NCBI GenBank assembly: GCA_021234155.1
Contig: JAJEKV010000102.1
Coordinates: 372,001 to 436,000, forward strand
Direction: 5' to 3'
DNA from: Isoetes taiwanensis
Lineage: Eukaryota; Streptophyta; Lycopodiopsida; Isoetales; Isoetaceae
Length of the DNA stretch: 64,000 nucleotides
In this document: positions 1 through 64,000 of the stretch, one piece after another
Position numbering within the stretch: the first letter of the stretch is position 1
How the letters are laid out: each line of letters starts with the position of its first letter
The notes under the pieces: model-generated
What the model was told of the DNA's origin: nothing
The model's input: only the letters and a program-made list of their open reading frames with translations
Database searches by the model: none
Program-made: the position numbers and the translations under genes

Positions 1-698
1 TAAGTCAATTTTGAGAATACCCTTGCTCCTTGGAGCTGGTCCATTAAATCATCTCGCCCTTGGCAATGCATACTTATTCTTTATCGTCGCTTGTTGAGTC
101 GGGCGATAGTCTATGCACATTCTTAAGCTCCCATCTTTCTTCTTCACAAAGAGTATAGGTGCTCCAAAAGGAGACACACTTGCTCTAATAAACCCAAGCT
201 CAAGCAATTCCTGGAGCTGCTTCTTGAGCTCTATCAATTTTGGGGTGCTCATTCTGTAAGGCGCCTTATTGCTGGTAGGCTTAGCATCTGGAGCTAATGT
301 GATCTCACATTCTACACCCCTATAAGGTGGTAGCTGCCGGATTTCATCCGGGAATACATCCTTAAATTCTGAGATGAGCCTTGCTACTGGCTTGGGCAAC
401 TGGTTCCCCTTTTGGTCGCTTCCATCCTACTTATTGGGCTCAATTGCCTCTAACCTCAAAATGCAATCCACCTTATTTCTTTCTATACTTTTCCTTAGGT
501 GCTTCGAGGAAATACACTGCATAGAAGGAGCTGCCTTCTTACCTTTCACTATGAATTTGGTGCCGTCATGGCGACTTCGTTGCGGTCACAATCAATCATG
601 GCTTTGGCTGGCTTCAAGAATTCCATGCCCACTATAAGGTCATACCTTCCAATTTCCATGACCTCTGCTCCCCATCGACCACTTACTTCCACTAAGGT
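1..698 (-). pseudogene. pol: Protease C-terminus and reverse transcriptase N-terminus, frame-broken
   Basis: At about 399-49 a minus-strand frame gives the N-terminal RT fingers of a Ty3/gypsy polymerase: a VFPDE-type linker, [16 protein letters not shown], the [16 protein letters not shown] stretch and CIDYR. A TGA at 49-51 ends it where related proteins continue, and the expected residues resume in the next frame to position 1, which indicates a small indel. Between 399 and 698 the retropepsin C-terminus is recognisable in a different frame from gag. The catalytic YxDD motif is beyond the left edge. The copy is defective here. Confidence 0.85.
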
Positions 699-2189
699 CT
701 ATGTCGAACGTGATCCTCCTCCCCTTAGTGTAAAATAATGGCCGTTTGCCATAGCAACCGGCCTTGGCTTAGACTTCAATACCTTATTCTTCATTAGGGC
801 AGCTAGCCCGAGAGGCGGGTTATGAGAACTACCTGTGTCTATGAGGACTACATATGGGTTGCTATCTATGATCCCATCAGCCGGAATGACTGATGACTGA
901 TTTTCAATATCACCTGACTCAATGTTTGCACATATGTGGCACTCACCATCTATGAAGTCCTGGGCCTCATGCTGGTCGTCGTCCTCATCCGCTTCTGTTG
1001 GTGAATCCCAATCCATAAGCTCTGCCAAACCTGCCTGCATGACGAATGGGCAATCATGTGTTCGGTGCCCTGGCTGGAAGCACCTGAAACATAGCTTCTT
1101 CTCGATACACTCTTGTCTCTTCTCTTTCGTCAGACTGTCTAGAATACGCTTTAGCACACTGCCCCCTGATGCATTCTGCGGCTTACGGTCCCCAAAGGTC
1201 TTACCCTGAGCTCTTCCCTGCTGCTGGCCTCCTGATGGCGTAGCTGCTGATTGCTTACTCTGGTACTGCCCTGAAGCTTTACCCTTGAAGGCCGACTGCT
1301 TCTCTGCTGGGATTGATGGTGCTTCTTCCAAACTTATGGCTTTATCCTCGGCTTCTGCCACTGACTTTGGGTTGATTGTTCGGACTAGCCTTTTGATATT
1401 GCTGTTCAACCCTTCAATGTAGGTATCAACCGCTTGTCTTTCTGATACTCCGGGAACATGGAGCCTGAGCCGCATAAATTCCTCTGTATACTTTGCTACT
1501 GACAATGTACCCTGGTTCAACCTATAGAACTGCTGGATTTGCCTGCTAGTGTGCGATCTTGGCACATAGTGCTTGCGGAAAGCTTTGCTGAAGGTCTTAA
1601 ATCTGCAACTGTTCCTTTTGAGCTTGTTAGACTTTGCATAGCCTTTCCACCAGATTCTAGCTGCTCCTATCAAGTTTGCTGTAGCAACTTTCTTTATATC
1701 CTTGTCCTTCATGCTATAAGAGTTGCCAAATTCCTCCATTTCGTCAAGCCAGGCTTCTGCCTCCATACCTGACCTGTCCTTTCCTGAGAACTGACCCAAC
1801 TTCCTAGTCTTCCACACATTGCTCATAGCACTGTCAACCTTCTTCTGATAGTCATCTGCCTTCCTTGTCCTGGCTCTTACCTGTGAAGTGTCAGACTCAC
1901 TTTCTGAGCTAGAACTGTCTTGGGTGTGCGAAGTGTCTGATGAACTGGAGCTAGGTGGTGTTGAAGTCCTTCTGTTTCTCCTTTTCCTCTTCCTGTCCTT
2001 GACATTTCCCTGGTTGTCTTGCCCCTCCTGCTGTGGACCTTCCTCAATGCCTTGCTGAGGTAGTGGTGGAGGTGTAGGTGGTGCAGGTGCATATTCTTGG
2101 GCATTCATCAATGGGGTGGCCCAATGGATCAGCTGATGCATCTGATTCCTCATCTGGACGAGCCTTGCGTTGATTGCTTCCGGCGTCAT
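699..2189 (-). CDS. gag: Gag with zinc knuckle and start of aspartic protease
   Basis: A 496-residue retroviral-type Gag. Residues 50-110 are basic and Ser-rich. A Retrotrans_gag core follows at about 125-290 (AEAWLDEMEEF, ATANLIGAARIWWKG, LRLHVPGVSERQAVDTYIEGL). A Gln/Gly linker precedes a CCHC knuckle, CFRCFQPGHRTHDC, at about 367-380. The pepsin-type active site DTGSSHN begins near residue 451, so gag and protease are fused. The frame stops at 699; the protease C-terminus (DLIVGMEFLKPAKAMID) continues in another frame at about 550-650, showing a frame break. The product packages the RNA genome into virus-like particles in relatives. Confidence 0.9.
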   Translation of the reverse strand: MTPEAINARLVQMRNQMHQLIHWATPLMNAQEYAPAPPTPPPLPQQGIEEGPQQEGQDNQGNVKDRKRKRRNRRTSTPPSSSSSDTSHTQDSSSSESESDTSQVRARTRKADDYQKKVDSAMSNVWKTRKLGQFSGKDRSGMEAEAWLDEMEEFGNSYSMKDKDIKKVATANLIGAARIWWKGYAKSNKLKRNSCRFKTFSKAFRKHYVPRSHTSRQIQQFYRLNQGTLSVAKYTEEFMRLRLHVPGVSERQAVDTYIEGLNSNIKRLVRTINPKSVAEAEDKAISLEEAPSIPAEKQSAFKGKASGQYQSKQSAATPSGGQQQGRAQGKTFGDRKPQNASGGSVLKRILDSLTKEKRQECIEKKLCFRCFQPGHRTHDCPFVMQAGLAELMDWDSPTEADEDDDQHEAQDFIDGECHICANIESGDIENQSSVIPADGIIDSNPYVVLIDTGSSHNPPLGLAALMKNKVLKSKPRPVAMANGHYFTLRGGGSRST

Positions 2190-2474
2190 TTCCTCGTTGT
2201 TGTCATCCTGATCACGTCCGAATAGGTTCCTGGATACCGACTGATGCTGTCGGCCCTGGCCTTGGGAACCTGAGCCGGTGTTCCTTGCTGCAAGGATTGA
2301 TCATCAATACTTGTTATTTGGTTTACACATCAATTATATCCGTTTACAATTAATTTATTGTTAGATACAAAAGAAATCACGTGAAAATTCCACTTACAAG
2401 TCAAGATCATAATAAGTCATTAATATATAGAAGTACATTTTATGAAATACATGATAATATCAAAAAGAGATTAT

Positions 2475-3176
2475 TCAATACAATTTACTTGAGGACAAGG
2501 CAAATTCTTCCGTCATCGATGCCGCTTCATGGACTTGAAGAAGCTTCTTGAGATGTAACCCTTTGCCGACATTCTGCAAGATCCTTGCGGCTGATCCTCC
2601 TTCAAGTGCTCTAGCCATCTGGGGTGCTGGGAGTTCGGGTGCCGTTGCTGCCACTACTGACAAATGTGCATCCCTGAGGTGGCCCCTGGCGAAGTCGAGG
2701 CAGTGAAGAGCTACTGACCTCTTGAAAAGGATGACATGGTCCGATGCGTGGTCTAGTCTGGCGTGCTGCCCAAAGCCAGAGAGGGCTATGAGGAGCGCAA
2801 CAGACTCTTCTCCTCTTGGGCTAAACTCCCTGTGGAATACTATCATCTGCCCTTGGCTAAGAGCTGGAAGATAGTATCGAAGCGCCTTGCCTTTACCCGT
2901 GATGTTGGACCCTGTGCCTCTTCTGCCAGCTGCTTCCCCATAGATGTCTATTGCTACAAGGTCTTCATGGTCCCTCCACATTGTGGTAGCGTTCTCCAAG
3001 TTGATGTTGGCATGTGCCTCACGCGAACTCCTGGAACGGACTGGTCGGCTAGAGCTTGGACCCCTTCCTGGCTTATACAATCTGCTTTGTATCTGCTGGA
3101 ACTCTTCCTCTGGGATGACAGGTTCTTGTTGTCGATAGATCTCCCTTATCTGCTGATAGGCTTCTATATCTGACAT
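2475..3176 (-). CDS. Retrotransposon ORF3, unknown protein
   Basis: A 233-residue frame between ORF2 and gag. The N-terminus is Gln/Glu-rich (YQQIREIYRQQEPVIPEEEF), followed by a Ser/Arg stretch and an Ala/Leu/His-rich region that could be helical. No family was recognised. It shares the frame of ORF2 and gag with stops between them. The 285 nt between its stop and the gag start are AT-rich and hold nothing further that I can see. Confidence 0.5.
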   Translation of the reverse strand: MSDIEAYQQIREIYRQQEPVIPEEEFQQIQSRLYKPGRGPSSSRPVRSRSSREAHANINLENATTMWRDHEDLVAIDIYGEAAGRRGTGSNITGKGKALRYYLPALSQGQMIVFHREFSPRGEESVALLIALSGFGQHARLDHASDHVILFKRSVALHCLDFARGHLRDAHLSVVAATAPELPAPQMARALEGGSAARILQNVGKGLHLKKLLQVHEAASMTEEFALSSSKLY

Positions 3177-3197
3177 TGTCTGCCCGGCGTATGAGTG

Positions 3198-3917
3198 TCA
3201 CTCCGATAACTCCCTTGGAAATTCCTGGTAGGAGTAGTCGATGAAGTCACTGCCCTGCTCTTGTGCAATTAAGCCTAGGAGCTCGTCGATTCTGAGGCCT
3301 TCTTCTTGGCAATGGGGGAGGTTGAGGATGTCGTTAGCCAAGATGTACTCCTCGTCGTCGATGATCACTGGTGACATGGCTGTGATGCCAAGTGGTGGTT
3401 CGAAATCTCGCCTTAGTGTGCCTTTCCTTTGGCTATTTGCCTCTCCATCCTTGCTTGCTTCGCTCATTTCCCAACTTGGGTTCTCCTCCCCTTGTTGCTC
3501 GTAGTCTTGCTCAATCTGCAGCATGGGTGTTGCCGAGGTGGAACCGTAGTACTCGTACTCCGTGGACTCGATTTCGTGGATGCTGATCTGCTCCCTTTGG
3601 GTGTCGAGAGGTGCTAGATCTAAGGGCTGAATTGACGGCTCCCCTGGTTGGTTGACTGCCTTGTACTGCATGAACAAAGCTAAGGCGGCTTGGTTTGAGA
3701 GGTATCTGTGCCTATGATGCTTACAGGTCATGTAGTCTGGCATGCTTCTGGTTCTATCCCACACCTTATTCTTGGCCTTAGCTCCCCCACCTATGGCTTG
3801 GGTCAGAGAGTCTAAAGAAACCCATTTCCCTCCCCTAGGTGGCAAGCTAACTTCCCAGGGTAGTATCTGCTGGTCATATTGGCAAATGATGTCGGTGTAA
3901 TAGGGAGTCCTAGTCAA
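3198..3917 (-). CDS. Retrotransposon ORF2, unknown protein
   Basis: A 239-residue frame in the same reading frame as ORF1, ORF3 and gag. It contains a Trp/Pro/Gly-rich N-terminus (LPWEVSLPPRGGKWVSLDSL), a basic Cys/His stretch (CKHHRHRYLSNQAALALF) and an acidic Glu/Gln-rich C-terminal half. No catalytic motif or known domain was recognised. A TGA and eight sense codons separate its end from the ORF3 start, so the two could derive from one longer frame. Its location inside the element makes it a retrotransposon accessory or gag-precursor protein by inference. Confidence 0.55.
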   Translation of the reverse strand: MTRTPYYTDIICQYDQQILPWEVSLPPRGGKWVSLDSLTQAIGGGAKAKNKVWDRTRSMPDYMTCKHHRHRYLSNQAALALFMQYKAVNQPGEPSIQPLDLAPLDTQREQISIHEIESTEYEYYGSTSATPMLQIEQDYEQQGEENPSWEMSEASKDGEANSQRKGTLRRDFEPPLGITAMSPVIIDDEEYILANDILNLPHCQEEGLRIDELLGLIAQEQGSDFIDYSYQEFPRELSE

Positions 3918-4311
3918 TGTGGCGTGGAGATCAAAGAGGTGGTCGAAGACATGGAAAGCTTGGTCGGCAGGAAAATCACGGATGTGATTGGCGCCATCTG
4001 ATAAAGTGTGAGGGCACCATTGAGCAGAAAAGAGTATGAAAAATGGCTGATGAGGACAAGCAAGAAGCTAGAAAATCGCCAAAAGGACTGAGAGCAATTT
4101 TGATGGTGGGAAAATGACAAATGAGGGCCCTTTTTATAGGCTAGGGGTGCCTCGGGTTCCGTGCACAAGGTTTCTTGATGTGGACGGACTTTGTTCAAAG
4201 GCTATGGATGTCCAAATGAGCTACCATGAAGTGCAATTCTAAGCAAAACAAAGCAAGAAACACTACATGGCAGGTTGCTGGGTCAAAATTGGTCAAATTA
4301 GGCCAAAAAGG

Positions 4312-4590
4312 GCCGTCCGGGACGGTCCACGCGAACGGGCCTTCCGAAACTGTTGGAAAGGGCTTTGGCGCGGACCCACCCGGTTTCGCGATTTTTGAAG
4401 CAAATTTGACGAATTTTTGAGGTTGGAAAGATCCTAACATGACTAATTGATCAATTCTAGCCTAGCATGCAACTTTTCTTGAGCAAAACGGACACCTACA
4501 GGCGAAATAGGGACGGTCCGCGCGAACGGGCCTTCCGAAACTGTCGGAAAGGAGTTTGGCGCAGACCGATCCGGTTTCGCAATTTTTTGC
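4312..4590. repeat. Direct repeat with hairpin-forming GC-rich arms in the retrotransposon leader
   Basis: About 80 bases are repeated at 4312-4395 and 4511-4590 with few differences. Each copy holds GGGACGGTCC-type palindromes and a stem from TTCCGAAACTGT plus GGAA. They lie between ORF1 and ORF2 of the gypsy element. An RNA-structure role (packaging, translation or splicing) is possible but unproven. Confidence 0.55.
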
Positions 4591-4884
4591 TCAGAAGAAA
4601 AATTTTTCTAATTAGGGGTAAATACAAAAAATTTTAGTACAATTTGACTTCTCTAACTACCTTTTAACATCAATTTTTCAAGACAAGAATTATATTATAC
4701 CAAAATTTTAGTTACAGGTACAAAATTAGGAGGTTCTAGGGTACTCCTTGCGGATTCTCCGCGCCAAGTAGAGGTCCTTGGGCATTACGGTCACCCTCTT
4801 GGCGTGAATTGTGCATAAGTTGCCCTCCTCAAAAGTTGGGTCCTCTCGCCGGCTGCCACCGCAGGACCCGTGGTCGCCGAGATG

Positions 4885-5408
4885 TCACTCTATAGTCGGT
4901 GGATTTAACTCCTCGTGATAACTTCCATCGATCGCTTCGAAGGGAGCCTTCGACGATCGGAGATTAGTGCAACTGCTTTGGAAGTGCCTAATCTCCCGGA
5001 AAACGCAGCGCGGCGCGCGAATTAGGCCCATGGTGGACCTTCTTCGGCTTCGGACGTGCGGTGGTAACCCGGCTGGTCCTTCTTCGGTAGGCCGCCCTTG
5101 GCGTAGCGCTCCGTTACGCTTGCAATACCAATCGTTGTACCTCGTCCAGCGGCGAAGGTACTCTAGTATGCCTTCAGCGGCTTTGAATTCCACGATCCTC
5201 TCGGGCGCGAATGCTGCTTTCGCCCACCTTACCTTCTTGACTACCGCCGGTGGCAGGCCGCCGGGTAGGGTGGGCGTGCGTTGGGGTCTGATGGCTCCCC
5301 AACGTCTTCCTCTTCCTCCTCCGCTTCCTCCTCCTGCTCCTCGTTGCCCCCGCCTCCTCCTTCCTCTTCCTCCTCATTTTGCTCCCGGGCCGAGGGTTCT
5401 TCAATCAC
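4885..5408 (-). pseudogene. Downstream coding remnant of ORF1 (acidic run, then unknown domain)
   Basis: Directly after the ORF1 stop the same frame stays open for about 50 codons and is dominated by Glu and Gly. It then closes, and another minus-strand frame carries a better protein-like stretch ending at 4885 (VVKKVRWAKAAF, ILEYLRRWTRYNDWYCKR). I do not recognise this second part. The pattern fits an originally longer ORF1 product, acidic middle and folded C-terminus, broken by a frameshift or joined by splicing. Confidence 0.4.
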
Positions 5409-5873
5409 TTACAGGTCCTTGAGGCTGTCGTTTCTTCTCTTCGTTCGCCGCTCCTTCTCGAGCAGCTCCCTCAACCTCTTCTTTCTTGCTGCCGTTTCTT
5501 CTGGCCACTCTGCAACCTTCTCCTTGCCCTTTTTCTTTGGTGCCGAAGGGCCCGCCTCTTGAGTTTGGTGCTGGGGCTGCTTCTCCACCTGTTCTTCCAC
5601 CTGCTCCACCTCGGTGTCCGACGGAGGCCCAAAGTGACGGGACTCGCCGGTTCTCTGGGTGCCCGCCGACGAAGAGCTACCGCTGCTGCTAGGCGCCTCC
5701 TCCTCAGCGTCATGGAAGGTTTCATCGCTACTGCTGGAGGAAAAGGCCCCTTCCCCCGGCTTAGGTCGAAGGTGCTCAGGGATCTTCTTGACATGGCGAC
5801 CTGCTGCTAAGTGCGCCATCGAGAGCGTAGGTCGCTCGCCCGCCTTCCTGGCTGTCTGCTTCGTGCGTGCCAT
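5409..5873 (-). CDS. Retrotransposon ORF1 with histone H3 N-terminal tail mimic
   Basis: A 154-residue frame, the first after the primer-binding site (568-nt leader). After the initiator Met it begins ARTKQTARK, identical to residues 1-9 of mature histone H3, including K4 and K9. H3 S10 is replaced by A. A second H3-like patch follows at residues 26-38 (RHVKKIPEHLRP), resembling the K36 region of H3 (GVKKPHRFRP). The rest is not a histone fold: a Ser/Glu-rich acidic stretch (about 45-75), a Gln/Glu stretch, then a basic charged helix-like end (EETAARKKRLRELLEKE). The stop overlaps a GTAAGT splice-donor consensus (5407-5412), and the same frame continues after the stop as a Glu-rich run, so splicing or readthrough is possible. 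Function is unknown; chromatin-reader or writer recruitment is inference. Confidence 0.8.
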   Translation of the reverse strand: MARTKQTARKAGERPTLSMAHLAAGRHVKKIPEHLRPKPGEGAFSSSSSDETFHDAEEEAPSSSGSSSSAGTQRTGESRHFGPPSDTEVEQVEEQVEKQPQHQTQEAGPSAPKKKGKEKVAEWPEETAARKKRLRELLEKERRTKRRNDSLKDL

Positions 5874-6440
5874 ACTTAACGGTCTAGAAAACGGGTGACG
5901 TAAGGCTGATCAAGAGAGATAAGGTGGAGGAAACGTTTGGAGGGAAAATGAGGTGGCAAGACTATTTAAAGAGGAGGGTCCCTGGGAATATTCTCCTACC
6001 ATTAATAGGCCTACTTATTAGCCCCCCTTATTAATTACACCAAAGTACCCTTATTATTAGCATATATTTAATTTCTAATATACATACTTAAATTCGTATT
6101 ATACCTTTAGAATTTCAAATTTCCTAATAGTTTGAAGTATTAATTATGGATTTGCGCCATTTTTCACTCGGGTCTCAGATTGGCATAGTTCTTTGACCCA
6201 TTTTAGGTGAAATTTGATGCAGGTGCATAATTTTTACTCCAATTTTACTAGAAGATGAATTTGACTCATTCATTTCTTCGTCTAATACTTAACCTAATTC
6301 CGGACCCACTACTTAGGAGAAAAAATTTTCCTCCCATTTTCAAGGTTCAATGGTGGAAATTTTTATTTCACACCCCTATAGGTTTGTTAGACTACTTTCA
6401 TGGTTATGGTTAGTGCTAGTTCCTGGTCAACCAAGAACAT

Positions 6441-6453
6441 CGCTCTGATACCA
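6441..6453 (-). other. Primer-binding site (initiator tRNA-Met)
   Basis: On the minus strand this reads TGGTATCAGAGCG, the standard plant retrotransposon primer-binding site for initiator tRNA-Met. It lies one base inside the LTR edge. It sets the orientation of the element and shows that the open frames at 5873 and below are internal to the retrotransposon. Confidence 0.9.
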
Positions 6454-6454
6454 T

Positions 6455-8076
6455 TGTGACGCTCCTCGCTAAAATATCGACCGTACCGCACACTCTAGTA
6501 GAAATTCCCGTCCGGCTCAACAACCACACAGGCCCTTCGTCTATCCCGCACACTGAGATGATCGCAGTGCGGGAAGGGGACAAAGGTGTCTTGCGCGCCC
6601 TTCCCCTATGGGCTCCTATCACAGCGGAAGCACAACATCGTCAGAACTAGCAAATAGCAATACCTCATACTACCCCGAAGGGTAGTCCATCAACATATCC
6701 ATAGATGCAAAGAACATGATCACATGCCATAAAACGTGAGAGCTCCTACCCGTGGCTCCGACACATAAGGAAGTCGACTGACAGGATAGGCCTCAAGATA
6801 GAGCAGACCGAGTCATAACAATGGCGGGGCTGGCATAAGACAATGGCTAGGGTTGACCACTCCATCCGCCCCCCTCATGTGCATACTTTGCGGATGGGCT
6901 GAATCGGGGCTCGCATGACTCTAACCTTCCGGATCATAATCCCATGGTATCACCCATGGGACTACTCCAGTTGCATCTCCCCCGGGTCCGTTGAGGTAGG
7001 AGGGGTTGCATCTCCCCTTCCCCGGTCTAGAGGCTCCACAGGCGGCTAGAGAATCGTGGCGACACATGATTAGAATGTGAACCCCCAAAACAAGAGCCAA
7101 GCCGACACTTGCAACTCTTGAGAGGCGGGCGACACCTTCTCCCGAGGAGGTGTCGGACCCATGCCGGCCCACACAGTGTGAGCCATAAGCCTAGCCTTGT
7201 GGGATCCCCAGAGCCCCCCTCGGGGGGATCCTCCCTCCATCTTGCCTCTAGCCCCGTTGTGTAGTCCTGAGTCACTCCATAGCCTCCATAGCCCGGTGGG
7301 TTCCTATGCACAGGCCGCAACTAATAGGAACTAAGGGATCTACGCTAGGAGCATACTACATATGGCCCTAGGTCTCTACCCCCCTTCCCAATACAAGAGG
7401 AGCAACATGATCAACCAAACATCACATACATCCCATCATGATCAATATCATATGAACATCTTAACCTAATCATACATATCTAACTAATAGTTAGGGTTCC
7501 TTGATTAGGGTTCAAGATGTTCAACAAAGGTTCTAGGGTGGCTCTATACTAGATACGAAATACTAACCCATCTGGAGTGCTAACTTCCAGATGAACTAAC
7601 ATGAACTCTACTCAACCTACCTCCTCCAGGCGCTTCCTCCCATCCACAGGCGTCTCCATGCTCCCTTGGCGTGGTTCAAGACTTGCTCCCTCAACGATCA
7701 TACACACCTTCCGTGGGCCGCTCCGAGGCTAGGCTATGATTTAACGGCGCCAAACGGGGTTTCGGGCACGTAGATGAGAGTTCAGGTGCTAGGTCAGGAA
7801 AAAAAGGGTCTAGGGTTAGGGTTAGAGCTAATATAGGTGTGGGTCCATTGGGATGCCAATGGCGGCACCACTAATTTGAGGCCGTGTGGCGGTTGCCCAA
7901 TAGGATGAGGCCATGTGGAAATGGGCCTTATCCTAAGGTTATCTAAGTTAAGTAATTAACTTAGATGTGCACCCCTTGCCACTTTCTAAGGCATACAAGG
8001 CTACCTAGGTAGACTTGTATGGTGACGGGTTCAGGAATATACGTATTTATAGCGTATATTCCCCTGGAACGTCACA
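6455..8076 (-). repeat. 5' LTR of the Ty3/gypsy element
   Basis: The segment is bounded by TGTGACG and CGTCACA, the TG...CA ends expected of an LTR. The low-coordinate end abuts, after one base, a sequence complementary to the 3' end of initiator tRNA-Met, which fixes it as the 3' edge of a minus-strand 5' LTR. Length is 1622 bp. A related LTR-like stretch lies in opposite orientation at about 9640-11056. Open frames inside are not considered genes. Confidence 0.85.
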
Positions 8077-9640
8077 TTTAATGCTGTGATGAATAATAAA
8101 TCTAGATTGCGCCGAATTTGAATAACACTGGATAAGGCCTGCTAGACTGACATCTTTAAACTTTTAAGCAATTTGCATAATGCAACCTAAGCAATCAGTT
8201 CTATGTGACTGGAACAAAGTCGGATGAACTATATTATCTATCCAATGCAGGGGATGGAGAGAAGAAACATGGGCATTCTTCTGCCTAAAATAATGAAAAT
8301 GCTTCAGAATTAAATGATTCAAAACTACTTCCTGTATCAACAATCTGTGGCATTGAAAGTAGAAATACCTTCAAAACAAAAATGCAATATGCTGGCTATC
8401 CTTGACTCTTAGAAAATATGGAATTGTAAAGCTTTGTCAATGCTTTATTACCTCATGCAAACCTAAATTTGGATGAAACCCCTTGCAGCAAAATCTAATG
8501 CGAGAGCCTTATCTCATAAAAGCCTTATCTCTAAAACCTTGGCAAAGAAAATCTAATGCAAAGACAACTTATCTCTAAACCTTCAAGATTCCAAATCAAA
8601 TCAAGCATGAAAAAACCATAAAGCTCTAAGAAGCATAAAACCTACAATAGTCTAGTCCAATCAAAGAGAAGATTTTTGAGAAGTGGTGAAAATTTAAGAA
8701 AGCGAACAAACTTACATTGAGCTTTCACTTGTCCAACTCCAATTTCTCCAATATGTTTGACCCTGCACAATTCAACTAACCATAAAGATTGAAAGATTGA
8801 ATGATTGAAAAAATACTGGTTTTTGTGAGGTCCTGTTATAAAAGAAAATGCAAGACTCCAAAGAAATCATACCTCAAGTTTCATATTTGAGCAAAACTTC
8901 CAACCCAATGAGTTTCAACAAAGCCCGCTTCAAATGTCGTATGTGATCTGCAATAGCAAAATTGTCTTCAGCAGAGAACATAGTTACAAAGTTGCATGAG
9001 GATTCAACAAAAAAAGTAAGGCTTCACAGAAATTAAGAAGTCACTTGAAAAATTCATAAATAAATTCTTTTTCACTTAAGAAGATAATTATAAACAATAC
9101 TTACAGTTTCGAATCCAAATGCATCCATAGTAAAATCCTTCTTGGAACAGTTTGAATCTTAATCAAGGTTAAGAAAATCTTGCAGTAAAATGGAACAAAA
9201 TATTTGCAGTATCCCAATGTTGAAGGTACCATACATGAGCTTTAGGGTTTGAAGAACTTTCTACATGAAGCGACAATCCAGACCTTAACACATTTTGATC
9301 AGATCCTCACCTCACGACTTTGGCAATGCGGCATACAGAAATAGGCATGGGGTGATAATTCGGCATACAGAACTGTCTGTCTTGCAGCCATCCGGATAGC
9401 GGCAAAGGTCAAAGAGCTGCAGAAAATATTGTTACGCTTGCCCAAACCCCATTCTGGCAGGGCAGTGTTCCATCCCAAAAATCCTCTCAGCAAGACGCCG
9501 CCCTGTAGGGCAGAACTTCAAGCTAGGAACTGGCAAAGGAAACAACCAGACATGAGCTACTCCCCATCCATCTGGCTCGAAGGAAAACTCCACCAGAGAT
9601 TTGAGATCTTCTATCCTAGGCATCCACGGCATCGACGCTC
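8077..9640. other. Spacer without recognised gene
   Basis: AT-rich sequence between the 5' LTR and the second LTR-like block. Short open frames at 9299-9650 overlap on both strands and show no protein-like features. I see no gene, repeat or structure that I can support. Confidence 0.5.
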
Positions 9641-11056
9641 ACTTAAATAATAAAGTGGGCAAGTAGGCAAGTGGGCCAAGTGGGGGCTACATCCACTTAC
9701 CCCACAAAGGGCAAGTGGCATGATCTCAAGGGTTGATGGAAATCCTAGCCCTAACTTATAGCCTGTATAAGGTATCCAAACCCTAACTTTCCATTTTCGT
9801 CCACAGCCTTCTAGGGATCCATTTCGCTTGCTCCAAGAGCCAATCTTGGCTCCCAAAGTCTATCTGAGCAGCCCAGCTCATCAGCTTTCCTTTCTGGCTT
9901 CATCTTCAAGCAGTTCCGCAACATGGACGCGTTCAGAGCAGGAGGAGCAAGCCAGGGATCAGGTATTTTGCCAATTCAATAGTCTAATCCGCCTCCCAGG
10001 CATAGAGTAAGTAGGTTTAGCCTATTGAATTGCCCATAGCAGCCATCTAGACCTCTAGATATCAAGCCATAACTAAAGAACCTAACTTCTGTGATTTAGA
10101 TTAAATCTTGTTCTTTAGTTCTTCTATGATATGTATGTAATGATGATCTCTGTGGAATCATTGTATTGGGAAGGGGGGTAGAGGCCCTAAAAGCCTAGTA
10201 GTTTGATGCTGCTAGCTAGTCCTCTTTAATGCACTATTAAATTCGGCCTGTGTACAAGAACCACACATGGTTGTGGGTGGAGGGACTAGACTGGCTCACA
10301 AGGAGGTTTATGTCCTGGCTCATGATCACGTCCCTCTGGTAGTAAAGCCTATCGGGGACTACAGTGCACTAGACGTAATGCTCTGCCACTGCGTGCGGGC
10401 TTTGCATGGGTTCGACACTCTTGAAGCGGTGTACACCTTCCATGGAGTGATCGAGCAGGCAAAGGGCCCTCTAGTCACCTTCGGTCAAGATGCCAGCCTC
10501 CCGGTGGGGAGCAATCCCTACCGCCCCATCGGAACCGGGAGATGCAACCCAGAGTAGCCCCTCGGGCTATGCATCCCAGACGGGCTCTGGCCAAGTCTTA
10601 AGACCTTTCAACCTACTCGTAAAAGTGTGCACAGGAGGGGGCGGATGGAGCGGCATCACCCAATTACCATGTTCCTATGCCAGCCAACTCCATGTTATTG
10701 CACTCGCCCTGCTTGACCTCGGGAGACCTAAGCTTGTCACCCATCCCAGGTAAGTTCAACTTGGGTAGACCTTCCATATGTGATGTATTAATCTCTGTCT
10801 ATGCAGATATGTGGTGAGCCATCCTTCGTGATGGTCATGTGATGTTGATGTATGTATACTTACATGTATGTTATGCTTCCGCAGCTAGGTAGGCCCTGAG
10901 GGAGACAGGGTAAAATGACCCCTTCATTCTTCCCACTGGAACTCGTCAAGGTTGCAGTGATATGTGGAGGGCCTTGTATCAGCATGGAGCTGGTATGGGG
11001 GATGTACTCCTATTTGTATACGGTGAGTGCACCGTATATGAGTAGGGGACGTCACA
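9640..11056 (+). repeat. Solo LTR-like sequence related to the 6455-8076 LTR
   Basis: In plus orientation this stretch shares landmarks with the sense strand of the LTR at 6455-8076. Both have an A/T promoter-like start followed by CCCTAAC, then GTATTGGGAAGGGGGGTAGA and CGGCCTGTG. Both then have a TTCCGC block and a terminal CGTCACA (ends 11056). No tRNA primer site follows, so it is probably a solo or truncated LTR. The left end is uncertain because no clear TG start was found. Frames inside (10267-10753) are treated as non-coding. Confidence 0.55.
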
Positions 11057-11759
11057 CTATACAACAAACTGAAAAAACAGGAAAACATGGTATAAGAACA
11101 AGGATCGACTGTACATATATAAAAAAAAAAGCATTTAGGCTATGCTGTACTAGACCCAGGAAGCATGACAACAGACCCTAGACTCAAAAGCCTCAAAAAC
11201 CAACAAAGCCTTAAAGTCGTATTTAATTAAAGTGGGACTCATTCCATTCCCATTTTTTTTCGGAACCCTGTTAATTTACATGAAAAGGAGCACCTCGAAT
11301 TCAAAACTATCCTTAATTCGATTTTTGTCTAGAACTCGTGATCGAAGCTTTCCTCCGTTTTCCCCTCGGTTAGCGAAGTCGAGAACAAGAACAATGCAAC
11401 CTGAAACAAAGGAAATTCATTAAAGATTGAAACCAAAGTTCTAGATTGAAACCAAAGTTTACAATGGTTGAAGATACCATGATGGTCGGGCTGACACAAA
11501 TATTACATCATCTTCGCACACAGACCACCTACTGGGAACAACATGCAGAGCAAGGTCTGAGGCGTTCCAAGCCACAAGAGCAACTTGAAGAGAATAGAAA
11601 TCTGAACACGCTAGCCTGACATGGCTCCCGATCATGTCCTTTACGCTGACGAAAATCTTGGGGAAAGGCAAAATCAAGTTAGTGCAAGTGATGCTACAGA
11701 CAATACAAATAAGAAAACAACCAGTTCTAAGGGCCATTTCTGAAGAATGTAGGTATGAG

Positions 11760-12260
11760 GCCTTTCTCGACTCGCAAGTCGAGAAAGGCCCCTCTGATGT
11801 AGCTTAGAGCCCAAAAAAACAAAAAAACAAGAAAAAAAAAATTCCTTCTTTTTCTAAGTAGGCAAAAAATTTTTTTTTTTTTGAGGGCCTTCGTCGAGAA
11901 AGACCCTCAAGATCCCTCTAATGGCCTTTCTCGACTCGCGAGTCGAGAAACGTAGCTCTGAGTAAAAATTTTACCCTCAAGATCCCTCTAATGGCCTTTC
12001 TCGACTCGCGAGTCGAGAAACGTAGCTCTGAGTAAAAAAAAAAATTTTTTTCCTTTTTTTTAACTAGGAAAAAAAACGTTTTTTTTTCAAGAAGATTTTT
12101 TTTAAGGGCCTTTCTCGACTCATGGGTCGAGAAAAGCATCTGAGAGTAAAAAAACGCAGTTTTGGGGGGTTGAGAAAGGAAGCTCAAAGTGAAAAACAGA
12201 GTTCTGAGGTCGAGAAACGCAGTCCTGAGGACCTTTATCGACTCGCGAGTCGAGAAAGGC
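11760..12260. repeat. Repeated palindrome CTCGACTCGCGAGTCGAG
   Basis: Five copies of a CTTTCTCGACTCGCGAGTCG-type palindrome occur at about 11762, 11931, 11993, 12110 and 12232, some with one or two changes. The two at 11931 and 11993 belong to a 62-bp tandem duplication. Poly-A and poly-T runs separate others. The block is inside the TIR element. Confidence 0.75.
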
Positions 12261-12420
12261 AGCTCAGGGTGGAAAACACAGTTCTGAGGTTCATGACTAA
12301 CTGGACCAGCAATGGTATTTTCTATGTATTTTCTAATGCACACCATATCTTATGCATTTATTATGTATACATATACGAAAAAATAGACCCTGCCCATAGC
12401 TTATTTCAAATATAGATTTT

Positions 12421-12845
12421 CCAAATGGGACACTATGTACTATATATTTTTCAATAAGCACAATATCCTATATTATGTATTTTCCAATAACCACAATATT
12501 CTATGCATTTTTTTTTATGAAAAATGCCCTCTCCATATATTACTATATATTTTTCAATAAGCACAATATCCTATATTATGTATTTTCCAACAACCACAAT
12601 ATTCTATGCATTTTTTTTATGAAAAATGCCCTCTCCATATATTACTATATATTTTTCAATAAGCACAATATCCTATATTATGTATTTTCCAACAAGCACA
12701 ATATTCTATGCATTTTTTATGAAAAATGCCCTCTCCATGTATTACTATATATTTTTTAATAAGCACAATATCCTAATATTATGTATTTTCCAATAACCAC
12801 AATATTCTATGCATTTTTATGAAAAATGCCCTCAACATGTATTTC
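12421..12845. repeat. Minisatellite, unit about 110-120 bp
   Basis: About four near-identical units, each with ACTATATATTTTTCAATAAG, CACAATATCCTATATTATG, ACCACAATATTCTATGCA and ATGAAAAATGCCCTC. Variation is mostly poly-T length. The open frame at 12475-12759 is only this repeat read through. Confidence 0.85.
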
Positions 12846-13244
12846 CTATGGAAAAAAATGGACCCTCCCCGCTCTTTTTACCCCGCTCTTTTTTCCCGCC
12901 CATACTTAAAATTTGAAATTTAGTACATACCAATTTGGTACATACCTTTGGGACGGTTTCGAAGTCCTGCCATCGTGGATACCCATCAACGGCTATGGCG
13001 TTCTTGTTCTTCAGGCTATGGCAGAACCGGCTATGGCGATAGGATGAGGATGGCTTTTTTTTATTCCGACTATGAAACCTTGCATGAAGGCATAACAAAA
13101 ACATCTGCTACTTCATCTCTCTTCCTATTGGATTCATGAGGACCTTCCTATTCTTGAAGCTCTCCTGGCTTGAAGCTCTTCTGGCGGATTCTTCAGGCCG
13201 ATTCTTGAAGCTCTTCTGGCCGATTCTTCAGGCCAACTCCGGCG

Positions 13245-13800
<556 letters not shown>

Positions 13801-14490
13801 TGAACTTACAGAAAATTCTTGCCCTAGAATCGTAGTCATGCTTTCGCCATATTCATCCGCCCAGATTTGGGTGCCAAATCTGCGCCTTCGGCCTCGTGAT
13901 TTGGATTCATCCGCCACGCTTTTGGGTGCTTCCTCGCAGTTTTTTTAGTCCGATTTTTGGGGCCGCCCCACTAGTCGAGAATATAATTGTTCTTTTTATA
14001 TATATTGTTTTTTAATTAATTATAATAATGTTAATTATATTTATTAATTATATTGATTATTATAATTATAATCACATTTCCCATCTTTGCCCCTTTTTTT
14101 TTCTCTCTCCTTCCCATTAGCCCCTTTGCCCATCCTCCTCCCCCTTTCTTTTGCCCCTCCCCCGGTTGCCTCTTGCCCATCTTCCTTCCCTTCTCCGGTT
14201 GCCTCTCTCCCATCCTCCCCTCTCCAGTTGCCTCTTTCCCATCCCCCAATTGCCTCTTGCCCGTCCTCCTCCCCCTCTCTACTTGCCTCTTGCCACCCTC
14301 TGACCCCCTTCAAACCTTCTCACCATCTCCCCTTCTTTTCTCGGTTTGTTGTTTGTAAATATTATTGTTGTTTTATTAAGACACAATTCTATTCAAGTAG
14401 TCTACTCAAAAAAAAAAATTGAGTATGAGTCCCATTTTCAGTCCGAGTCCCAAAATTCGAGATTTGTCCCACTTTAATTAAATACGACTT

Positions 14491-15867
14491 CTTATAAAAC
14501 CAAACCAAATAACACAATCTAAGGGACACCTAAAGCATCTAGGCTATGCTTTTAATCTAGGAACATGAGACCCAAGACCTTAGAATCCAACCTTACCTAA
14601 CTTAAAGGACAAACTGAAAGCAAGAACTCCTTTCCAACAAAACAAGATGGCATGTTTAAAACACGAAATTAAGGGACACGCACCCCAACCTATGAAGATC
14701 CAGCAAAAACAAGCGATTGATGGAGCAAGACCCCAGGCCAACATGCCAACATGCCAACTCTACGAGCATAAAACAAGAAGAGCAACCAAAAAGCACTATG
14801 CTATAAAGGACCTGTCTCTTAGCTACCAACTGCAAACAAGCCTAAGAAACATATCTTAACATAATCCATGCACTAGACATCCAAGGAATTGATGGTGTAA
14901 GACCCATGACTGCCTCGACTCCAATCTCATGCACATCAATGACAACTAAACAAACGAGAACCATCAAACAAGAAAATTGTCATCGAAATGAATTTAGTAA
15001 AAGGGAGCACATATTCCAGAACGACCAATATATGATCTCCAAAAAACAAGGGGTTGATGGGCAAAAACCCCGGCCGACCACTTCAAGATAGAAAAGTTGA
15101 GGTGCTCAAATATTTACAACATAAAAAGTGGGTACTAGAGTTGTGCAAGCATGGGTAAATACAACTATACCTGGATGGACAAAACTAAGATGGTACAAAA
15201 ACAACCCTAGACCAACAAAGCATCTAAAGACCTAAGAAAGACGTCTCTAACAACCAAATCTGGTTCAAAGTAAGACGTACAAGCGGAAAAATGCACCCCA
15301 TAAAAACAACTTGACAAAATAAACAAGGCCCAAACAGAACAATCTATGCAACAATTTGGCAGACTACAAGTGCAACAAAAATCTTCAAGGCATCTAGGCA
15401 AAGTTGCATCCGAAACAAAAAGTTTCCAAGCCATCCAAGGTCCAAAAAGATTAACAAACTTCCTCTTGATTCCAAGGTCCAAAAGCATTGTCAATGATTC
15501 ACAATTTTCTCATCCATGAGTTGATTCCCACAAAACTCGAACCTACTTCTCCCCAATAAGAGACCACATGCACAAACAATGCATCCAAGCAATAAGATAT
15601 TAGTTTTGCAAACCAAATGTTTATTATTGTGTTTACTTGAAAAGTGTCCAGCGTTGCTGGGCATTTTGTCAGGTAAAGTTTAGATAATGATAACAAAACT
15701 GGGACAATGTTAACAAGGCACTAAGGCAGTACAGATTGCTCCAATGCCATGGGCAATAGCATTTGCAACAACAAAGTTTATAGAATCTTGGTGTCTTTGG
15801 AGCAACATGTTATTTATGTTTGTCCATCAAATGAGTTTGTAAACTAATGGTCATCCAAATTTAATAA
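14491..15867. other. Non-coding stretch with degenerate short repeats
   Basis: No gene recognised. A motif resembling AAGCATCTAGGCTATGCT followed by GAC/CCA-rich text occurs at about 14530 and, as a diverged copy, left of the TIR element at about 11127. GATTGATGGAGCAAGACCC-like phrases recur near 14707, 14887 and 15051, suggesting an eroded repeat of roughly 170 bp. Confidence 0.4.
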
Positions 15868-15960
15868 TACAAGAAATTTATCGCGGCGGCCTTGCGGCCG
15901 CCGCGAACATTTCTCTTCTCCAACCCGCCGCAAAAGAAGTTTTGTGCTAAGTTGAATAGA
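15868..15960 (+). mobile_element. CACTA-like terminus with GC palindrome
   Basis: TACAAGAAATTTATCGCGGC starts a segment shared with 48734 and 57235. It resembles the CACTACAAGAAA ends of plant CACTA transposons, with the first bases altered (AATACAAG). A perfect GCGGC-type palindrome follows at 15881-15906, then GAACATTTCTCTTC. A matching right end was not secured; ATTTCTTGTATT at 20268 is a weak candidate. Confidence 0.5.
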
Positions 15961-18900
15961 TTTCAATTCTGGACATCCTTGAGATGTGAAAGAACATGCA
16001 GGAGTTGAATCTGCATGTTCCTCAAACTATATTAGTTTTGAGAATCTACTGCTCATCCTCTTGTGGCATTCCCTTGATAAAAATTTGGTTGCTTATTCAT
16101 GTTAAAAGTTTTAGTTTTATGAGCTTGGTGCCCGCCATACCCATCATTGTAGTTTTTATCTTATGAGAGTTTATACTATACCCTTGCTGTCCATGTCTCC
16201 TTTAGCTCAAAGAGCACTAAAGAATTTCTTGCTCAAAGAGCACTAAAGAATTTCTTACGAAGCACCAATTCATTCAGAGACTACCCAATAGAGTTAATAC
16301 TTGAAGAGAGAATCTGAGCCATAGCCCATTATTGAGTGAAGAACTTACCCGCCAAAATGCAATTAACTTATGACTACTCCAATTTTGCTTTTTTTTTTTT
16401 TTTTTTTTTTTAGCTGCACCTAGCCTCAATCCTGCCCATTATTGGGTTCTCATTTCCAGGCCTAGAATTTAGCAAAGCCTTAATTACTAGGTGCTACCCA
16501 AGTGGTCCTAGATATGGCATCTAAACATCGAACTTCTTTTAAGGGAGGGGAGGTTTTTGGATTGCCCCTCTTAAGAATGTTTTTGGGTTGCCCCTGTTAA
16601 AGTGAAATTCGTTAGGTAGAGGGTGCCTTGAGCATCTTGAGGCATATTTTAGCATATCTAATGGTGCAATGGCTAAAATTTTGGTACCAATTTAATTCGG
16701 CGGAATTTTGTGGATATCAATTGACTCTATTGTTACTTTCACCCAATGGTCTGACAATCATAGGGTACAATTTTGTGGATATCAATTAATCTATTGTTGA
16801 CTTTAACCCTATGGTTTGATAATCATAGGGTGACCTGAAAAAGCATCTTGTTTTTGAAGACCACAGAGTTGCTGTAAAACAGGAGGGGGTATTCCTTAGG
16901 AATGAAGCATCTAAGTCCACTGCTCAACCCATGAATAGGAGTGACTTTTTTTGCACCACCCAAAGTTTCTTCAAGGTAAAAAGCCCTGATAACTAGATGC
17001 AGATGATGGCTTGTTGTTGGCATTGCTTGTCAAGTTTTTCATACCCCAAGGAATGCTTATGCCAATGCCTATGAACGACTTGTGTGCAATCACAATGCCT
17101 TGCACAAGTTTTAATATGACATTGAGATACATATTGACAATTTCAACGTCTGAGATATTTCAATGCCATTATGGAAATCTACAGGTCGTTCCGATGTAAA
17201 AACTCGAGTAAATTCCTATAGAACCTAACAATCATTTACATTAGATCCTTATAAATGTGTATTGCCACCAAAAAGTTGATGTCTAGTAAGGGATGAGATT
17301 AACATTTGTATTGTTTTTTGACAGTAGCATACAGCTTGGGTATATAAGCTGGTATAATAAACTCCAATCTGCAAGCATCAAAAGTTGAATGCACGCACGT
17401 TTTTTGCCTTCATTCTTGAACATTTACTGCATGTCTTCTTGTGTCATCTTGCATCTTCATTCCATGCTTCTCTAAAACAATATCTATCTATCTATCTTAC
17501 CTGCTTTGCAAGGCACTAATTCCAAAAAGACTGAAAGAAATTAGAAATGTCAGAAAACTTCACAAGCAAGACTTTAAACAAAAGAACTAGGCAATAGCTA
17601 TAGCTCGTGTGGACACCTGAAACTGTCATTGAAGGGCAGAGGCCTGCCATTAGACAACATCTGTATATGGAAAATTCACCAAGGGATAACTAAGATCCAC
17701 GATTCCAAAGGATAATAGAAGTCTTCATGCATGCCACTGTTTTTTAGGCTAGAGCTACAGACCGCCTTCCGGTATATAATTTGAAGTCCTCCAAAATCCA
17801 AAGCAATTTGTTTTTCTCAAATTGCTTCACTAGAAGTGAAATGTCTCTTTGAAACAGATAAACATGGAAAATTCCAAGACCTAGATGTAACAGAGAATGT
17901 TTTGAAAAGATGCAACACAGAATGTTGTTCTTGGAAAATGAAAAGACGCATAATACCATGCCGAACCCCGCAATGATCCCTTTGCCATTTAACAAAGCTG
18001 ATTATATAATATCGGATGATCCGCATTACCAAGACATAGCATAAACCCCCCGATTTGAAGAGGAAAAGATATAAAATTTTAAAACAATGCAGACTTATCA
18101 AGTTCTCTACAATTGGTAGAGGAACATCTTAGCCCTTTCACAAAGGCCGAAGCCACCGCCTTCATCTCGCGCCATACCCACCTAGGGTAGCAAAACAAAA
18201 AGGTACCTAAGCCCAAGAATAAACCAGAAGAAGCAAGATCAATTCAAACTAAGAAGCAAGCCGCATCATAATTAGCAACTAGAGAAACTACGCATGGTCC
18301 AAGCAAAATGCATGAACATAGCGTGCAAACCATATTCAAAACGTAAAGGGCAAACAATATCAGCATACATCACTTTGAGGGCAGAGAGTTTCAAGCCATT
18401 TCTTGCACTCCATAGATCGCCAAAATGTAAAATGTAGAAGGAAATGCAAGAACTTTCTATGTGATTCATCTTCCTTGCATATCTAACCTATCATATTATT
18501 CAAAGACAACACCCTTATATTTCGACAATTTTGCTTGGTTTGAGAAAAATCCTGTGAGTAAAAAAATTTCCTAGGAAAAATGACAGTGATATGCATGCTC
18601 ATCATATAATAGATCATATAATAGGGAACATGCTTAGTGGGAAAAAACCTCACTGGATTGGTAAAGATCGTCCAACGCCAGTGCCAAATGTTCAATGGTA
18701 AACACTGAATGTGTCTGCATTTTTGCACAGTAACCACACAAAATTAGCAAAAAAGGGAAGAGCATATTCACAAAGAAGAATTGCATGTAAAGCAAAAGAG
18801 GAAGCATACATGTCTTATAGCCCGATCCGGACATCGAATTCTTCCTTCGGCAATTCCGCAACTAAGAACCAACAAATGAAAATATCTTCACATAATGAAG

Positions 18901-19150
18901 AACTACCTTATCCACGAAAATGCCATTACTCGGGACCGAAGTGTTGAAGGGAGACAATGGGGTCCCGTAACCCATTGTAAAGTGTCCGCGAGAAAATGGC
19001 GACGTGATCAAAAAAAAATCATTTGTTGCAGCGCCTTCTTTTGCAGGCGTCAAGCAAAAGAAGAGGGTATCTCTTACCTCTACAAAAAGGAACTGAAGAG
19101 GTAATTTCGAATCTAACCTGGATTTTCCTACGGACTCCCAGAAAAGTGTC
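15961..19150. other. AT-rich non-coding region with short tandem duplications
   Basis: No gene recognised. A 27-bp unit (CTCAAAGAGCACTAAAGAAT...) is duplicated at 16205-16257. A unit of about 66 bp (GTGGATATCAATT ... CAATGGTCTGACAATCATAG) is duplicated at about 16706-16830. A T25 tract is at about 16387. Short frames here lack protein character. Confidence 0.5.
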
Positions 19151-19590
19151 TCATCTTCGAAATCTCAAGAGCATATTTCTCACCACAGATGGCTCATGTA
19201 CACCATATAAAGATTCAAAAATTTCAGTTCCTAATCTGCTCTTGCAAAATGTACAAACTGGGAATTGCGAGTAGCCAAAGGAATGGGCCCTGAAGAAGTC
19301 ACTGTTGGTGCAATGGGCTGCATCATCGGGTTCATGTACATACCCACACCTGGAGAACTCATAGGTGGATGGGTGACTCTGTTGCCTGGCCTCCCCAATG
19401 TTGTTAACACTAGTTATGTCATGGATGCTAGTCCGTCTCTTATCCTTGTTGATGGAGTTTAGCCGAATAAAATATTTCTGTGCATGCCTGGCTACTTGTG
19501 TTGGTGTTCGAGAAACCACAAAATTCCTGGAAATACTCCGCCAATCACCCTTGCCAAATTTCTCCAAGCCCAGTAAAAATCACAGGCCCT
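19151..19590 (-). pseudogene. MYB-related (SHAQKYF type, DIVARICATA-like) fragment
   Basis: The minus frame encodes the second MYB/SANT repeat of plant DIV/MYBS-type regulators: [20 protein letters not shown], then [18 protein letters not shown] and [15 protein letters not shown]. These DNA-binding proteins act in the nucleus. The diagnostic SHAQKYF reads RHAQKYF here, a change at a normally invariant serine. FLLGLEKFG extends upstream past the first Met but a TGA precedes it, and the rest of the SANT repeat and the whole first repeat are missing. The following about 85 residues are open but unfamiliar. Most likely an eroded exon or retrocopy fragment. Confidence 0.8.
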
Positions 19591-21340
19591 TGCCAAATCA
19601 GTATGCCCTTGCCAAATGGAAGATCAGTATTTCCACGCAGCCCAACAAACCCCACAGCGGCCAAGTTTCAGCCGAACTTTTCCCACAGATCTGCCATGCC
19701 ACTTTGACAAAGGGCCATCCCATTTTGATGAAGGAAGATGCGCCCAGACGATTCCATTCAAGCAGGCGGCGATGGCTATGGCGATGGCATGGGCGATCCA
19801 GTCAATTTTTTTTTTTCTTCGATTTCATTTTCTCTGGCCTTTTTTTTTTGTTTCCCTATTTTTTCCCCCCGGAAATACGTGGCGGGAATCAACCGAATAT
19901 GCCAAATGCATCTTCCCCCTAAGAATTATATATGTTAAGAAATAATATAAATGGAAGTTATTATTTCATTTAGTTCCTTTATGTGCCAAATATCTAAATT
20001 GTTGCTTTGAGAACATGACTTGTAAAATTCTATAATGTGCATTATAATAGTTATATTCGGTTACAAGAAATTGGCACCACGAGCGCAAGGAGGGATGGGT
20101 ATGAGAGGGCATTTTTAAGCCTACATGTTTTTATTGTATGGCAATATTAGATAGTGAAATTAAAAAAAAAAAAAATAGTTAGTGAAAAAAAAAAATATTA
20201 GATAGTGAAATGATATTTATTTCATAGGATTGTAGTTCTAATGCAATTGTGGGAATACTATATATCATTTCTTGTATTTATTGGATGAATGGTGGGATAA
20301 AACAAAATGGAATGGGCTGCCGTTAATGCGAAAGATTGTTTTTATGCCGCCACATGGCACTACCCAATAATACAAAATGGAAGTTGGGTCATGGATTTCG
20401 TTGAACCAGTGGACAACAGGTCATAAAAGGGGCAATCTATTGCAACAACAGGTCAATTTGTTGCCCCACTTACCATTTCGAAGGAGAATGACAAAGGGAG
20501 CTATCTTTTTGCAACAACATAAAACTCTTACCCCCCAAGGCGCGGTGCCCTAACTGGGGCCCTATCACCAACATGTTTATTGAGTGATCAAATGTGGAAA
20601 AACATGCAATTGTAGTGTGTTGTTTTGGTTTGAGAATGTGTATGGGAGATTTGTAAAAAGTAATTATCTATGTATCTTGCATGAATGTAGAAGCAAATCC
20701 ATGCAAATGGAATAGATCGTCCTGAAATATATGTTATGGAATATTACTCGAAATACAATATATACATAGTTAATTTATAGCATGTGTTTAAAATGAAATC
20801 TAACGCATAAAGATAAGCGTATGACTGCCTTCTTATTGTAAGTTGCCCAACATAAATTACCAACCATGAACTAATTACTTGTTCCATTTGAAAATCACAA
20901 TGGTCTAGCCAAGATGTAGCTATCAATGGAAATGAAAATAATGACAGTCTATTCTTACATGTGGATAGACTTGTTATTCTCCTCACGACAAAGATGACAC
21001 ACTAAAGCACAATATCTATTGGACACTGCTAGTGATGCAAGCAGTTAGATGCTACTGCTTAACGCTTGTCAGATGCATTGTGATGTAGCCATAGGAAAGC
21101 ATTGCAGAACAACTTGTCACAATGGGTTCTTACTGCTCAGGTGGTTATATATTCATGACTAATATAGATATTGCCCTGTAGGTATATGCAACAAAGCTGA
21201 TAATAGTATTAAAGGATAACATAGATCCCATTGTAATAGCAGTGAGCTACCGACTCAAATCGGAAGAATCAAGCAAGAATCTGGACCCACTTACGTTGAC
21301 GACTAGGGAATGTAACCTATTTACATAGGTATCTAAAGGT
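19591..21340. other. Non-coding AT-rich spacer
   Basis: Nothing supported as a gene. A 19740-19945 frame overlaps poly-T runs and looks accidental. Simple A-rich repeats occur at 20160-20200, where TTAGATAGTGAAAT is duplicated. Confidence 0.45.
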
Positions 21341-21559
21341 AAAGTTCATGGTGTTTCACTTTAATATTGATAAAGTGTATGGACCCTTTGGACAAAATTA
21401 CAGAAAGGACCCCGCAAAGTTGGTCCCTACGTTTCAATATTCTTCTCACGGCCCGCACTTAAAATATATGGCTATTTGCATCCTTGATCACAAATTCTGT
21501 GATTTCAACTGCTCAAACAGGAAAAGTATCCAACTGCAGCTTTTATACAATCCAGAGCA

Positions 21560-23475
21560 TCAGAAATTTATCATCACACTAGGGCCTAAACCAACAATTT
21601 TATTAAAACAATGCTGCCCTAGCTTGATATCACCATGCAATTTACAAGCATTAAGCAATGACATAAAACACATAATATTGGTGAGGCAAAAGCTATGGAG
21701 GAAATCTTCCGCCTCGTCAATGAATCCTGGATGTCCCAAGAGATCGACCATGCATGCACAATGGGAAACCGTTGGTAGAACATAGAAATAGTTTTGCATA
21801 CATACAAAATGCCAACAACTTTCATCAACCAGGCCCGCATGACTGCATGCTACAAGAACATTAGTCAATGAGACTACATCTGCATTTATTCCTTCATATT
21901 GCATCTTCCCAAAGCAGTTCAAGGCAAGGCATCCCTGCCCATTCTGAGAATACCCTGCAATCATTGCATTCCATGTTACTACATTTCGACTTGGTAATTT
22001 AATAAATACATTATAAGCCTCTTCTGGGTTCCCACATTTGGCATACACATTCACCAAAGCATTCCCCAAAAGAATGTCCACTTCACCTCCATTGTCAATT
22101 ATCTGCCCATGGATAAATCTTGCTTGACCTAAAGCTCCTATCCTAGCACATGCATTCAAAACAAGAATGCAGATGACATAATCTTGCTTTACTCCTTCTA
22201 TTTGCATTCTCTCAAAGCATTCTATAGCAAGGCAAGCTTCTTCATGTTCTGTGTATCCTGCAATTAAGATTCCCCAAAGCACAACATCATGACTGAGCAA
22301 TTTGTTGAAGGCTTTATGTCCCTCGTTTAGGTGGCTACATTTGGCATACATATCCACCAATGCACTGCCAATGATAGAATCATATTCAATCCCACGTTGA
22401 ACAATTTGGGTGTGAATGATTCTGCCTTGCTCAATTGCTCCAAGTTTTGCACATGCCTTTAAGATGATCAGAAATGTTACTTTTGATGGGTTCATGCCTT
22501 CATGTTGCATCTTGTAAAAGTAATCAAGAGAAATTATGGGATTTCCACCTTCTGCAAATCCAGCAATGATCACATTCCAAAGCACTTCATCTGGGTTTTG
22601 ACAATGCGCTGAACACTAGTAACGCTTCTTCCAGACCTCCACATTTAACATACATATCAATTAAAGAACTTTGTAACATCTGATCAAGGTGGAGCCTGCT
22701 TTTGTATGATGTTTCCATGGACGAGTCTACCTTCCTTTAATGCTCCCAGATGACTACATCCTTTTAATACACCCAAAATGTAACTTTGTTTGGCTCAAGC
22801 CCCTCCTGCTGCATCTTACAGAAACATTCTAACCCCAAAAGCGGCTCGCCATGCTGCATATAGCCAGAAATCATTGTTCCCCATGAGATTACATCATGGT
22901 TCAAGTTCTTGAAAACGGCGTATGCCTCCTCCAGACTTCCGCATTTGGCATACATATCAACTAATGCATTGCCAACAACAACATCTGGTTGGAGTCCACT
23001 TTCAACAATCTGGCAGTGGATATATCTTCCCTGCATGACATCTTCACGCATCCCACATGCCTGTGTAATGGACACATTAACATAATTATCGCCTTCGATG
23101 CCTAATCTATGCATTCTATGGTATAATTCAAGGGATATGTCACTGTGTCCCAGCACTGAATTTGCTCCAATAATTGCAGACCATGTATATGGAGACGGTT
23201 TTGTAATTTTACTAAATGCAGTAGTTGATTCAACCAAATGCCCATGATATGAAAAACAACCTAATGAGATGGTCACCCAATACTGCAATCGAACAGAGTT
23301 CTGTAGGAGTGATAAGAAATTGAACTCGCCTGGTAGAGTTGAGATTTTTTGTGTTCTCACAAGCTTGCAGAAGACAATAAGCATTATTTCTGGTAATACA
23401 ATTTCCTTGCCCATCCAGAGCTTCTGCAGCTTCAAGTAATTCTTGCAGTCCTTGTTCTCCATAAATCCGACTCAA
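21560..23475 (-). pseudogene. Pentatricopeptide repeat (PPR) protein, PLS-like, broken
   Basis: Two long minus frames (23462-22764 and 22585-21560) read as one PPR protein. Successive repeats have the signatures VVGNALVDMYAKCGSLEEAY, VFKNLNHDVISWGTMISGY, GLEPNKVTF, ALVDMYAKCSHLNEGHKAF and NVVTWNAMIAGYSQNGQGCL. The end resembles the E-domain approach (MVDLLGHPGFIDEAEDFL, LLNACKLHGDIKLG). PPR proteins bind organelle RNA in chloroplast or mitochondria. The segment 22590-22760 is homologous PPR sequence in shifted frames, so at least two indels disrupt it. The N-terminus appears in a third frame (GEQGLQELLEAAEAL at 23475). Past 21560 the expected E domain is not readable. A 5' copy lies inverted at 31528-32360. 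Confidence 0.9.
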
Positions 23476-24060
23476 ATTTTCAAAAATCCTGCTAATCTGC
23501 TATTGAGGTAGTCAGAAAAGAAAAGGAAAAAATCATGTTGTAAGCATAGATTATGGAGTTCACCTTATTAAACTGAATAATGCGGGATGATGCCATGCCA
23601 TAACGGGCCAGCCTTATTTTTTAGCTCCACTAAAAATGTATAGCCATCTTTCAAAATGTGTCCAAATAATGAATTTGTTTGTGTCCGCAGAGCGGCCTGG
23701 AGCACTTGGCAAAATGAGATGTGAATTACCTTGAGGGCCAGACAAACCACGTAGATCACATGTATTTTGTATATAGGAAGCCAGAATACCTCTTCAAGTC
23801 CTTCCAGCTTCCATTGCAAGGGCCTATACCTAGCATGGTCAAAGTCAAGGGGTTTAGGGTCCCACCCACCTAACCTATCGTGGTACCACTGACCATGGCC
23901 TGGGCACCCCAGACATATGGCTCGTGAACACAGGGTGCTCGCTCCTTGCCACGCAACTTAATGTAGTTGCACGGGAGCGCTGTATATATCGACGCAGTCA
24001 TGTTATAGCCGGGCATATCCATAGTATATCCGTGTCTTTGACATGTTATAGCCACGCCAA
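23230..24060 (-). repeat. Inverted-duplicate arm A (PPR 5' end and upstream)
   Basis: About 830 bp including the PPR 5' coding part and its upstream sequence are repeated in opposite orientation at 31528-32360 with scattered differences. Shared landmarks include GTGGGACCCTAAACCCC (minus sense), ATACATGTGATCTACGTGG and the coding stretch around NNAYCLLQACENTKNLNSTR. Confidence 0.85.
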
Positions 24061-24379
24061 AAAATAAATAAACAGCGTTTTACTGGACTTCGGCGATTTT
24101 TTTGCCATTTAAGGCTGGCTATAACATGCCCACGCGTCGACATTTCAAATGATGGGTTGCAAGGCGTGATAAGTTCCCATGGTCATGCAACCGCTCTTTA
24201 TTTCGAAGTCACGGCTACAAATTGTCCATGTGCCCCTATTATCATTTATAAGCCGGTGTGCCTTCTTAAGTGTAACAACCCATAGGGCTTTTTTGAGTTA
24301 ACATGAATGCCCTCTTCCCTTATTTAACAACCATGGTAAAGTTTGAACCAGCATGAAATCAGAAAAACTCCGTGTATAT

Positions 24380-25037
24380 TTTCCCTGGTCGGATTTGGGC
24401 AGCAGATGGATGCAATGAAGAAGTTGATTGAAGGAAGATCAGTGGATGCTGCGTCCTTGATGAGAAAAACGAAGGATATGAAAGAGAAAAAGAAAACATT
24501 AATCTGATTTATGCAAGTTAGAGGGGGAGAGAAATACCTTGAATAGGCTTGTGCAAAGCAAGGATGCACAGATCAGCATTCAGTTAAACAAATTGATGAC
24601 TTCACCCTCGACAGGGTAGCCAACTGATTTTGCATATGGCCTTGGCCTCCCACTTTGAAGAGGAAAAATCTTGTTTTATTGAGGAAATAAATGGCTTAAA
24701 GATGCCAATTGAGAGTTTGACAAATGAATTGCATGGATTAGAGGCTGCCATCCATGAAATCAGCAGGAAATTGGAGCCAAATGATGCTAGTGAGAGGAGA
24801 ATAAAGGAAATGACATTATATTTAGAAAAATCCGATGTAATTTCCTTGCATTCTACTCCTCTACTTGCAACAGAAGCAAGGGCATCAACTTCTGGTCGTG
24901 TGAATACATGTAGCAATTGCAATGAGTGCCTCAACCCTATACTGCTGGTTTTACTATGTTGTGGACATCCCTACTGTCTACTTTGTCTATCATACAAGGT
25001 TTCCACAACAAACCAATGTATACATGAGTGTTTGTAA
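24380..25037 (+). pseudogene. Coiled-coil / RING-like fragment
   Basis: An open stretch at about 24394-24507 reads FGQQMDAMKKLIEGRSVDAA then a Lys-rich end. After an apparent intron or gap, 24630-25037 gives a charged coiled-coil-like region (FEEEKSCFIEEINGLKMPIE...) and CSNCNECLNPI...LLCCGHPYCLLCLSYK, a spacing that resembles a RING finger (C-x2-C ... CGH-x2-C-x2-C). RING proteins are commonly E3 ubiquitin ligases. The gene is incomplete at both ends and the exact family was not recognised. Confidence 0.5.
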
Positions 25038-25099
25038 TCAAGATCCTGTATCAAATTATGGGACTCTCTACTTAACAAGGTACTTTTAATTATGTTATC

Positions 25100-25404
25100 T
25101 TGACTAATTATGTTTTTTTTTACTATTCTGTTGTAGCAATTGCTTTGATTTGAACATGTGTGATTGTCATTATTATCTAGACATTTAGTTGCTTGTTAGG
25201 TAAAATTCCAAATTGGCATTCAGCTTTTACATGGATTATCTTATGTTGTTCTTAAAGTAAATGTATGTGAGGGTTAGTGTAATTTATGTAACCCTATGAT
25301 CACATTTATTTCATATTTTGTACATACTTTTTGTCATAAATACCTTATAAATTTGCAATAATTTTTGAGGGAGATTTTTCATACGTATTTATAAATTTGC
25401 GAAT
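25100..25404. other. AT-rich spacer
   Basis: No gene, repeat or signal recognised between the RING-like fragment and the copia leader. Confidence 0.4.
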
Positions 25405-25593
25405 TTATGTCAGCCTCAAAAATGCGCTTCTTCTGCGGTAAACGCCATTTCTTCGTGCTGCTAATCTCTGATTTACTTTGAATATTGCCTTCCGTATTCT
25501 TGATTCTCTACGTCGTGCGATTCGCTTATAGCACGCTAGATTCTTGATTTCTTGGCCATCGCTTGGATCGTGAGAAACCAAGCACTGATACCA

Positions 25594-25987
25594 TGAAATT
25601 AAATATAATGCATATGGCAGAAAAACAAAAACCTTATATATTCATATATAATTGAATAGATTATGGAATCATATATTCATGTATGAATATGAGAATACGT
25701 ATCTGTCTTGAGACAGTTGCAGACTGGAAGGGCTCCCCCGTAATTGTGCAATGCTTGAGTTGAATGTGTTTGAATATGGAAAATAAGGCGGTTTATGTAA
25801 GCGGTGAAAAGGGCATGTGAAAGGTCATGAGGGCATGTCTTATGGGAAAGGATATGGCTTTTTGAAAAGGTATGACTATTGGTCATGGATCAATGAGGTG
25901 GACACCTATGTGGCTTAGGGATAACGCGGGCAATAATGCGTTAGAATAGAGGCAAACGGATAACTCACGGAATCTATTCCATTAACA
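25594..25987 (-). repeat. Ty1/copia LTR (minus orientation)
   Basis: The 394-bp segment is homologous, inverted, to the LTR at 32361-32757. It starts TGTTAATGGAATAGATTCCG at 25987 and ends AATTTCA at 25594. On its upstream side lies the polypurine tract GGCTAAGGGGAG, which marks it as a 3' LTR. On its downstream side lies a tRNA-Met primer site (TGGTATCAGTGCTTGG, 25578-25593) plus about 190 bp of leader, which would mark a 5' LTR. Both sides are therefore internal sequence. Confidence 0.85.
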
Positions 25988-26930
25988 CTCCCCTTAGCCG
26001 ATGCCCACCGTCGGTTGTCTCTTTTATGTTGAGGCTTTGTCCGCATAGAATAAATTTGTGCGTTGGTAGAGGTTTTTAAGAAAATCCGCTACCATCTCTT
26101 GATGGGGCAATATTGAAGTTGAATCTTCTTCTCAATAATCTTTTTCATTACAAAGTGGTCTTGGATCTCAATATGTTTTGATCTAGCATTGATTCTTGGT
26201 TGTGTTGCCATCTTCGATGCAACTTGTGCTATCGGTCTTGATTAACACTTGGTCCTTGTGAAGGTATCATGATGTCTTCAAGGCACCGCACGCGACCATA
26301 TAGCTTCTTTTGTTGCTTGGCAAATAGCTATATATTACCTTCAAAGACTTGATAAGATAGATAGATAGTATTTTAACGTCACGCCACTAGGCAGCATCCA
26401 ACTGGACATGTGACCACACACCACACTACATTGCTTGGAAATTGTAGGTTGCTTTTTACTACACCAGGAGATGGTGCTTTTTCCAAGTTGAAAACAATAA
26501 TTTCAACATCACTTGCATAAGAAGCATCACTATATCCTGTAAGTATGAGCGAACCACCTTGTAGTGTAAGTCCAAAGTTAGGGGTTCCAGAAAGATAGCG
26601 AAGAATTCTCTTCACTGCAGCCCAATGCATATGTCCTGGATTACTCAAGAATTGACTCACAAAACTGACTGCATGAGCAATGTCAGGTCTTGTACATATA
26701 GCAGCATACATGAGACTGCCTACTGCACTTGCATAGGGCGTATTCTTCATGATCTCTTCTTCTTGAAAGTTTTGTGGACACATATTTTTGGATATCCATT
26801 GTACTTATTGGCTTACTCTTACCCATCTCAAATTTCTTCAAGAGGTCTTCAATATATTTTTGTTGACTGAGATGAATTGTCTTCTTTTTTCGATTTCTTA
26901 GGACTTGGATTCCTAAGCAGTATGCAATTT
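25988..26930 (-). pseudogene. pol: Ty1/copia RNase H and 3' end of pol
   Basis: From 26925 down the minus strand reads AYCLGIQVLRNRKK, TIHLSQQKYIEDLLKKFEMG, then YASAVGSLMYAAICTRPDIA, HWAAVKRILRYLSGTPNFGL and the RNase H start SDASYASD. This is the polymerase/RNase H junction of Ty1/copia. Frame changes occur near 26790 and 26470. The upstream part of the same gene is found at 35700-36329 in opposite orientation; the two abut at the same codon, with a LINE between them before an inversion. Confidence 0.85.
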
Positions 26931-28205
26931 TTTTTTTTTTTTTTTTTTTTTTTTGAAGGCAAGGTGAGGTTTAATATTCATAACTCAAAAATACATCATG
27001 TAGTATACCATGAGAGGCATACCGTAATAAAGATAAGCAATAAGTTCATTTGCATGCTTCTTACAAAATGAAGCATGACTATATAGATAGATAGATAGAT
27101 AGATAGTATTTTTACGTCATGCCACATTGGCAGCGTCCATGAGGACATATGACGGACCCCCAGAGACTTGAACACAAGATCTCTTAGTTGCTAACCCAAT
27201 GGACTAGCCAATAAACCGAACAAGGGGGAACTAATACATAGTCTCTAAAACTCATACATTATCGAAATGCATCAAACTGGGACTAATAGTTTAGAGCCTA
27301 TATGCTTACTGAGCATTAATCAGATCTTGCATAGTAAGATCTGTCCTTCTGCCCAAAATATTCAGTAGCAGATCGAGTTTGTCGGGTCTATAGTTTGTAA
27401 AGTCCAGCAGTACCAGCACATGAGCTTCTCTTTTCTGCTCCCATTTATGGTAAAGATTCATGAAGTACTGCCTAAAATTGTTGTGTCTCCAAGCCTCAGG
27501 TCTGTTGAGTACCTTTTTGATAACTGAGGCATGTATCATCTCCTGTTTCAGCTGACTTAACATGTCTTCTTGCTCACCCCGAGATAGTCTGGAGAATTCA
27601 TCATCCGAGTCATATGCAACTCCCATCTCCCTGTCTGCAGCACCAACTCTATTGAGTCTCCTGACTGCACCTATGCAACACAACATCAGAAATGGTTAGG
27701 TTCAGAATAAAGAAATCATATATCCCCTGGAATTTGCCAATGGCATGCCAGTCTTGATAGCAGCTACAGATAAGAAAGACATGAGATTCATCCTCAACCT
27801 CACCTGAGTTGCATAGTGTGCACAGTCGATCTTCCCTGGGAATATTTTGCCAGTGTCCAGTTTCAATCTTCAAGTTGTGAGAGCTAGTTCTATATTTTGT
27901 TGTAACTCTTCTCGCCCTTTTGGAAATATGGGATCTAATGTAATCCTGGTCAGAGTAGACTAACATGGGATTAACTTCGTTCTTGTAAAATGTAAATCTT
28001 GTCCCTTGTTTCTACCACATGTGATCCACAACTTTTGTTTCGCGAATGCCAACATCAGATCGGCCAATCTTGCTCTAATGTTCCATCTCTCGATACCATT
28101 CCATCAGGTCTCTATACCACCCCTTAAGGTTAGATTCTTCAGCCACAATACATGGTATTCTTGTACTATCAAGACTATCTAAATTGAATGGTCTGAAAAT
28201 GCCTT
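26931..28205 (-). mobile_element. LINE (non-LTR retrotransposon), 3' half with poly(A) tail
   Basis: Minus strand: an open stretch FRPFNLDSLDSTRIPCIVAE (about 28200-28090), then KYRTSSHNLKIETGHWQNIP, REDRLCTLCNSGEVEDESHV (a LINE C-terminal Cys motif) and a final frame to 27306 ending in TDLTMQDLINAQ. A 3' UTR and an A-run of about 28 bases (26931-26957) follow. Beyond the tail is AAATTGCATACT, which also precedes the LINE start at 36330. Its first bases repeat the end of the plus-strand LINE piece at 37410, so the two are halves of one insertion. Confidence 0.85.
27070..27240 (-). repeat. tRNA-like boxes and (CTAT)n tail, SINE-like module
   Basis: Minus strand: TGGCTAGTCCATTGGGTTAG resembles a pol III A box and TGTTCAAGTCTCTGG a B box. 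They are followed by ATGGACGCTGCC ... TGACGTAAAAATACTATC and a (CTAT)n run. The same tail occurs alone at 26349-26395. It could be a tRNA-derived SINE or part of the LINE 3' UTR. Confidence 0.45.
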
Positions 28206-29337
28206 CAAAAGCTCAGACAGTTTCTACATTATAACCGGTTATGATCTTAATGTATACCATTAAATTTGAGTATATGGTAAGACCAATGAACAAATTTAGA
28301 CCTTGAAGCTTCTAGAGAACATGCATACAAAAAAAATAGTAATAAGGACATAACTGTATATCTATTCAGATCTCTTGTAACTATCTATTTAGTGGAGGAG
28401 TTTAGGTGCAGATGGGGCAATTAATTCTAAGGATCTTGCCAGCAGATAGTCAATGCAATTTGAGGAGGCATATATTTTGCTTTGAGGCGGCATATGCTTT
28501 GCAATTTCGAACGGATCTCATAAGCAATACCAAAGAAACTGCACATGTTGGCACTGGAAAGCTAATTTTTAAGCAAAGCAAATTGAAAGCCATAGATTGG
28601 TAGCACTTACTCAAGTGATGGATTTGCAGCAGAGTTATCTGCTAGTCTTGAAGTTTAATGCCATCATGCTCTTTAGCATCACTGGAAAATCCTTCCTTTG
28701 TGCTTGCAATGCTGCGAAGACGTTTTTACTCTTCTCCATTGGAAGCATAAAGCAAGATGCATGCAACACAATCCCTAAAACCAAAATCATAGCTTCCAAA
28801 TGGGCATAGCTTTAGAATGAAATGCCATCCTGCAAATACAGATGTTGTGCGAGAACAACATCCTTACAAAAAATGAAATTACAATGGCAAAAAGGGATTA
28901 AGGTTCGTCACAAAAATGGAAATGAAATGTGTTACGGCTTTGTAGGTGGCCACTTGAATGATCTAACGATTCCATTAGCCAAAGATAGGTTAAAATGATA
29001 TATGCACGTCCGTGTTATGCCAAAGAACATTCATGCCATTGAAGAGTGTTTAGGCTCAACACATAAAAGCCATGAATAAAGATCTGAAGTAAATCCTCTC
29101 TATGAAAAAATATACAAAAATATTAATGGTTTTGGCTGGGAAAATGGCTACCTCAACATACATGTAGCATCTCTTGAGACCCTTCAAAACTGTATAAAAA
29201 GAATTGTCGATATGAAAAAAAAAATTTGATGTTCAGTCCGATCGCTCCAACAACAACTCGATTTCAATTTTGATGTAATACTACCACTCATAATCTGCAC
29301 AAAAATATTAGTATGTTTTACATAACATTTCCTCACT
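28206..29337. other. Non-coding spacer
   Basis: No gene or mobile element recognised. Short frames at 28406-28809 lack protein features. Confidence 0.4.
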
Positions 29338-30205
29338 GCAGGAGACAGGATTCTTGCCTCTTCAGAGGGTGGCCCTTGATCGTCACATTGTCTATTTTCA
29401 GAACGTGGGAAATATGGACGATGCTCATCTTCCTAAACTAGCTTACATCATGGCAATGGGGCCACAGCGCCTCAAGGCCTCTTTGGAGGAAAAGAGAGCT
29501 CAATGGATGGCTAGATGGAATGTGTGAGCAAAAGGTGCATACATGTGCAAACAGAGGCAGATTGCCATAGCTTGAGGTCTTGATTCATCAGCAAGCTTTG
29601 GGATGCCAGTGCCCTTGAATAGGTCAAGACAACACACTACCAGCGCCACATAAATCCCACATTGGAACGACGCACATTGGGCTACCCACTTGCCCATGAA
29701 AAGACGCAGACTCATTGCCTCCATTAGCACAGGGGCACATCATCTTCGAATTGAGACGGGCAGATGGATTCGTGAGCCACGTCAGGACAGGCTCTGTCAA
29801 TGCTGCCAAATAAGAGTCATTGAGGATGAATCTCATACCCTTCAAAGTTGCCCAGCATATGATCAAACCGACGCTATCTTTGAGTTGGTCAGGCACGGCG
29901 GTGCTACATGTGACATTGAGCACGGCATCTATACGGGTGCTAGGATCATACCTTCAGGAGGTCATGGACATGCGAGATCAGCTATGTCCTCGGGCACGCG
30001 CTTGATATGTACATACACATTTATTTCATAATGATATATACTTTATGCGGGTTTGACAACATTCTTATTATTGCCATGGTTTTCCCTCGAAAACCCTTGG
30101 CGAGGGTTTTTTAACGGGACAATAATAAGTTTGTCAAGGCTCGCCACGGGTCCCATAGGCGATTGGTCTCAATGGACGATAAAAACTATTCTTATTCTTA
30201 TTCTT
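29338..30205 (+). mobile_element. Truncated LINE of a second family
   Basis: A plus-strand frame ending at 29530 reads ETGFLPLQRVALDRHIVYFQ, then MDDAHLPKLAYIMAMGPQRL, typical of the region after the reverse transcriptase in plant LINEs. At 29690-29880 a further frame gives STGAHHLRIETGRWIREPRQ and DRLCQCCQIRVIEDESHTL, the C-terminal Cys motif. The 3' end has a short (ATTCTT)n run at about 30185. It is 5'-truncated and frame-broken. Confidence 0.75.
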
Positions 30206-30389
30206 CTGTCTGGCCCAAAGCACAAATGTTACCATACATGTTTCAAGACAATCTGAACATCACGTTATCAATTTGCAGATGCAAAGCTATGCAAAGCTGG
30301 TACAGTGCTATCTTCCGGTAATTTTATAATGAAGCAAAGCTATCTTCCGGCTTACTACCTTCCAAAGTCGGTTGTAGAAGCAAGACTAG

Positions 30390-30735
30390 AGAACAAAATC
30401 GAGACCTTCCAAGGTCGGTTTCAAAAAGCAAGATCGGGTTCTATAAGCAAGATCCACGAAGCAAGGTCAGCTCCAGAAGCAAGATCAGAGAAATAAGGTC
30501 GGATTTAGAAGCAAGATCAGAACACAAAACCCTGAAAAAAAAATCTTATTAAGTTAGTTTTTTAGCACCGTCTGACCAACTCAAGTACAAATAATCAAAT
30601 GAAACAGGATCGAAACCTTCCAAGGTCGGTTTCGTATAAGATCGGAGAAGTCAAGGTTGGCTCCAGAAGCAAGATCAGAACACAACACCCTGAGAAAAAA
30701 ATCTTGTAAGTTAGTTTTTTAGCACCATCCGACCA
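30390..30735. repeat. Direct repeat with GAAGCAAGATC motifs
   Basis: Two copies (about 30395-30565 and 30606-30735) share CCTTCCAAGGTCGGTTTC, CTCCAGAAGCAAGATCAGA and AAGTTAGTTTTTTAGCACC. The first copy also has additional short GAAGCAAGATC units. No coding sense recognised. Confidence 0.7.
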
Positions 30736-31080
30736 GCTGAAGCACAGAAGATCAAACGATGCCACCATCAAAGTCGACCAAAAACCATCTATACCTACAC
30801 AACATGAGATGGGTGCCAAAGGAGGCAGCTGAGCTGAAAATTTGTATAGAATGAACCCATCCCAATTTTTCCTGGCTCTAGATTTTCTCATTCAATGCTT
30901 GCGGCCCATTCAAATTTGCATTCAATTCAGTCAATTGGGATCAGGGGAAGTTGATACTGGGGGGGCTACAAGATGAAGGGAACACTGCATGCGGCGTTAC
31001 ATGCGGCATTCCTTGGCACAAATACCAAGATGCTCAAAAAATAAAAAAGAAGATAAGCAAATTTATAAGGTATTTATAAC

Positions 31081-31213
31081 AAACAAGGTGCCTGCGACGG
31101 AGGGTTGCCCTCCATGGCTGGAGGGTGAAGTGGCTTAAATCATTGTTCAAAGTCATGTTTTGACAATCAATTAAGATTGCTATACTTCTAGACAATAGAA
31201 TACTTGATACCAT
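31081..31213 (+). repeat. Dispersed repeat copy 1
   Basis: About 130 bp, including GGGTTGCCCTCCATGG and GAAGTGGCTTAAATCAT, recur in the same orientation at 39783-39911 with about 15 percent differences. Family unknown. Confidence 0.7.
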
Positions 31214-31527
31214 GACTTTATGGGAATTGGCCTGAAGAAATCTTGGTGCTCAGCATGGAAGAAGTATTGCAGAAGCATAAGAACAAGTGTGATAGAGCAG
31301 AGAATGGAAATACATGTTTTGTTAGCATAGAAATGAGAGAACTCCTTGAAGACCTTTGATCGGTTTTTTGTCACGGATAGCTTCAAACATCGTAGGAGCA
31401 GGTTTTGTAGAGGAATGAAACATTGATGCATAGCCTAACTCCAAACCTCGCAAGAAAAAGTGAAACTCAATGTTCGCAAACTCAAAGTGCAAGATGAATG
31501 CAACACACATACCAAAACCCCCAGGTA

Positions 31528-32360
31528 AACATATCAAAGACACGAATATACCATGGATATGCCCGTGGCTATAACATGAGTGCGTCCGATATATACAGCG
31601 CTCCCCGTGTAACTACATTATGTTGCGTGGCAAGGGGCGAGCACCCTGTGTTCACCGGCCATACATCTAGGGTGCCCATGCCCTGGTCAGTGGTTCTACG
31701 ATAGGTTAGATGGGTGGGACCCTAAACCCCCTTGACTTTGACCATGCTAGGTATAGGCCCTTGCATGCATAAATTGATAAATGGAAGTTGGAAGGACTGG
31801 AGAGGTATTCTGGTTTCCTATATACAAAATACATGTGATCTACGTGGTTTGTCTGGCCCCTCAAGGTAATTCACATCTCATTTTGCCAAGTGCTCCAGGC
31901 CGCTCTGCGGACACAAACAAATTCATTATTTGGACACATTTTGAAAGATGGTGGAGCTAAAAAATAAGGCTGGCCCGTTATGGCATGGCATCATCCCGCA
32001 TTATTCAGTTTAATAAGGTGAAGTCTATAATCTATGCTTACAACATGAATTTTTCTTTTTCTTTTTCTGACTAGGTCCTCAATAGCAGATTAACAGGATT
32101 TTTGAAAATTTAAGTCGGATTTATGGAGAACAAGGACTGCAAGAATTACTTGAAGCTGCAGAAGCTTTGGATGGGCAAGGAAATTGTATTACCAGAAATA
32201 ATGCTTATTGTCTTCTGCAAGCTTATGAGAACACAAAAAATCTCAACTCTACCAGGCGAGTTCAATTTCTTATCACTCCTATAGAACTCTGTTCGATTGC
32301 AGTATTGGGTGACCATCTCATTAGCTTGTTTTCATATCATGGGCATTTGGTTGAATCAAC
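31528..32360 (+). pseudogene. Inverted duplicate of the PPR 5' region
   Basis: This plus-strand copy of 23230-24060 includes the PPR start region (GEQGLQELLEAAEAL around 32130, CITRNNAYCLLQAYENTKNL) and ends abruptly at GTTGAATCAAC where a copia LTR starts. The uninterrupted copy continues past that point at about 23230. The fragment cannot make a PPR protein. Confidence 0.85.
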
Positions 32361-32757
32361 TGTTAACGGAATAGATTCCGTGAGTTATCCGCTGCCTCTA
32401 TTTCAACGCACATTATTGCCACGTCATCCCCTAAGCCACATAGGCGTGTCCACCTCATTGATCCATGATCAATAGTCATACCTTTTCCAAAAGCCATATC
32501 CTTTTCTATAAGACATGCCCTCATGACCTTTCACATGCCCTTTCACCTGCTTACATAAACTGTCTTATTTTCCATATTCAAACACATTCAACTCAAGCAT
32601 TGCACAATTACGGGGGAGCCCTTCTAGTCTGCAACTGTCTCAAGACAGATATGTATTCTCATATTCATACATGAATATATGATTCCATAATCTATTCAAT
32701 TATGTATGAATATATAAGGTTCTTGTTTTTTTGAAATATGCATCATATTTAATTTCA
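32361..32757 (+). repeat. Ty1/copia 5' LTR
   Basis: 397 bp, starts TGTTAACGGAATAGATTCCG and ends AATTTCA, directly followed by the tRNA-Met primer site TGGTATCAGAGCTTGG (32758-32773). It interrupts the duplicated PPR sequence. The 25594-25987 LTR is its homologue. The small frame at 32465-32674 is LTR sequence only. Confidence 0.9.
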
Positions 32758-33012
32758 TGGTATCAGAGCTTGGTTTCTCACGATCCAAGCGATGGCCAAG
32801 AAATCAAGAATTCAGCGTGCTATTTCTCGCATCAATAAGCGAATCGCACGATGTAGAGAATCAAGAATACGGAAGGCAATATTCAAAGTAAATCAGAGAT
32901 TAGCAGCACGAAGAAATAGCGTTTACCACAGAAGAAGCGCATTTTTGAGGCTGACAGAAATTCTCTGAATTTTTTTACCCCCCGATTGATTTTTTATAAT
33001 CAAATCATAATT

Positions 33013-33900
33013 ATGGCGGCTACTTTAACCGAGACACATCGTCTCATAGAGAGATTTGACGGCATCAGTTTCCATCACTGGAAACTTAAAATGAAGATGC
33101 TACCTTCTATAAAAAGATTTATGGAGGATGGTTGATGGTTCTGAAGTGTGACCAACTGCCCAAGAAGAGAAGGCCAAATGGGAGGCCCGAGATGGTAGAG
33201 CACTCGCTGCTATCATACTCAATCTGAAGGACAATGTGGTGACTCATGTCAGCAGCGCCAAAACGTCCAAAGAAGCTTGGGAACATCTAGTTGGTATGTA
33301 TGAACCTCAAGATGCATGCACCAAACTTTTTCTAAGAAAACGATTTTATAATAAAATCTCTCCAAATGGTGAAAATCAAAGCATGGCCGAATTCATCAAA
33401 GAATTCAAGAACTTTTGGAGCAACTCGTCGTAGTTAGCTCTCCAATTCAAGTTTCTGATGCAGTAATGACCCTTCTAGGAAGTTTTCCTCCTTCCTATGA
33501 TACTTTTATACAATCTATAGGCGCTCAAGCAATGGGAGGCTTGAGAACAGCCGCATAGTCTCTAATATCATGTCACCGCAATCCACCATAGCCATGCTTC
33601 TTCAAGAAGAAACTAGAAGAAAGTCATTGAACACTTCTAGTGATGGGGTTGTCGCTTTATACTCAAGCAACAAGCGGTCAAACTCACGGAGGCAAGCCCA
33701 AGTTTAAGGACCCAATTCCGCGATCCGGTTTGTCCTTCAATCATCAATCCTTCAACAAGGATGATGCAAGCAAAAGGCTTCAACAAGAAGCCCATGAATC
33801 ACAAATTATCATGCGGTTATTGCGGCAAACCAAACCATTATGCCAAAGATTGTTACACTCGACGAAGAAAAAGAGCGTAACAAGGCCAACGTGATCATCA
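33013..33900 (+). pseudogene. gag: Ty1/copia gag, frame-broken
   Basis: Starts MAATLTETHRLIERFDGISF, FHHWKLKMKML, the usual copia gag opening, and meets a TGA at 33133. It resumes in other frames with NVVTHVSSAKTSKEAWEHL, LFLRKRFYNKISPNGENQSM, a MTLLGSFPPSYDTFI stretch at about 33470, and the nucleocapsid CCHC knuckle CGYCGKPNHYAKDC at 33812-33853. At least three indels or stops prevent a full product. Confidence 0.9.
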
Positions 33901-33929
33901 ATGATCATCAAGAAAGGTTATGTGTCTCA

Positions 33930-36329
33930 CAAGTTTCATGTTCTTCTGTGACTAACCATTCTAGCGGTTGGCTTTTAGATTCAAAGATCTTTGCTCATAT
34001 GACTCCACAAGCGTGATTCTTTCATCACATATCAAAAGATGCCACAGGCAGGATCGTTCTCTTAGGAGATGATAGTCCCCTTAGTATCGAAGGACAAGGC
34101 AAAGTTTCGTGCAAATGCCTGATGGATCGATCAAAACAATACATGATGTATTACATGTACCCCGCTTGACCAAGAACTTGCTCTCAGTTAGCAAGATTTA
34201 TGATGTTGGCTTAAAAGTCCAATTTGGCATCAATGAGTGCCAACTTCAAGATTCTCATGGATACAAACTTGCTCAAGGCGTACGGGAATAGATTCCCGCT
34301 TTCTAATGTGTCTCAACACTCTGTCAATGCAGTAACCACCACTCCCAACGATGTTTATCAATGGCACTTACGATTGGGAACATGCTCGACTGCATGCCTT
34401 GAAGCAACTCCACTCCAAGAAGATGGTTCGAGATTTCAATATTCAGCCAAATACCAAGTTTGCCAGTATGTGAAGCATGTTTAATTGGCAAGCATCATGG
34501 GTTACCTTTTTCCCAAGGTCGGGTCATTCAAGAGCCGAGCATCCACTTGACTTGGTACACACTGACATTGGTGAGTCCGAAATACTTTCTGATAATGGCT
34601 GTAAATATTTCATCACATTTATTGATGATTACTCTAGATACACCACTGTGTATTTTCTTAAAAGAATGTTTACTTTAGAAGCTTTCAAAGAATACAAAAC
34701 TCTAGCTAAGAACCAACTTGGAAGAACCATCAAATGTCTCAGATCTGACAATGGTGGTGAATATATCTCCAAGACATTCACAAGTTTCTGTGCACAACAT
34801 GGAATTGATGAGAAATTTGATCTACCCCATACTCTCTCCTCAACAAAATGGTGTAGCCCAGAGAAAGAATCGCACTCTTTGCTGAAAGTGCAGTATATTG
34901 CATTTGAGTCAACTTCCTCATTATTTTTGGGCCGAAGCTCTAGCAACAACTACCTATATTCAAAATCGATTGCCCACACAAGCCTTGCAAGATCAAACTC
35001 CATATGAAGCTTGGATTGGTAAGCAACCAACATTATCCCATCTAAAAGTGTTTGGTTGTATTGGATATGTGCATGTACCTAAACAAAAACGAAGAAAATG
35101 GGAGGACCATAGTATCAAGTGTATCCTTGTTGGCTACAGTATGTCTGCCAAGGCATATCGTATGTACAACCCCCTTATCAAGAAGGTTTTCATCTCCCGA
35201 GACGTTACATTTGTTGAAGATACCTTTTGGAATCTGAAAGATGTATCTACTACATCATGGTGCCAAGGCACTTGGCAAGTCCTCTATCCTCCCATATCTC
35301 CTCTCACTCAGGATGATAACATGCCACCCAAAACTCCAATTATACAAGCACAATAACAATCTTCTGTCATAGTGCGGAGGAAGCCGAAAAAACATCAACT
35401 TCGAAGATCTTGCTCCCAAAATTATGCAAGATGAAGATGTTCAAGATGCCCAACCAATCACCTCGAGTGAGGAAGCCACTGATCATGTGCAACAATTTAT
35501 GGATAGCCCACTTCCTCTAGTGGCATCCCCAAGTACAAGTCAATATGGTCGAAAACTTACTCCATCTTTGAAGGCTTTAGAGTCTTCCATGCAAACACTA
35601 AAGAAGCATTTTGCTATGCCCATAGTTGATGGTCCATTGACTCTTAAAGATGCTTTATCAGATCCAAATTCCAAAGAATGGCATGATGCTATGACTTCGA
35701 ATATGACTCTCTCATGAAGAATCAAACATGGACCTTGTAACCACTCCCACCGTATGGTAAAGCAATTGGTTGTAAGTGGCTCTTTAAACGCAAATATAAA
35801 CCTGATGGATCCATTGATCGTTATAAAGCAAGATTAGTAGCAAAAGGATATTCTCAAATTGAAGGGATCGATTATCTTGATACCTTCTCTCCTGTTGTCA
35901 AACTGACATCCATCAGAACTCTCCTCATACTTGCTGCTTCTCAAGATATGCATATCCATCAATTGGATGATAAGACTGCATTTCTAAATGGTAACTTGGA
36001 ATAAGATATCTTCATGAAACAACCCGAAGGTTATGTTCAACCTGCACAAGAGACTTTAGTATGCAAGTTACATAAGTCTTTATATGGCCTCAAGCAGTCT
36101 CCACGTGCATGGTATCAACGGATTGACACCTTTCTCAAGTCACATAGCTATGAGCAAGGGGGAGCAGACAGTAATATCTACATCAAGAAGAGAAACTTTC
36201 ATATTTTGCTCCTAGCTCCGTATATGGATGATGCCATATTAATAAGCAACAACTTGCATTTTCTGAGCGAGTGTAAACAAATTCTTGCGAAAGAATTTCA
36301 AATGACTGATTATGGTGAAATTGCATACT
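33930..36329 (+). pseudogene. pol: Ty1/copia pol (protease, integrase, reverse transcriptase), truncated
   Basis: Order as in Ty1/copia: a protease remnant (SGWLLDSKIFAHMT at about 33965, the active-site DSGAT lost), and pre-integrase HxxxH/CxxC (VYQWHLRLGT, CEACLIGKHHG). The integrase core follows (FITFIDDYSRYTTVYFLKRM, IKCLRSDNGGEYISKTF), then the integrase tail (KVFGCIGYVHVPKQKRRKWE). The RT has [52 protein letters not shown] and YMDDAILI in place of YVDDxxx. Frameshifts are many and a TAA interrupts RT at 36002. At 36329 the gene is cut by a LINE; its remainder is at 26930-25988 on the other strand. Confidence 0.9.
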
Positions 36330-37430
36330 TGGTCCTATTATTACCAGAATTAAAAAGAAACTTGGTATGTATTCTTCATTTCTATCTTTGGCTGGGAGGG
36401 TGCAGATTGCTAATGCAGGCATCAGTAGTACTCATGTGTACTTTTCATCAGTAATAGTGGGTGATAAAGCATCATATAGTAAAATTGAGTCAGCTATTAG
36501 AAGCTTTATCTGGCAAAGGGTACATAAGGTTGCTTGGGGAGACCTCATAAAACCAAGGAAAGAAGGAGGACTTGGCTGTAAGGATCTGTTCACTCAGGCT
36601 TAGGCTCTGGCTGCCAAGATGATATGGAGAGCCATCTATAATTCCTCCCCATCCCCTGCTATGAAACTGATCAGATTTTGGTTACAAGAATCATTCCCAA
36701 TAGGTAGCCAGGTCTTAAACATGATCTCCCTGGACTCGACCTTTTTCAGTTTAATCCATGTCCAAACACATCTATTGTGATGAGAAGATTGTTTGAGGTC
36801 TCGGAATGAGGCGACTCTTTGTTATAGACCTCTGTTTTTAGATGCTAAATGCAAAGATATCAATTTTTTCTGGATTCCAGAGGTGCTGAATAGTGAAAAT
36901 GAGTGCTTGGCTCTCAAACACCCACAAAAGTACATGCAATGGCATGAAGCTGGAATTAGGAAGATTAAGGATTTGAGATCAGGGGAAAATGCCTGGAGGA
37001 AATGGGAAGAAATAGCAATGGTTACCAAAGGTTCAATGTTGGACAGGAAAATATACAGTCTCATTATGGATAAGATACAGGAATATGAAGAATTATATGA
37101 TAGCTCCAATCAGTGGCACATAAAAGGGAAAGAGATCTACTCAGTGAAGATTATTTATAAATATCTAGTGACACATAAACCTTCCAAGGCAACTCAGCTA
37201 TGGAACTGTGGTGAAAAGAAGTTGGCTAAGGTCTGTGCTCGAGGTTGGAAAAACTACACAGCTAACAAAGTAAAGACTTTCATTTGGTTAGTGCTACATC
37301 AAAGCCTCTCCACAAATTACAGGAGAGCCAAGTATGATACCTCTTGTTCAGAGACATGTTTTTTTGTGTCCCAAAATTCTGGAGTTTTGCCGCTACATGA
37401 TATTGAAAGGCATTTTCAGACCATTCAATT
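36330..37430 (+). mobile_element. LINE (non-LTR retrotransposon), 5'-truncated first half
   Basis: Begins inside the RT thumb region: RIKKKLGMYSSFLSLAGRVQ, ANAGISSTHVYFSSVIVG, SAIRSFIWQRVHKVAWGDLI, KPRKEGGLGCKDLFTQA. From 36793 it continues with a zf-RVT-like region (WHIKGKEIYSVKIIYKYL, NKVKTFIWLVLHQSLSTN). AAATTGCATACT (36318-36329) directly precedes it and also lies outside the poly(A) tail at 26919-26930, so it is the target duplication. The second half lies at 26931-28205 on the minus strand. Confidence 0.85.
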
Positions 37431-37500
37431 TAAAGCCACTGCATGATATTGAAAGGCATCTTCAGACCATTCAATTTAAAGCTGCTACATGATATTAAAA
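37399..37500. repeat. Tandem repeat at an inversion breakpoint
   Basis: About 2.5 copies of a 46-48 bp unit containing CATGATATTGAAAGGCATTT and AGACCATTCAATTTAAAG. The first copy is normal LINE sequence; the extra copies sit where the LINE is cut and the rest is found inverted at 28205. Confidence 0.8.
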
Positions 37501-39550
37501 TGCAAGCTCTTTTTATGAATCAAGGCCACCAAAACAGTCCCTTATAGCAATTATTGATAATGAAAGGTCATTTCTGTTTATTGTTTATTTGAACACCTTG
37601 CAAGCAAAAGCTCATCTTTAGCATGGGCACGACTTTGAATGCCTTGACTAATATATTTTGACCTTAGTAAAGAACTAATGTATGCAATATATTTTGAATT
37701 TTAAAGTTATTCTACTGAGTAAACATTCATTTGGCTAAACATTATATTATTAAAATGTTGAAAATTTATGCTTAAACTCAACCTAAAGTTGCGTGCAAAA
37801 GCCCCTTGCCTTTCTCTTTCAATTCGAGGTGATTGGAGCCTTTGACTTTTTCTTGCTTCCACATGCACATTTTGGTCTATAAGAGCAGAAATTGAGCATC
37901 AGCTTTTGCTTTAGGAAGATGAGCAAAGAACAACAGAAATTCTCGACACCAATAAGGCAAGTAGATGTCGAGGAAAAGGGAAGATTGGCCCATATGATAA
38001 TTGCAACTCGTATAGTTCCCCATGTTTGTTACGAAGGCCATGAGCTTGCAAACAAACTTCTTCTTCTAGCAGAAAAACGTTATGAGAACTAGGGATAACT
38101 GCCTAGCCAACTATAAGAAAGTCTATGTATTCGATCCTATATGCAAAATCAGGAAGACTTTGAGATTCATTAAGTTCCATTGTCAGAGTTGATGCTACAC
38201 TAACAAGTTGGCCAAACTTGCCACGTTGCTGTCTCCTTTAACGTTTTGACCTTTTAGCATATCTTAGCCCATAGACATTTACAGTGAAAACAATAGCTTA
38301 GCAATTAATTTTCCTTGGCAAGGTGTTTATTCTTGCTAGGGAGTCACACTTCATATAGTCTTGTATATTTATTCTTTACTTTGCCTCTTATTCTCTTGCT
38401 ATTTGCTATTTCAATAAAATTCCCAAGATGACACTCTCAGTTAGGGTCTTGCTAATGAGATCCTAGAGCATTGTCAATCTAAGACACCACGGATTCAAGT
38501 CTATATGCGTAGTAGCAAGGGGCCTGCTAATTATACCATTAAGCAAGTTAATTACTATATATAGCGTCATAGTCTCAATATGGGATCTAATCAAGAAACT
38601 TATATATTAACTGCTCGTAGCTGCAGGATTGTATAATTTTAAGAGAGACCAGTGTGTATACGAACCTTTTCATAGGGATTTCAAATAAGCTAGGCTTGGA
38701 GGTAGCAACTCTAGATTGAACAAATAATCATGTATATGAACAATGTCAACGATCACATCAAACAAATCGGTTAGACTAGATTCTATAAAACCACTCACAC
38801 AAACATATCAAAATACTTCTACCATCTCTTATGCCACGCGCACACACTTTTCAATTGTAACTGTGTTGACTATGTGTAAGTTTTGTCGTTTTCAATAAAA
38901 GCCTAAACTATCACAAACATCAATCAATCCGTAGACTATAGACATTCCATTGTTTATTCATTTCTATCCACGCTATGACTTCCATTATTCCTATCTATTC
39001 CGTGCAGCTTCACGACTAAATTTACTCATTCCACACATCCACGACTAATGCCCCGCGATCGGCGGCTCACGCTTCTAGTTACATTTACATATAGGATGCA
39101 TATTAGAATGCATATGAACGTACTTTGTAAGTTTTTGCTTTATATTGGTGGATGATATTTTGCCAATTACATTTGAACTCTAATTATATGTGCTTTCTTC
39201 TTTTTAGGTATATCTGCCTTACATTTCTTGCACTTCTTAAATTTACCTACATTGCTTTTGATTGCATCGACTTTACAGTTGTTTTACATCTATTTGATTA
39301 ATGCTATGATTATGTATGTTTTTACATCTGGAATAGGATTGATTCTTATATGTTTGAACTCAAAAGTAGCTTATAATTGCAATGACCCTTGTACCACTTT
39401 GTGCAAGACCTTCTGTACTTTCTTTGTTCAAAGTTATCGTGGCTTCTTCCAATATCAACATAATCGTTATTATTATTAACATAACCAAACTGTATACAAT
39501 AATTTGATCATATACAACCCATAATTCAGGCATGCAATCTCATCTATTTA
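37500..39550. other. Non-coding region
   Basis: AT-rich sequence without a recognised gene. One frame at 37892-38092 (66 aa, containing DVEEKGRLAHMIIATRIVPH) has no family that I recognise and could be chance or a small exon. Confidence 0.4.
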
Positions 39551-39672
39551 GGAAGAAGTAATCTTCACCGGCAAAAGATTTTAGGGCGTAAGCTCTCACG
39601 AGCGACCGACAATAGTCACGAGTGATGGCGTGCGCCCTGAAATCTTCTGTCGGAGAAGATTCTTTGACGGAA
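39551..39672. repeat. Imperfect foldback hairpin, about 120 nt
   Basis: Left arm (GAAGTAATCTTCACCGGCAA, AGATTTTAGGGCG) pairs with right arm (CGCCCTGAAATCTTCTGTCG, GAGAAGATTCTTTG) over roughly 38-55 nt with a loop near ACCGACAATAG. Several mismatches would be G-U pairs. It could be a small foldback MITE or an RNA hairpin precursor; no surrounding gene was seen. Confidence 0.65.
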
Positions 39673-39782
39673 AAAACGAGCATCATATTTTTGCCCGCTT
39701 TTCAGTGTATCCGATGATGAAAGATGATTAACAGAATCAAAAGTTCGACAAACAGAATCAAAAATTCGACAGCCATTCAATA

Positions 39783-39911
39783 ACAAGGTGCTGCGCACGA
39801 AGGGTTGCCCTCCATGGTCGAAGGGTGAAGTGGCTTAAATCATAGTTCAAAGTCATGTTTTCACAATCAATTCAAATTGCTACTTCAAGACAATAGAGTA
39901 CTTGATACGTG
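39783..39911 (+). repeat. Dispersed repeat copy 2
   Basis: Diverged copy of 31081-31213 in the same orientation (GGGTTGCCCTCCATGG, GAAGTGGCTTAAATCAT, CAAAGTCATGTTTT). Confidence 0.7.
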
Positions 39912-41900
39912 ATAATATACGAACCAATGAATCAAAATTGCTATTTTAAACATTGACATTTTGTGAAGATGATGGTACACATTTGCATCACTAACTCCTG
40001 CTTAGATGTTGAGCCTAGGCCATGTTGAAGGCAATGATTTGGAGTCTGTCATTAAGCTCGAACGTGCATTTACCCTGGCTCAACCAACGATCAACGATTG
40101 AAAAATGCCGTTAATGTCATGCAAGTTTAAGCCCTGAAGCAGCTCTTGCAATAGCTGATGTTCTCCCTTAAATTTGAAGTTTTGAAAGTAAGGAATTACT
40201 TAAAATATTTAGCATTTGCATGTTAGAAAAAGGTCCCTCTTTTTCACTCATCTGTATGCATGCATCCTACTTCTAGTTCTTATTAGGGTGAACCAATTTG
40301 AAGATCCATAGTTGTTTCCATAACCAAAGAACTTTGAACCATCTAAAATCATGTACATGCATGTTTTTCAAATAGATAAACACTCCGGTTAAAGTTCTTC
40401 CCATAACCAAAGACTTTTAGACCAACTAAGTTCAGATTACATGTACAGCCAAGATAAGAGCAGGCCATCGCACATATTACAGTTATTCTAAAATTTTGCT
40501 ACTCATTGATGAATTATTGCCACCTAATATGGTGTCCAGGCCTTCAATTTGTCCTTCCAGGATGAAGGCACGGAGTGTCGAAACTAGCTTGCAATTCTAC
40601 ATGGCATGGCACATCAATTAAATGTGTCTATCCGGTTATTCCTGCAGATAGAAGGCAGATCAAACATAGACCACAGATAGTTGTGCTTAAACTTGAAATG
40701 CACTCAAATTCATAATATGGAAGAAGGATGCAATACTTCTGACGAACCTTGTCAACGAAGAAGTCAGTCCTTGGCATGAAAAAGTTTGACATAATTACAA
40801 TAGGCGTAGAATTCCCTGAAGCACTAAAATAGACATGATCTCCTGGACGGGCACTCCAAATTCTATACTTTATAGATGCACACTTCACATTCTTACAGAT
40901 TGTTCAAGATGGTTAATAAGATAATGTCCAAGCATAATTTTTAAGTTGATGGTCTTTTACCTGTGCAATAAGCCATGCTCCTGTTAAAATGTGTAATCTT
41001 CCATATTTACACCTATGCACACACCGTCCCCTTAAGTATAATTACATTCAATGTGACGTTTAACTCCTAAAAAATTTCCCATATATTCACAAGTATAATT
41101 ATAAATCGATATTATTGTTTATGTCATAGCACATGAGAAAGCCCTGCGAACCTATAACTATCCCCTAATTTAAATCTGCTGCAATGTTTTATTTCTTTTT
41201 GTGTATATATTAATGTCATTTTAGTGGTTAGGGGCAAACCCAGCAAATCAATGTTAGTCTATTGTACACACAATAGTTGTAACTAGCATACTTCTACCAA
41301 ACCCAAACCCAAGTTGTAGTTGTGGCCATTGGAATAAGTTGGGTGCAAAATCAACATCAGGTCCTCTAGGCTTCGATCCATGACGTGGCACATAAGTCAG
41401 AAGAGTAGTTAGAAGTTAATTACTAGAACGAAATGCTAGTCTAGATATAAGGAAGAGCATGCATGTCCAATAAAGGTGCAATGTAATTTTTTCTTAGGTG
41501 AACTCGGTTGTTCTTTTGCTTGGTTCACGAGCTCTCTTGCTTCTTGCTTTGCTTGCCTGTTTCTTGGTGCCTAGGTCACCAAACTTTAACATGGATGAGT
41601 TATAAACAGCAACCCATATAAAGAGGCCATCAGTTGTTAAAAAGGAAAGAAAGCAAAAAAAGATTATTACTAACATCTACGGAAGACCCATAGGGTCTTT
41701 GAGATCAAGAACATATAAAATTGAGGATCTGCAAGGAAGGTGAAACCTCCAAGACACTAAAAAGGAGTAATATTGCAAATCAATTTAGGGTTCCTAGGAA
41801 GATGATCCAATTGCCATCATGGCTGTTCCAAGGACTGATGTGATACCAGCATTTGGTCGCTTTTAAACCCTATCCTGTATTTTCTTCTGAAAGGAATGCT
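39912..41900. other. Non-coding region
   Basis: No gene, structural RNA or clear repeat recognised. The short frames at 40628-40888 and 41494-41676 have no family resemblance. Confidence 0.4.
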
Positions 41901-41907
41901 CATGCTT

Positions 41908-42279
41908 CTATTTTGCTGCCCACTTAATCATTCCTTTAATATTATGAAGTTTCCTTTTCTTCAGGAAGGCGTCCATCGTTCCAGTTTCATCAACAAGGAA
42001 GAATGAAGAAATTGTTGTTTGCTTTAGGCCACTAGGGCTGCTGTTGCTGTTTTTGAGGATGCCCCTTTTCTGAGCGAGCTCATGAACAAATAAACATATA
42101 CATTTCTGGTCATAATACTTCATGTGCTCTTCTGACTTTACCATGCCCAAATTGCATACAGCACGTTTCCTATCCTCCCGGCTAAGATGTTTAGCATGTC
42201 CCAGCTCAAATTCCAACTGATGAGGACACCGTGAACTGTCCCATTGAGAATCTGGTCTTATTTGGAAGTTCAATCCCAA
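41908..42279 (-). pseudogene. LINE C-terminal fragment
   Basis: A minus frame contains HQLEFELGHAKHLSREDRKR followed by AVCNLGMVKSEEH. It has the same layout as the HNLKIETGHW / REDRLCTLCNSG / EVEDESHV motif of the LINE at 27900-27750. The His/Cys completion after EEH is lost. The remaining residues (KQTTISSFFLVDETGTMDAF) are unfamiliar. Probably an old LINE tail. Confidence 0.5.
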
Positions 42280-43728
42280 AATAACCTGGTCTTACTATAA
42301 AACCATCAGTCTAGAAAGTTCTCCTTAGAAAGAACGCCCTAGAATTGAAAAATTAAGTGATGCCATAGTACCTCTGTCTCAATTGTCAGACCTAACTGAT
42401 CACTGTGCTTCGAAAAAAAAACATAGCATAGCAGTAGAAAATCCATGAGGCAACAAGAAACTTCATAAACGTAGACACTATACTTCAACTGGCATTGCAG
42501 GAAGCAGTACAGCTCTGAAACATCAACTAACTATTTAAGAGAGTGGAGCAAAGTTTATGTTACAATATAACTAACTTCAATGCTCAACGCATAGAAAAAT
42601 CAATTTACAACCATAATAGGGGGTTTACCTGGCCGGCAAAAATTTGGTCCTCAATTTGATTTATAAGCAAAGCATACAAAGGTGCAAGGACAAACCCGGG
42701 AGGCGCATTTACTTTGGTAAAGGGCGTGTTTCTGCACTATTGCAAGCCTTTCCCCAGGTTGTCCTAAAAGTGCCACCTCACCTATACCATTGGCTTTCAT
42801 CCATATAGCATCACAGATAGGTCAGGTTACAAGATATGACAGCACCCACACCATTCCCATGGCCCTGTCATCCAGATTTGCATACTCTAGAACACGTTCT
42901 CCTGCATCAAAAACAGAAATTAGAATGCAAAGTAGACTATACGTATGAGCAATATCTGTCATAATAGGAAGTGAGTTATCAAAGTAAATAAATTCGAGCC
43001 TCAAATAGATTGTGGCCCCTCACAAAAAGAATTTGCAATCTAATGCATAAAAGCGGCGTTTTTTATTTATTACTTTCTTAAAAACTACTCAATATCAATA
43101 AGCGGACAGCGTACTATTTTGAACTTGTTTCCACCATTCATCAATTGCTTTCCCTTTTTGAATGTGTTCGGCATACGATTCCCAGTCAAATGTTCTTTTC
43201 GCGCGATTTAATGCCCGAGAGGCGTAATATCTCGCCTCGGACAAAATCAAGCATCTTACTTTGCGGTGTAATATTTGTAGCTTGCTCCAATGGCCTATCG
43301 ACATATGAAAGGATAGAATCTTTTTTGCGTTGTTTCAGCCTGTTAGGAAATAAAAAGAAAGAAAGATTACATTAACGCCTACGAGAGACCACTTGGGTCT
43401 AGGAGGAAGCAAATGACTAAAAGGTTTATTAATAAGTTTGTACCCGGATCTGACATGCGGACCTCGATATCAAAAAGTAATTCAATCAGAACCTACTTTT
43501 ACATTGCCTCTTATACTAATAATTCAATCAGGACCTATTTTTCCATTGACTCTAGCCTTCTACTATGTATTAGATATAGCATATATTTAGAGTGCCAAGA
43601 ATGCTTCCTTTATTCATGTATCGCATAATATAAAAATATTCTGGCTGTCAAGAAAGTAAATTCCCAAATAAGAACACAGAAAAATGAGAAGGGAAATTAG
43701 ATCTAACATGTTGGAAGAGCAACGCTAG
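42280..43728. other. Spacer with short unassigned minus frames
   Basis: Frames at 42822-43004 (AGERVLEYANLDDRAMGMVW) and 43095-43304 (RTFDWESYAEHIQKGKAIDE) look somewhat protein-like on the minus strand but match no family I know. The rest is AT-rich. Confidence 0.35.
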
Positions 43729-44740
43729 TTACTCGCCACAACCAACATATAGTGATGAATTAGGAAAAGAGATGGAATTTTGCTTGTATGCTTTCTGCAG
43801 CCTATAATTTGTATCGAACTGACAACAAATACAAACGAGATCAAGTCCAGAGATCGCATCTACCACCATCCAGTCTTCGTCAATTGTAAGCGTAATGGCC
43901 GCTAACATGGTACAAGAATAACTTTGCTCCTCCTCGTTAGCAAGCCAAACACATAAGTTATCAGATTGTTTGCCAACAAACATAAGTGTTCCATCATTTT
44001 GGACGAGTATGAGGTTTTTAAACTTAACTTGACTTAACGGTTCCATTGCAAATGGCTTCTTTGACCAAGAATCTGTGGCAAAGCTGTAACTTATATATCT
44101 TTTTCACGTTATCTGAAAAGTAAACAGATAAAGGCTCTACGGAATCCCCAATACAAATAGGCCTACATCGTCCTTCAAGAAAACTAGCATATCCTAGTAG
44201 TGATTGGCTTCTACACCAGTTATCAGTTTTTGCCTCGTAAATTAACAGATAGTGTCCGTCCAACTGAATGAATAACATAACTAGGTAGTTATCAGTAGAT
44301 AGATCTGCATAAAAACACACATCCCGAATAGAGGACCACTCAAAACCACCGCAAGGGCATATCAAATTACGTGTACAATATGTAAATGGATCATACACAT
44401 AAACCCAATTCTGTTAGACCAAATCCACACTAGAGCAAAGACCATGAGAGTGGCTGACACGCAAGGGAGGACAGATTTGATCAGAAGGTGGCCATTTCTT
44501 CCAATCCACACTACATAAATGATCTTGAGATGAGCCAACATTAAATTGCATGGATATTGATTCTGTCGTTACGCATCACAACATGTTCATTAAATATAAT
44601 GCACAATGTATCTCTACCATCTTTGATAAGTTGCAACAATGCTCTTACCTCATCTGCCCCTGTTAATGCAGCTTCGGTTGTGAATACAAAGTGTTCTAAT
44701 GATTTGAGGCCATTCTTCTCCTTAGGCAATGCAAAAGTGC
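43729..44740 (-). pseudogene. F-box/kelch-associated-like protein fragment
   Basis: Minus frames at 44729-44541, 44398-44024 and 44046-43729 are joined by short frame-shifted text (VDWKKWPPSDQICPPL). They read like the beta-propeller part of plant F-box or kelch proteins: VYDPFTYCTRNLICPCGGFE, LIYEAKTDNWCRSQSLLGYA, LVQNDGTLMFVGKQSDNLCV, DEDWMVVDAISGLDLVCICC. Such proteins are substrate adaptors of SCF ubiquitin ligases. There is no F-box start, and at least two frame breaks. Family assignment rests on the sequence style, not a single diagnostic motif. It adjoins the AP-3 delta fragment with no visible spacer. Confidence 0.5.
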
Positions 44741-44749
44741 TTCAATAAG

Positions 44750-45360
44750 CTCATATGGGTTACTTGATAGCTCCACAAATTCACCAGCTACCCAAGCTGC
44801 AGCAGAGAGGACTCGATGAATGTACTGGCATCCTAAAAATACCGGATCAATCAAGAAATCTCTGCCACCTTCACAAGTTCCTTTCTTACAGAAGGGACAC
44901 GCAAGCCAATATCTATAAACTAACTCATAGAATGCATTTTTGCATGTAGAAAGCACAGTGGATATAAGCTCATTGCTGAAAACACGTTCAGATGAATGTA
45001 TGTACTTCATAAGCACCTAGATAGTTTCAACCAGGTTACCATCAGAAACCATACCTATAACCAAGCGTAAAGCGCTCATCTGAATGCTTGGATCATAGTT
45101 GTTCAGGCACTTCATAATCATACTTTTATCAGCCACTACATCTGGACATCTGGGCATAAATCCTAATAGCATTTGCAAGCCCAAATATTTCAAGTTTGGA
45201 TCATGCTCTGACAAAAGCTTCTCGGGTTTATCCACGCTAGCTAGGTGGCGGCTCGGCATGGTCCATCAATCCAGACAATACCGTCTTTATACAATCATAT
45301 AGCAATGATTTTGCATCTGTACGTCTCATGTGCTCACATATTGGTTCTACAATCCTCTTA
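44750..45360 (-). pseudogene. AP-3 complex subunit delta fragment
   Basis: Strong resemblance to delta-adaptin of the AP-3 coat, which sorts cargo to the vacuole. In order: EPICEHMRRTDAKSLLYDCI (about 45350-45290), then HDPNLKYLGLQMLLGFM, YDPSIQMSALRLVIGMVSDG, NELISTVLSTCKNAFYELVY and FLIDPVFLGC, SAAAWVAGEFVELSSNPYEL. A stop and frame change occur near 45250, an in-frame TAG at about 45017 (after ETI), and a stretch normally preceding FLIDP is shortened. Only a central slice of a protein of roughly 900 residues is present. Confidence 0.9.
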
Positions 45361-45369
45361 CCTGGTCTT

Positions 45370-45960
45370 TTTACCTAGTCTTTTTGGTCCGGCCTTCATC
45401 TGTAGAAGCCAGAGTCCTAAGAATAAAATGGCATCGGTGCATAATAGACTTCAGGGAGGCAAAAAATTTCTTGGTTTTCTTTGCCCGCTTTGGTGCAATG
45501 TCTTTGTGTTTGTGGGCCTCTGCTGCTGCCGGACTTGAAGGGCTTCGCCTGTGGGGGGTCGCCATATAGCCCGATGCTCTGTCTATCTTCCGATTAGGGG
45601 CCCCCGGTTTCAAACATGGCGGCGTAAAGCGGTATTCGGACCAGAGTTTAAACGAACACGGGGAAATAGGAGGTTTGGGTAAGTCACCCCGGCATATCCT
45701 AGGGATATTCTAGCATATACCTAGGATATGCCAAAAACCCACATAAACAAGGGTTTGCCCCCTAGGGGCAACCCAAAAACATCTTGAAAAGGGCTAAAAT
45801 TTGATGGTCCCTTTTATTCGGCATCATAAGTTCTTAAACGAACATGCTTAATTATAAATGTTTTTTCATCATAAGTTCTTAAACGAACATGCTTAATTAT
45901 AAATGTTTTTTCCTTGATTGATTGATATTATTAGGAATATTGCAAGGAGAGCTTAATCAA
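45370..45960. other. Spacer with 46-bp tandem duplication
   Basis: No gene recognised; open frames on both strands at 45245-45613 are accidental in appearance. At about 45822-45914 a unit with CATCATAAGTTCTTAAACGA and ATGCTTAATTATAAATG occurs twice in tandem. Confidence 0.6.
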
Positions 45961-46440
45961 TTAATCACGACGCACCTCTGTAAGATCTTGTAGAGGAAGT
46001 CCGTTTGGAGTGCCCACTGCAACAACGTATACACATGCCAGGATTTTAGTCGGAAATAGCTCTACCATATATGCCAAACTTAGTCCTCCAAAACTGTGAC
46101 CCACAAGCACTACCTGTATCAAATTGACATATCCATTCTGGTTTAGCACTAGATTAGAAAAAATTAGCATAAAAAGGATCCGCCGTGCCTTTTTGAGTCC
46201 GGAATGCTTTCCATAAAATCCACAAGAGGTGTGTGTATTCCACAAATGATTTGATGAGATTGGGATCATAGCCATTGATTCCGCTGATTTTAAATCCAAG
46301 CTGCTCACTCTCTGCCCACTATTTATTAACAGAGTGTGAGTTTTATACCCGACACCATGCTCCATGACTAGCTCCATGAATCAATACGAAGTGGTGTCCC
46401 CGATTATCAATACCAAGTTAGTTTAGATTTGCATTGAAAA
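45961..46440 (-). pseudogene. Methylesterase-like alpha/beta hydrolase fragment
   Basis: The minus strand shows the two hallmarks of plant methylesterase/hydroxynitrile-lyase-type hydrolases. HFVLIHGASHGAWC lies near 46395-46350 (oxyanion region), and VVLVGHSFGGLSLAYMVELF near 46105 holds the nucleophile elbow GHSFGG. These enzymes demethylate hormone esters such as methyl salicylate or methyl jasmonate. A stop and frame change lie just after the first motif, the 5' part of the second frame is only loosely similar, and the Asp and His of the triad are missing downstream. A truncated pseudogene. Confidence 0.85.
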
Positions 46441-47355
46441 TATTATCAGCGTGACAGAGTAGAGTTTTACGCTGAATCGGCTCCAATTGGGCAGGCTTTT
46501 GTAAGCAAGAAGAATACAGAGAGGAGAATATATGCGGGCGTTCTGCCATCTTTGAAATGGATGTGAAAAACTATCTAAATCTAAACATATATAATCACGC
46601 TTCATATAACGTCATAATGAGTGTCAAATGAGTGTCACCAAGGCACTCATGTGACCGAATCCATTAAATAGCGATCTTGGCCCCATTCTCTGCGGTGTTC
46701 CGGTTTGCAGCCTAGCTGTATTAGTACTTCAAGTTGAATGTGAAGTCCAACTTGCATTTTTATTGTTGCTTCTGAAGAAATTGCGGGCGTGATGCTCTTG
46801 ATCATTCTGTTCAAAAGTCGGGGCAAGAAAATGATCTTGCAACAAATGTTAAATGCGATTTCTGTGACCACACAAAACCAGCTCAAGCTCCACCACACAA
46901 AACCACCCAACGCAAGGCGGATTCCCTTTGGGATAAGATGGGGCCAGCAATAGAGGCAAAGCGCCTACCAACTATATTCATGAGACTAGATATATCTTTG
47001 GGCGGCACTGGGGCCAGCAATAGAGGCAAATTGCCTACCAACCATATTCATGAGACTAGACATATCACCCCCGTGGACGAGACGGTTATGCTCCTGAATG
47101 CAAACAACATCGGGGCGCGAAGCGCCGAAGTGCCAAAAGAAACACGGGCCCTCTTACTACTAGAGGCCCGCACTGCTGTGAGGTCGAATCCGGGGCAAAC
47201 AAGTAAGCTACCGATGCCGCTGTTGGGATTCCACTGCGGGGATGGAAATTCTGGGGTGCGGTCGGTTAAAAGGATTTTTATGGCGGGCAATGTTGCCCGA
47301 CGGATAATGGTGGCAGATGCGGGAAAAGTTGCCGGCTAAAGAGAAAGCTTCAATC
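46441..47355. other. Spacer with 70-bp direct repeat
   Basis: At 46939-46998 and 47009-47066 a unit with GGGGCCAGCAATAGAGGCAA and ATTCATGAGACTAGA is repeated. A plus frame at 46938-47339 spans both copies and is open for 133 codons, but shows no protein family and contains the repeat. I do not call a gene. Confidence 0.45.
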
Positions 47356-48260
47356 CTAAAAGCGCCTTTGACTTACGTGGATTACACTTTCTATGGCGGA
47401 TTCTTTTGGTCGGTTTATGAATAGGTTCCATCTAGATATAACAGATTCACCCTTAAAGAACTTTTCAAGATTATTCATAATATACCACAGCACATGATCA
47501 AACCATATAACACCAATATATGTGAGGGTGTGGGCATTTGCAGTACGGTCTTTTCCTGTTTGGCCATCTATTCTCATAATCATGTCCTCTTGTCTTACCA
47601 GTGGTAGGCATATCTTTTTTACCAAGATAATATTATGCTTCAATAGGAATAGGTGCCAATAAATTAAACGAATAAATCTTCCATGTTCTATTATTCTTCT
47701 CTGCTGTCCATTGTTCTACAAATCTCTCTAGGCACCATAGGAGTAGGGTATCTTTTGAAGAAAAGATAATGATTATTCAATTTGCTCATCTGTTCATCTA
47801 CGAAATCCTTTGATATGGCTTGTGCCTCCTCATCCAATTTAATTCCCTTGAGCTTAGGGTTCATTCCATCAGGTGTAATATGTGCTGCACTTTCAGTTTC
47901 TTCCTCATCTCTATAATACTGCATTGGGTATTTTTCACCATTTAGCAATTTCAATTCTTTAAATTGTTCTAACACCCTCATACATTTATCAATTTCCGCT
48001 CTATCTGATTCCAGTATATCAAATATTTGGGATTCGAATGTCTTCAATTGTTGAAGAACATTTCCCCCATTTCTATACGTATAGAAAAGCTTAAACCAGT
48101 GGGATGCATCAAGGTTACTAAGAATTGAAACGTCATTCTCACCTAATGCATTTTCCTTACTCAAAATGTACTCGTGTAATCCAGGTGCATCTGCCATCAA
48201 CAGCATGATGTTTTGAACCACAGGAATTGGGATCCAATGATTTTCTCCATACCAATAGCT
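47356..48260 (-). pseudogene. Unknown plant protein fragment(s)
   Basis: A 176-residue minus frame (48221-47691) extends upstream in frame to about 48265 (NQSYWYGENHWIPIPVVQNI) and looks like a genuine folded, charged protein: LSNLDASHWFKLFYTYRNGG, LESDRAEIDKCMRVLEQFKE, DEEAQAISKDFVDEQMSKLN. It has no Met at the first open codon, so an exon is likely. A second minus frame at 47643-47356 (DGQTGKDRTANAHTLTYIGV) may be a later exon or another gene. I do not recognise either and see no catalytic motif. Confidence 0.5.
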
Positions 48261-48733
48261 TTGATTCTTGAATCCATTCTACTGCTCCTTCTTCTTGCCC
48301 AGGAATCTATACATAAGATCATATAGTCAGATAACATCATAAAGTCCAAAGTTAATGTATACAACTAATAGCATATAGAATATTAATCATAGGACATAAG
48401 GTGGTAACCATTATATGGTCAAATCTATCTAAACATATATAATGCAGTCTTGAGTTTTTCATTTTTGTTTTTGTTCCCCTGAATTTTTCCGCACTGCAAT
48501 CTACCTTCATATTTTGTTGACACGTCTTTCTTGGTAACACAAGGCCCCCAAAAAATAGTTGTTATCAGTTTTCTGCAACAATTTTTGCATAAAACCACTA
48601 TAATAAGATAATATTATTTTGTGGGTTAATATGTTGAATAACTATGAATGGTTATATAAGGTGGTTCGTTCTTATGCTTTATTGTTTTAGTTTATAGTTA
48701 TGGTTTTTTATGGTAGTTAAGTATTTAGTTTAA
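48261..48733. other. Spacer
   Basis: AT-rich with no gene or repeat recognised. Confidence 0.4.
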
Positions 48734-48800
48734 TACTACAAGAAATTTATCGCGGCGGCCAAGGCCGCCGCGAACATTTCTTTCGTTCCTAACCTGTTCA
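48734..48800 (+). mobile_element. CACTA-like terminus with GC palindrome
   Basis: TACTACAAGAAATTTATCGC (nearly the plant CACTACAAGAAA end) is followed by a perfect palindrome centred on GGCCAAGGCC at 48750-48773, then GAACATTTCT. The best preserved of three copies (others at 15868, 57235). The matching right end was not found. Confidence 0.55.
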
Positions 48801-48924
48801 ATTGGATCCACTAAAATGTCTAACAATCATAAATTCCCAGGTGGGCAAGTAACGTTTAGACCACATTTTTACCCTATGATAGAAGGCTAAAGGCTATATT
48901 GAAATACGTTGAAAATAACTTGGT

Positions 48925-49055
48925 TCCTCGGTTGCGAACATTTCTCTTGGTTCTTAGGTTGCGAACATTTCTCTTTTGTTGCATTGGATATGTTTATGGT
49001 TGGTTCTTTGGTTGCGAACATTTCTCTTTTGTTGCATTGGATATGTCTATATCCT
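48925..49055 (+). repeat. Subterminal tandem repeats GGTTGCGAACATTTCTCTT
   Basis: Three copies of GTTGCGAACATTTCTCTT (about 48938, 48959, 49011) follow the CACTA-like end, the last two with a shared TTTGTTGCATTGGATATGT extension. They resemble the GAACATTTCT text beside the terminal palindrome and fit subterminal transposase-binding repeats known from CACTA elements. Confidence 0.65.
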
Positions 49056-49093
49056 CTCTCTCTTGGCAATATGTTGCTTGCCTGCACAAACAA

Positions 49094-49143
49094 ACCATAT
49101 AATTAATATGCTCCACCATGTAAATGTAAAGCCTAATTTATGC
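49094..49143 (+). repeat. 50-bp direct repeat, left copy
   Basis: Identical over 50 bp to 60826-60875 (contains ATGCTCCACCATGTAAATGT). It lies immediately outside the inverted terminal modules of the large element. Confidence 0.85.
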
Positions 49144-49529
49144 ACAAACAAACCAAACAAAGTTGCGTATTAAACGGGAGCAAATCATTGAAACGAGAGC
49201 GAAAGGAATATTCCTTAAAGATTCCCCTTTTTTTTTACAAAAAGGGGGTAAAACGAGGTTAAAAAAAAAAAGATGCATGAAATTCTATTTTGACCCCCCC
49301 CAAAAGTGACTAATTTTTTTGTGCAACGAAAGAATTGACTGTTTGAAAGTGTCATTTTTCTTAGCAAATAGAATGTTCTTGAAGTATATTTTACGTGAGA
49401 AACCCTAATTTCAGAGGATAAAATATTTAACAAAAAATTGAAGTTAGTAAAGAATCGGCGTAGTATTCTCAAAATTTGAAGATACAATCTTCATATTCAC
49501 AACAAAATTTCTGTTTTTTTCTAAGACTT

Positions 49530-52350
49530 CGAGTTATGTGCAAAAGTGTGAGGAGTGATGAAGGAGGGATCCAAGGCGTCATCATGTTCATTTATACCAT
49601 CCTCATCACCTTCACTTTTTTTCACTTTGTCACTAGAGGAAGTGCTTGAGTTATCTTCCTCATCACTATCAACCGAGATGGTGTAGCATTGCCACCACCT
49701 TCTTCATCCTCTTCTTTTCGTAATTACAAGCTTTTTAAGCAAATTGATAGTCCCTGGCGTAGGCGATTGTCGATTTCAATTTAAAATCATAGCACAATAT
49801 AGTCCGTCATTAAGGATCAGCTCATCCCTACAACCCACCTTCTTGGACTTTCTTCCTTTTCCTTGGCTTCTCATTTCTAACTCATATCTACCTTCAAAAG
49901 CATTTTTACGATCGTGTTGCAAGCCAATGAATCTTGAGTTTAGTGACTAAGCCTTCCTCCTTGGCGGTGTCAAGCACTTTTGCTATCCGAAAAGGTCGAC
50001 CTTTGTCATCCTCCTCAGTTGGAAGAGCAATTAGCATACCCTTGCAAATTTACGTGATATTACCTTGAGGTTCATTCCTGCGTCTTGGTTAGAGGTACAT
50101 GACTCGATCCTCATCTTCTTCTAATGCGGGGGGTGCTAATGTAGCCTTTGCTTGGACCCGCTTAGTCTTTGGGGTTGATGGAAGGTGTTAGGCCATCGAA
50201 ATGGTTCTTGCAAACTGTCTTAGAGCTATATTTTTCACAACAATTTTACGTTAGAAAGAAATTACTCCACCACATCCGATCTTCTTCTAAGAAGTACTTA
50301 AAGCCTGAGGAAATTCCATTTTCAATGGCTTTTAAGGATGACTCGAGTACTTTTCTTACCTTGGACTCCTTAGGATTTTTGAGAGGAAGTTGTTCAAAGA
50401 CGTTCTATGAAGGAAGTGTGCGGAATATATTTAAGGAAGCGTAATCCCTCTTGTGGACTCCGGTCCTTAGTTGTAGTATACTTTTTCCCACGTGTAAGAA
50501 ACTCGGCCATCCTTCAAGTAGAACTTGATGTGATGTTGAAAGGTGAGATCATTCAACTTGTTCACGGCTTGTTCTGCAATGCGAGCGTTGAGAAAACAAA
50601 CTCTCACGAAATCAGTGATCTCTTTAAGAAGATCGATCCTTTGGAGTGGGAGTGTAAGAATCTTCAATAATTGAACTAATGTAGGAAGGGAGAAAGCCTT
50701 CTTCCTTCTAAAGGCGCCTGAGAAAATCTGCTGAACATCTGGTCAATCTGATCATGAGTGTGGCCTACAAGTAAAAAACCGAGCTTCACTTTTCTAAAGA
50801 TCCCTAGCTCCACTAACATAGCACGGTATGCAAAGTGTTTGATTCTTGTTCTCCCTTGTAGTATTGTCAAGTTTGCGTAAAAAAGCGGTGGTAATTGCTC
50901 TTGCTTTCGCCTGGGACCTGGTTAAGAATTGTAATTGTGAGGTTGGTCACCATGCAAGTTTGGATATGTCAAAAATACTTTGCACTTTAGACTTCCTTTG
51001 AAGACCATAGCTCCTACAAGGTGGACCTTAACAAAACATTCCTCGGCACATCTTTAGGAATGTTCAAGAAATGTGGTAGAGTAGTTTTTTTGGTCCATTC
51101 CATCAATCACAATGAGACATATATTTGGACGTTCAAGAGCTTTTTTTACGTGTTTGGCAAGCTTTCTTTCTCTCTGGCGCTTGTTGTTCACGATTAATGC
51201 AGCAAGGTTACATTTGCACAATATCGTAGAAGAAATAAGGTCAAAGCATTTTTTTTTAAAACAAGTGAGAGTTTGAAGAACCTCGAGCTTACTTCTTTTC
51301 GACTTACGTCTTTGCGGTTTCTCTTTGACTTTTTAATTGCGACACCTAGAGCAAAGCGGACATTCTGTGTCTCCTCGAATTTTCACTAAACGAATTCACT
51401 TTTCCACAATCGGTGAAGTGTGAGTAAGAGATGTCTTTGAAGTTGAGTGCAAGTCTCTCTTTGTACTCATTAAAAACATCTTTTTGGTGATGTTATCGGT
51501 TAAATGATACATGTTCTTTGTTGGCGACTTCTCACATGTTTCTCTAAAATATTTCTCCATCCATGACACCGCAGCTGGCAAGGGCATGCATGGTTACAAC
51601 TCTTCTTGGTCCACAATGATCATCAATTCTTTGGATTTTTGTCCGTCTTTTTGTGTATTCTAGACATTACGGTAGTCCCTAAGCGGTGGACAACCATAAA
51701 AGCATTCGGCAAACTTCTTGACGGTTAATGTAGTGCAAGAAGGTGTTGCGGATGCGGCCTTACATGATAGGCCAAGTAGGCATTCTGGTCAGCCAATGTC
51801 ATTGAGCTGTAGTTGTCTCTAATTGCTTCGTAATTTAGACATGTTAAATTTGTTGATGCAACCCAATGAGCAGCATTTACTTCTTAAAAGTCTTCTCATT
51901 TTATGCTTTCGTCCATAAGGTTTCTTCTTCTTCTGAGAGGAGCATGCTCTCACACACCATAATCCACCTTAAATTTTTTGGTGGGTGGCTAGAGAACATG
52001 TAATCTCGTTGCACCCGTTGGTGTCTTCATCTTCGAAGAGAGTTCTACTACAGGGGTGACCTCCTACGCCCTTAGTGGTGTGCTTGTAGAGGAGAACAAA
52101 CCCACGTGAAGCTGAAAAAGCGGAGGTGCGGTGTTGAATGAAGGAGATGGGCGGCATATGATGTGCCGGCGAAAGTTGTTGTAGTGTCTTCCACGGGGAG
52201 TTCGATCGAACATCTCTCTTATAGCGGTGAAATTACGCAAACCCATGTGTCACCACGTTTGTGTGAAGAGGAGTAGATCTTTGCGGGTCGTCTTCATTTG
52301 TAGTGAAATCGTGGTGGGAGAAAGCGATGGAGAATCTCGCATGATCTTGA
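49530..52350 (-). pseudogene. DGMDQ/HTHDxxDQMFS family protein (DUF7869-like), degenerate
   Basis: The minus strand preserves the family's conserved blocks in the expected order but in changing frames. A CCSLGCINKF cysteine start is at about 51895-51860, SMTLADQNAYLAYHV at about 51810-51770, and LIVIDGMDQKNYST at 51104-51085. KVHLVGAMVFKGSLKCKVFL is at about 51040-50980, then LDNTTRENKNQ at 50871-50840, GFLLVGHTHDQIDQMFSRFS at about 50785-50720 and LNDLTFQHHIKFYLKDGRV near 50540. KGRPFRIAKV...KIHWLAT is near 50000 and a Ser/Glu/Asp-rich C-terminus near 49560. The acidic D...D...HxHDxxD layout suggests an RNase-H-like transposase-type enzyme, but that is inference; the family is formally uncharacterised as far as I know. 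At least six frameshifts make it a pseudogene. Confidence 0.8.
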
Positions 52351-53120
52351 GCGTCGTCGGTATTTCTGGCATGTGTAAGTGAAGATGGAGAAACAACAAA
52401 GCGGAGGTAGTCTGTTAGAAAAATTTCTTTGAGGTCGAGCCATTGTAGTGTCGGGGGATGGAACAAATGGTGGTGGAAGATTGCTACGTGCAACAGTGAG
52501 GGGTTGGAAAGGTGGTGGTGGCGGTTTCCTATTGGACTTGGAGAGGGTTGGAAAGGTGGTGGCGATCTACTAGATTCTTGGACTCGGAGTTTCTTCTAGA
52601 AGTAACAAAGACCTTGTCGAGGTAGGTGTTGAAGAAGCATCTCCGTCTTGTGTTCCATCAAAGTAGAGGTACTTGGGCAAACAAATGGTGGTGGAAGTTT
52701 GTTCCACGGCGGTTAACCATTTCAAACAAGCGCAAAAATTGTGGGCTTGTTACTAACTCACAAGTCGATTGGACTAATGCTATTCGAGAATACAAATGCT
52801 ATTCGGAATAGTATTACGGTAATCAAACATTTGTTTGTGTGTGTGCAAGAATGCTATTCCGAATACACTTATCGAGTGTTTGGACAAGGCGTATTCCATC
52901 ACATAGAAAAACACAACCGGACGGTTGCCTACCTTTAAAAAAGGAAAATTCGGCGCCTGGGATTTGCGTATTCCGCTTCCAGAGATTTAGTCGCCAGCCA
53001 AAGCGCCTTAGATTAATATATATTTATTTGTATTCGATTCACATAGCGAAAACAATGGGCGGTAAGCATGTAAAAAGTACATAGCACGTCTTTCTTTTGT
53101 TTTCGATTTGTTTTCACGTA
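52350..53120. other. Intergenic region between the divergent genes
   Basis: Probably holds the two promoters. Scattered half or full GAATAC/GTATTC elements occur at about 52780-52870 (TATTCGAGAATA, TATTCGGAATA, TATTCCGAATAC). Minus and plus frames here (52233-52493, 52626-53084) are without recognised domains. Confidence 0.4.
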
Positions 53121-53410
53121 GGCCAAAGTGTATTCGAATACACTTTGCCCATCGGCGAAGAGCAAAGTGTATTACGGAATACACTTTGCTCCTTCAGCAG
53201 TGCAAAGTGTATTCGAATACACTTTGCCCTTCGGTGAAGAAGTAAAGTGTATTCGAATACATTTTACTCTCACGCTGATACATTTGCTTTCGTCTCGATA
53301 GGCAAAGTGTATTAGGAATACACTTTGCGCCTTGATTGAGCAAAGTGTATTCCAGAATACACTTTGCTCTTCGCCTGATGGGCAAAGTGTATTCTGGAAT
53401 ACATTTTGCT
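53121..53410. repeat. Palindromic array A (seven GTGTATTC-n-GAATACAC units)
   Basis: Seven palindromes of 22-32 bp, each with core GTGTATT/AATACAC and a variable centre (TTCGAA, TTACGGAA, TTAGGAA, TTCCAGAA, TTCTGGAA), arms extended by GCAAA/TTTGC. Spacers are 9-32 nt and unlike each other except for CTTCGG/CGAAGA-like text. The array sits between the divergent genes, upstream of the ParB-methyltransferase gene. Confidence 0.9.
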
Positions 53411-55344
53411 TGTAGTTTTGAGAACGCTTGCTTTTTTTACTAAAATCACACACTTTTTAGCTGCAACAGACAACATTTTATGTTAAAAATTACTCTGTTA
53501 AGTCTAATTTAGGTACACGAAATTGACTTAGACTGACAACATTTTAGCTTGTTTTCTTGTCTTTTTCTGGCCTTTAGGGCATAAGATTAGCAAATGTTAT
53601 TCTGGAATACAAATTTCTTTTGCATTTCTGTCTTAACATGGTTGTTTTAAACGTTTCAGTGGCAGGGAAGAAGGAAGCAAGAGGGCATCAAAGAAATCTC
53701 ACAAGCCTAAGCGTCCACACCCACAAAAAGCACAATCACGACGCGGACGAACCCGCTATTCTGAAAACTTTCAAACGCGGTGGGTTCGTAACCGTGGGGC
53801 AGATGGAAAATACAAAGACATCGCGGCGTTTTTTACGCACAAGAAAAGTGCTGGTAACAAAAGGTGCGCTGACTCCATGTTTGTTAACCTTGGGACAATA
53901 AAAGATGTCTCCAGGTTGCTTGGGACAAGGAGGTCAAAGCGGGAGGCTATCCTTCAAGACCTCCCAAAGGCTTCATTGTTGTGGACCTTGCATTCTTTAA
54001 AATTGTCGGGTGTGCAACCACCCGGCCTTTGTACAAATTTTTCACACTACGGCTAAAAAAGCCTGTGTTCATTAATTAAACGAGTTTTTTCCAAAGACAA
54101 GCGAGGACTTTCTGTCGGTGAGTCAGGAGCAATGGGATGGAGAAAGATCGCAATCACCACCTTCTCCTAGTTCTGCTAGTTCTTCAGGGAGGTCATCAGA
54201 TAAAGGTTTTGAGGAAGAAGAGGAGGAAGAACCCCCTGCGCGGCCAAAGAAACTTAGCACGCCAAGAGAGACCATAGCTGCTAAAGAACCAAAGAAGCGG
54301 AAAACACAGCAGCTTGAAATCATAGAAGTCCCCGAGGAACCTAAGAAGAAGAAGGGAAAGGGTAAAGCACGGTGTTGCTATTAAAAAAAAAAAGTTGATA
54401 AAACATCCGAAAAAATGGAAGAGATTAACCCTGCACAAGTTTGTGCAAGGTGTCATTATTTGCCCGATCCACTTCAATGAAGCTTCCTCCAAAAATGAAG
54501 CTGGTGAAAGGCCACCAGGTTCGCCAAAATTTATGCCGATCACTTGAGGAACACGAAAAACAGAATAAGGAGCAATCAAATGCTCATGTGGCCCCAATAG
54601 TTGTCCTTGTTGGCGGGGACCAAAGTGCACAACCCCCCGTGAGGCGGAGAAAATGCCGACACCTACACTCACACTACGTCTTGGGAGGGAATCATAGCTT
54701 CAAGGCAAGAAGGCAACTTTACAAAGAAAAGAAGAACCCGAGGTACCTCTCCGCCCCTCTGGCTGTCTCTTTGTGGTCTTACGGATGAAGAAGCAAAAAA
54801 TCGTTGCCAACACCCACAATCGCATAACCAGTACAAACTAAAGATGAGCTTTGTCGACAAGATCCGGTTTATGCAGGAAGATGCGTAATTTTCAAGGAAA
54901 AGTACGGTGAGGACTGAAAAAAGCCGGCGTTTTCCTTGGAGCTTAAGGAGGCGTGTGCCATTGAATGCCGCATGAAATATGACCGAGGCCAACAAAAGGC
55001 GATCTCTTATTCCCCACCGATAACCGGGTTCCAGTTAGCTTTTAGAGATGGCAAGGTAAGCACAAAATGTATTCGAATAGCAAACCAACTATTTGGCGTG
55101 AAATGCTTGAACAGGTTTGGGAACTCAGGACGGATATTCACAATGTTCGAGCGAGGGGAGTTAAAGAGCAAGGGCAAGGAGGCAGCCAAGAAAAAAAACC
55201 TCGGACGTGCCCAAAAAGAAATGACCATTACCTGGCCCTGAGGGAAATGCGGGCTTCTCCAATAACAGAGATATTGGAAAGGCTTCTCCAAAAAGTTGTT
55301 GACAAGGAGTTTAGCCTAGAAGAAATGTCAAAGGAATTGCACAA

Positions 55345-55761
55345 GTAAGATCTACGCCACAAACTTTACTCTTTAGGCGTTAGAGTCCCAAAAACATCGT
55401 GGTAGATAGTGTATTCGAATACACATACCTTTCTTCACTTGGGCCTTCGTGGTATTCCATACACAATGCTTCTCTAGAGACAAGCAATGTGTTTTCCGGA
55501 ATACACATTGCCCATGTAAAGGAAGCCATGTGTATTCTGGAATACACATGTCCTCTTCTAAAAAAGTATTGTGTATTCCGGAATACACATTGCTTTTCGG
55601 AGAAGCAATGTGTATTAGGAATACACAATGCATTTTGTTTCGAGGTAACATCACGGTTAACCGGTTTGTATTCGTAATACATTTAGCTTGACTTTTATTT
55701 GTTTTTCTTTTCTTTGCCTTGTTTCTTACTTTTTACTCATTGTTTCCTTAACCTCTTGCAG
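55345..55761 (+). other. Spliceosomal intron of the methyltransferase gene
   Basis: Donor AA|GTAAGA and acceptor CCTCTTGCAG| bracket 417 bp. Coding sense stops before and resumes after it. It contains palindromic array B. Presence of such an intron argues that the gene is nuclear and not bacterial contamination. Confidence 0.7.
55407..55683. repeat. Palindromic array B (about seven GTGTATTC-n-GAATACAC units)
   Basis: Units include AGTGTATTCGAATACACAT, GTGTTTTCCGGAATACAC, GTGTATTCTGGAATACAC, GTGTATTCCGGAATACAC and GTGTATTAGGAATACAC, with outer arms GCAAT/ATTGC instead of the GCAAA/TTTGC of array A. It lies in the intron 55345-55761. Minus and plus frames over it are artefacts of the palindromes. 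Confidence 0.9.
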
Positions 55762-56412
55762 CCAAAAGAACGTCATAACATGTCAAACATGTTTGATGGA
55801 GCGACTAAACGTAGAGACATGGGAAAGGTGCAAGGAACTCTACCCAGAGCCACTTCGACGAGCTTAATTGTGCAATATGCACCAAATTTTGAGGGGCTGG
55901 GTAAGTACTCTCTACATTATCGCCTTTGCACACACGATCTCCTTCACGGTTGTTGTCATGTTTTTTCGAGAGCAAAAAGAAAAAACAAAGACCTTCCCCA
56001 GGGCTTCATGCATTTGGTTAGAAACAAAGACGGAAGAGAGGTCGTTATTTGAAAGAAGAACTGTTGAGTTAGAACCATCCGACACGAGAGATTGGCATGT
56101 TTGATCAAAACAATTTATATTCAATCATTCATGGTGATTGCACGAATCTAGTCGGAACGGTTAAGCCACAGGACTTCACTTTGGTTATTGCTGATCTTCC
56201 CTACGGGTTTAAGCTTAAAGACAGCAGATATGACGACCAGCCCTTCAAATTTTCAGAGTTTAATGCTTTTATTGATGGAATCAAGCAGATCACAACTTAC
56301 TAAACATTGGCGTTTAGTTACTTTCCATTCGAGCATGCGATGCGGCTTGGTAGAATCAGCTTTCAAAACCACTTTGGTTCTCCGGTTGAGTGGGATATGA
56401 AAACCTTATGCG

Positions 56413-56541
56413 GTAAGTCTTATTCCGAATACGATTACTTTTCTCTTTGATTACGTATTGTATTAGAATAGTATTTCTATACGGTTTTCGAAGTGTGTTC
56501 TTGTTTTTGCTAAGTAAACATCACTTTATATGTTTTACTAG
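56413..56541 (+). other. Second intron of the methyltransferase gene
   Basis: Donor CG|GTAAGT at 56413 and acceptor TTTTACTAG| at 56541 bracket 129 AT-rich bases lying between motif IV and motif I of the enzyme. It also contains TATTCCGAATAC. Confidence 0.7.
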
Positions 56542-57234
56542 GTACAAAACGAACATCAACTACCATGGTGGAGGACCAAGGTTGCTTAGCAAGGTAGAGT
56601 ACCTTCATGTAGCTTATTGGAGTTTTGATGGGAAGAGGACCATGGAACACTTCAACACTTGCCGCTGTCAAAACTTCTCAAACGTCCTTGAGTTTCCAGC
56701 AGTGTTACAGAAATTGCAGGACCCAACTGCACAAGGCAGGATTGTGAATCACTACCAGAAACCACAAAAGCTCATCAACCATCTCCTGGACATGTTCTCG
56801 CGTCCAGGAGACTGGGTGCTTGATGCTTTCTCCGGTTACGTACTACTATCGCATGTGCACTTAAGAAGGGCGCGGCGTAGCCGTGGATATTGATAAGGAT
56901 CTTTGTTAATTTTGTGAAGATGAGACCGGCCGCCTTTACCTACTTTACCGGATGAACATCAAGAGCTAGGGGCCAAGTCTTCATCCGATTATGCTAAACT
57001 AACATCCTCGAGATCGACCTCCATTCTCCGGCTCACTAGGCGATGAGGCAACCTTTGCGAGCTTAAAGAAGTAGCTTTAGCTACCATTCCAGAGGACAAG
57101 GAGGATACAAAACTCAAGTCTCCAGCAAAGGAGCAGATAGAACAGAAGGACGAGATGGCAGAGAGCAGCAAAAAGAATGAGGAGGACTATGATGTAGATC
57201 TTTGACTACTGCATATTAAAATTATCATTATTTA

Positions 57235-57295
57235 TTACAAGAAACTTATCGCGGCGGCCTATCTACCGCTAACGTTCTCTTCCCCAACTCGTCTA
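57235..57295 (+). mobile_element. CACTA-like terminus, degraded copy
   Basis: TACAAGAAACTTATCGCGGC followed by GGCC and AACGTTCTCTTCCCCAACTC matches the 15868 terminus over about 60 bp. The right half of the GC palindrome is mutated. It starts 30 bp after the stop codon of the methyltransferase gene and may mark a nested insertion. Confidence 0.45.
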
Positions 57296-57399
57296 TACAT
57301 GCTAGAAAATGCATAATTTGAACTCTGACTTTGTTGCCTTCGCGTCAGATGCGCGCGATAGAAGAATATTGACTATAGCCGGGTATCCAACCTAAGAGC

Positions 57400-57775
57400 A
57401 TGCATATGGCGCGATAAATTAGGATATACGATAGAATGTGCAGGATTTGAACCTGCATTGTTTCACCGCGCATTCGATGCCTGCATGATAGAAAGATGCT
57501 AGACATAATGACTATAGGATTCCCAATTATATTGTCTTTCCTTTTTTCAACCATGTCATGCAATGATAGCCGGTGGGATATGAACTGGTGGGGAGCACTG
57601 TATCCAATGGTCTGACCACCAGGCCATGATCGCTACGAACATAGAACATTTCGGCCATCCAATAATAGTCAGTGGGGGGAGGGGCACCCGCATCCAATAG
57701 CCTAACCACAAGACCATTACTGCGATAAGCCTGCCTTATAGTTTAATCATGCCATCCAATGATAGCCCGGTGGGC
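57400..57775 (-). repeat. tRNA-like (SINE-type) segments
   Basis: Minus strand: GCAGGTTCAAATCCTGC at about 57451-57467 forms a perfect tRNA T-arm. Two further A-box-like phrases, TGGTGGTCAGACCATTGG and TTGTGGTTAGGCTATTGG, lie near 57600 and 57705, the first followed by GTTCATATCCCACC. They look like tRNA-derived SINE heads; no intact tRNA fold was found. Confidence 0.45.
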
Positions 57776-60760
57776 CTTTCTTATAGTAATGTACATTAAA
57801 ACGACAACAATGACATGCAATGATAATACAAACCAGTGTGCAAGCATCGTGGAAATCACAATACGTTGCTTGCAGCTCGGGAGTTGTTACTTCCTTCCTT
57901 GTGAATAGAAAATGAAGCGCACAGCTAGGAGACATCAACTTAAGTGCATCCAATGGAAGATGAAACCATAATTTATTTCTACATACATATATGTTATGGG
58001 TCAACAATGTTTGGATAAATTGATAAATGCCAAGGGGCGTGAGGTGGCAGTCTAAGAGTGGCTCACAAAATCCGGTGTAAAAAAATGGTTTACAGGCTTA
58101 TACGATTTCAATCTGTCGAACCAACAGGTCTCCCATGTTGATTTCCGATTCCAAGCGTAATGTGGCCCTGTGGCGCTGCCTATTTCTCCCACACTAGCTG
58201 GAAGATTTGTAAATCTCGCTGTTATGCGGATACAAAATTTTCCAGCCATGTGTCCATGCGTGCAGTGGTCTTGTCTAAATAATAAATATTGCATGCTGGA
58301 TGTTGAAGGCGAGGCTGGATGATGAAGTGACGCATTCTTTGAAAAACAAACATAGTAGAATAAATTGGGATTCAATGCTTGAAATTCTGCCCGAAAACAA
58401 CAGGGCAAAGTCCATATTGGAATTTTCTGTAAGAACCCAACATTTTGGGAGTCTGCGGATGTGCGTACTGTTATTTCTCCATTCTGCTGTTGACTTTCTC
58501 CATCAGGGCAACTTTCAAGGCACAAATAAGCTCAGAAGATGTCATTGGTGTGACTCTTGCTGTTTAATATGCCACGATGGCAACCATATTGCAGATTACT
58601 GCTCTCCATAGCATATTTAAAATTCCTGAAACTTTACTCCCTTAGTTGGCAAGAAAATTGCCTAAAGATCTGTAACATTACAAAAGATCTAAGCATGCAA
58701 ACCTCAGCTTAAAACAACATCTTGAGGGAGTTTACCTCACATACTCAAGAAACATAATGGGGCCAAAAAAAGAACCTTCGAGAGAAGCTTGCATGAAGCA
58801 AATCAACAAAATTTCAGCAATGTGCTTATGCCAACTGCACCCAATCTTGACTAGAAGCATATATCTGCAAGGAGAAACATACCGCATTAGAAAAAGGAGG
58901 ATCTTTTTACACACAGAATGATTAAACGCAGCTTTCTATTACTGAGCATGAGACATTTTCTTTCATTAAGTGACACCGATTAGAAATGAAACGCATATCA
59001 GAGAAAGAAAAGCTTAAAAATATGAGCAACAACCCTTCTATAAATCACAAATAGAAAAAGCCAAACAAAGATATAGCCTAGAATTTCTGGAACTGGCAGC
59101 AACCACCTTAACATAGCATCATAACATCTTGAAATAGAGAGCTCGACTCATAGCACAAATATTTGAAACTCAAATTTTAGCATGTCATTAAGAACTAGAA
59201 TAGATTCTATTATCTAACTCCGCTTTAAAACACATAATGATCCTCTATAGAGAGTGGCAAGAAATAGCATCGATTTATACCTATATGGCCTGGCCAGAAA
59301 GTTTTAAGGATTCCAGAGATTGTCCGCGTAATGGTTGGAGTAACCTGGGTATTCCATCGTTAGTGTCTCATAATGACCGAAAAAAAACTATAATAAAAGA
59401 TAATACACATACACAAGTAACCACAATATCTGACTGCAAAGTAGAGTACATAAATGATAATGAAATTTCCCATATGAATTGCTTGTAGCAGCCTGTCCAA
59501 TGTTAATCGTATATCCAAATGAAGCCAGCTATTATGCTATAGAAGAAGTGACAAAGACTGCCAACAGTAAAGATACAATGAAGAACAAAACAAAGAAATA
59601 AAAGCAACTCTCTCAATGAACATACCTCTGGTGATATTGCCCGATGTATGAGTTGCACATTATTGTGCAGAAAACCAAGACTCTCACCAAGCTCCTGTAT
59701 TCACGCAACCACAAATCTGATCATTACGTACTTGCTCTTATATCTTGTATCCCACACCAGGGATAACTGCTTCTGTGCTTCTGTGACAAATAATATATGG
59801 AATAGCAAAGATCTGAAAGTTATTGACAGATTAAGTCTTCTATCAGAAAGAATGAAGGAAGAGAAGAATCGAGTCAAATCTCTCACTTTGTTATAGCGGA
59901 CCAAACCAAGCGGCCAGAGACTCTATAGCCGCCCAAAATGTCAGAGCAATGATCAGAATCAACACAAGGGTTTCAAAATTAGCACCAGGGGTTTCACAAA
60001 ATGCCCGCAGGGAATTTCAGACGGCACCGAACTCCTAGACCTAAAAATAGGACGTGGCTGGCAGGGTAGATCAAACACAAGGAACAGAGCTAGAAAAACA
60101 CCAAAAATCTAGGCTTGGAAAAAAGGCTGCGGCCAAGCGGATCAGCAAGTGGAGAGTACATGCTAACAGGAAAACAGGAAAACAGGGAAGCTCCGACCGC
60201 CATGACCATTGCGTTGCGCAAAGTGCAAAACTGCACTCGGAGCTCGATTTGAGCCGAAGACTAGGTAGCTTGTCGTCAAATCAAGCTTCAGGGGCACACA
60301 TGTTTCTTCAGAGGCACGCTAATCTGGCCGCACACTTGCCTTTTCGAAGCTCGGATTGCATGATGACGTCACGCACACGTTTGATTTATAGTTTTATAGT
60401 TTTATATTATTTTTTAAAGGACAGGTGGCATGCTCACATCTTTTCCTAGCGAAAAAATATTAGGTTCAAACAAAAAACCCAACTGCTTTATATATGTTTA
60501 TATTACAATGAATCTTCAATATTGATGTACAACAATTTATTAAAAACATAGTACTTTTTTTTCCTTTCTATTCTGGTGCTTGTTTTTTGTAATGCTTTCA
60601 GTCTCTTCAAGTCTATGCCTAAATTTCGCTATTTTTATGATTTCTGTTTCATAAGTACAAAGTTTTCGTCTAATAATGGGCCAAAATGGCATGAAAAAAA
60701 ATGCAAACCTCTAGAAATTCTTAACAACTATCAAAAAAGGCTTATTTTAGAAACTTGGTG
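57776..60760. other. Region without recognised gene inside the candidate element
   Basis: Frames on opposite strands at 58052-58525 (minus) and 58300-58611 (plus) overlap. The plus frame ends CHWCDSCCLICHDGNHIADY, a Cys/His cluster that could be a knuckle remnant, but no family is clear. The 60054-60449 frame shows no domain. No transposase motif seen. Confidence 0.4.
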
Positions 60761-60763
60761 TTT

Positions 60764-60822
60764 TTTTAAAGGGAATCTTTGAAACGGGAGTGATGCAACA
60801 CTCCCGTTTAATTTGCAATCGT
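60764..60822. repeat. Right inverted terminal module
   Basis: GGGAATCTTT then a perfect hairpin, AAACGGGAGTG-ATGCAA-CACTCCCGTTT, then AATTTGC. Its reverse complement matches the left end at 49164-49226 in two blocks. Confidence 0.65.
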
Positions 60823-60825
60823 GTT

Positions 60826-60875
60826 ACCATATAATTAATATGCTCCACCATGTAAATGTAAAGCCTAATTTATGC
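60826..60875 (+). repeat. 50-bp direct repeat, right copy
   Basis: Identical to 49094-49143. It immediately follows the right terminal module. As a target duplication it would be unusually long. Confidence 0.85.
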
Positions 60876-63800
60876 GTTTATGTATACGAATTCCTTCTGG
60901 AAATACGCACCTCTGTGAACGCCTCTGTGGTAATCGGCTCATCCATTATAGAATCCAACTCTGTAAATGTTTGAAGTAAATCTTCCCGTTTGATGATAAT
61001 AATCGATCGACACCGACTTTTCTCTGTGAATACATGGAGGTATTGGAACTTTTGCAAAAACAACAACATGCGGATGGCTTTGCCTTCAAAAGAAATTCAA
61101 AAGAAAATAGGCCGTAAGTAAGTTAACATAATAAAGCATTTCTTTCGCTTACGGAAGAAGCGGTAGGTTGATCCAATCGAGGAAATTCAGAGAGCAAAAT
61201 CCGCCATGATCCTTCACCTCACGGGAGTTTCTACCGCTTAATCTGCTTATACCTAGAATCATCATCCTCGACAAAACCCTCGATTTGAAATGTGAGAAAA
61301 CCAACTATATAAAACAATGTCGATGTATTTAAGCTCCAGATATGGGCTTTTCGCTTTTGCAAATCCGGGCGATCCGCTTGCGGCTACCCTTTGAAAATCA
61401 AGTTCGATCCACGTAAAACCCACGCAGACCAAAATAGCGGAAACGCATCCATGCAAAACACCGAGCTGCAACCGCGTGACTCTCAAGTTGTTAATGGGCG
61501 CTTTAGTGGGATGCCAAAAGATGTTATGGGTAACATAAATGGCACATAAATGAAATATCAACAAACCGCAAAGACTTGGCCCATTGGTTTTGTAGAGTGT
61601 TGATGATTGCAATGGCTTAGATAATGCATTCCAGTCAATTGAATAATGAAGCAAAATTTGTTAACATTACCATCAGTTGCACATTGCTTCAGGGACGCTA
61701 GAAAAGATTATAGAAACAAAACTTGTAAAGTCCACTTTGGTTGCAACAAAGGTCAAAAATGCGGAGAAAGCAAGATCTTTGATCTCGCGAGTCCAATAAC
61801 GAGCATGAACCCTTTGAAAGTGCTTGATAGAGTAGCATCACAGAGTTTTCAAAAAGCACGAAACGTCACCTACCAATTAGAGATTTGTTCTATGCCACTT
61901 AACATATCTACTATTCCTATCACATTTTAATTCCCATGCCAAGTCTATTTGGCCTACAAACATTTCTCCACGATAACATGTTTCAACCGGAAAAATTCAC
62001 TCCATCCGGCCCTCGGGGTCTATGCACTTTTATAAAGCGATTGTATGCAACTTGATCAAGGGCAATAATGACCAAATGCTTCAATAGAGTCTTGTTCCAT
62101 AGTAAATATGGTAACTCTCTAAGAAGAGGTCGATCATAGTATTTTTAACGCCCAGCCCCGATTTAATGTTGTCGAATCCGGTGTTTGCCACATTTTTCTA
62201 AAGTAGAGGCAAACAAATTGGAAAGAAAAAGTAACCACAAGGCGCAACATCACAAAACCAAAGCAAACTCAATGGTACCAAGTATTTGCTAGGATTCAAG
62301 CTTCCCGCATAAGTTCACAGATGTTCCGGTCTGTAATTAACATCTTCACCTAGTTGAGTATAAATTTATGAGCATGCTCCTAGAAAGTCATCTCCTTTAG
62401 AAAGTGAAAGTCATCTCCTTTAGAAAATCAGTCTTCATCTCCTCATACTTCTTGCACATTGCACAATGTATCCAATAAGTAAATAAATTGGGCAACTAAC
62501 ATGAAAACATGACTAGAAACAAACCTTAGACATAAGATCCAAAGGCACCGCAAAATGCCCATTATTCTTTAACATCTCGAAAGCACCGCAAAATGCCCCG
62601 CAATAACAATTTTATTTCAAAAGCAATGATAAAAAATTGCTGGCGAGAAAGAGCATACACAATCTAACCGCAATGTAAAAATCCGGTTTGCTAAGATGAA
62701 GATGATCGCCGTGTTAGAGCCCTTGTGACTTGAAAATGTTAGTTTTGTAACGAACAGGGCTCCAGTAGTTTCCTTCTTTGTCCTTCTTAATATGCCTCCC
62801 CCTGTTCATCCAAGATTCTTGCTCCTATACCTTGAATGAGATCTAGATAACCATTTGCGAGATGGATTTCCAAGCAAGATTTAGACCGTCAAGAACAAAA
62901 ACTTGAAGTCGGACTTTGGCTTAAATAAGTTGCTATGTCTATCAACCTTGTTACATGTGTTTCCGGTCACCCAAAGTCGGAAGGAGCTTCAATTGAGCAA
63001 CCCAATTGTAGAACAGGGGTTAAGCCATCTAAAGACCGTCTTGGTTTTATCTCGGCTTGGGAAGTGGAATACCCGGCTTGAGAAGGGCTTCGCCGGCTAT
63101 GGGTGAACATGCAAATAGCTAGGGATCATGCAGAGAGCAAGAAAGCCACCGTGAGAGATCTCCAAGATTGGACTAATGGGTGTCGACCATCCAATATTTT
63201 GTCTTTTAAGGTTTTAGAAATGGAGAGAAAAATGTACGTGTCAAGCGCTTAGGTTGCTCTCAGCCCAGAAAAAATACCTCCTATTTTTTTTTAAGAAGGA
63301 AAATGATACTGCTTTATATATGGAATGATGGTTTTAAGTAGTGCTTTGTTAGCAAATAGTGATGTGGGTCAAAAAAGTAGCAATGGTTTTGTTTTGATTG
63401 TTTGTGCAACTTTTGACGGTTGCCTAATGAAGTTGTTTATATCTTCTCATATGAACTAATATTGTTCCATACAATAAATTGTCAATATTTTTATTTAGAA
63501 AAATGAAATAACTACTAATGGTATTTTTAGCAAAATAGTAACTCCTTGCATATTCTAATATATTCGAACAATCGTATTGTTTTGACAATGCAATTGTTAG
63601 TAGTTATTGTTATGTGAGTGGTGTTAGTTTTTCCAAGGAACTAAAGAATGTTCATTAAAAAATCCCTTATTATTTTAGATCACAAACTTGTATGAGTTTA
63701 TACAACAAACTTATGAATGTTCATTGTACCTCTCATTGACATTTTCCTTCCTATATAATTGAGTGTCTAATTTCTGTTCTCCCCTATTTTGTTCCTTCAA

Positions 63801-64000
63801 AATTCTTAAAACGTGACACGTGTACAGTGTGCATTCATTGATTATAAAGCATTTATTGCAGCCATTAATAACCTCGAATATTGTGTGCATTCATTGATTA
63901 TAAAGCATTTATTGCGGGCATTAATTTCAGATTTGAGGCATTTATGAGCATTTATGGCGGAAGAAGATATGAGCATTACCATAGGATGACCGCCAGATTC
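60876..64000. other. Non-coding right end of window
   Basis: No gene recognised. A 50-bp direct repeat (GTGTGCATTCATTGATTATA and AAGCATTTATTGC) occurs at about 63827-63877 and 63880-63930. GTCATCTCCTTTAGAAA is repeated at about 62388-62420, and GCACCGCAAAATGCCC at 62547 and 62584. Short frames at 61262-61930 and 62903-63106 show no family. Confidence 0.45.

What the first reader, a model, noticed from the sequence alone, without database searches (positions are those of the whole stretch)
5409..5873. Retrotransposon ORF that starts with an exact histone H3 tail
After Met removal the protein would expose ARTKQTARK, identical to H3 residues 1-9 with K4 and K9, then a second patch (RHVKKIPEHLRP) like the H3 K36 region. 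The remainder is acidic/basic low complexity, not a histone fold. Nine exact residues at the true N-terminus, followed by a second collinear match, are very unlikely by chance. The element is tRNA-Met primed and chromovirus-like; chromoviral integrases often carry chromodomains that read H3K9 methylation. The mimic could therefore engage its own integrase, or titrate host H3K4/K9 writers and readers that silence transposons. S10 is replaced, so the K9 mark would not be subject to a phospho-switch.
Basis: partly seen in the sequence, partly recalled or inferred. Interest (0 to 1): 0.95.

Follow-up and report, generated by a model that had tools for sequence, protein, structure and literature searches.

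The report
Retrotransposons carrying their own histone H3
A plant jumping gene turns out to carry its own version of histone H3, a protein that packages DNA, and sequence comparisons suggest that selection has kept it, so a genomic parasite may make a building block of its host's chromatin.

Summary
Window 5409-5873 (-) encodes MARTKQTARK at a true start, yet this ORF is the broken front of a longer gene. In open relatives from the same genome (1.658 Gb, very probably the quillwort Isoetes taiwanensis) it is 360-385 aa: H3 tail, ~220-aa charged linker, complete histone H3 fold (PF00125, E=5.6e-30). The window keeps a frame-broken remnant of that fold at about 4738-5253.

The carrier is a ~13-kb Ty3/gypsy chromovirus: LTRs, 5-bp TSD, tRNA-Met PBS, H3 ORF, unknown ORF2, gag-pro-RT-RH-IN, chromodomain. 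A second, diverged family in the same genome also encodes a C-terminal H3 fold (up to ~89% identical to host H3) upstream of an ORF2 homologue. Each search scored only 150 of 3,822-9,505 candidate places.

Tail (dN/dS 0.04) and folds (0.03-0.07) look under purifying selection. Recalled tetramer and most DNA contacts are kept; the chaperone motif is not. So it is a captured histone, not only a tail mimic. Whether it enters nucleosomes is untested. Nearest precedent found: an H3-like gene in a fungal hAT DNA transposon. My searches found no report of an LTR retrotransposon encoding a histone.

The parts
8077..8081 (.). target-site duplication TTTAA (other copy next to the far LTR, left of the window)
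   Evidence: TTTAA borders both outer LTR ends
6455..8076 (-). 5' LTR, 1622 bp, TGTGACG..CGTCACA; its partner LTR lies left of the window, split by a 10.7-kb insertion with CACTA-type ends, its two pieces 92.7% and 94.3% identical to this LTR
6441..6453 (-). primer binding site TGGTATCAGAGCG (tRNA-Met type, by recall)
5409..5873 (-). open front part of ORF1: H3 tail (codons at 5844-5873), neck and part of the linker; truncated copy of the H3-variant gene
4738..5253 (-). frame-broken remnant of the ORF1 back half including the histone H3 fold (matches residues 201-375 of an open relative)
4319..4587 (.). two 78-nt direct repeats (90% identical) in the spacer between ORF1 and ORF2
2541..3998 (-). 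ORF2 (507 aa in an open relative), no Pfam family; broken into pieces here
229..2153 (-). gag (PF03732), weak zinc-knuckle match and aspartyl protease
1..120 (-). start of reverse transcriptase; RT, RNase H, integrase and chromodomain pieces continue left of the window (L009)

Best explanation
A Ty3/gypsy chromovirus lineage in this plant took up a histone H3 gene long ago and has kept it as an element gene (ORF1, upstream of gag, followed by ORF2). SHOWN here by sequence: tail, linker and complete H3 fold in one ORF; two diverged families with ORF1 followed by related ORF2s; dN/dS far below 1; retention of residues recalled as H3-H3 tetramer contacts and of most recalled DNA contacts; change of the recalled H3 chaperone motif. 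INFERRED: one single capture; the protein enters the nucleus, pairs with host H4 and forms variant nucleosomes or tetrasomes that the element uses on its own DNA (the reverse-transcribed copy before or just after integration) or at target sites. The exposed H3 tail would still dock K4/K9 readers and writers, while the ~220-aa linker and altered deposition motif set it apart from host H3.
For: Histone fold: PF00125 E=5.6e-30; solved H3 chains matched at about 2e-30. Second family: PF00125 E=1.2e-41 in L078, core 86-89% identical to host H3 in the 3 ORFs measured. Selection: 25 family-1 ORFs, dN/dS tail 0.037, neck 0.17, linker 0.128, core 0.066 with dS 0.8-1.3; 7 family-2 ORFs, core 0.032 against N-part 0.126. 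Interfaces: C110, H113, A114, R116, D123, L126, I130 and R49, R63, K64, R69, R72, R83, K115-T118, K122 identical to host in the 2 family-1 and 2 family-2 sequences tabulated; positions 87-90 changed from SAVL to LTTR/LMTR or FAIL. Not recent capture or gene conversion of the tail: family-1 tail codons differ from every host H3 tail seen by 5-10 of 30 nt. ORF2 homologues lie downstream of the H3 core in 12 of 15 family-2 loci, 20-25% identical to family-1 ORF2. One copy has LTR pieces 99.2% identical over 732 bp, so activity was recent.
Against: No expression, localisation or nucleosome data. The tail is not uniquely constrained: its 9-codon window ranks 39 of 365 by pN/pS. Position 7 is often Y, and no H3 tail was seen in any of 15 family-2 loci; 14 of them have an MA-x-[TI]-K-type start instead. 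Family 1 has lost Y41, R42, T45, K53 and K56, which could weaken DNA-end wrapping. The window leader has 13 ATGs before the ORF1 start. AlphaFold models from 14-row alignments were poor (mean pLDDT 46.9 and 39.0), so no structure supports it. No gag or RT control was run for dN/dS, and low dN/dS is expected of any gene an active element needs; it does not by itself show nucleosome assembly. The contact residues are recalled, not taken from a call.
Confidence: 0.6

Rival explanations
1. Histone-tail decoy: the conserved N-terminus titrates or recruits H3K4/K9 readers and writers, and the fold merely localises or stabilises it.
For: K4 kept in 47 and K9 in 48 of 48 copies; tail dN/dS 0.037, with synonymous codon turnover.
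Against: The fold is constrained at a similar level and keeps recalled tetramer and DNA contacts. Family 2 keeps only the fold, not the tail. A7 is Y in 7 of 20 fold-selected copies, and K4 is lost in 2 and K9 in 3 of those 20. The chromodomain lacks two cage aromatics by my reading.
Confidence: 0.15
2. Family 1 captured (or converged on) the centromeric variant CENH3 and uses it to reach or mark centromeric chromatin, as centromeric retrotransposons do by other means.
For: REIRHFQxCTNLLI, LIRKAPF, RxT and RVTLM resemble plant CENH3 (recalled sequences). A tree with one plant CENH3 joined family 1 to it at bootstrap 100.
Against: With three plant CENH3s the AU test accepts every placement tested (p 0.33-0.72). 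Loop 1 has canonical length. Family 2 is plainly H3-like and shares C-terminal A135P and Y54F with family 1. The host CENH3 was not found.
Confidence: 0.12
3. ORF1 is a packaging protein: the basic histone fold compacts element RNA or cDNA inside the virus-like particle or pre-integration complex, without entering host nucleosomes.
For: Position upstream of gag; charged linker with the strongly constrained WTRYNDWYC motif; recalled DNA contacts kept.
Against: H3-H3 tetramer residues and a K4/K9 tail would have no obvious role in a particle; gag already has a zinc-knuckle-like motif (weak Pfam match, E=0.012).
Confidence: 0.1
4. Passive passenger: a transduced H3 gene without function.
For: TEs often pick up genes; many copies are broken (20 of 48 sampled lack a long open ORF1 by my ORF finder).
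Against: dN/dS 0.03-0.07 in tail and folds at high dS; module kept in two families whose ORF2s are only 20-25% identical.
Confidence: 0.03

Closest known systems
H3L in a hAT DNA transposon of the fungus Pyrenophora tritici-repentis (PMC3538342; passages read)
   Same: A mobile element carries an H3-like gene with insertions in the N-terminal tail and a variable histone fold that matches neither H3 nor CenH3 completely.
   Different: That is a DNA transposon in a fungus with 26 very similar genes and a recent spread, which the authors thought may have drifted. Here it is an LTR retrotransposon in a plant, with two diverged families and dN/dS far below 1.
Ty3/gypsy chromoviruses with group II chromodomain (PMC3350952; passages read)
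   Same: gag-PR-RT-RH-IN-chromodomain order; by my reading the chromodomain lacks Y24 and Y48.
   Different: Two extra ORFs upstream of gag, one a histone H3 variant.
Plant gypsy elements with acquired host domains, e.g. the m6A demethylase domain in Phalaenopsis elements (PMC9289625; passages and one section read)
   Same: Stable acquisition of a host domain as an additional ORF.
   Different: In the section read, a screen of 121 angiosperm genomes found 15 unusual domains; the nine named there do not include a histone. No lycophytes were in that screen.
Plant histone H3 and CENH3
   Same: Tail residues 1-9 (family 1), histone fold, recalled tetramer and DNA contacts.
   Different: ~220-aa linker between tail and fold (family 1) or a ~310-aa unrelated N-part (family 2); changed 87-90 motif; part of a retrotransposon.

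Membership tests
Histone H3 | core histone fold matching H3 | tested here: met
   PF00125 E=5.6e-30, PDB H3 chains E~2e-30, family 2 E=1.2e-41; sequence profiles only, the structure model was poor
Histone H3 | N-terminal tail ARTKQTARKS directly joined to the fold | tested here: not met
   ARTKQTARK present but S10 replaced and ~220 aa inserted in family 1; tail not seen in 15 of 15 family-2 loci. So: an H3-derived variant, not a canonical H3
Histone H3 | tetramer and nucleosome formation with H4 | not testable with these tools
   only recalled contact residues checked
CENH3 | groups with plant CENH3 in a tree | tested here: inconclusive
   AU test accepts all placements tried; CENH3 sequences typed from recall; host CENH3 not found
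CENH3 | centromeric localisation | not testable with these tools
   no CENH3 ChIP or mapped centromeres
Ty3/gypsy chromovirus | LTRs, TSD, tRNA primer site, gag-PR-RT-RH-IN order | tested here: met
Ty3/gypsy chromovirus | chromodomain after integrase | tested here: met
   PF00385 E=9.8e-11 in relative L014; matching pieces left of the window in L009
Ty3/gypsy chromovirus | RT phylogeny within a named clade (Tekay, Reina, CRM, Galadriel, Tcn1) | not tested
   no reference RT set used
Histone-tail mimic | H3-like peptide in an otherwise non-histone protein | tested here: not met
   open ORFs of relatives end in a full H3 fold

The most novel reading that the evidence does not exclude
LTR retrotransposons of this lycophyte make their own nucleosome-forming H3 variant, with an intact K4/K9 tail and a private deposition motif, and load it on their own DNA or on target or centromeric chromatin to control integration or escape silencing. 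The host's chromatin would then contain element-encoded histones on a large scale.
Probability: 0.35. Interest if true: 0.97.

Novelty: new variant of a known kind. Interest (0 to 1): 0.88.

Why it matters
Histones are among the most conserved eukaryotic proteins, and I knew of none encoded by an LTR retrotransposon, nor did my searches find one. A parasite that keeps its own H3 under selection makes it possible to ask directly whether transposable elements alter host chromatin from within. It also gives natural H3 variants, diverged at the chaperone motif but with the tail (family 1) and interfaces kept, for studying which parts of H3 matter for deposition, marking and silencing. If family 1 proves CENH3-derived, it bears on centromere drive and centromere colonisation by retrotransposons.

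Tried and rejected
Chance match: rejected, because relatives carry the whole H3 fold. Recent capture or gene conversion of the tail: rejected, 5-10 of 30 nt differ from every host tail seen. Tail as the most constrained part: not so, rank 39 of 365 windows. Origin from H3 or CENH3: not resolved. Structure prediction of ORF1 and ORF2 from 14-row alignments: poor models, no fold search made. ORF2 identity: no Pfam match, function unknown. Protein database searches: the window ORF alone found nothing at E<=1; of 1,964 hits to the full ORF the 120 listed cover 23-41% of it; the 120 listed of 6,906 hits to the core profile are core-histone proteins by their Pfam domains; six proteins opened from the two lists were H3 repeats or H3 joined to other sequence. 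No listed protein covers the linker, but the lists are capped. Literature: nine searches, one of them only for the genome paper, gave no report of an LTR retrotransposon encoding a histone; the library holds open-licence PMC papers only. Rows dropped: of 28 long ORFs, L035, L039 and L043 were left out of the dN/dS count (broken end or internal deletion). The family-1 ORF finder partly used MART as a marker, a bias checked with 48 copies not so filtered and with 20 copies chosen by the fold (picked by eye from 150 hits for a long open frame and for being absent). The family-2 ORF finder required an MA-x-TKS start, so 'no H3 tail' was re-tested without that filter; L076, open but starting MAITKR, was therefore not in the dN/dS count. 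Genome-wide counting of exact tails by pattern did not complete.

Full report
THE OBSERVATION. The ORF at 5409-5873 on the minus strand reads MARTKQTARKAGERPTLSMAHLAAGRHVKKIPEHLRP... for 154 aa. The first nine residues after Met equal H3 1-9.

THE GENOME. The window is held as part of a 1,658,258,908-base genome in 1,110 contigs. A paper gives 1658.30 Mb, 204 scaffolds and 909 unplaced contigs for Isoetes taiwanensis, a lycophyte (PMC8566536, passages). I infer that species; no tool names it.

THE ORF IS TRUNCATED, AND THE WHOLE GENE IS A HISTONE. A search of the genome with the 154 aa gave 3,822 first-look candidates; the 150 scored all matched, E from 1.6e-91 to 1.3e-52. In open relatives the ORF continues to 360-385 aa and ends ...[87 protein letters not shown] (L006). 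Pfam Histone matches residues 263-371 at E=5.6e-30, and solved H3 chains match at about 2e-30. In the window the same back half is present but frame-broken at 5253-4738. Of 48 loci (8, the first being the window copy itself; 40, from two parts of its ranking), 28 have an open ORF1 of at least 330 codons by my finder; two of these run into other sequence at the end (L035, L043) and one has an internal deletion in the fold (L039).

THE ELEMENT. LTRs of 1,622 bp (5' copy at 6455-8076), a TTTAA target duplication at both outer ends and a TGGTATCAGAGC primer site enclose the ORFs. The second LTR lies left of the window and is split by a 10,712-bp insertion with CACTACAAGAGAAT/ATTCTCTTGTAGTG ends and a GAC duplication, which I read as a CACTA-type DNA transposon. 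In relative L006, read from L012, the order is ORF1 (H3 variant), ORF2 (507 aa, no Pfam family), gag with a weak zinc-knuckle match, protease, RT, RNase H, integrase. The chromodomain was scored in another relative, L014 (PF00385 E=9.8e-11); a matching stretch stands in L012 behind a stop. Group II chromodomains lack Y24 and usually Y48 (PMC3350952, passages); LVKWKHL and EIVPELLLD fit that by my reading. LTR pieces are 99.2% identical over 732 bp in L006 (cut by the end of the fetched stretch), 94.2% in L007, and 92.7% and 94.3% in the window element. So the lineage was active recently and the window copy is older.

A SECOND FAMILY. Searching the genome with plant H3 gave 9,022 candidates; of the 150 scored, 15 are host H3 genes (96-98% identical) and 135 are 71-86% identical. 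I opened 15 of those 135. In 14 of the 15 an N-part starting MA-x-[TI]-K (MAITKS, MANTKS, MATTKS, MAITKR, MANTKT, MANIKS) is seen, and in none of the 15 an ARTK or TKQTA tail. Seven with an MA-x-TKS start are open for 408-421 aa through a near-canonical H3 fold; L076 is open too with MAITKR. The core is 86-89% identical to host H3 in the 3 measured, and PF00125 E=1.2e-41 in L078. An ORF2 homologue lies downstream in 12 of the 15, at 20-25% identity. L074 carries family-1-like ORF2 and gag-start sequence next to a family-2-like H3 core, from recombination or nesting. The shared module, C-terminal A135P and Y54F point to one old capture, but this is inference.

SELECTION. In 25 family-1 ORFs (3 of 28 left out), dN/dS is 0.037 for the tail, 0.17 neck, 0.128 linker and 0.066 core, with dS about 0.8-1.3. 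K4, Q5, R8 and K9 are 25 of 25, with two codons each except R8. In 48 copies read without that filter the exact tail stands in 38, K4 in 47, K9 in 48, and residue 10 is A, F, Y or P, never S. In 20 copies chosen by the fold, ARTKQTARK stands in 9, ARTKQTYRK in 7, other changes in 3, and 1 lost it (my count from the printout). Against overreading: by 9-codon windows the tail ranks 39 of 365, behind WTRYNDWYC in the linker and CAIHAKRVT in the fold; within the first 45 residues it is the lowest window (0.073, next 0.151). In 7 family-2 ORFs the core has 0.032 and the N-part 0.126; these were among the hits most like H3, which lowers the first value. No gag or RT control was run. Tail codons differ from all host tails seen by 5-10 of 30 nt, so protein identity is kept while DNA has diverged.

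WHAT IS KEPT IN THE FOLD. Residues that I recall as H3-H3 tetramer contacts, and eleven of twelve recalled DNA contacts, are identical to host H3 in the two family-1 sequences tabulated (R42 is S); all twelve are kept in the two family-2 sequences. Positions 87-90, recalled as the chaperone-selectivity motif, differ in both families; family 1 also replaces Y41, R42, T45, K53 and K56.

ORIGIN. One tree joined family 1 to a single plant CENH3 with strong support. With three plant CENH3s, the AU test accepts family 1 with CENH3, with H3, or with family 2 (p 0.33-0.72). CENH3 sequences were typed from recall and the host CENH3 was not found. Origin from CENH3 or H3 stays open.

MECHANISM. The most economical reading is a functional histone variant: nuclear, pairing with host H4, tail exposed. 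Whether it coats element DNA, marks target sites or alters host chromatin is inference; I favour use on the element's own DNA. The decoy-only reading must explain why the fold is constrained too and why family 2 kept only the fold.

KNOWN KINDS. The nearest precedent is H3L in a hAT DNA transposon of Pyrenophora tritici-repentis (PMC3538342, passages): 26 very similar genes, insertions in the tail, authors unsure of function. Plant gypsy elements with other captured domains are known (PMC9289625, passages and one section). A review of additional ORFs in plant LTR retrotransposons does not contain the word histone in its main text (PMC7264820, find). Nine paper searches found no LTR retrotransposon encoding a histone. 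I therefore call it a new variant of a known kind, TE-borne H3, and a strong one.

CORRECTIONS MADE ON CHECKING. The insertion in the far LTR was first taken for a related chromovirus; searches show CACTA-type ends, and the related chromovirus pieces in L010 lie beyond that LTR. The family-2 start was re-tested without the start filter. The worst E-value and the strength of the zinc-knuckle match were set right.

Noticed in passing
window 2541-3998 (-); L012 1900-3423; also downstream of the H3 core in family-2 loci such as L072, L077, L084: ORF2, 507 aa in L012, no Pfam match, present next to the H3 ORF in both families though only 20-25% identical between them; possibly a partner of the histone variant.
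   Followed up: partly
L010 4597 to L009 5308 (left of the window): A 10,712-bp insertion with CACTACAAGAGAAT inverted ends and a 3-bp GAC duplication splits the far LTR: looks like a CACTA (En/Spm-type) DNA transposon.
   Followed up: partly
window 4319-4396 and 4510-4587: Two 78-nt GC-rich direct repeats, 90% identical, 191 nt apart start to start, in the spacer between ORF1 and ORF2.
   Followed up: no
L010 1-3533 (+), beyond the far LTR: Pieces of a related chromovirus on the other strand, with RT, integrase and chromodomain matches.
   Followed up: no
L074: Family-1-like ORF2 and gag-start sequence lies beside a family-2-like H3 core: recombination or nesting between the families.
   Followed up: partly
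L040, L047, L052, L054 and 7 of 20 fold-selected loci (L090, L093, L095, L096, L097, L100, L104): A subfamily has ARTKQTYRK: A7 replaced by Y next to R8-K9, an unusual H3 tail variant.
   Followed up: partly
family-1 ORF1 residues 237-245 (L006 numbering): WTRYNDWYC in the linker is the most constrained 9-codon window of ORF1 (pN/pS 0.005); unknown motif, perhaps a partner-binding site.
   Followed up: no
window about 12434-12843: Repeats about 100 bp apart, 90-95% identical, as in a short tandem array.
   Followed up: no
window 21560-23462 (-): ORFs that look like PPR proteins, by eye.
   Followed up: no
one search hits, e.g. C1039 9.087-9.108 Mb and C1031 4.270-4.364 Mb: Several copies lie within 100 kb of each other, by eye; possible preference for certain chromatin, or duplication.
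   Followed up: no
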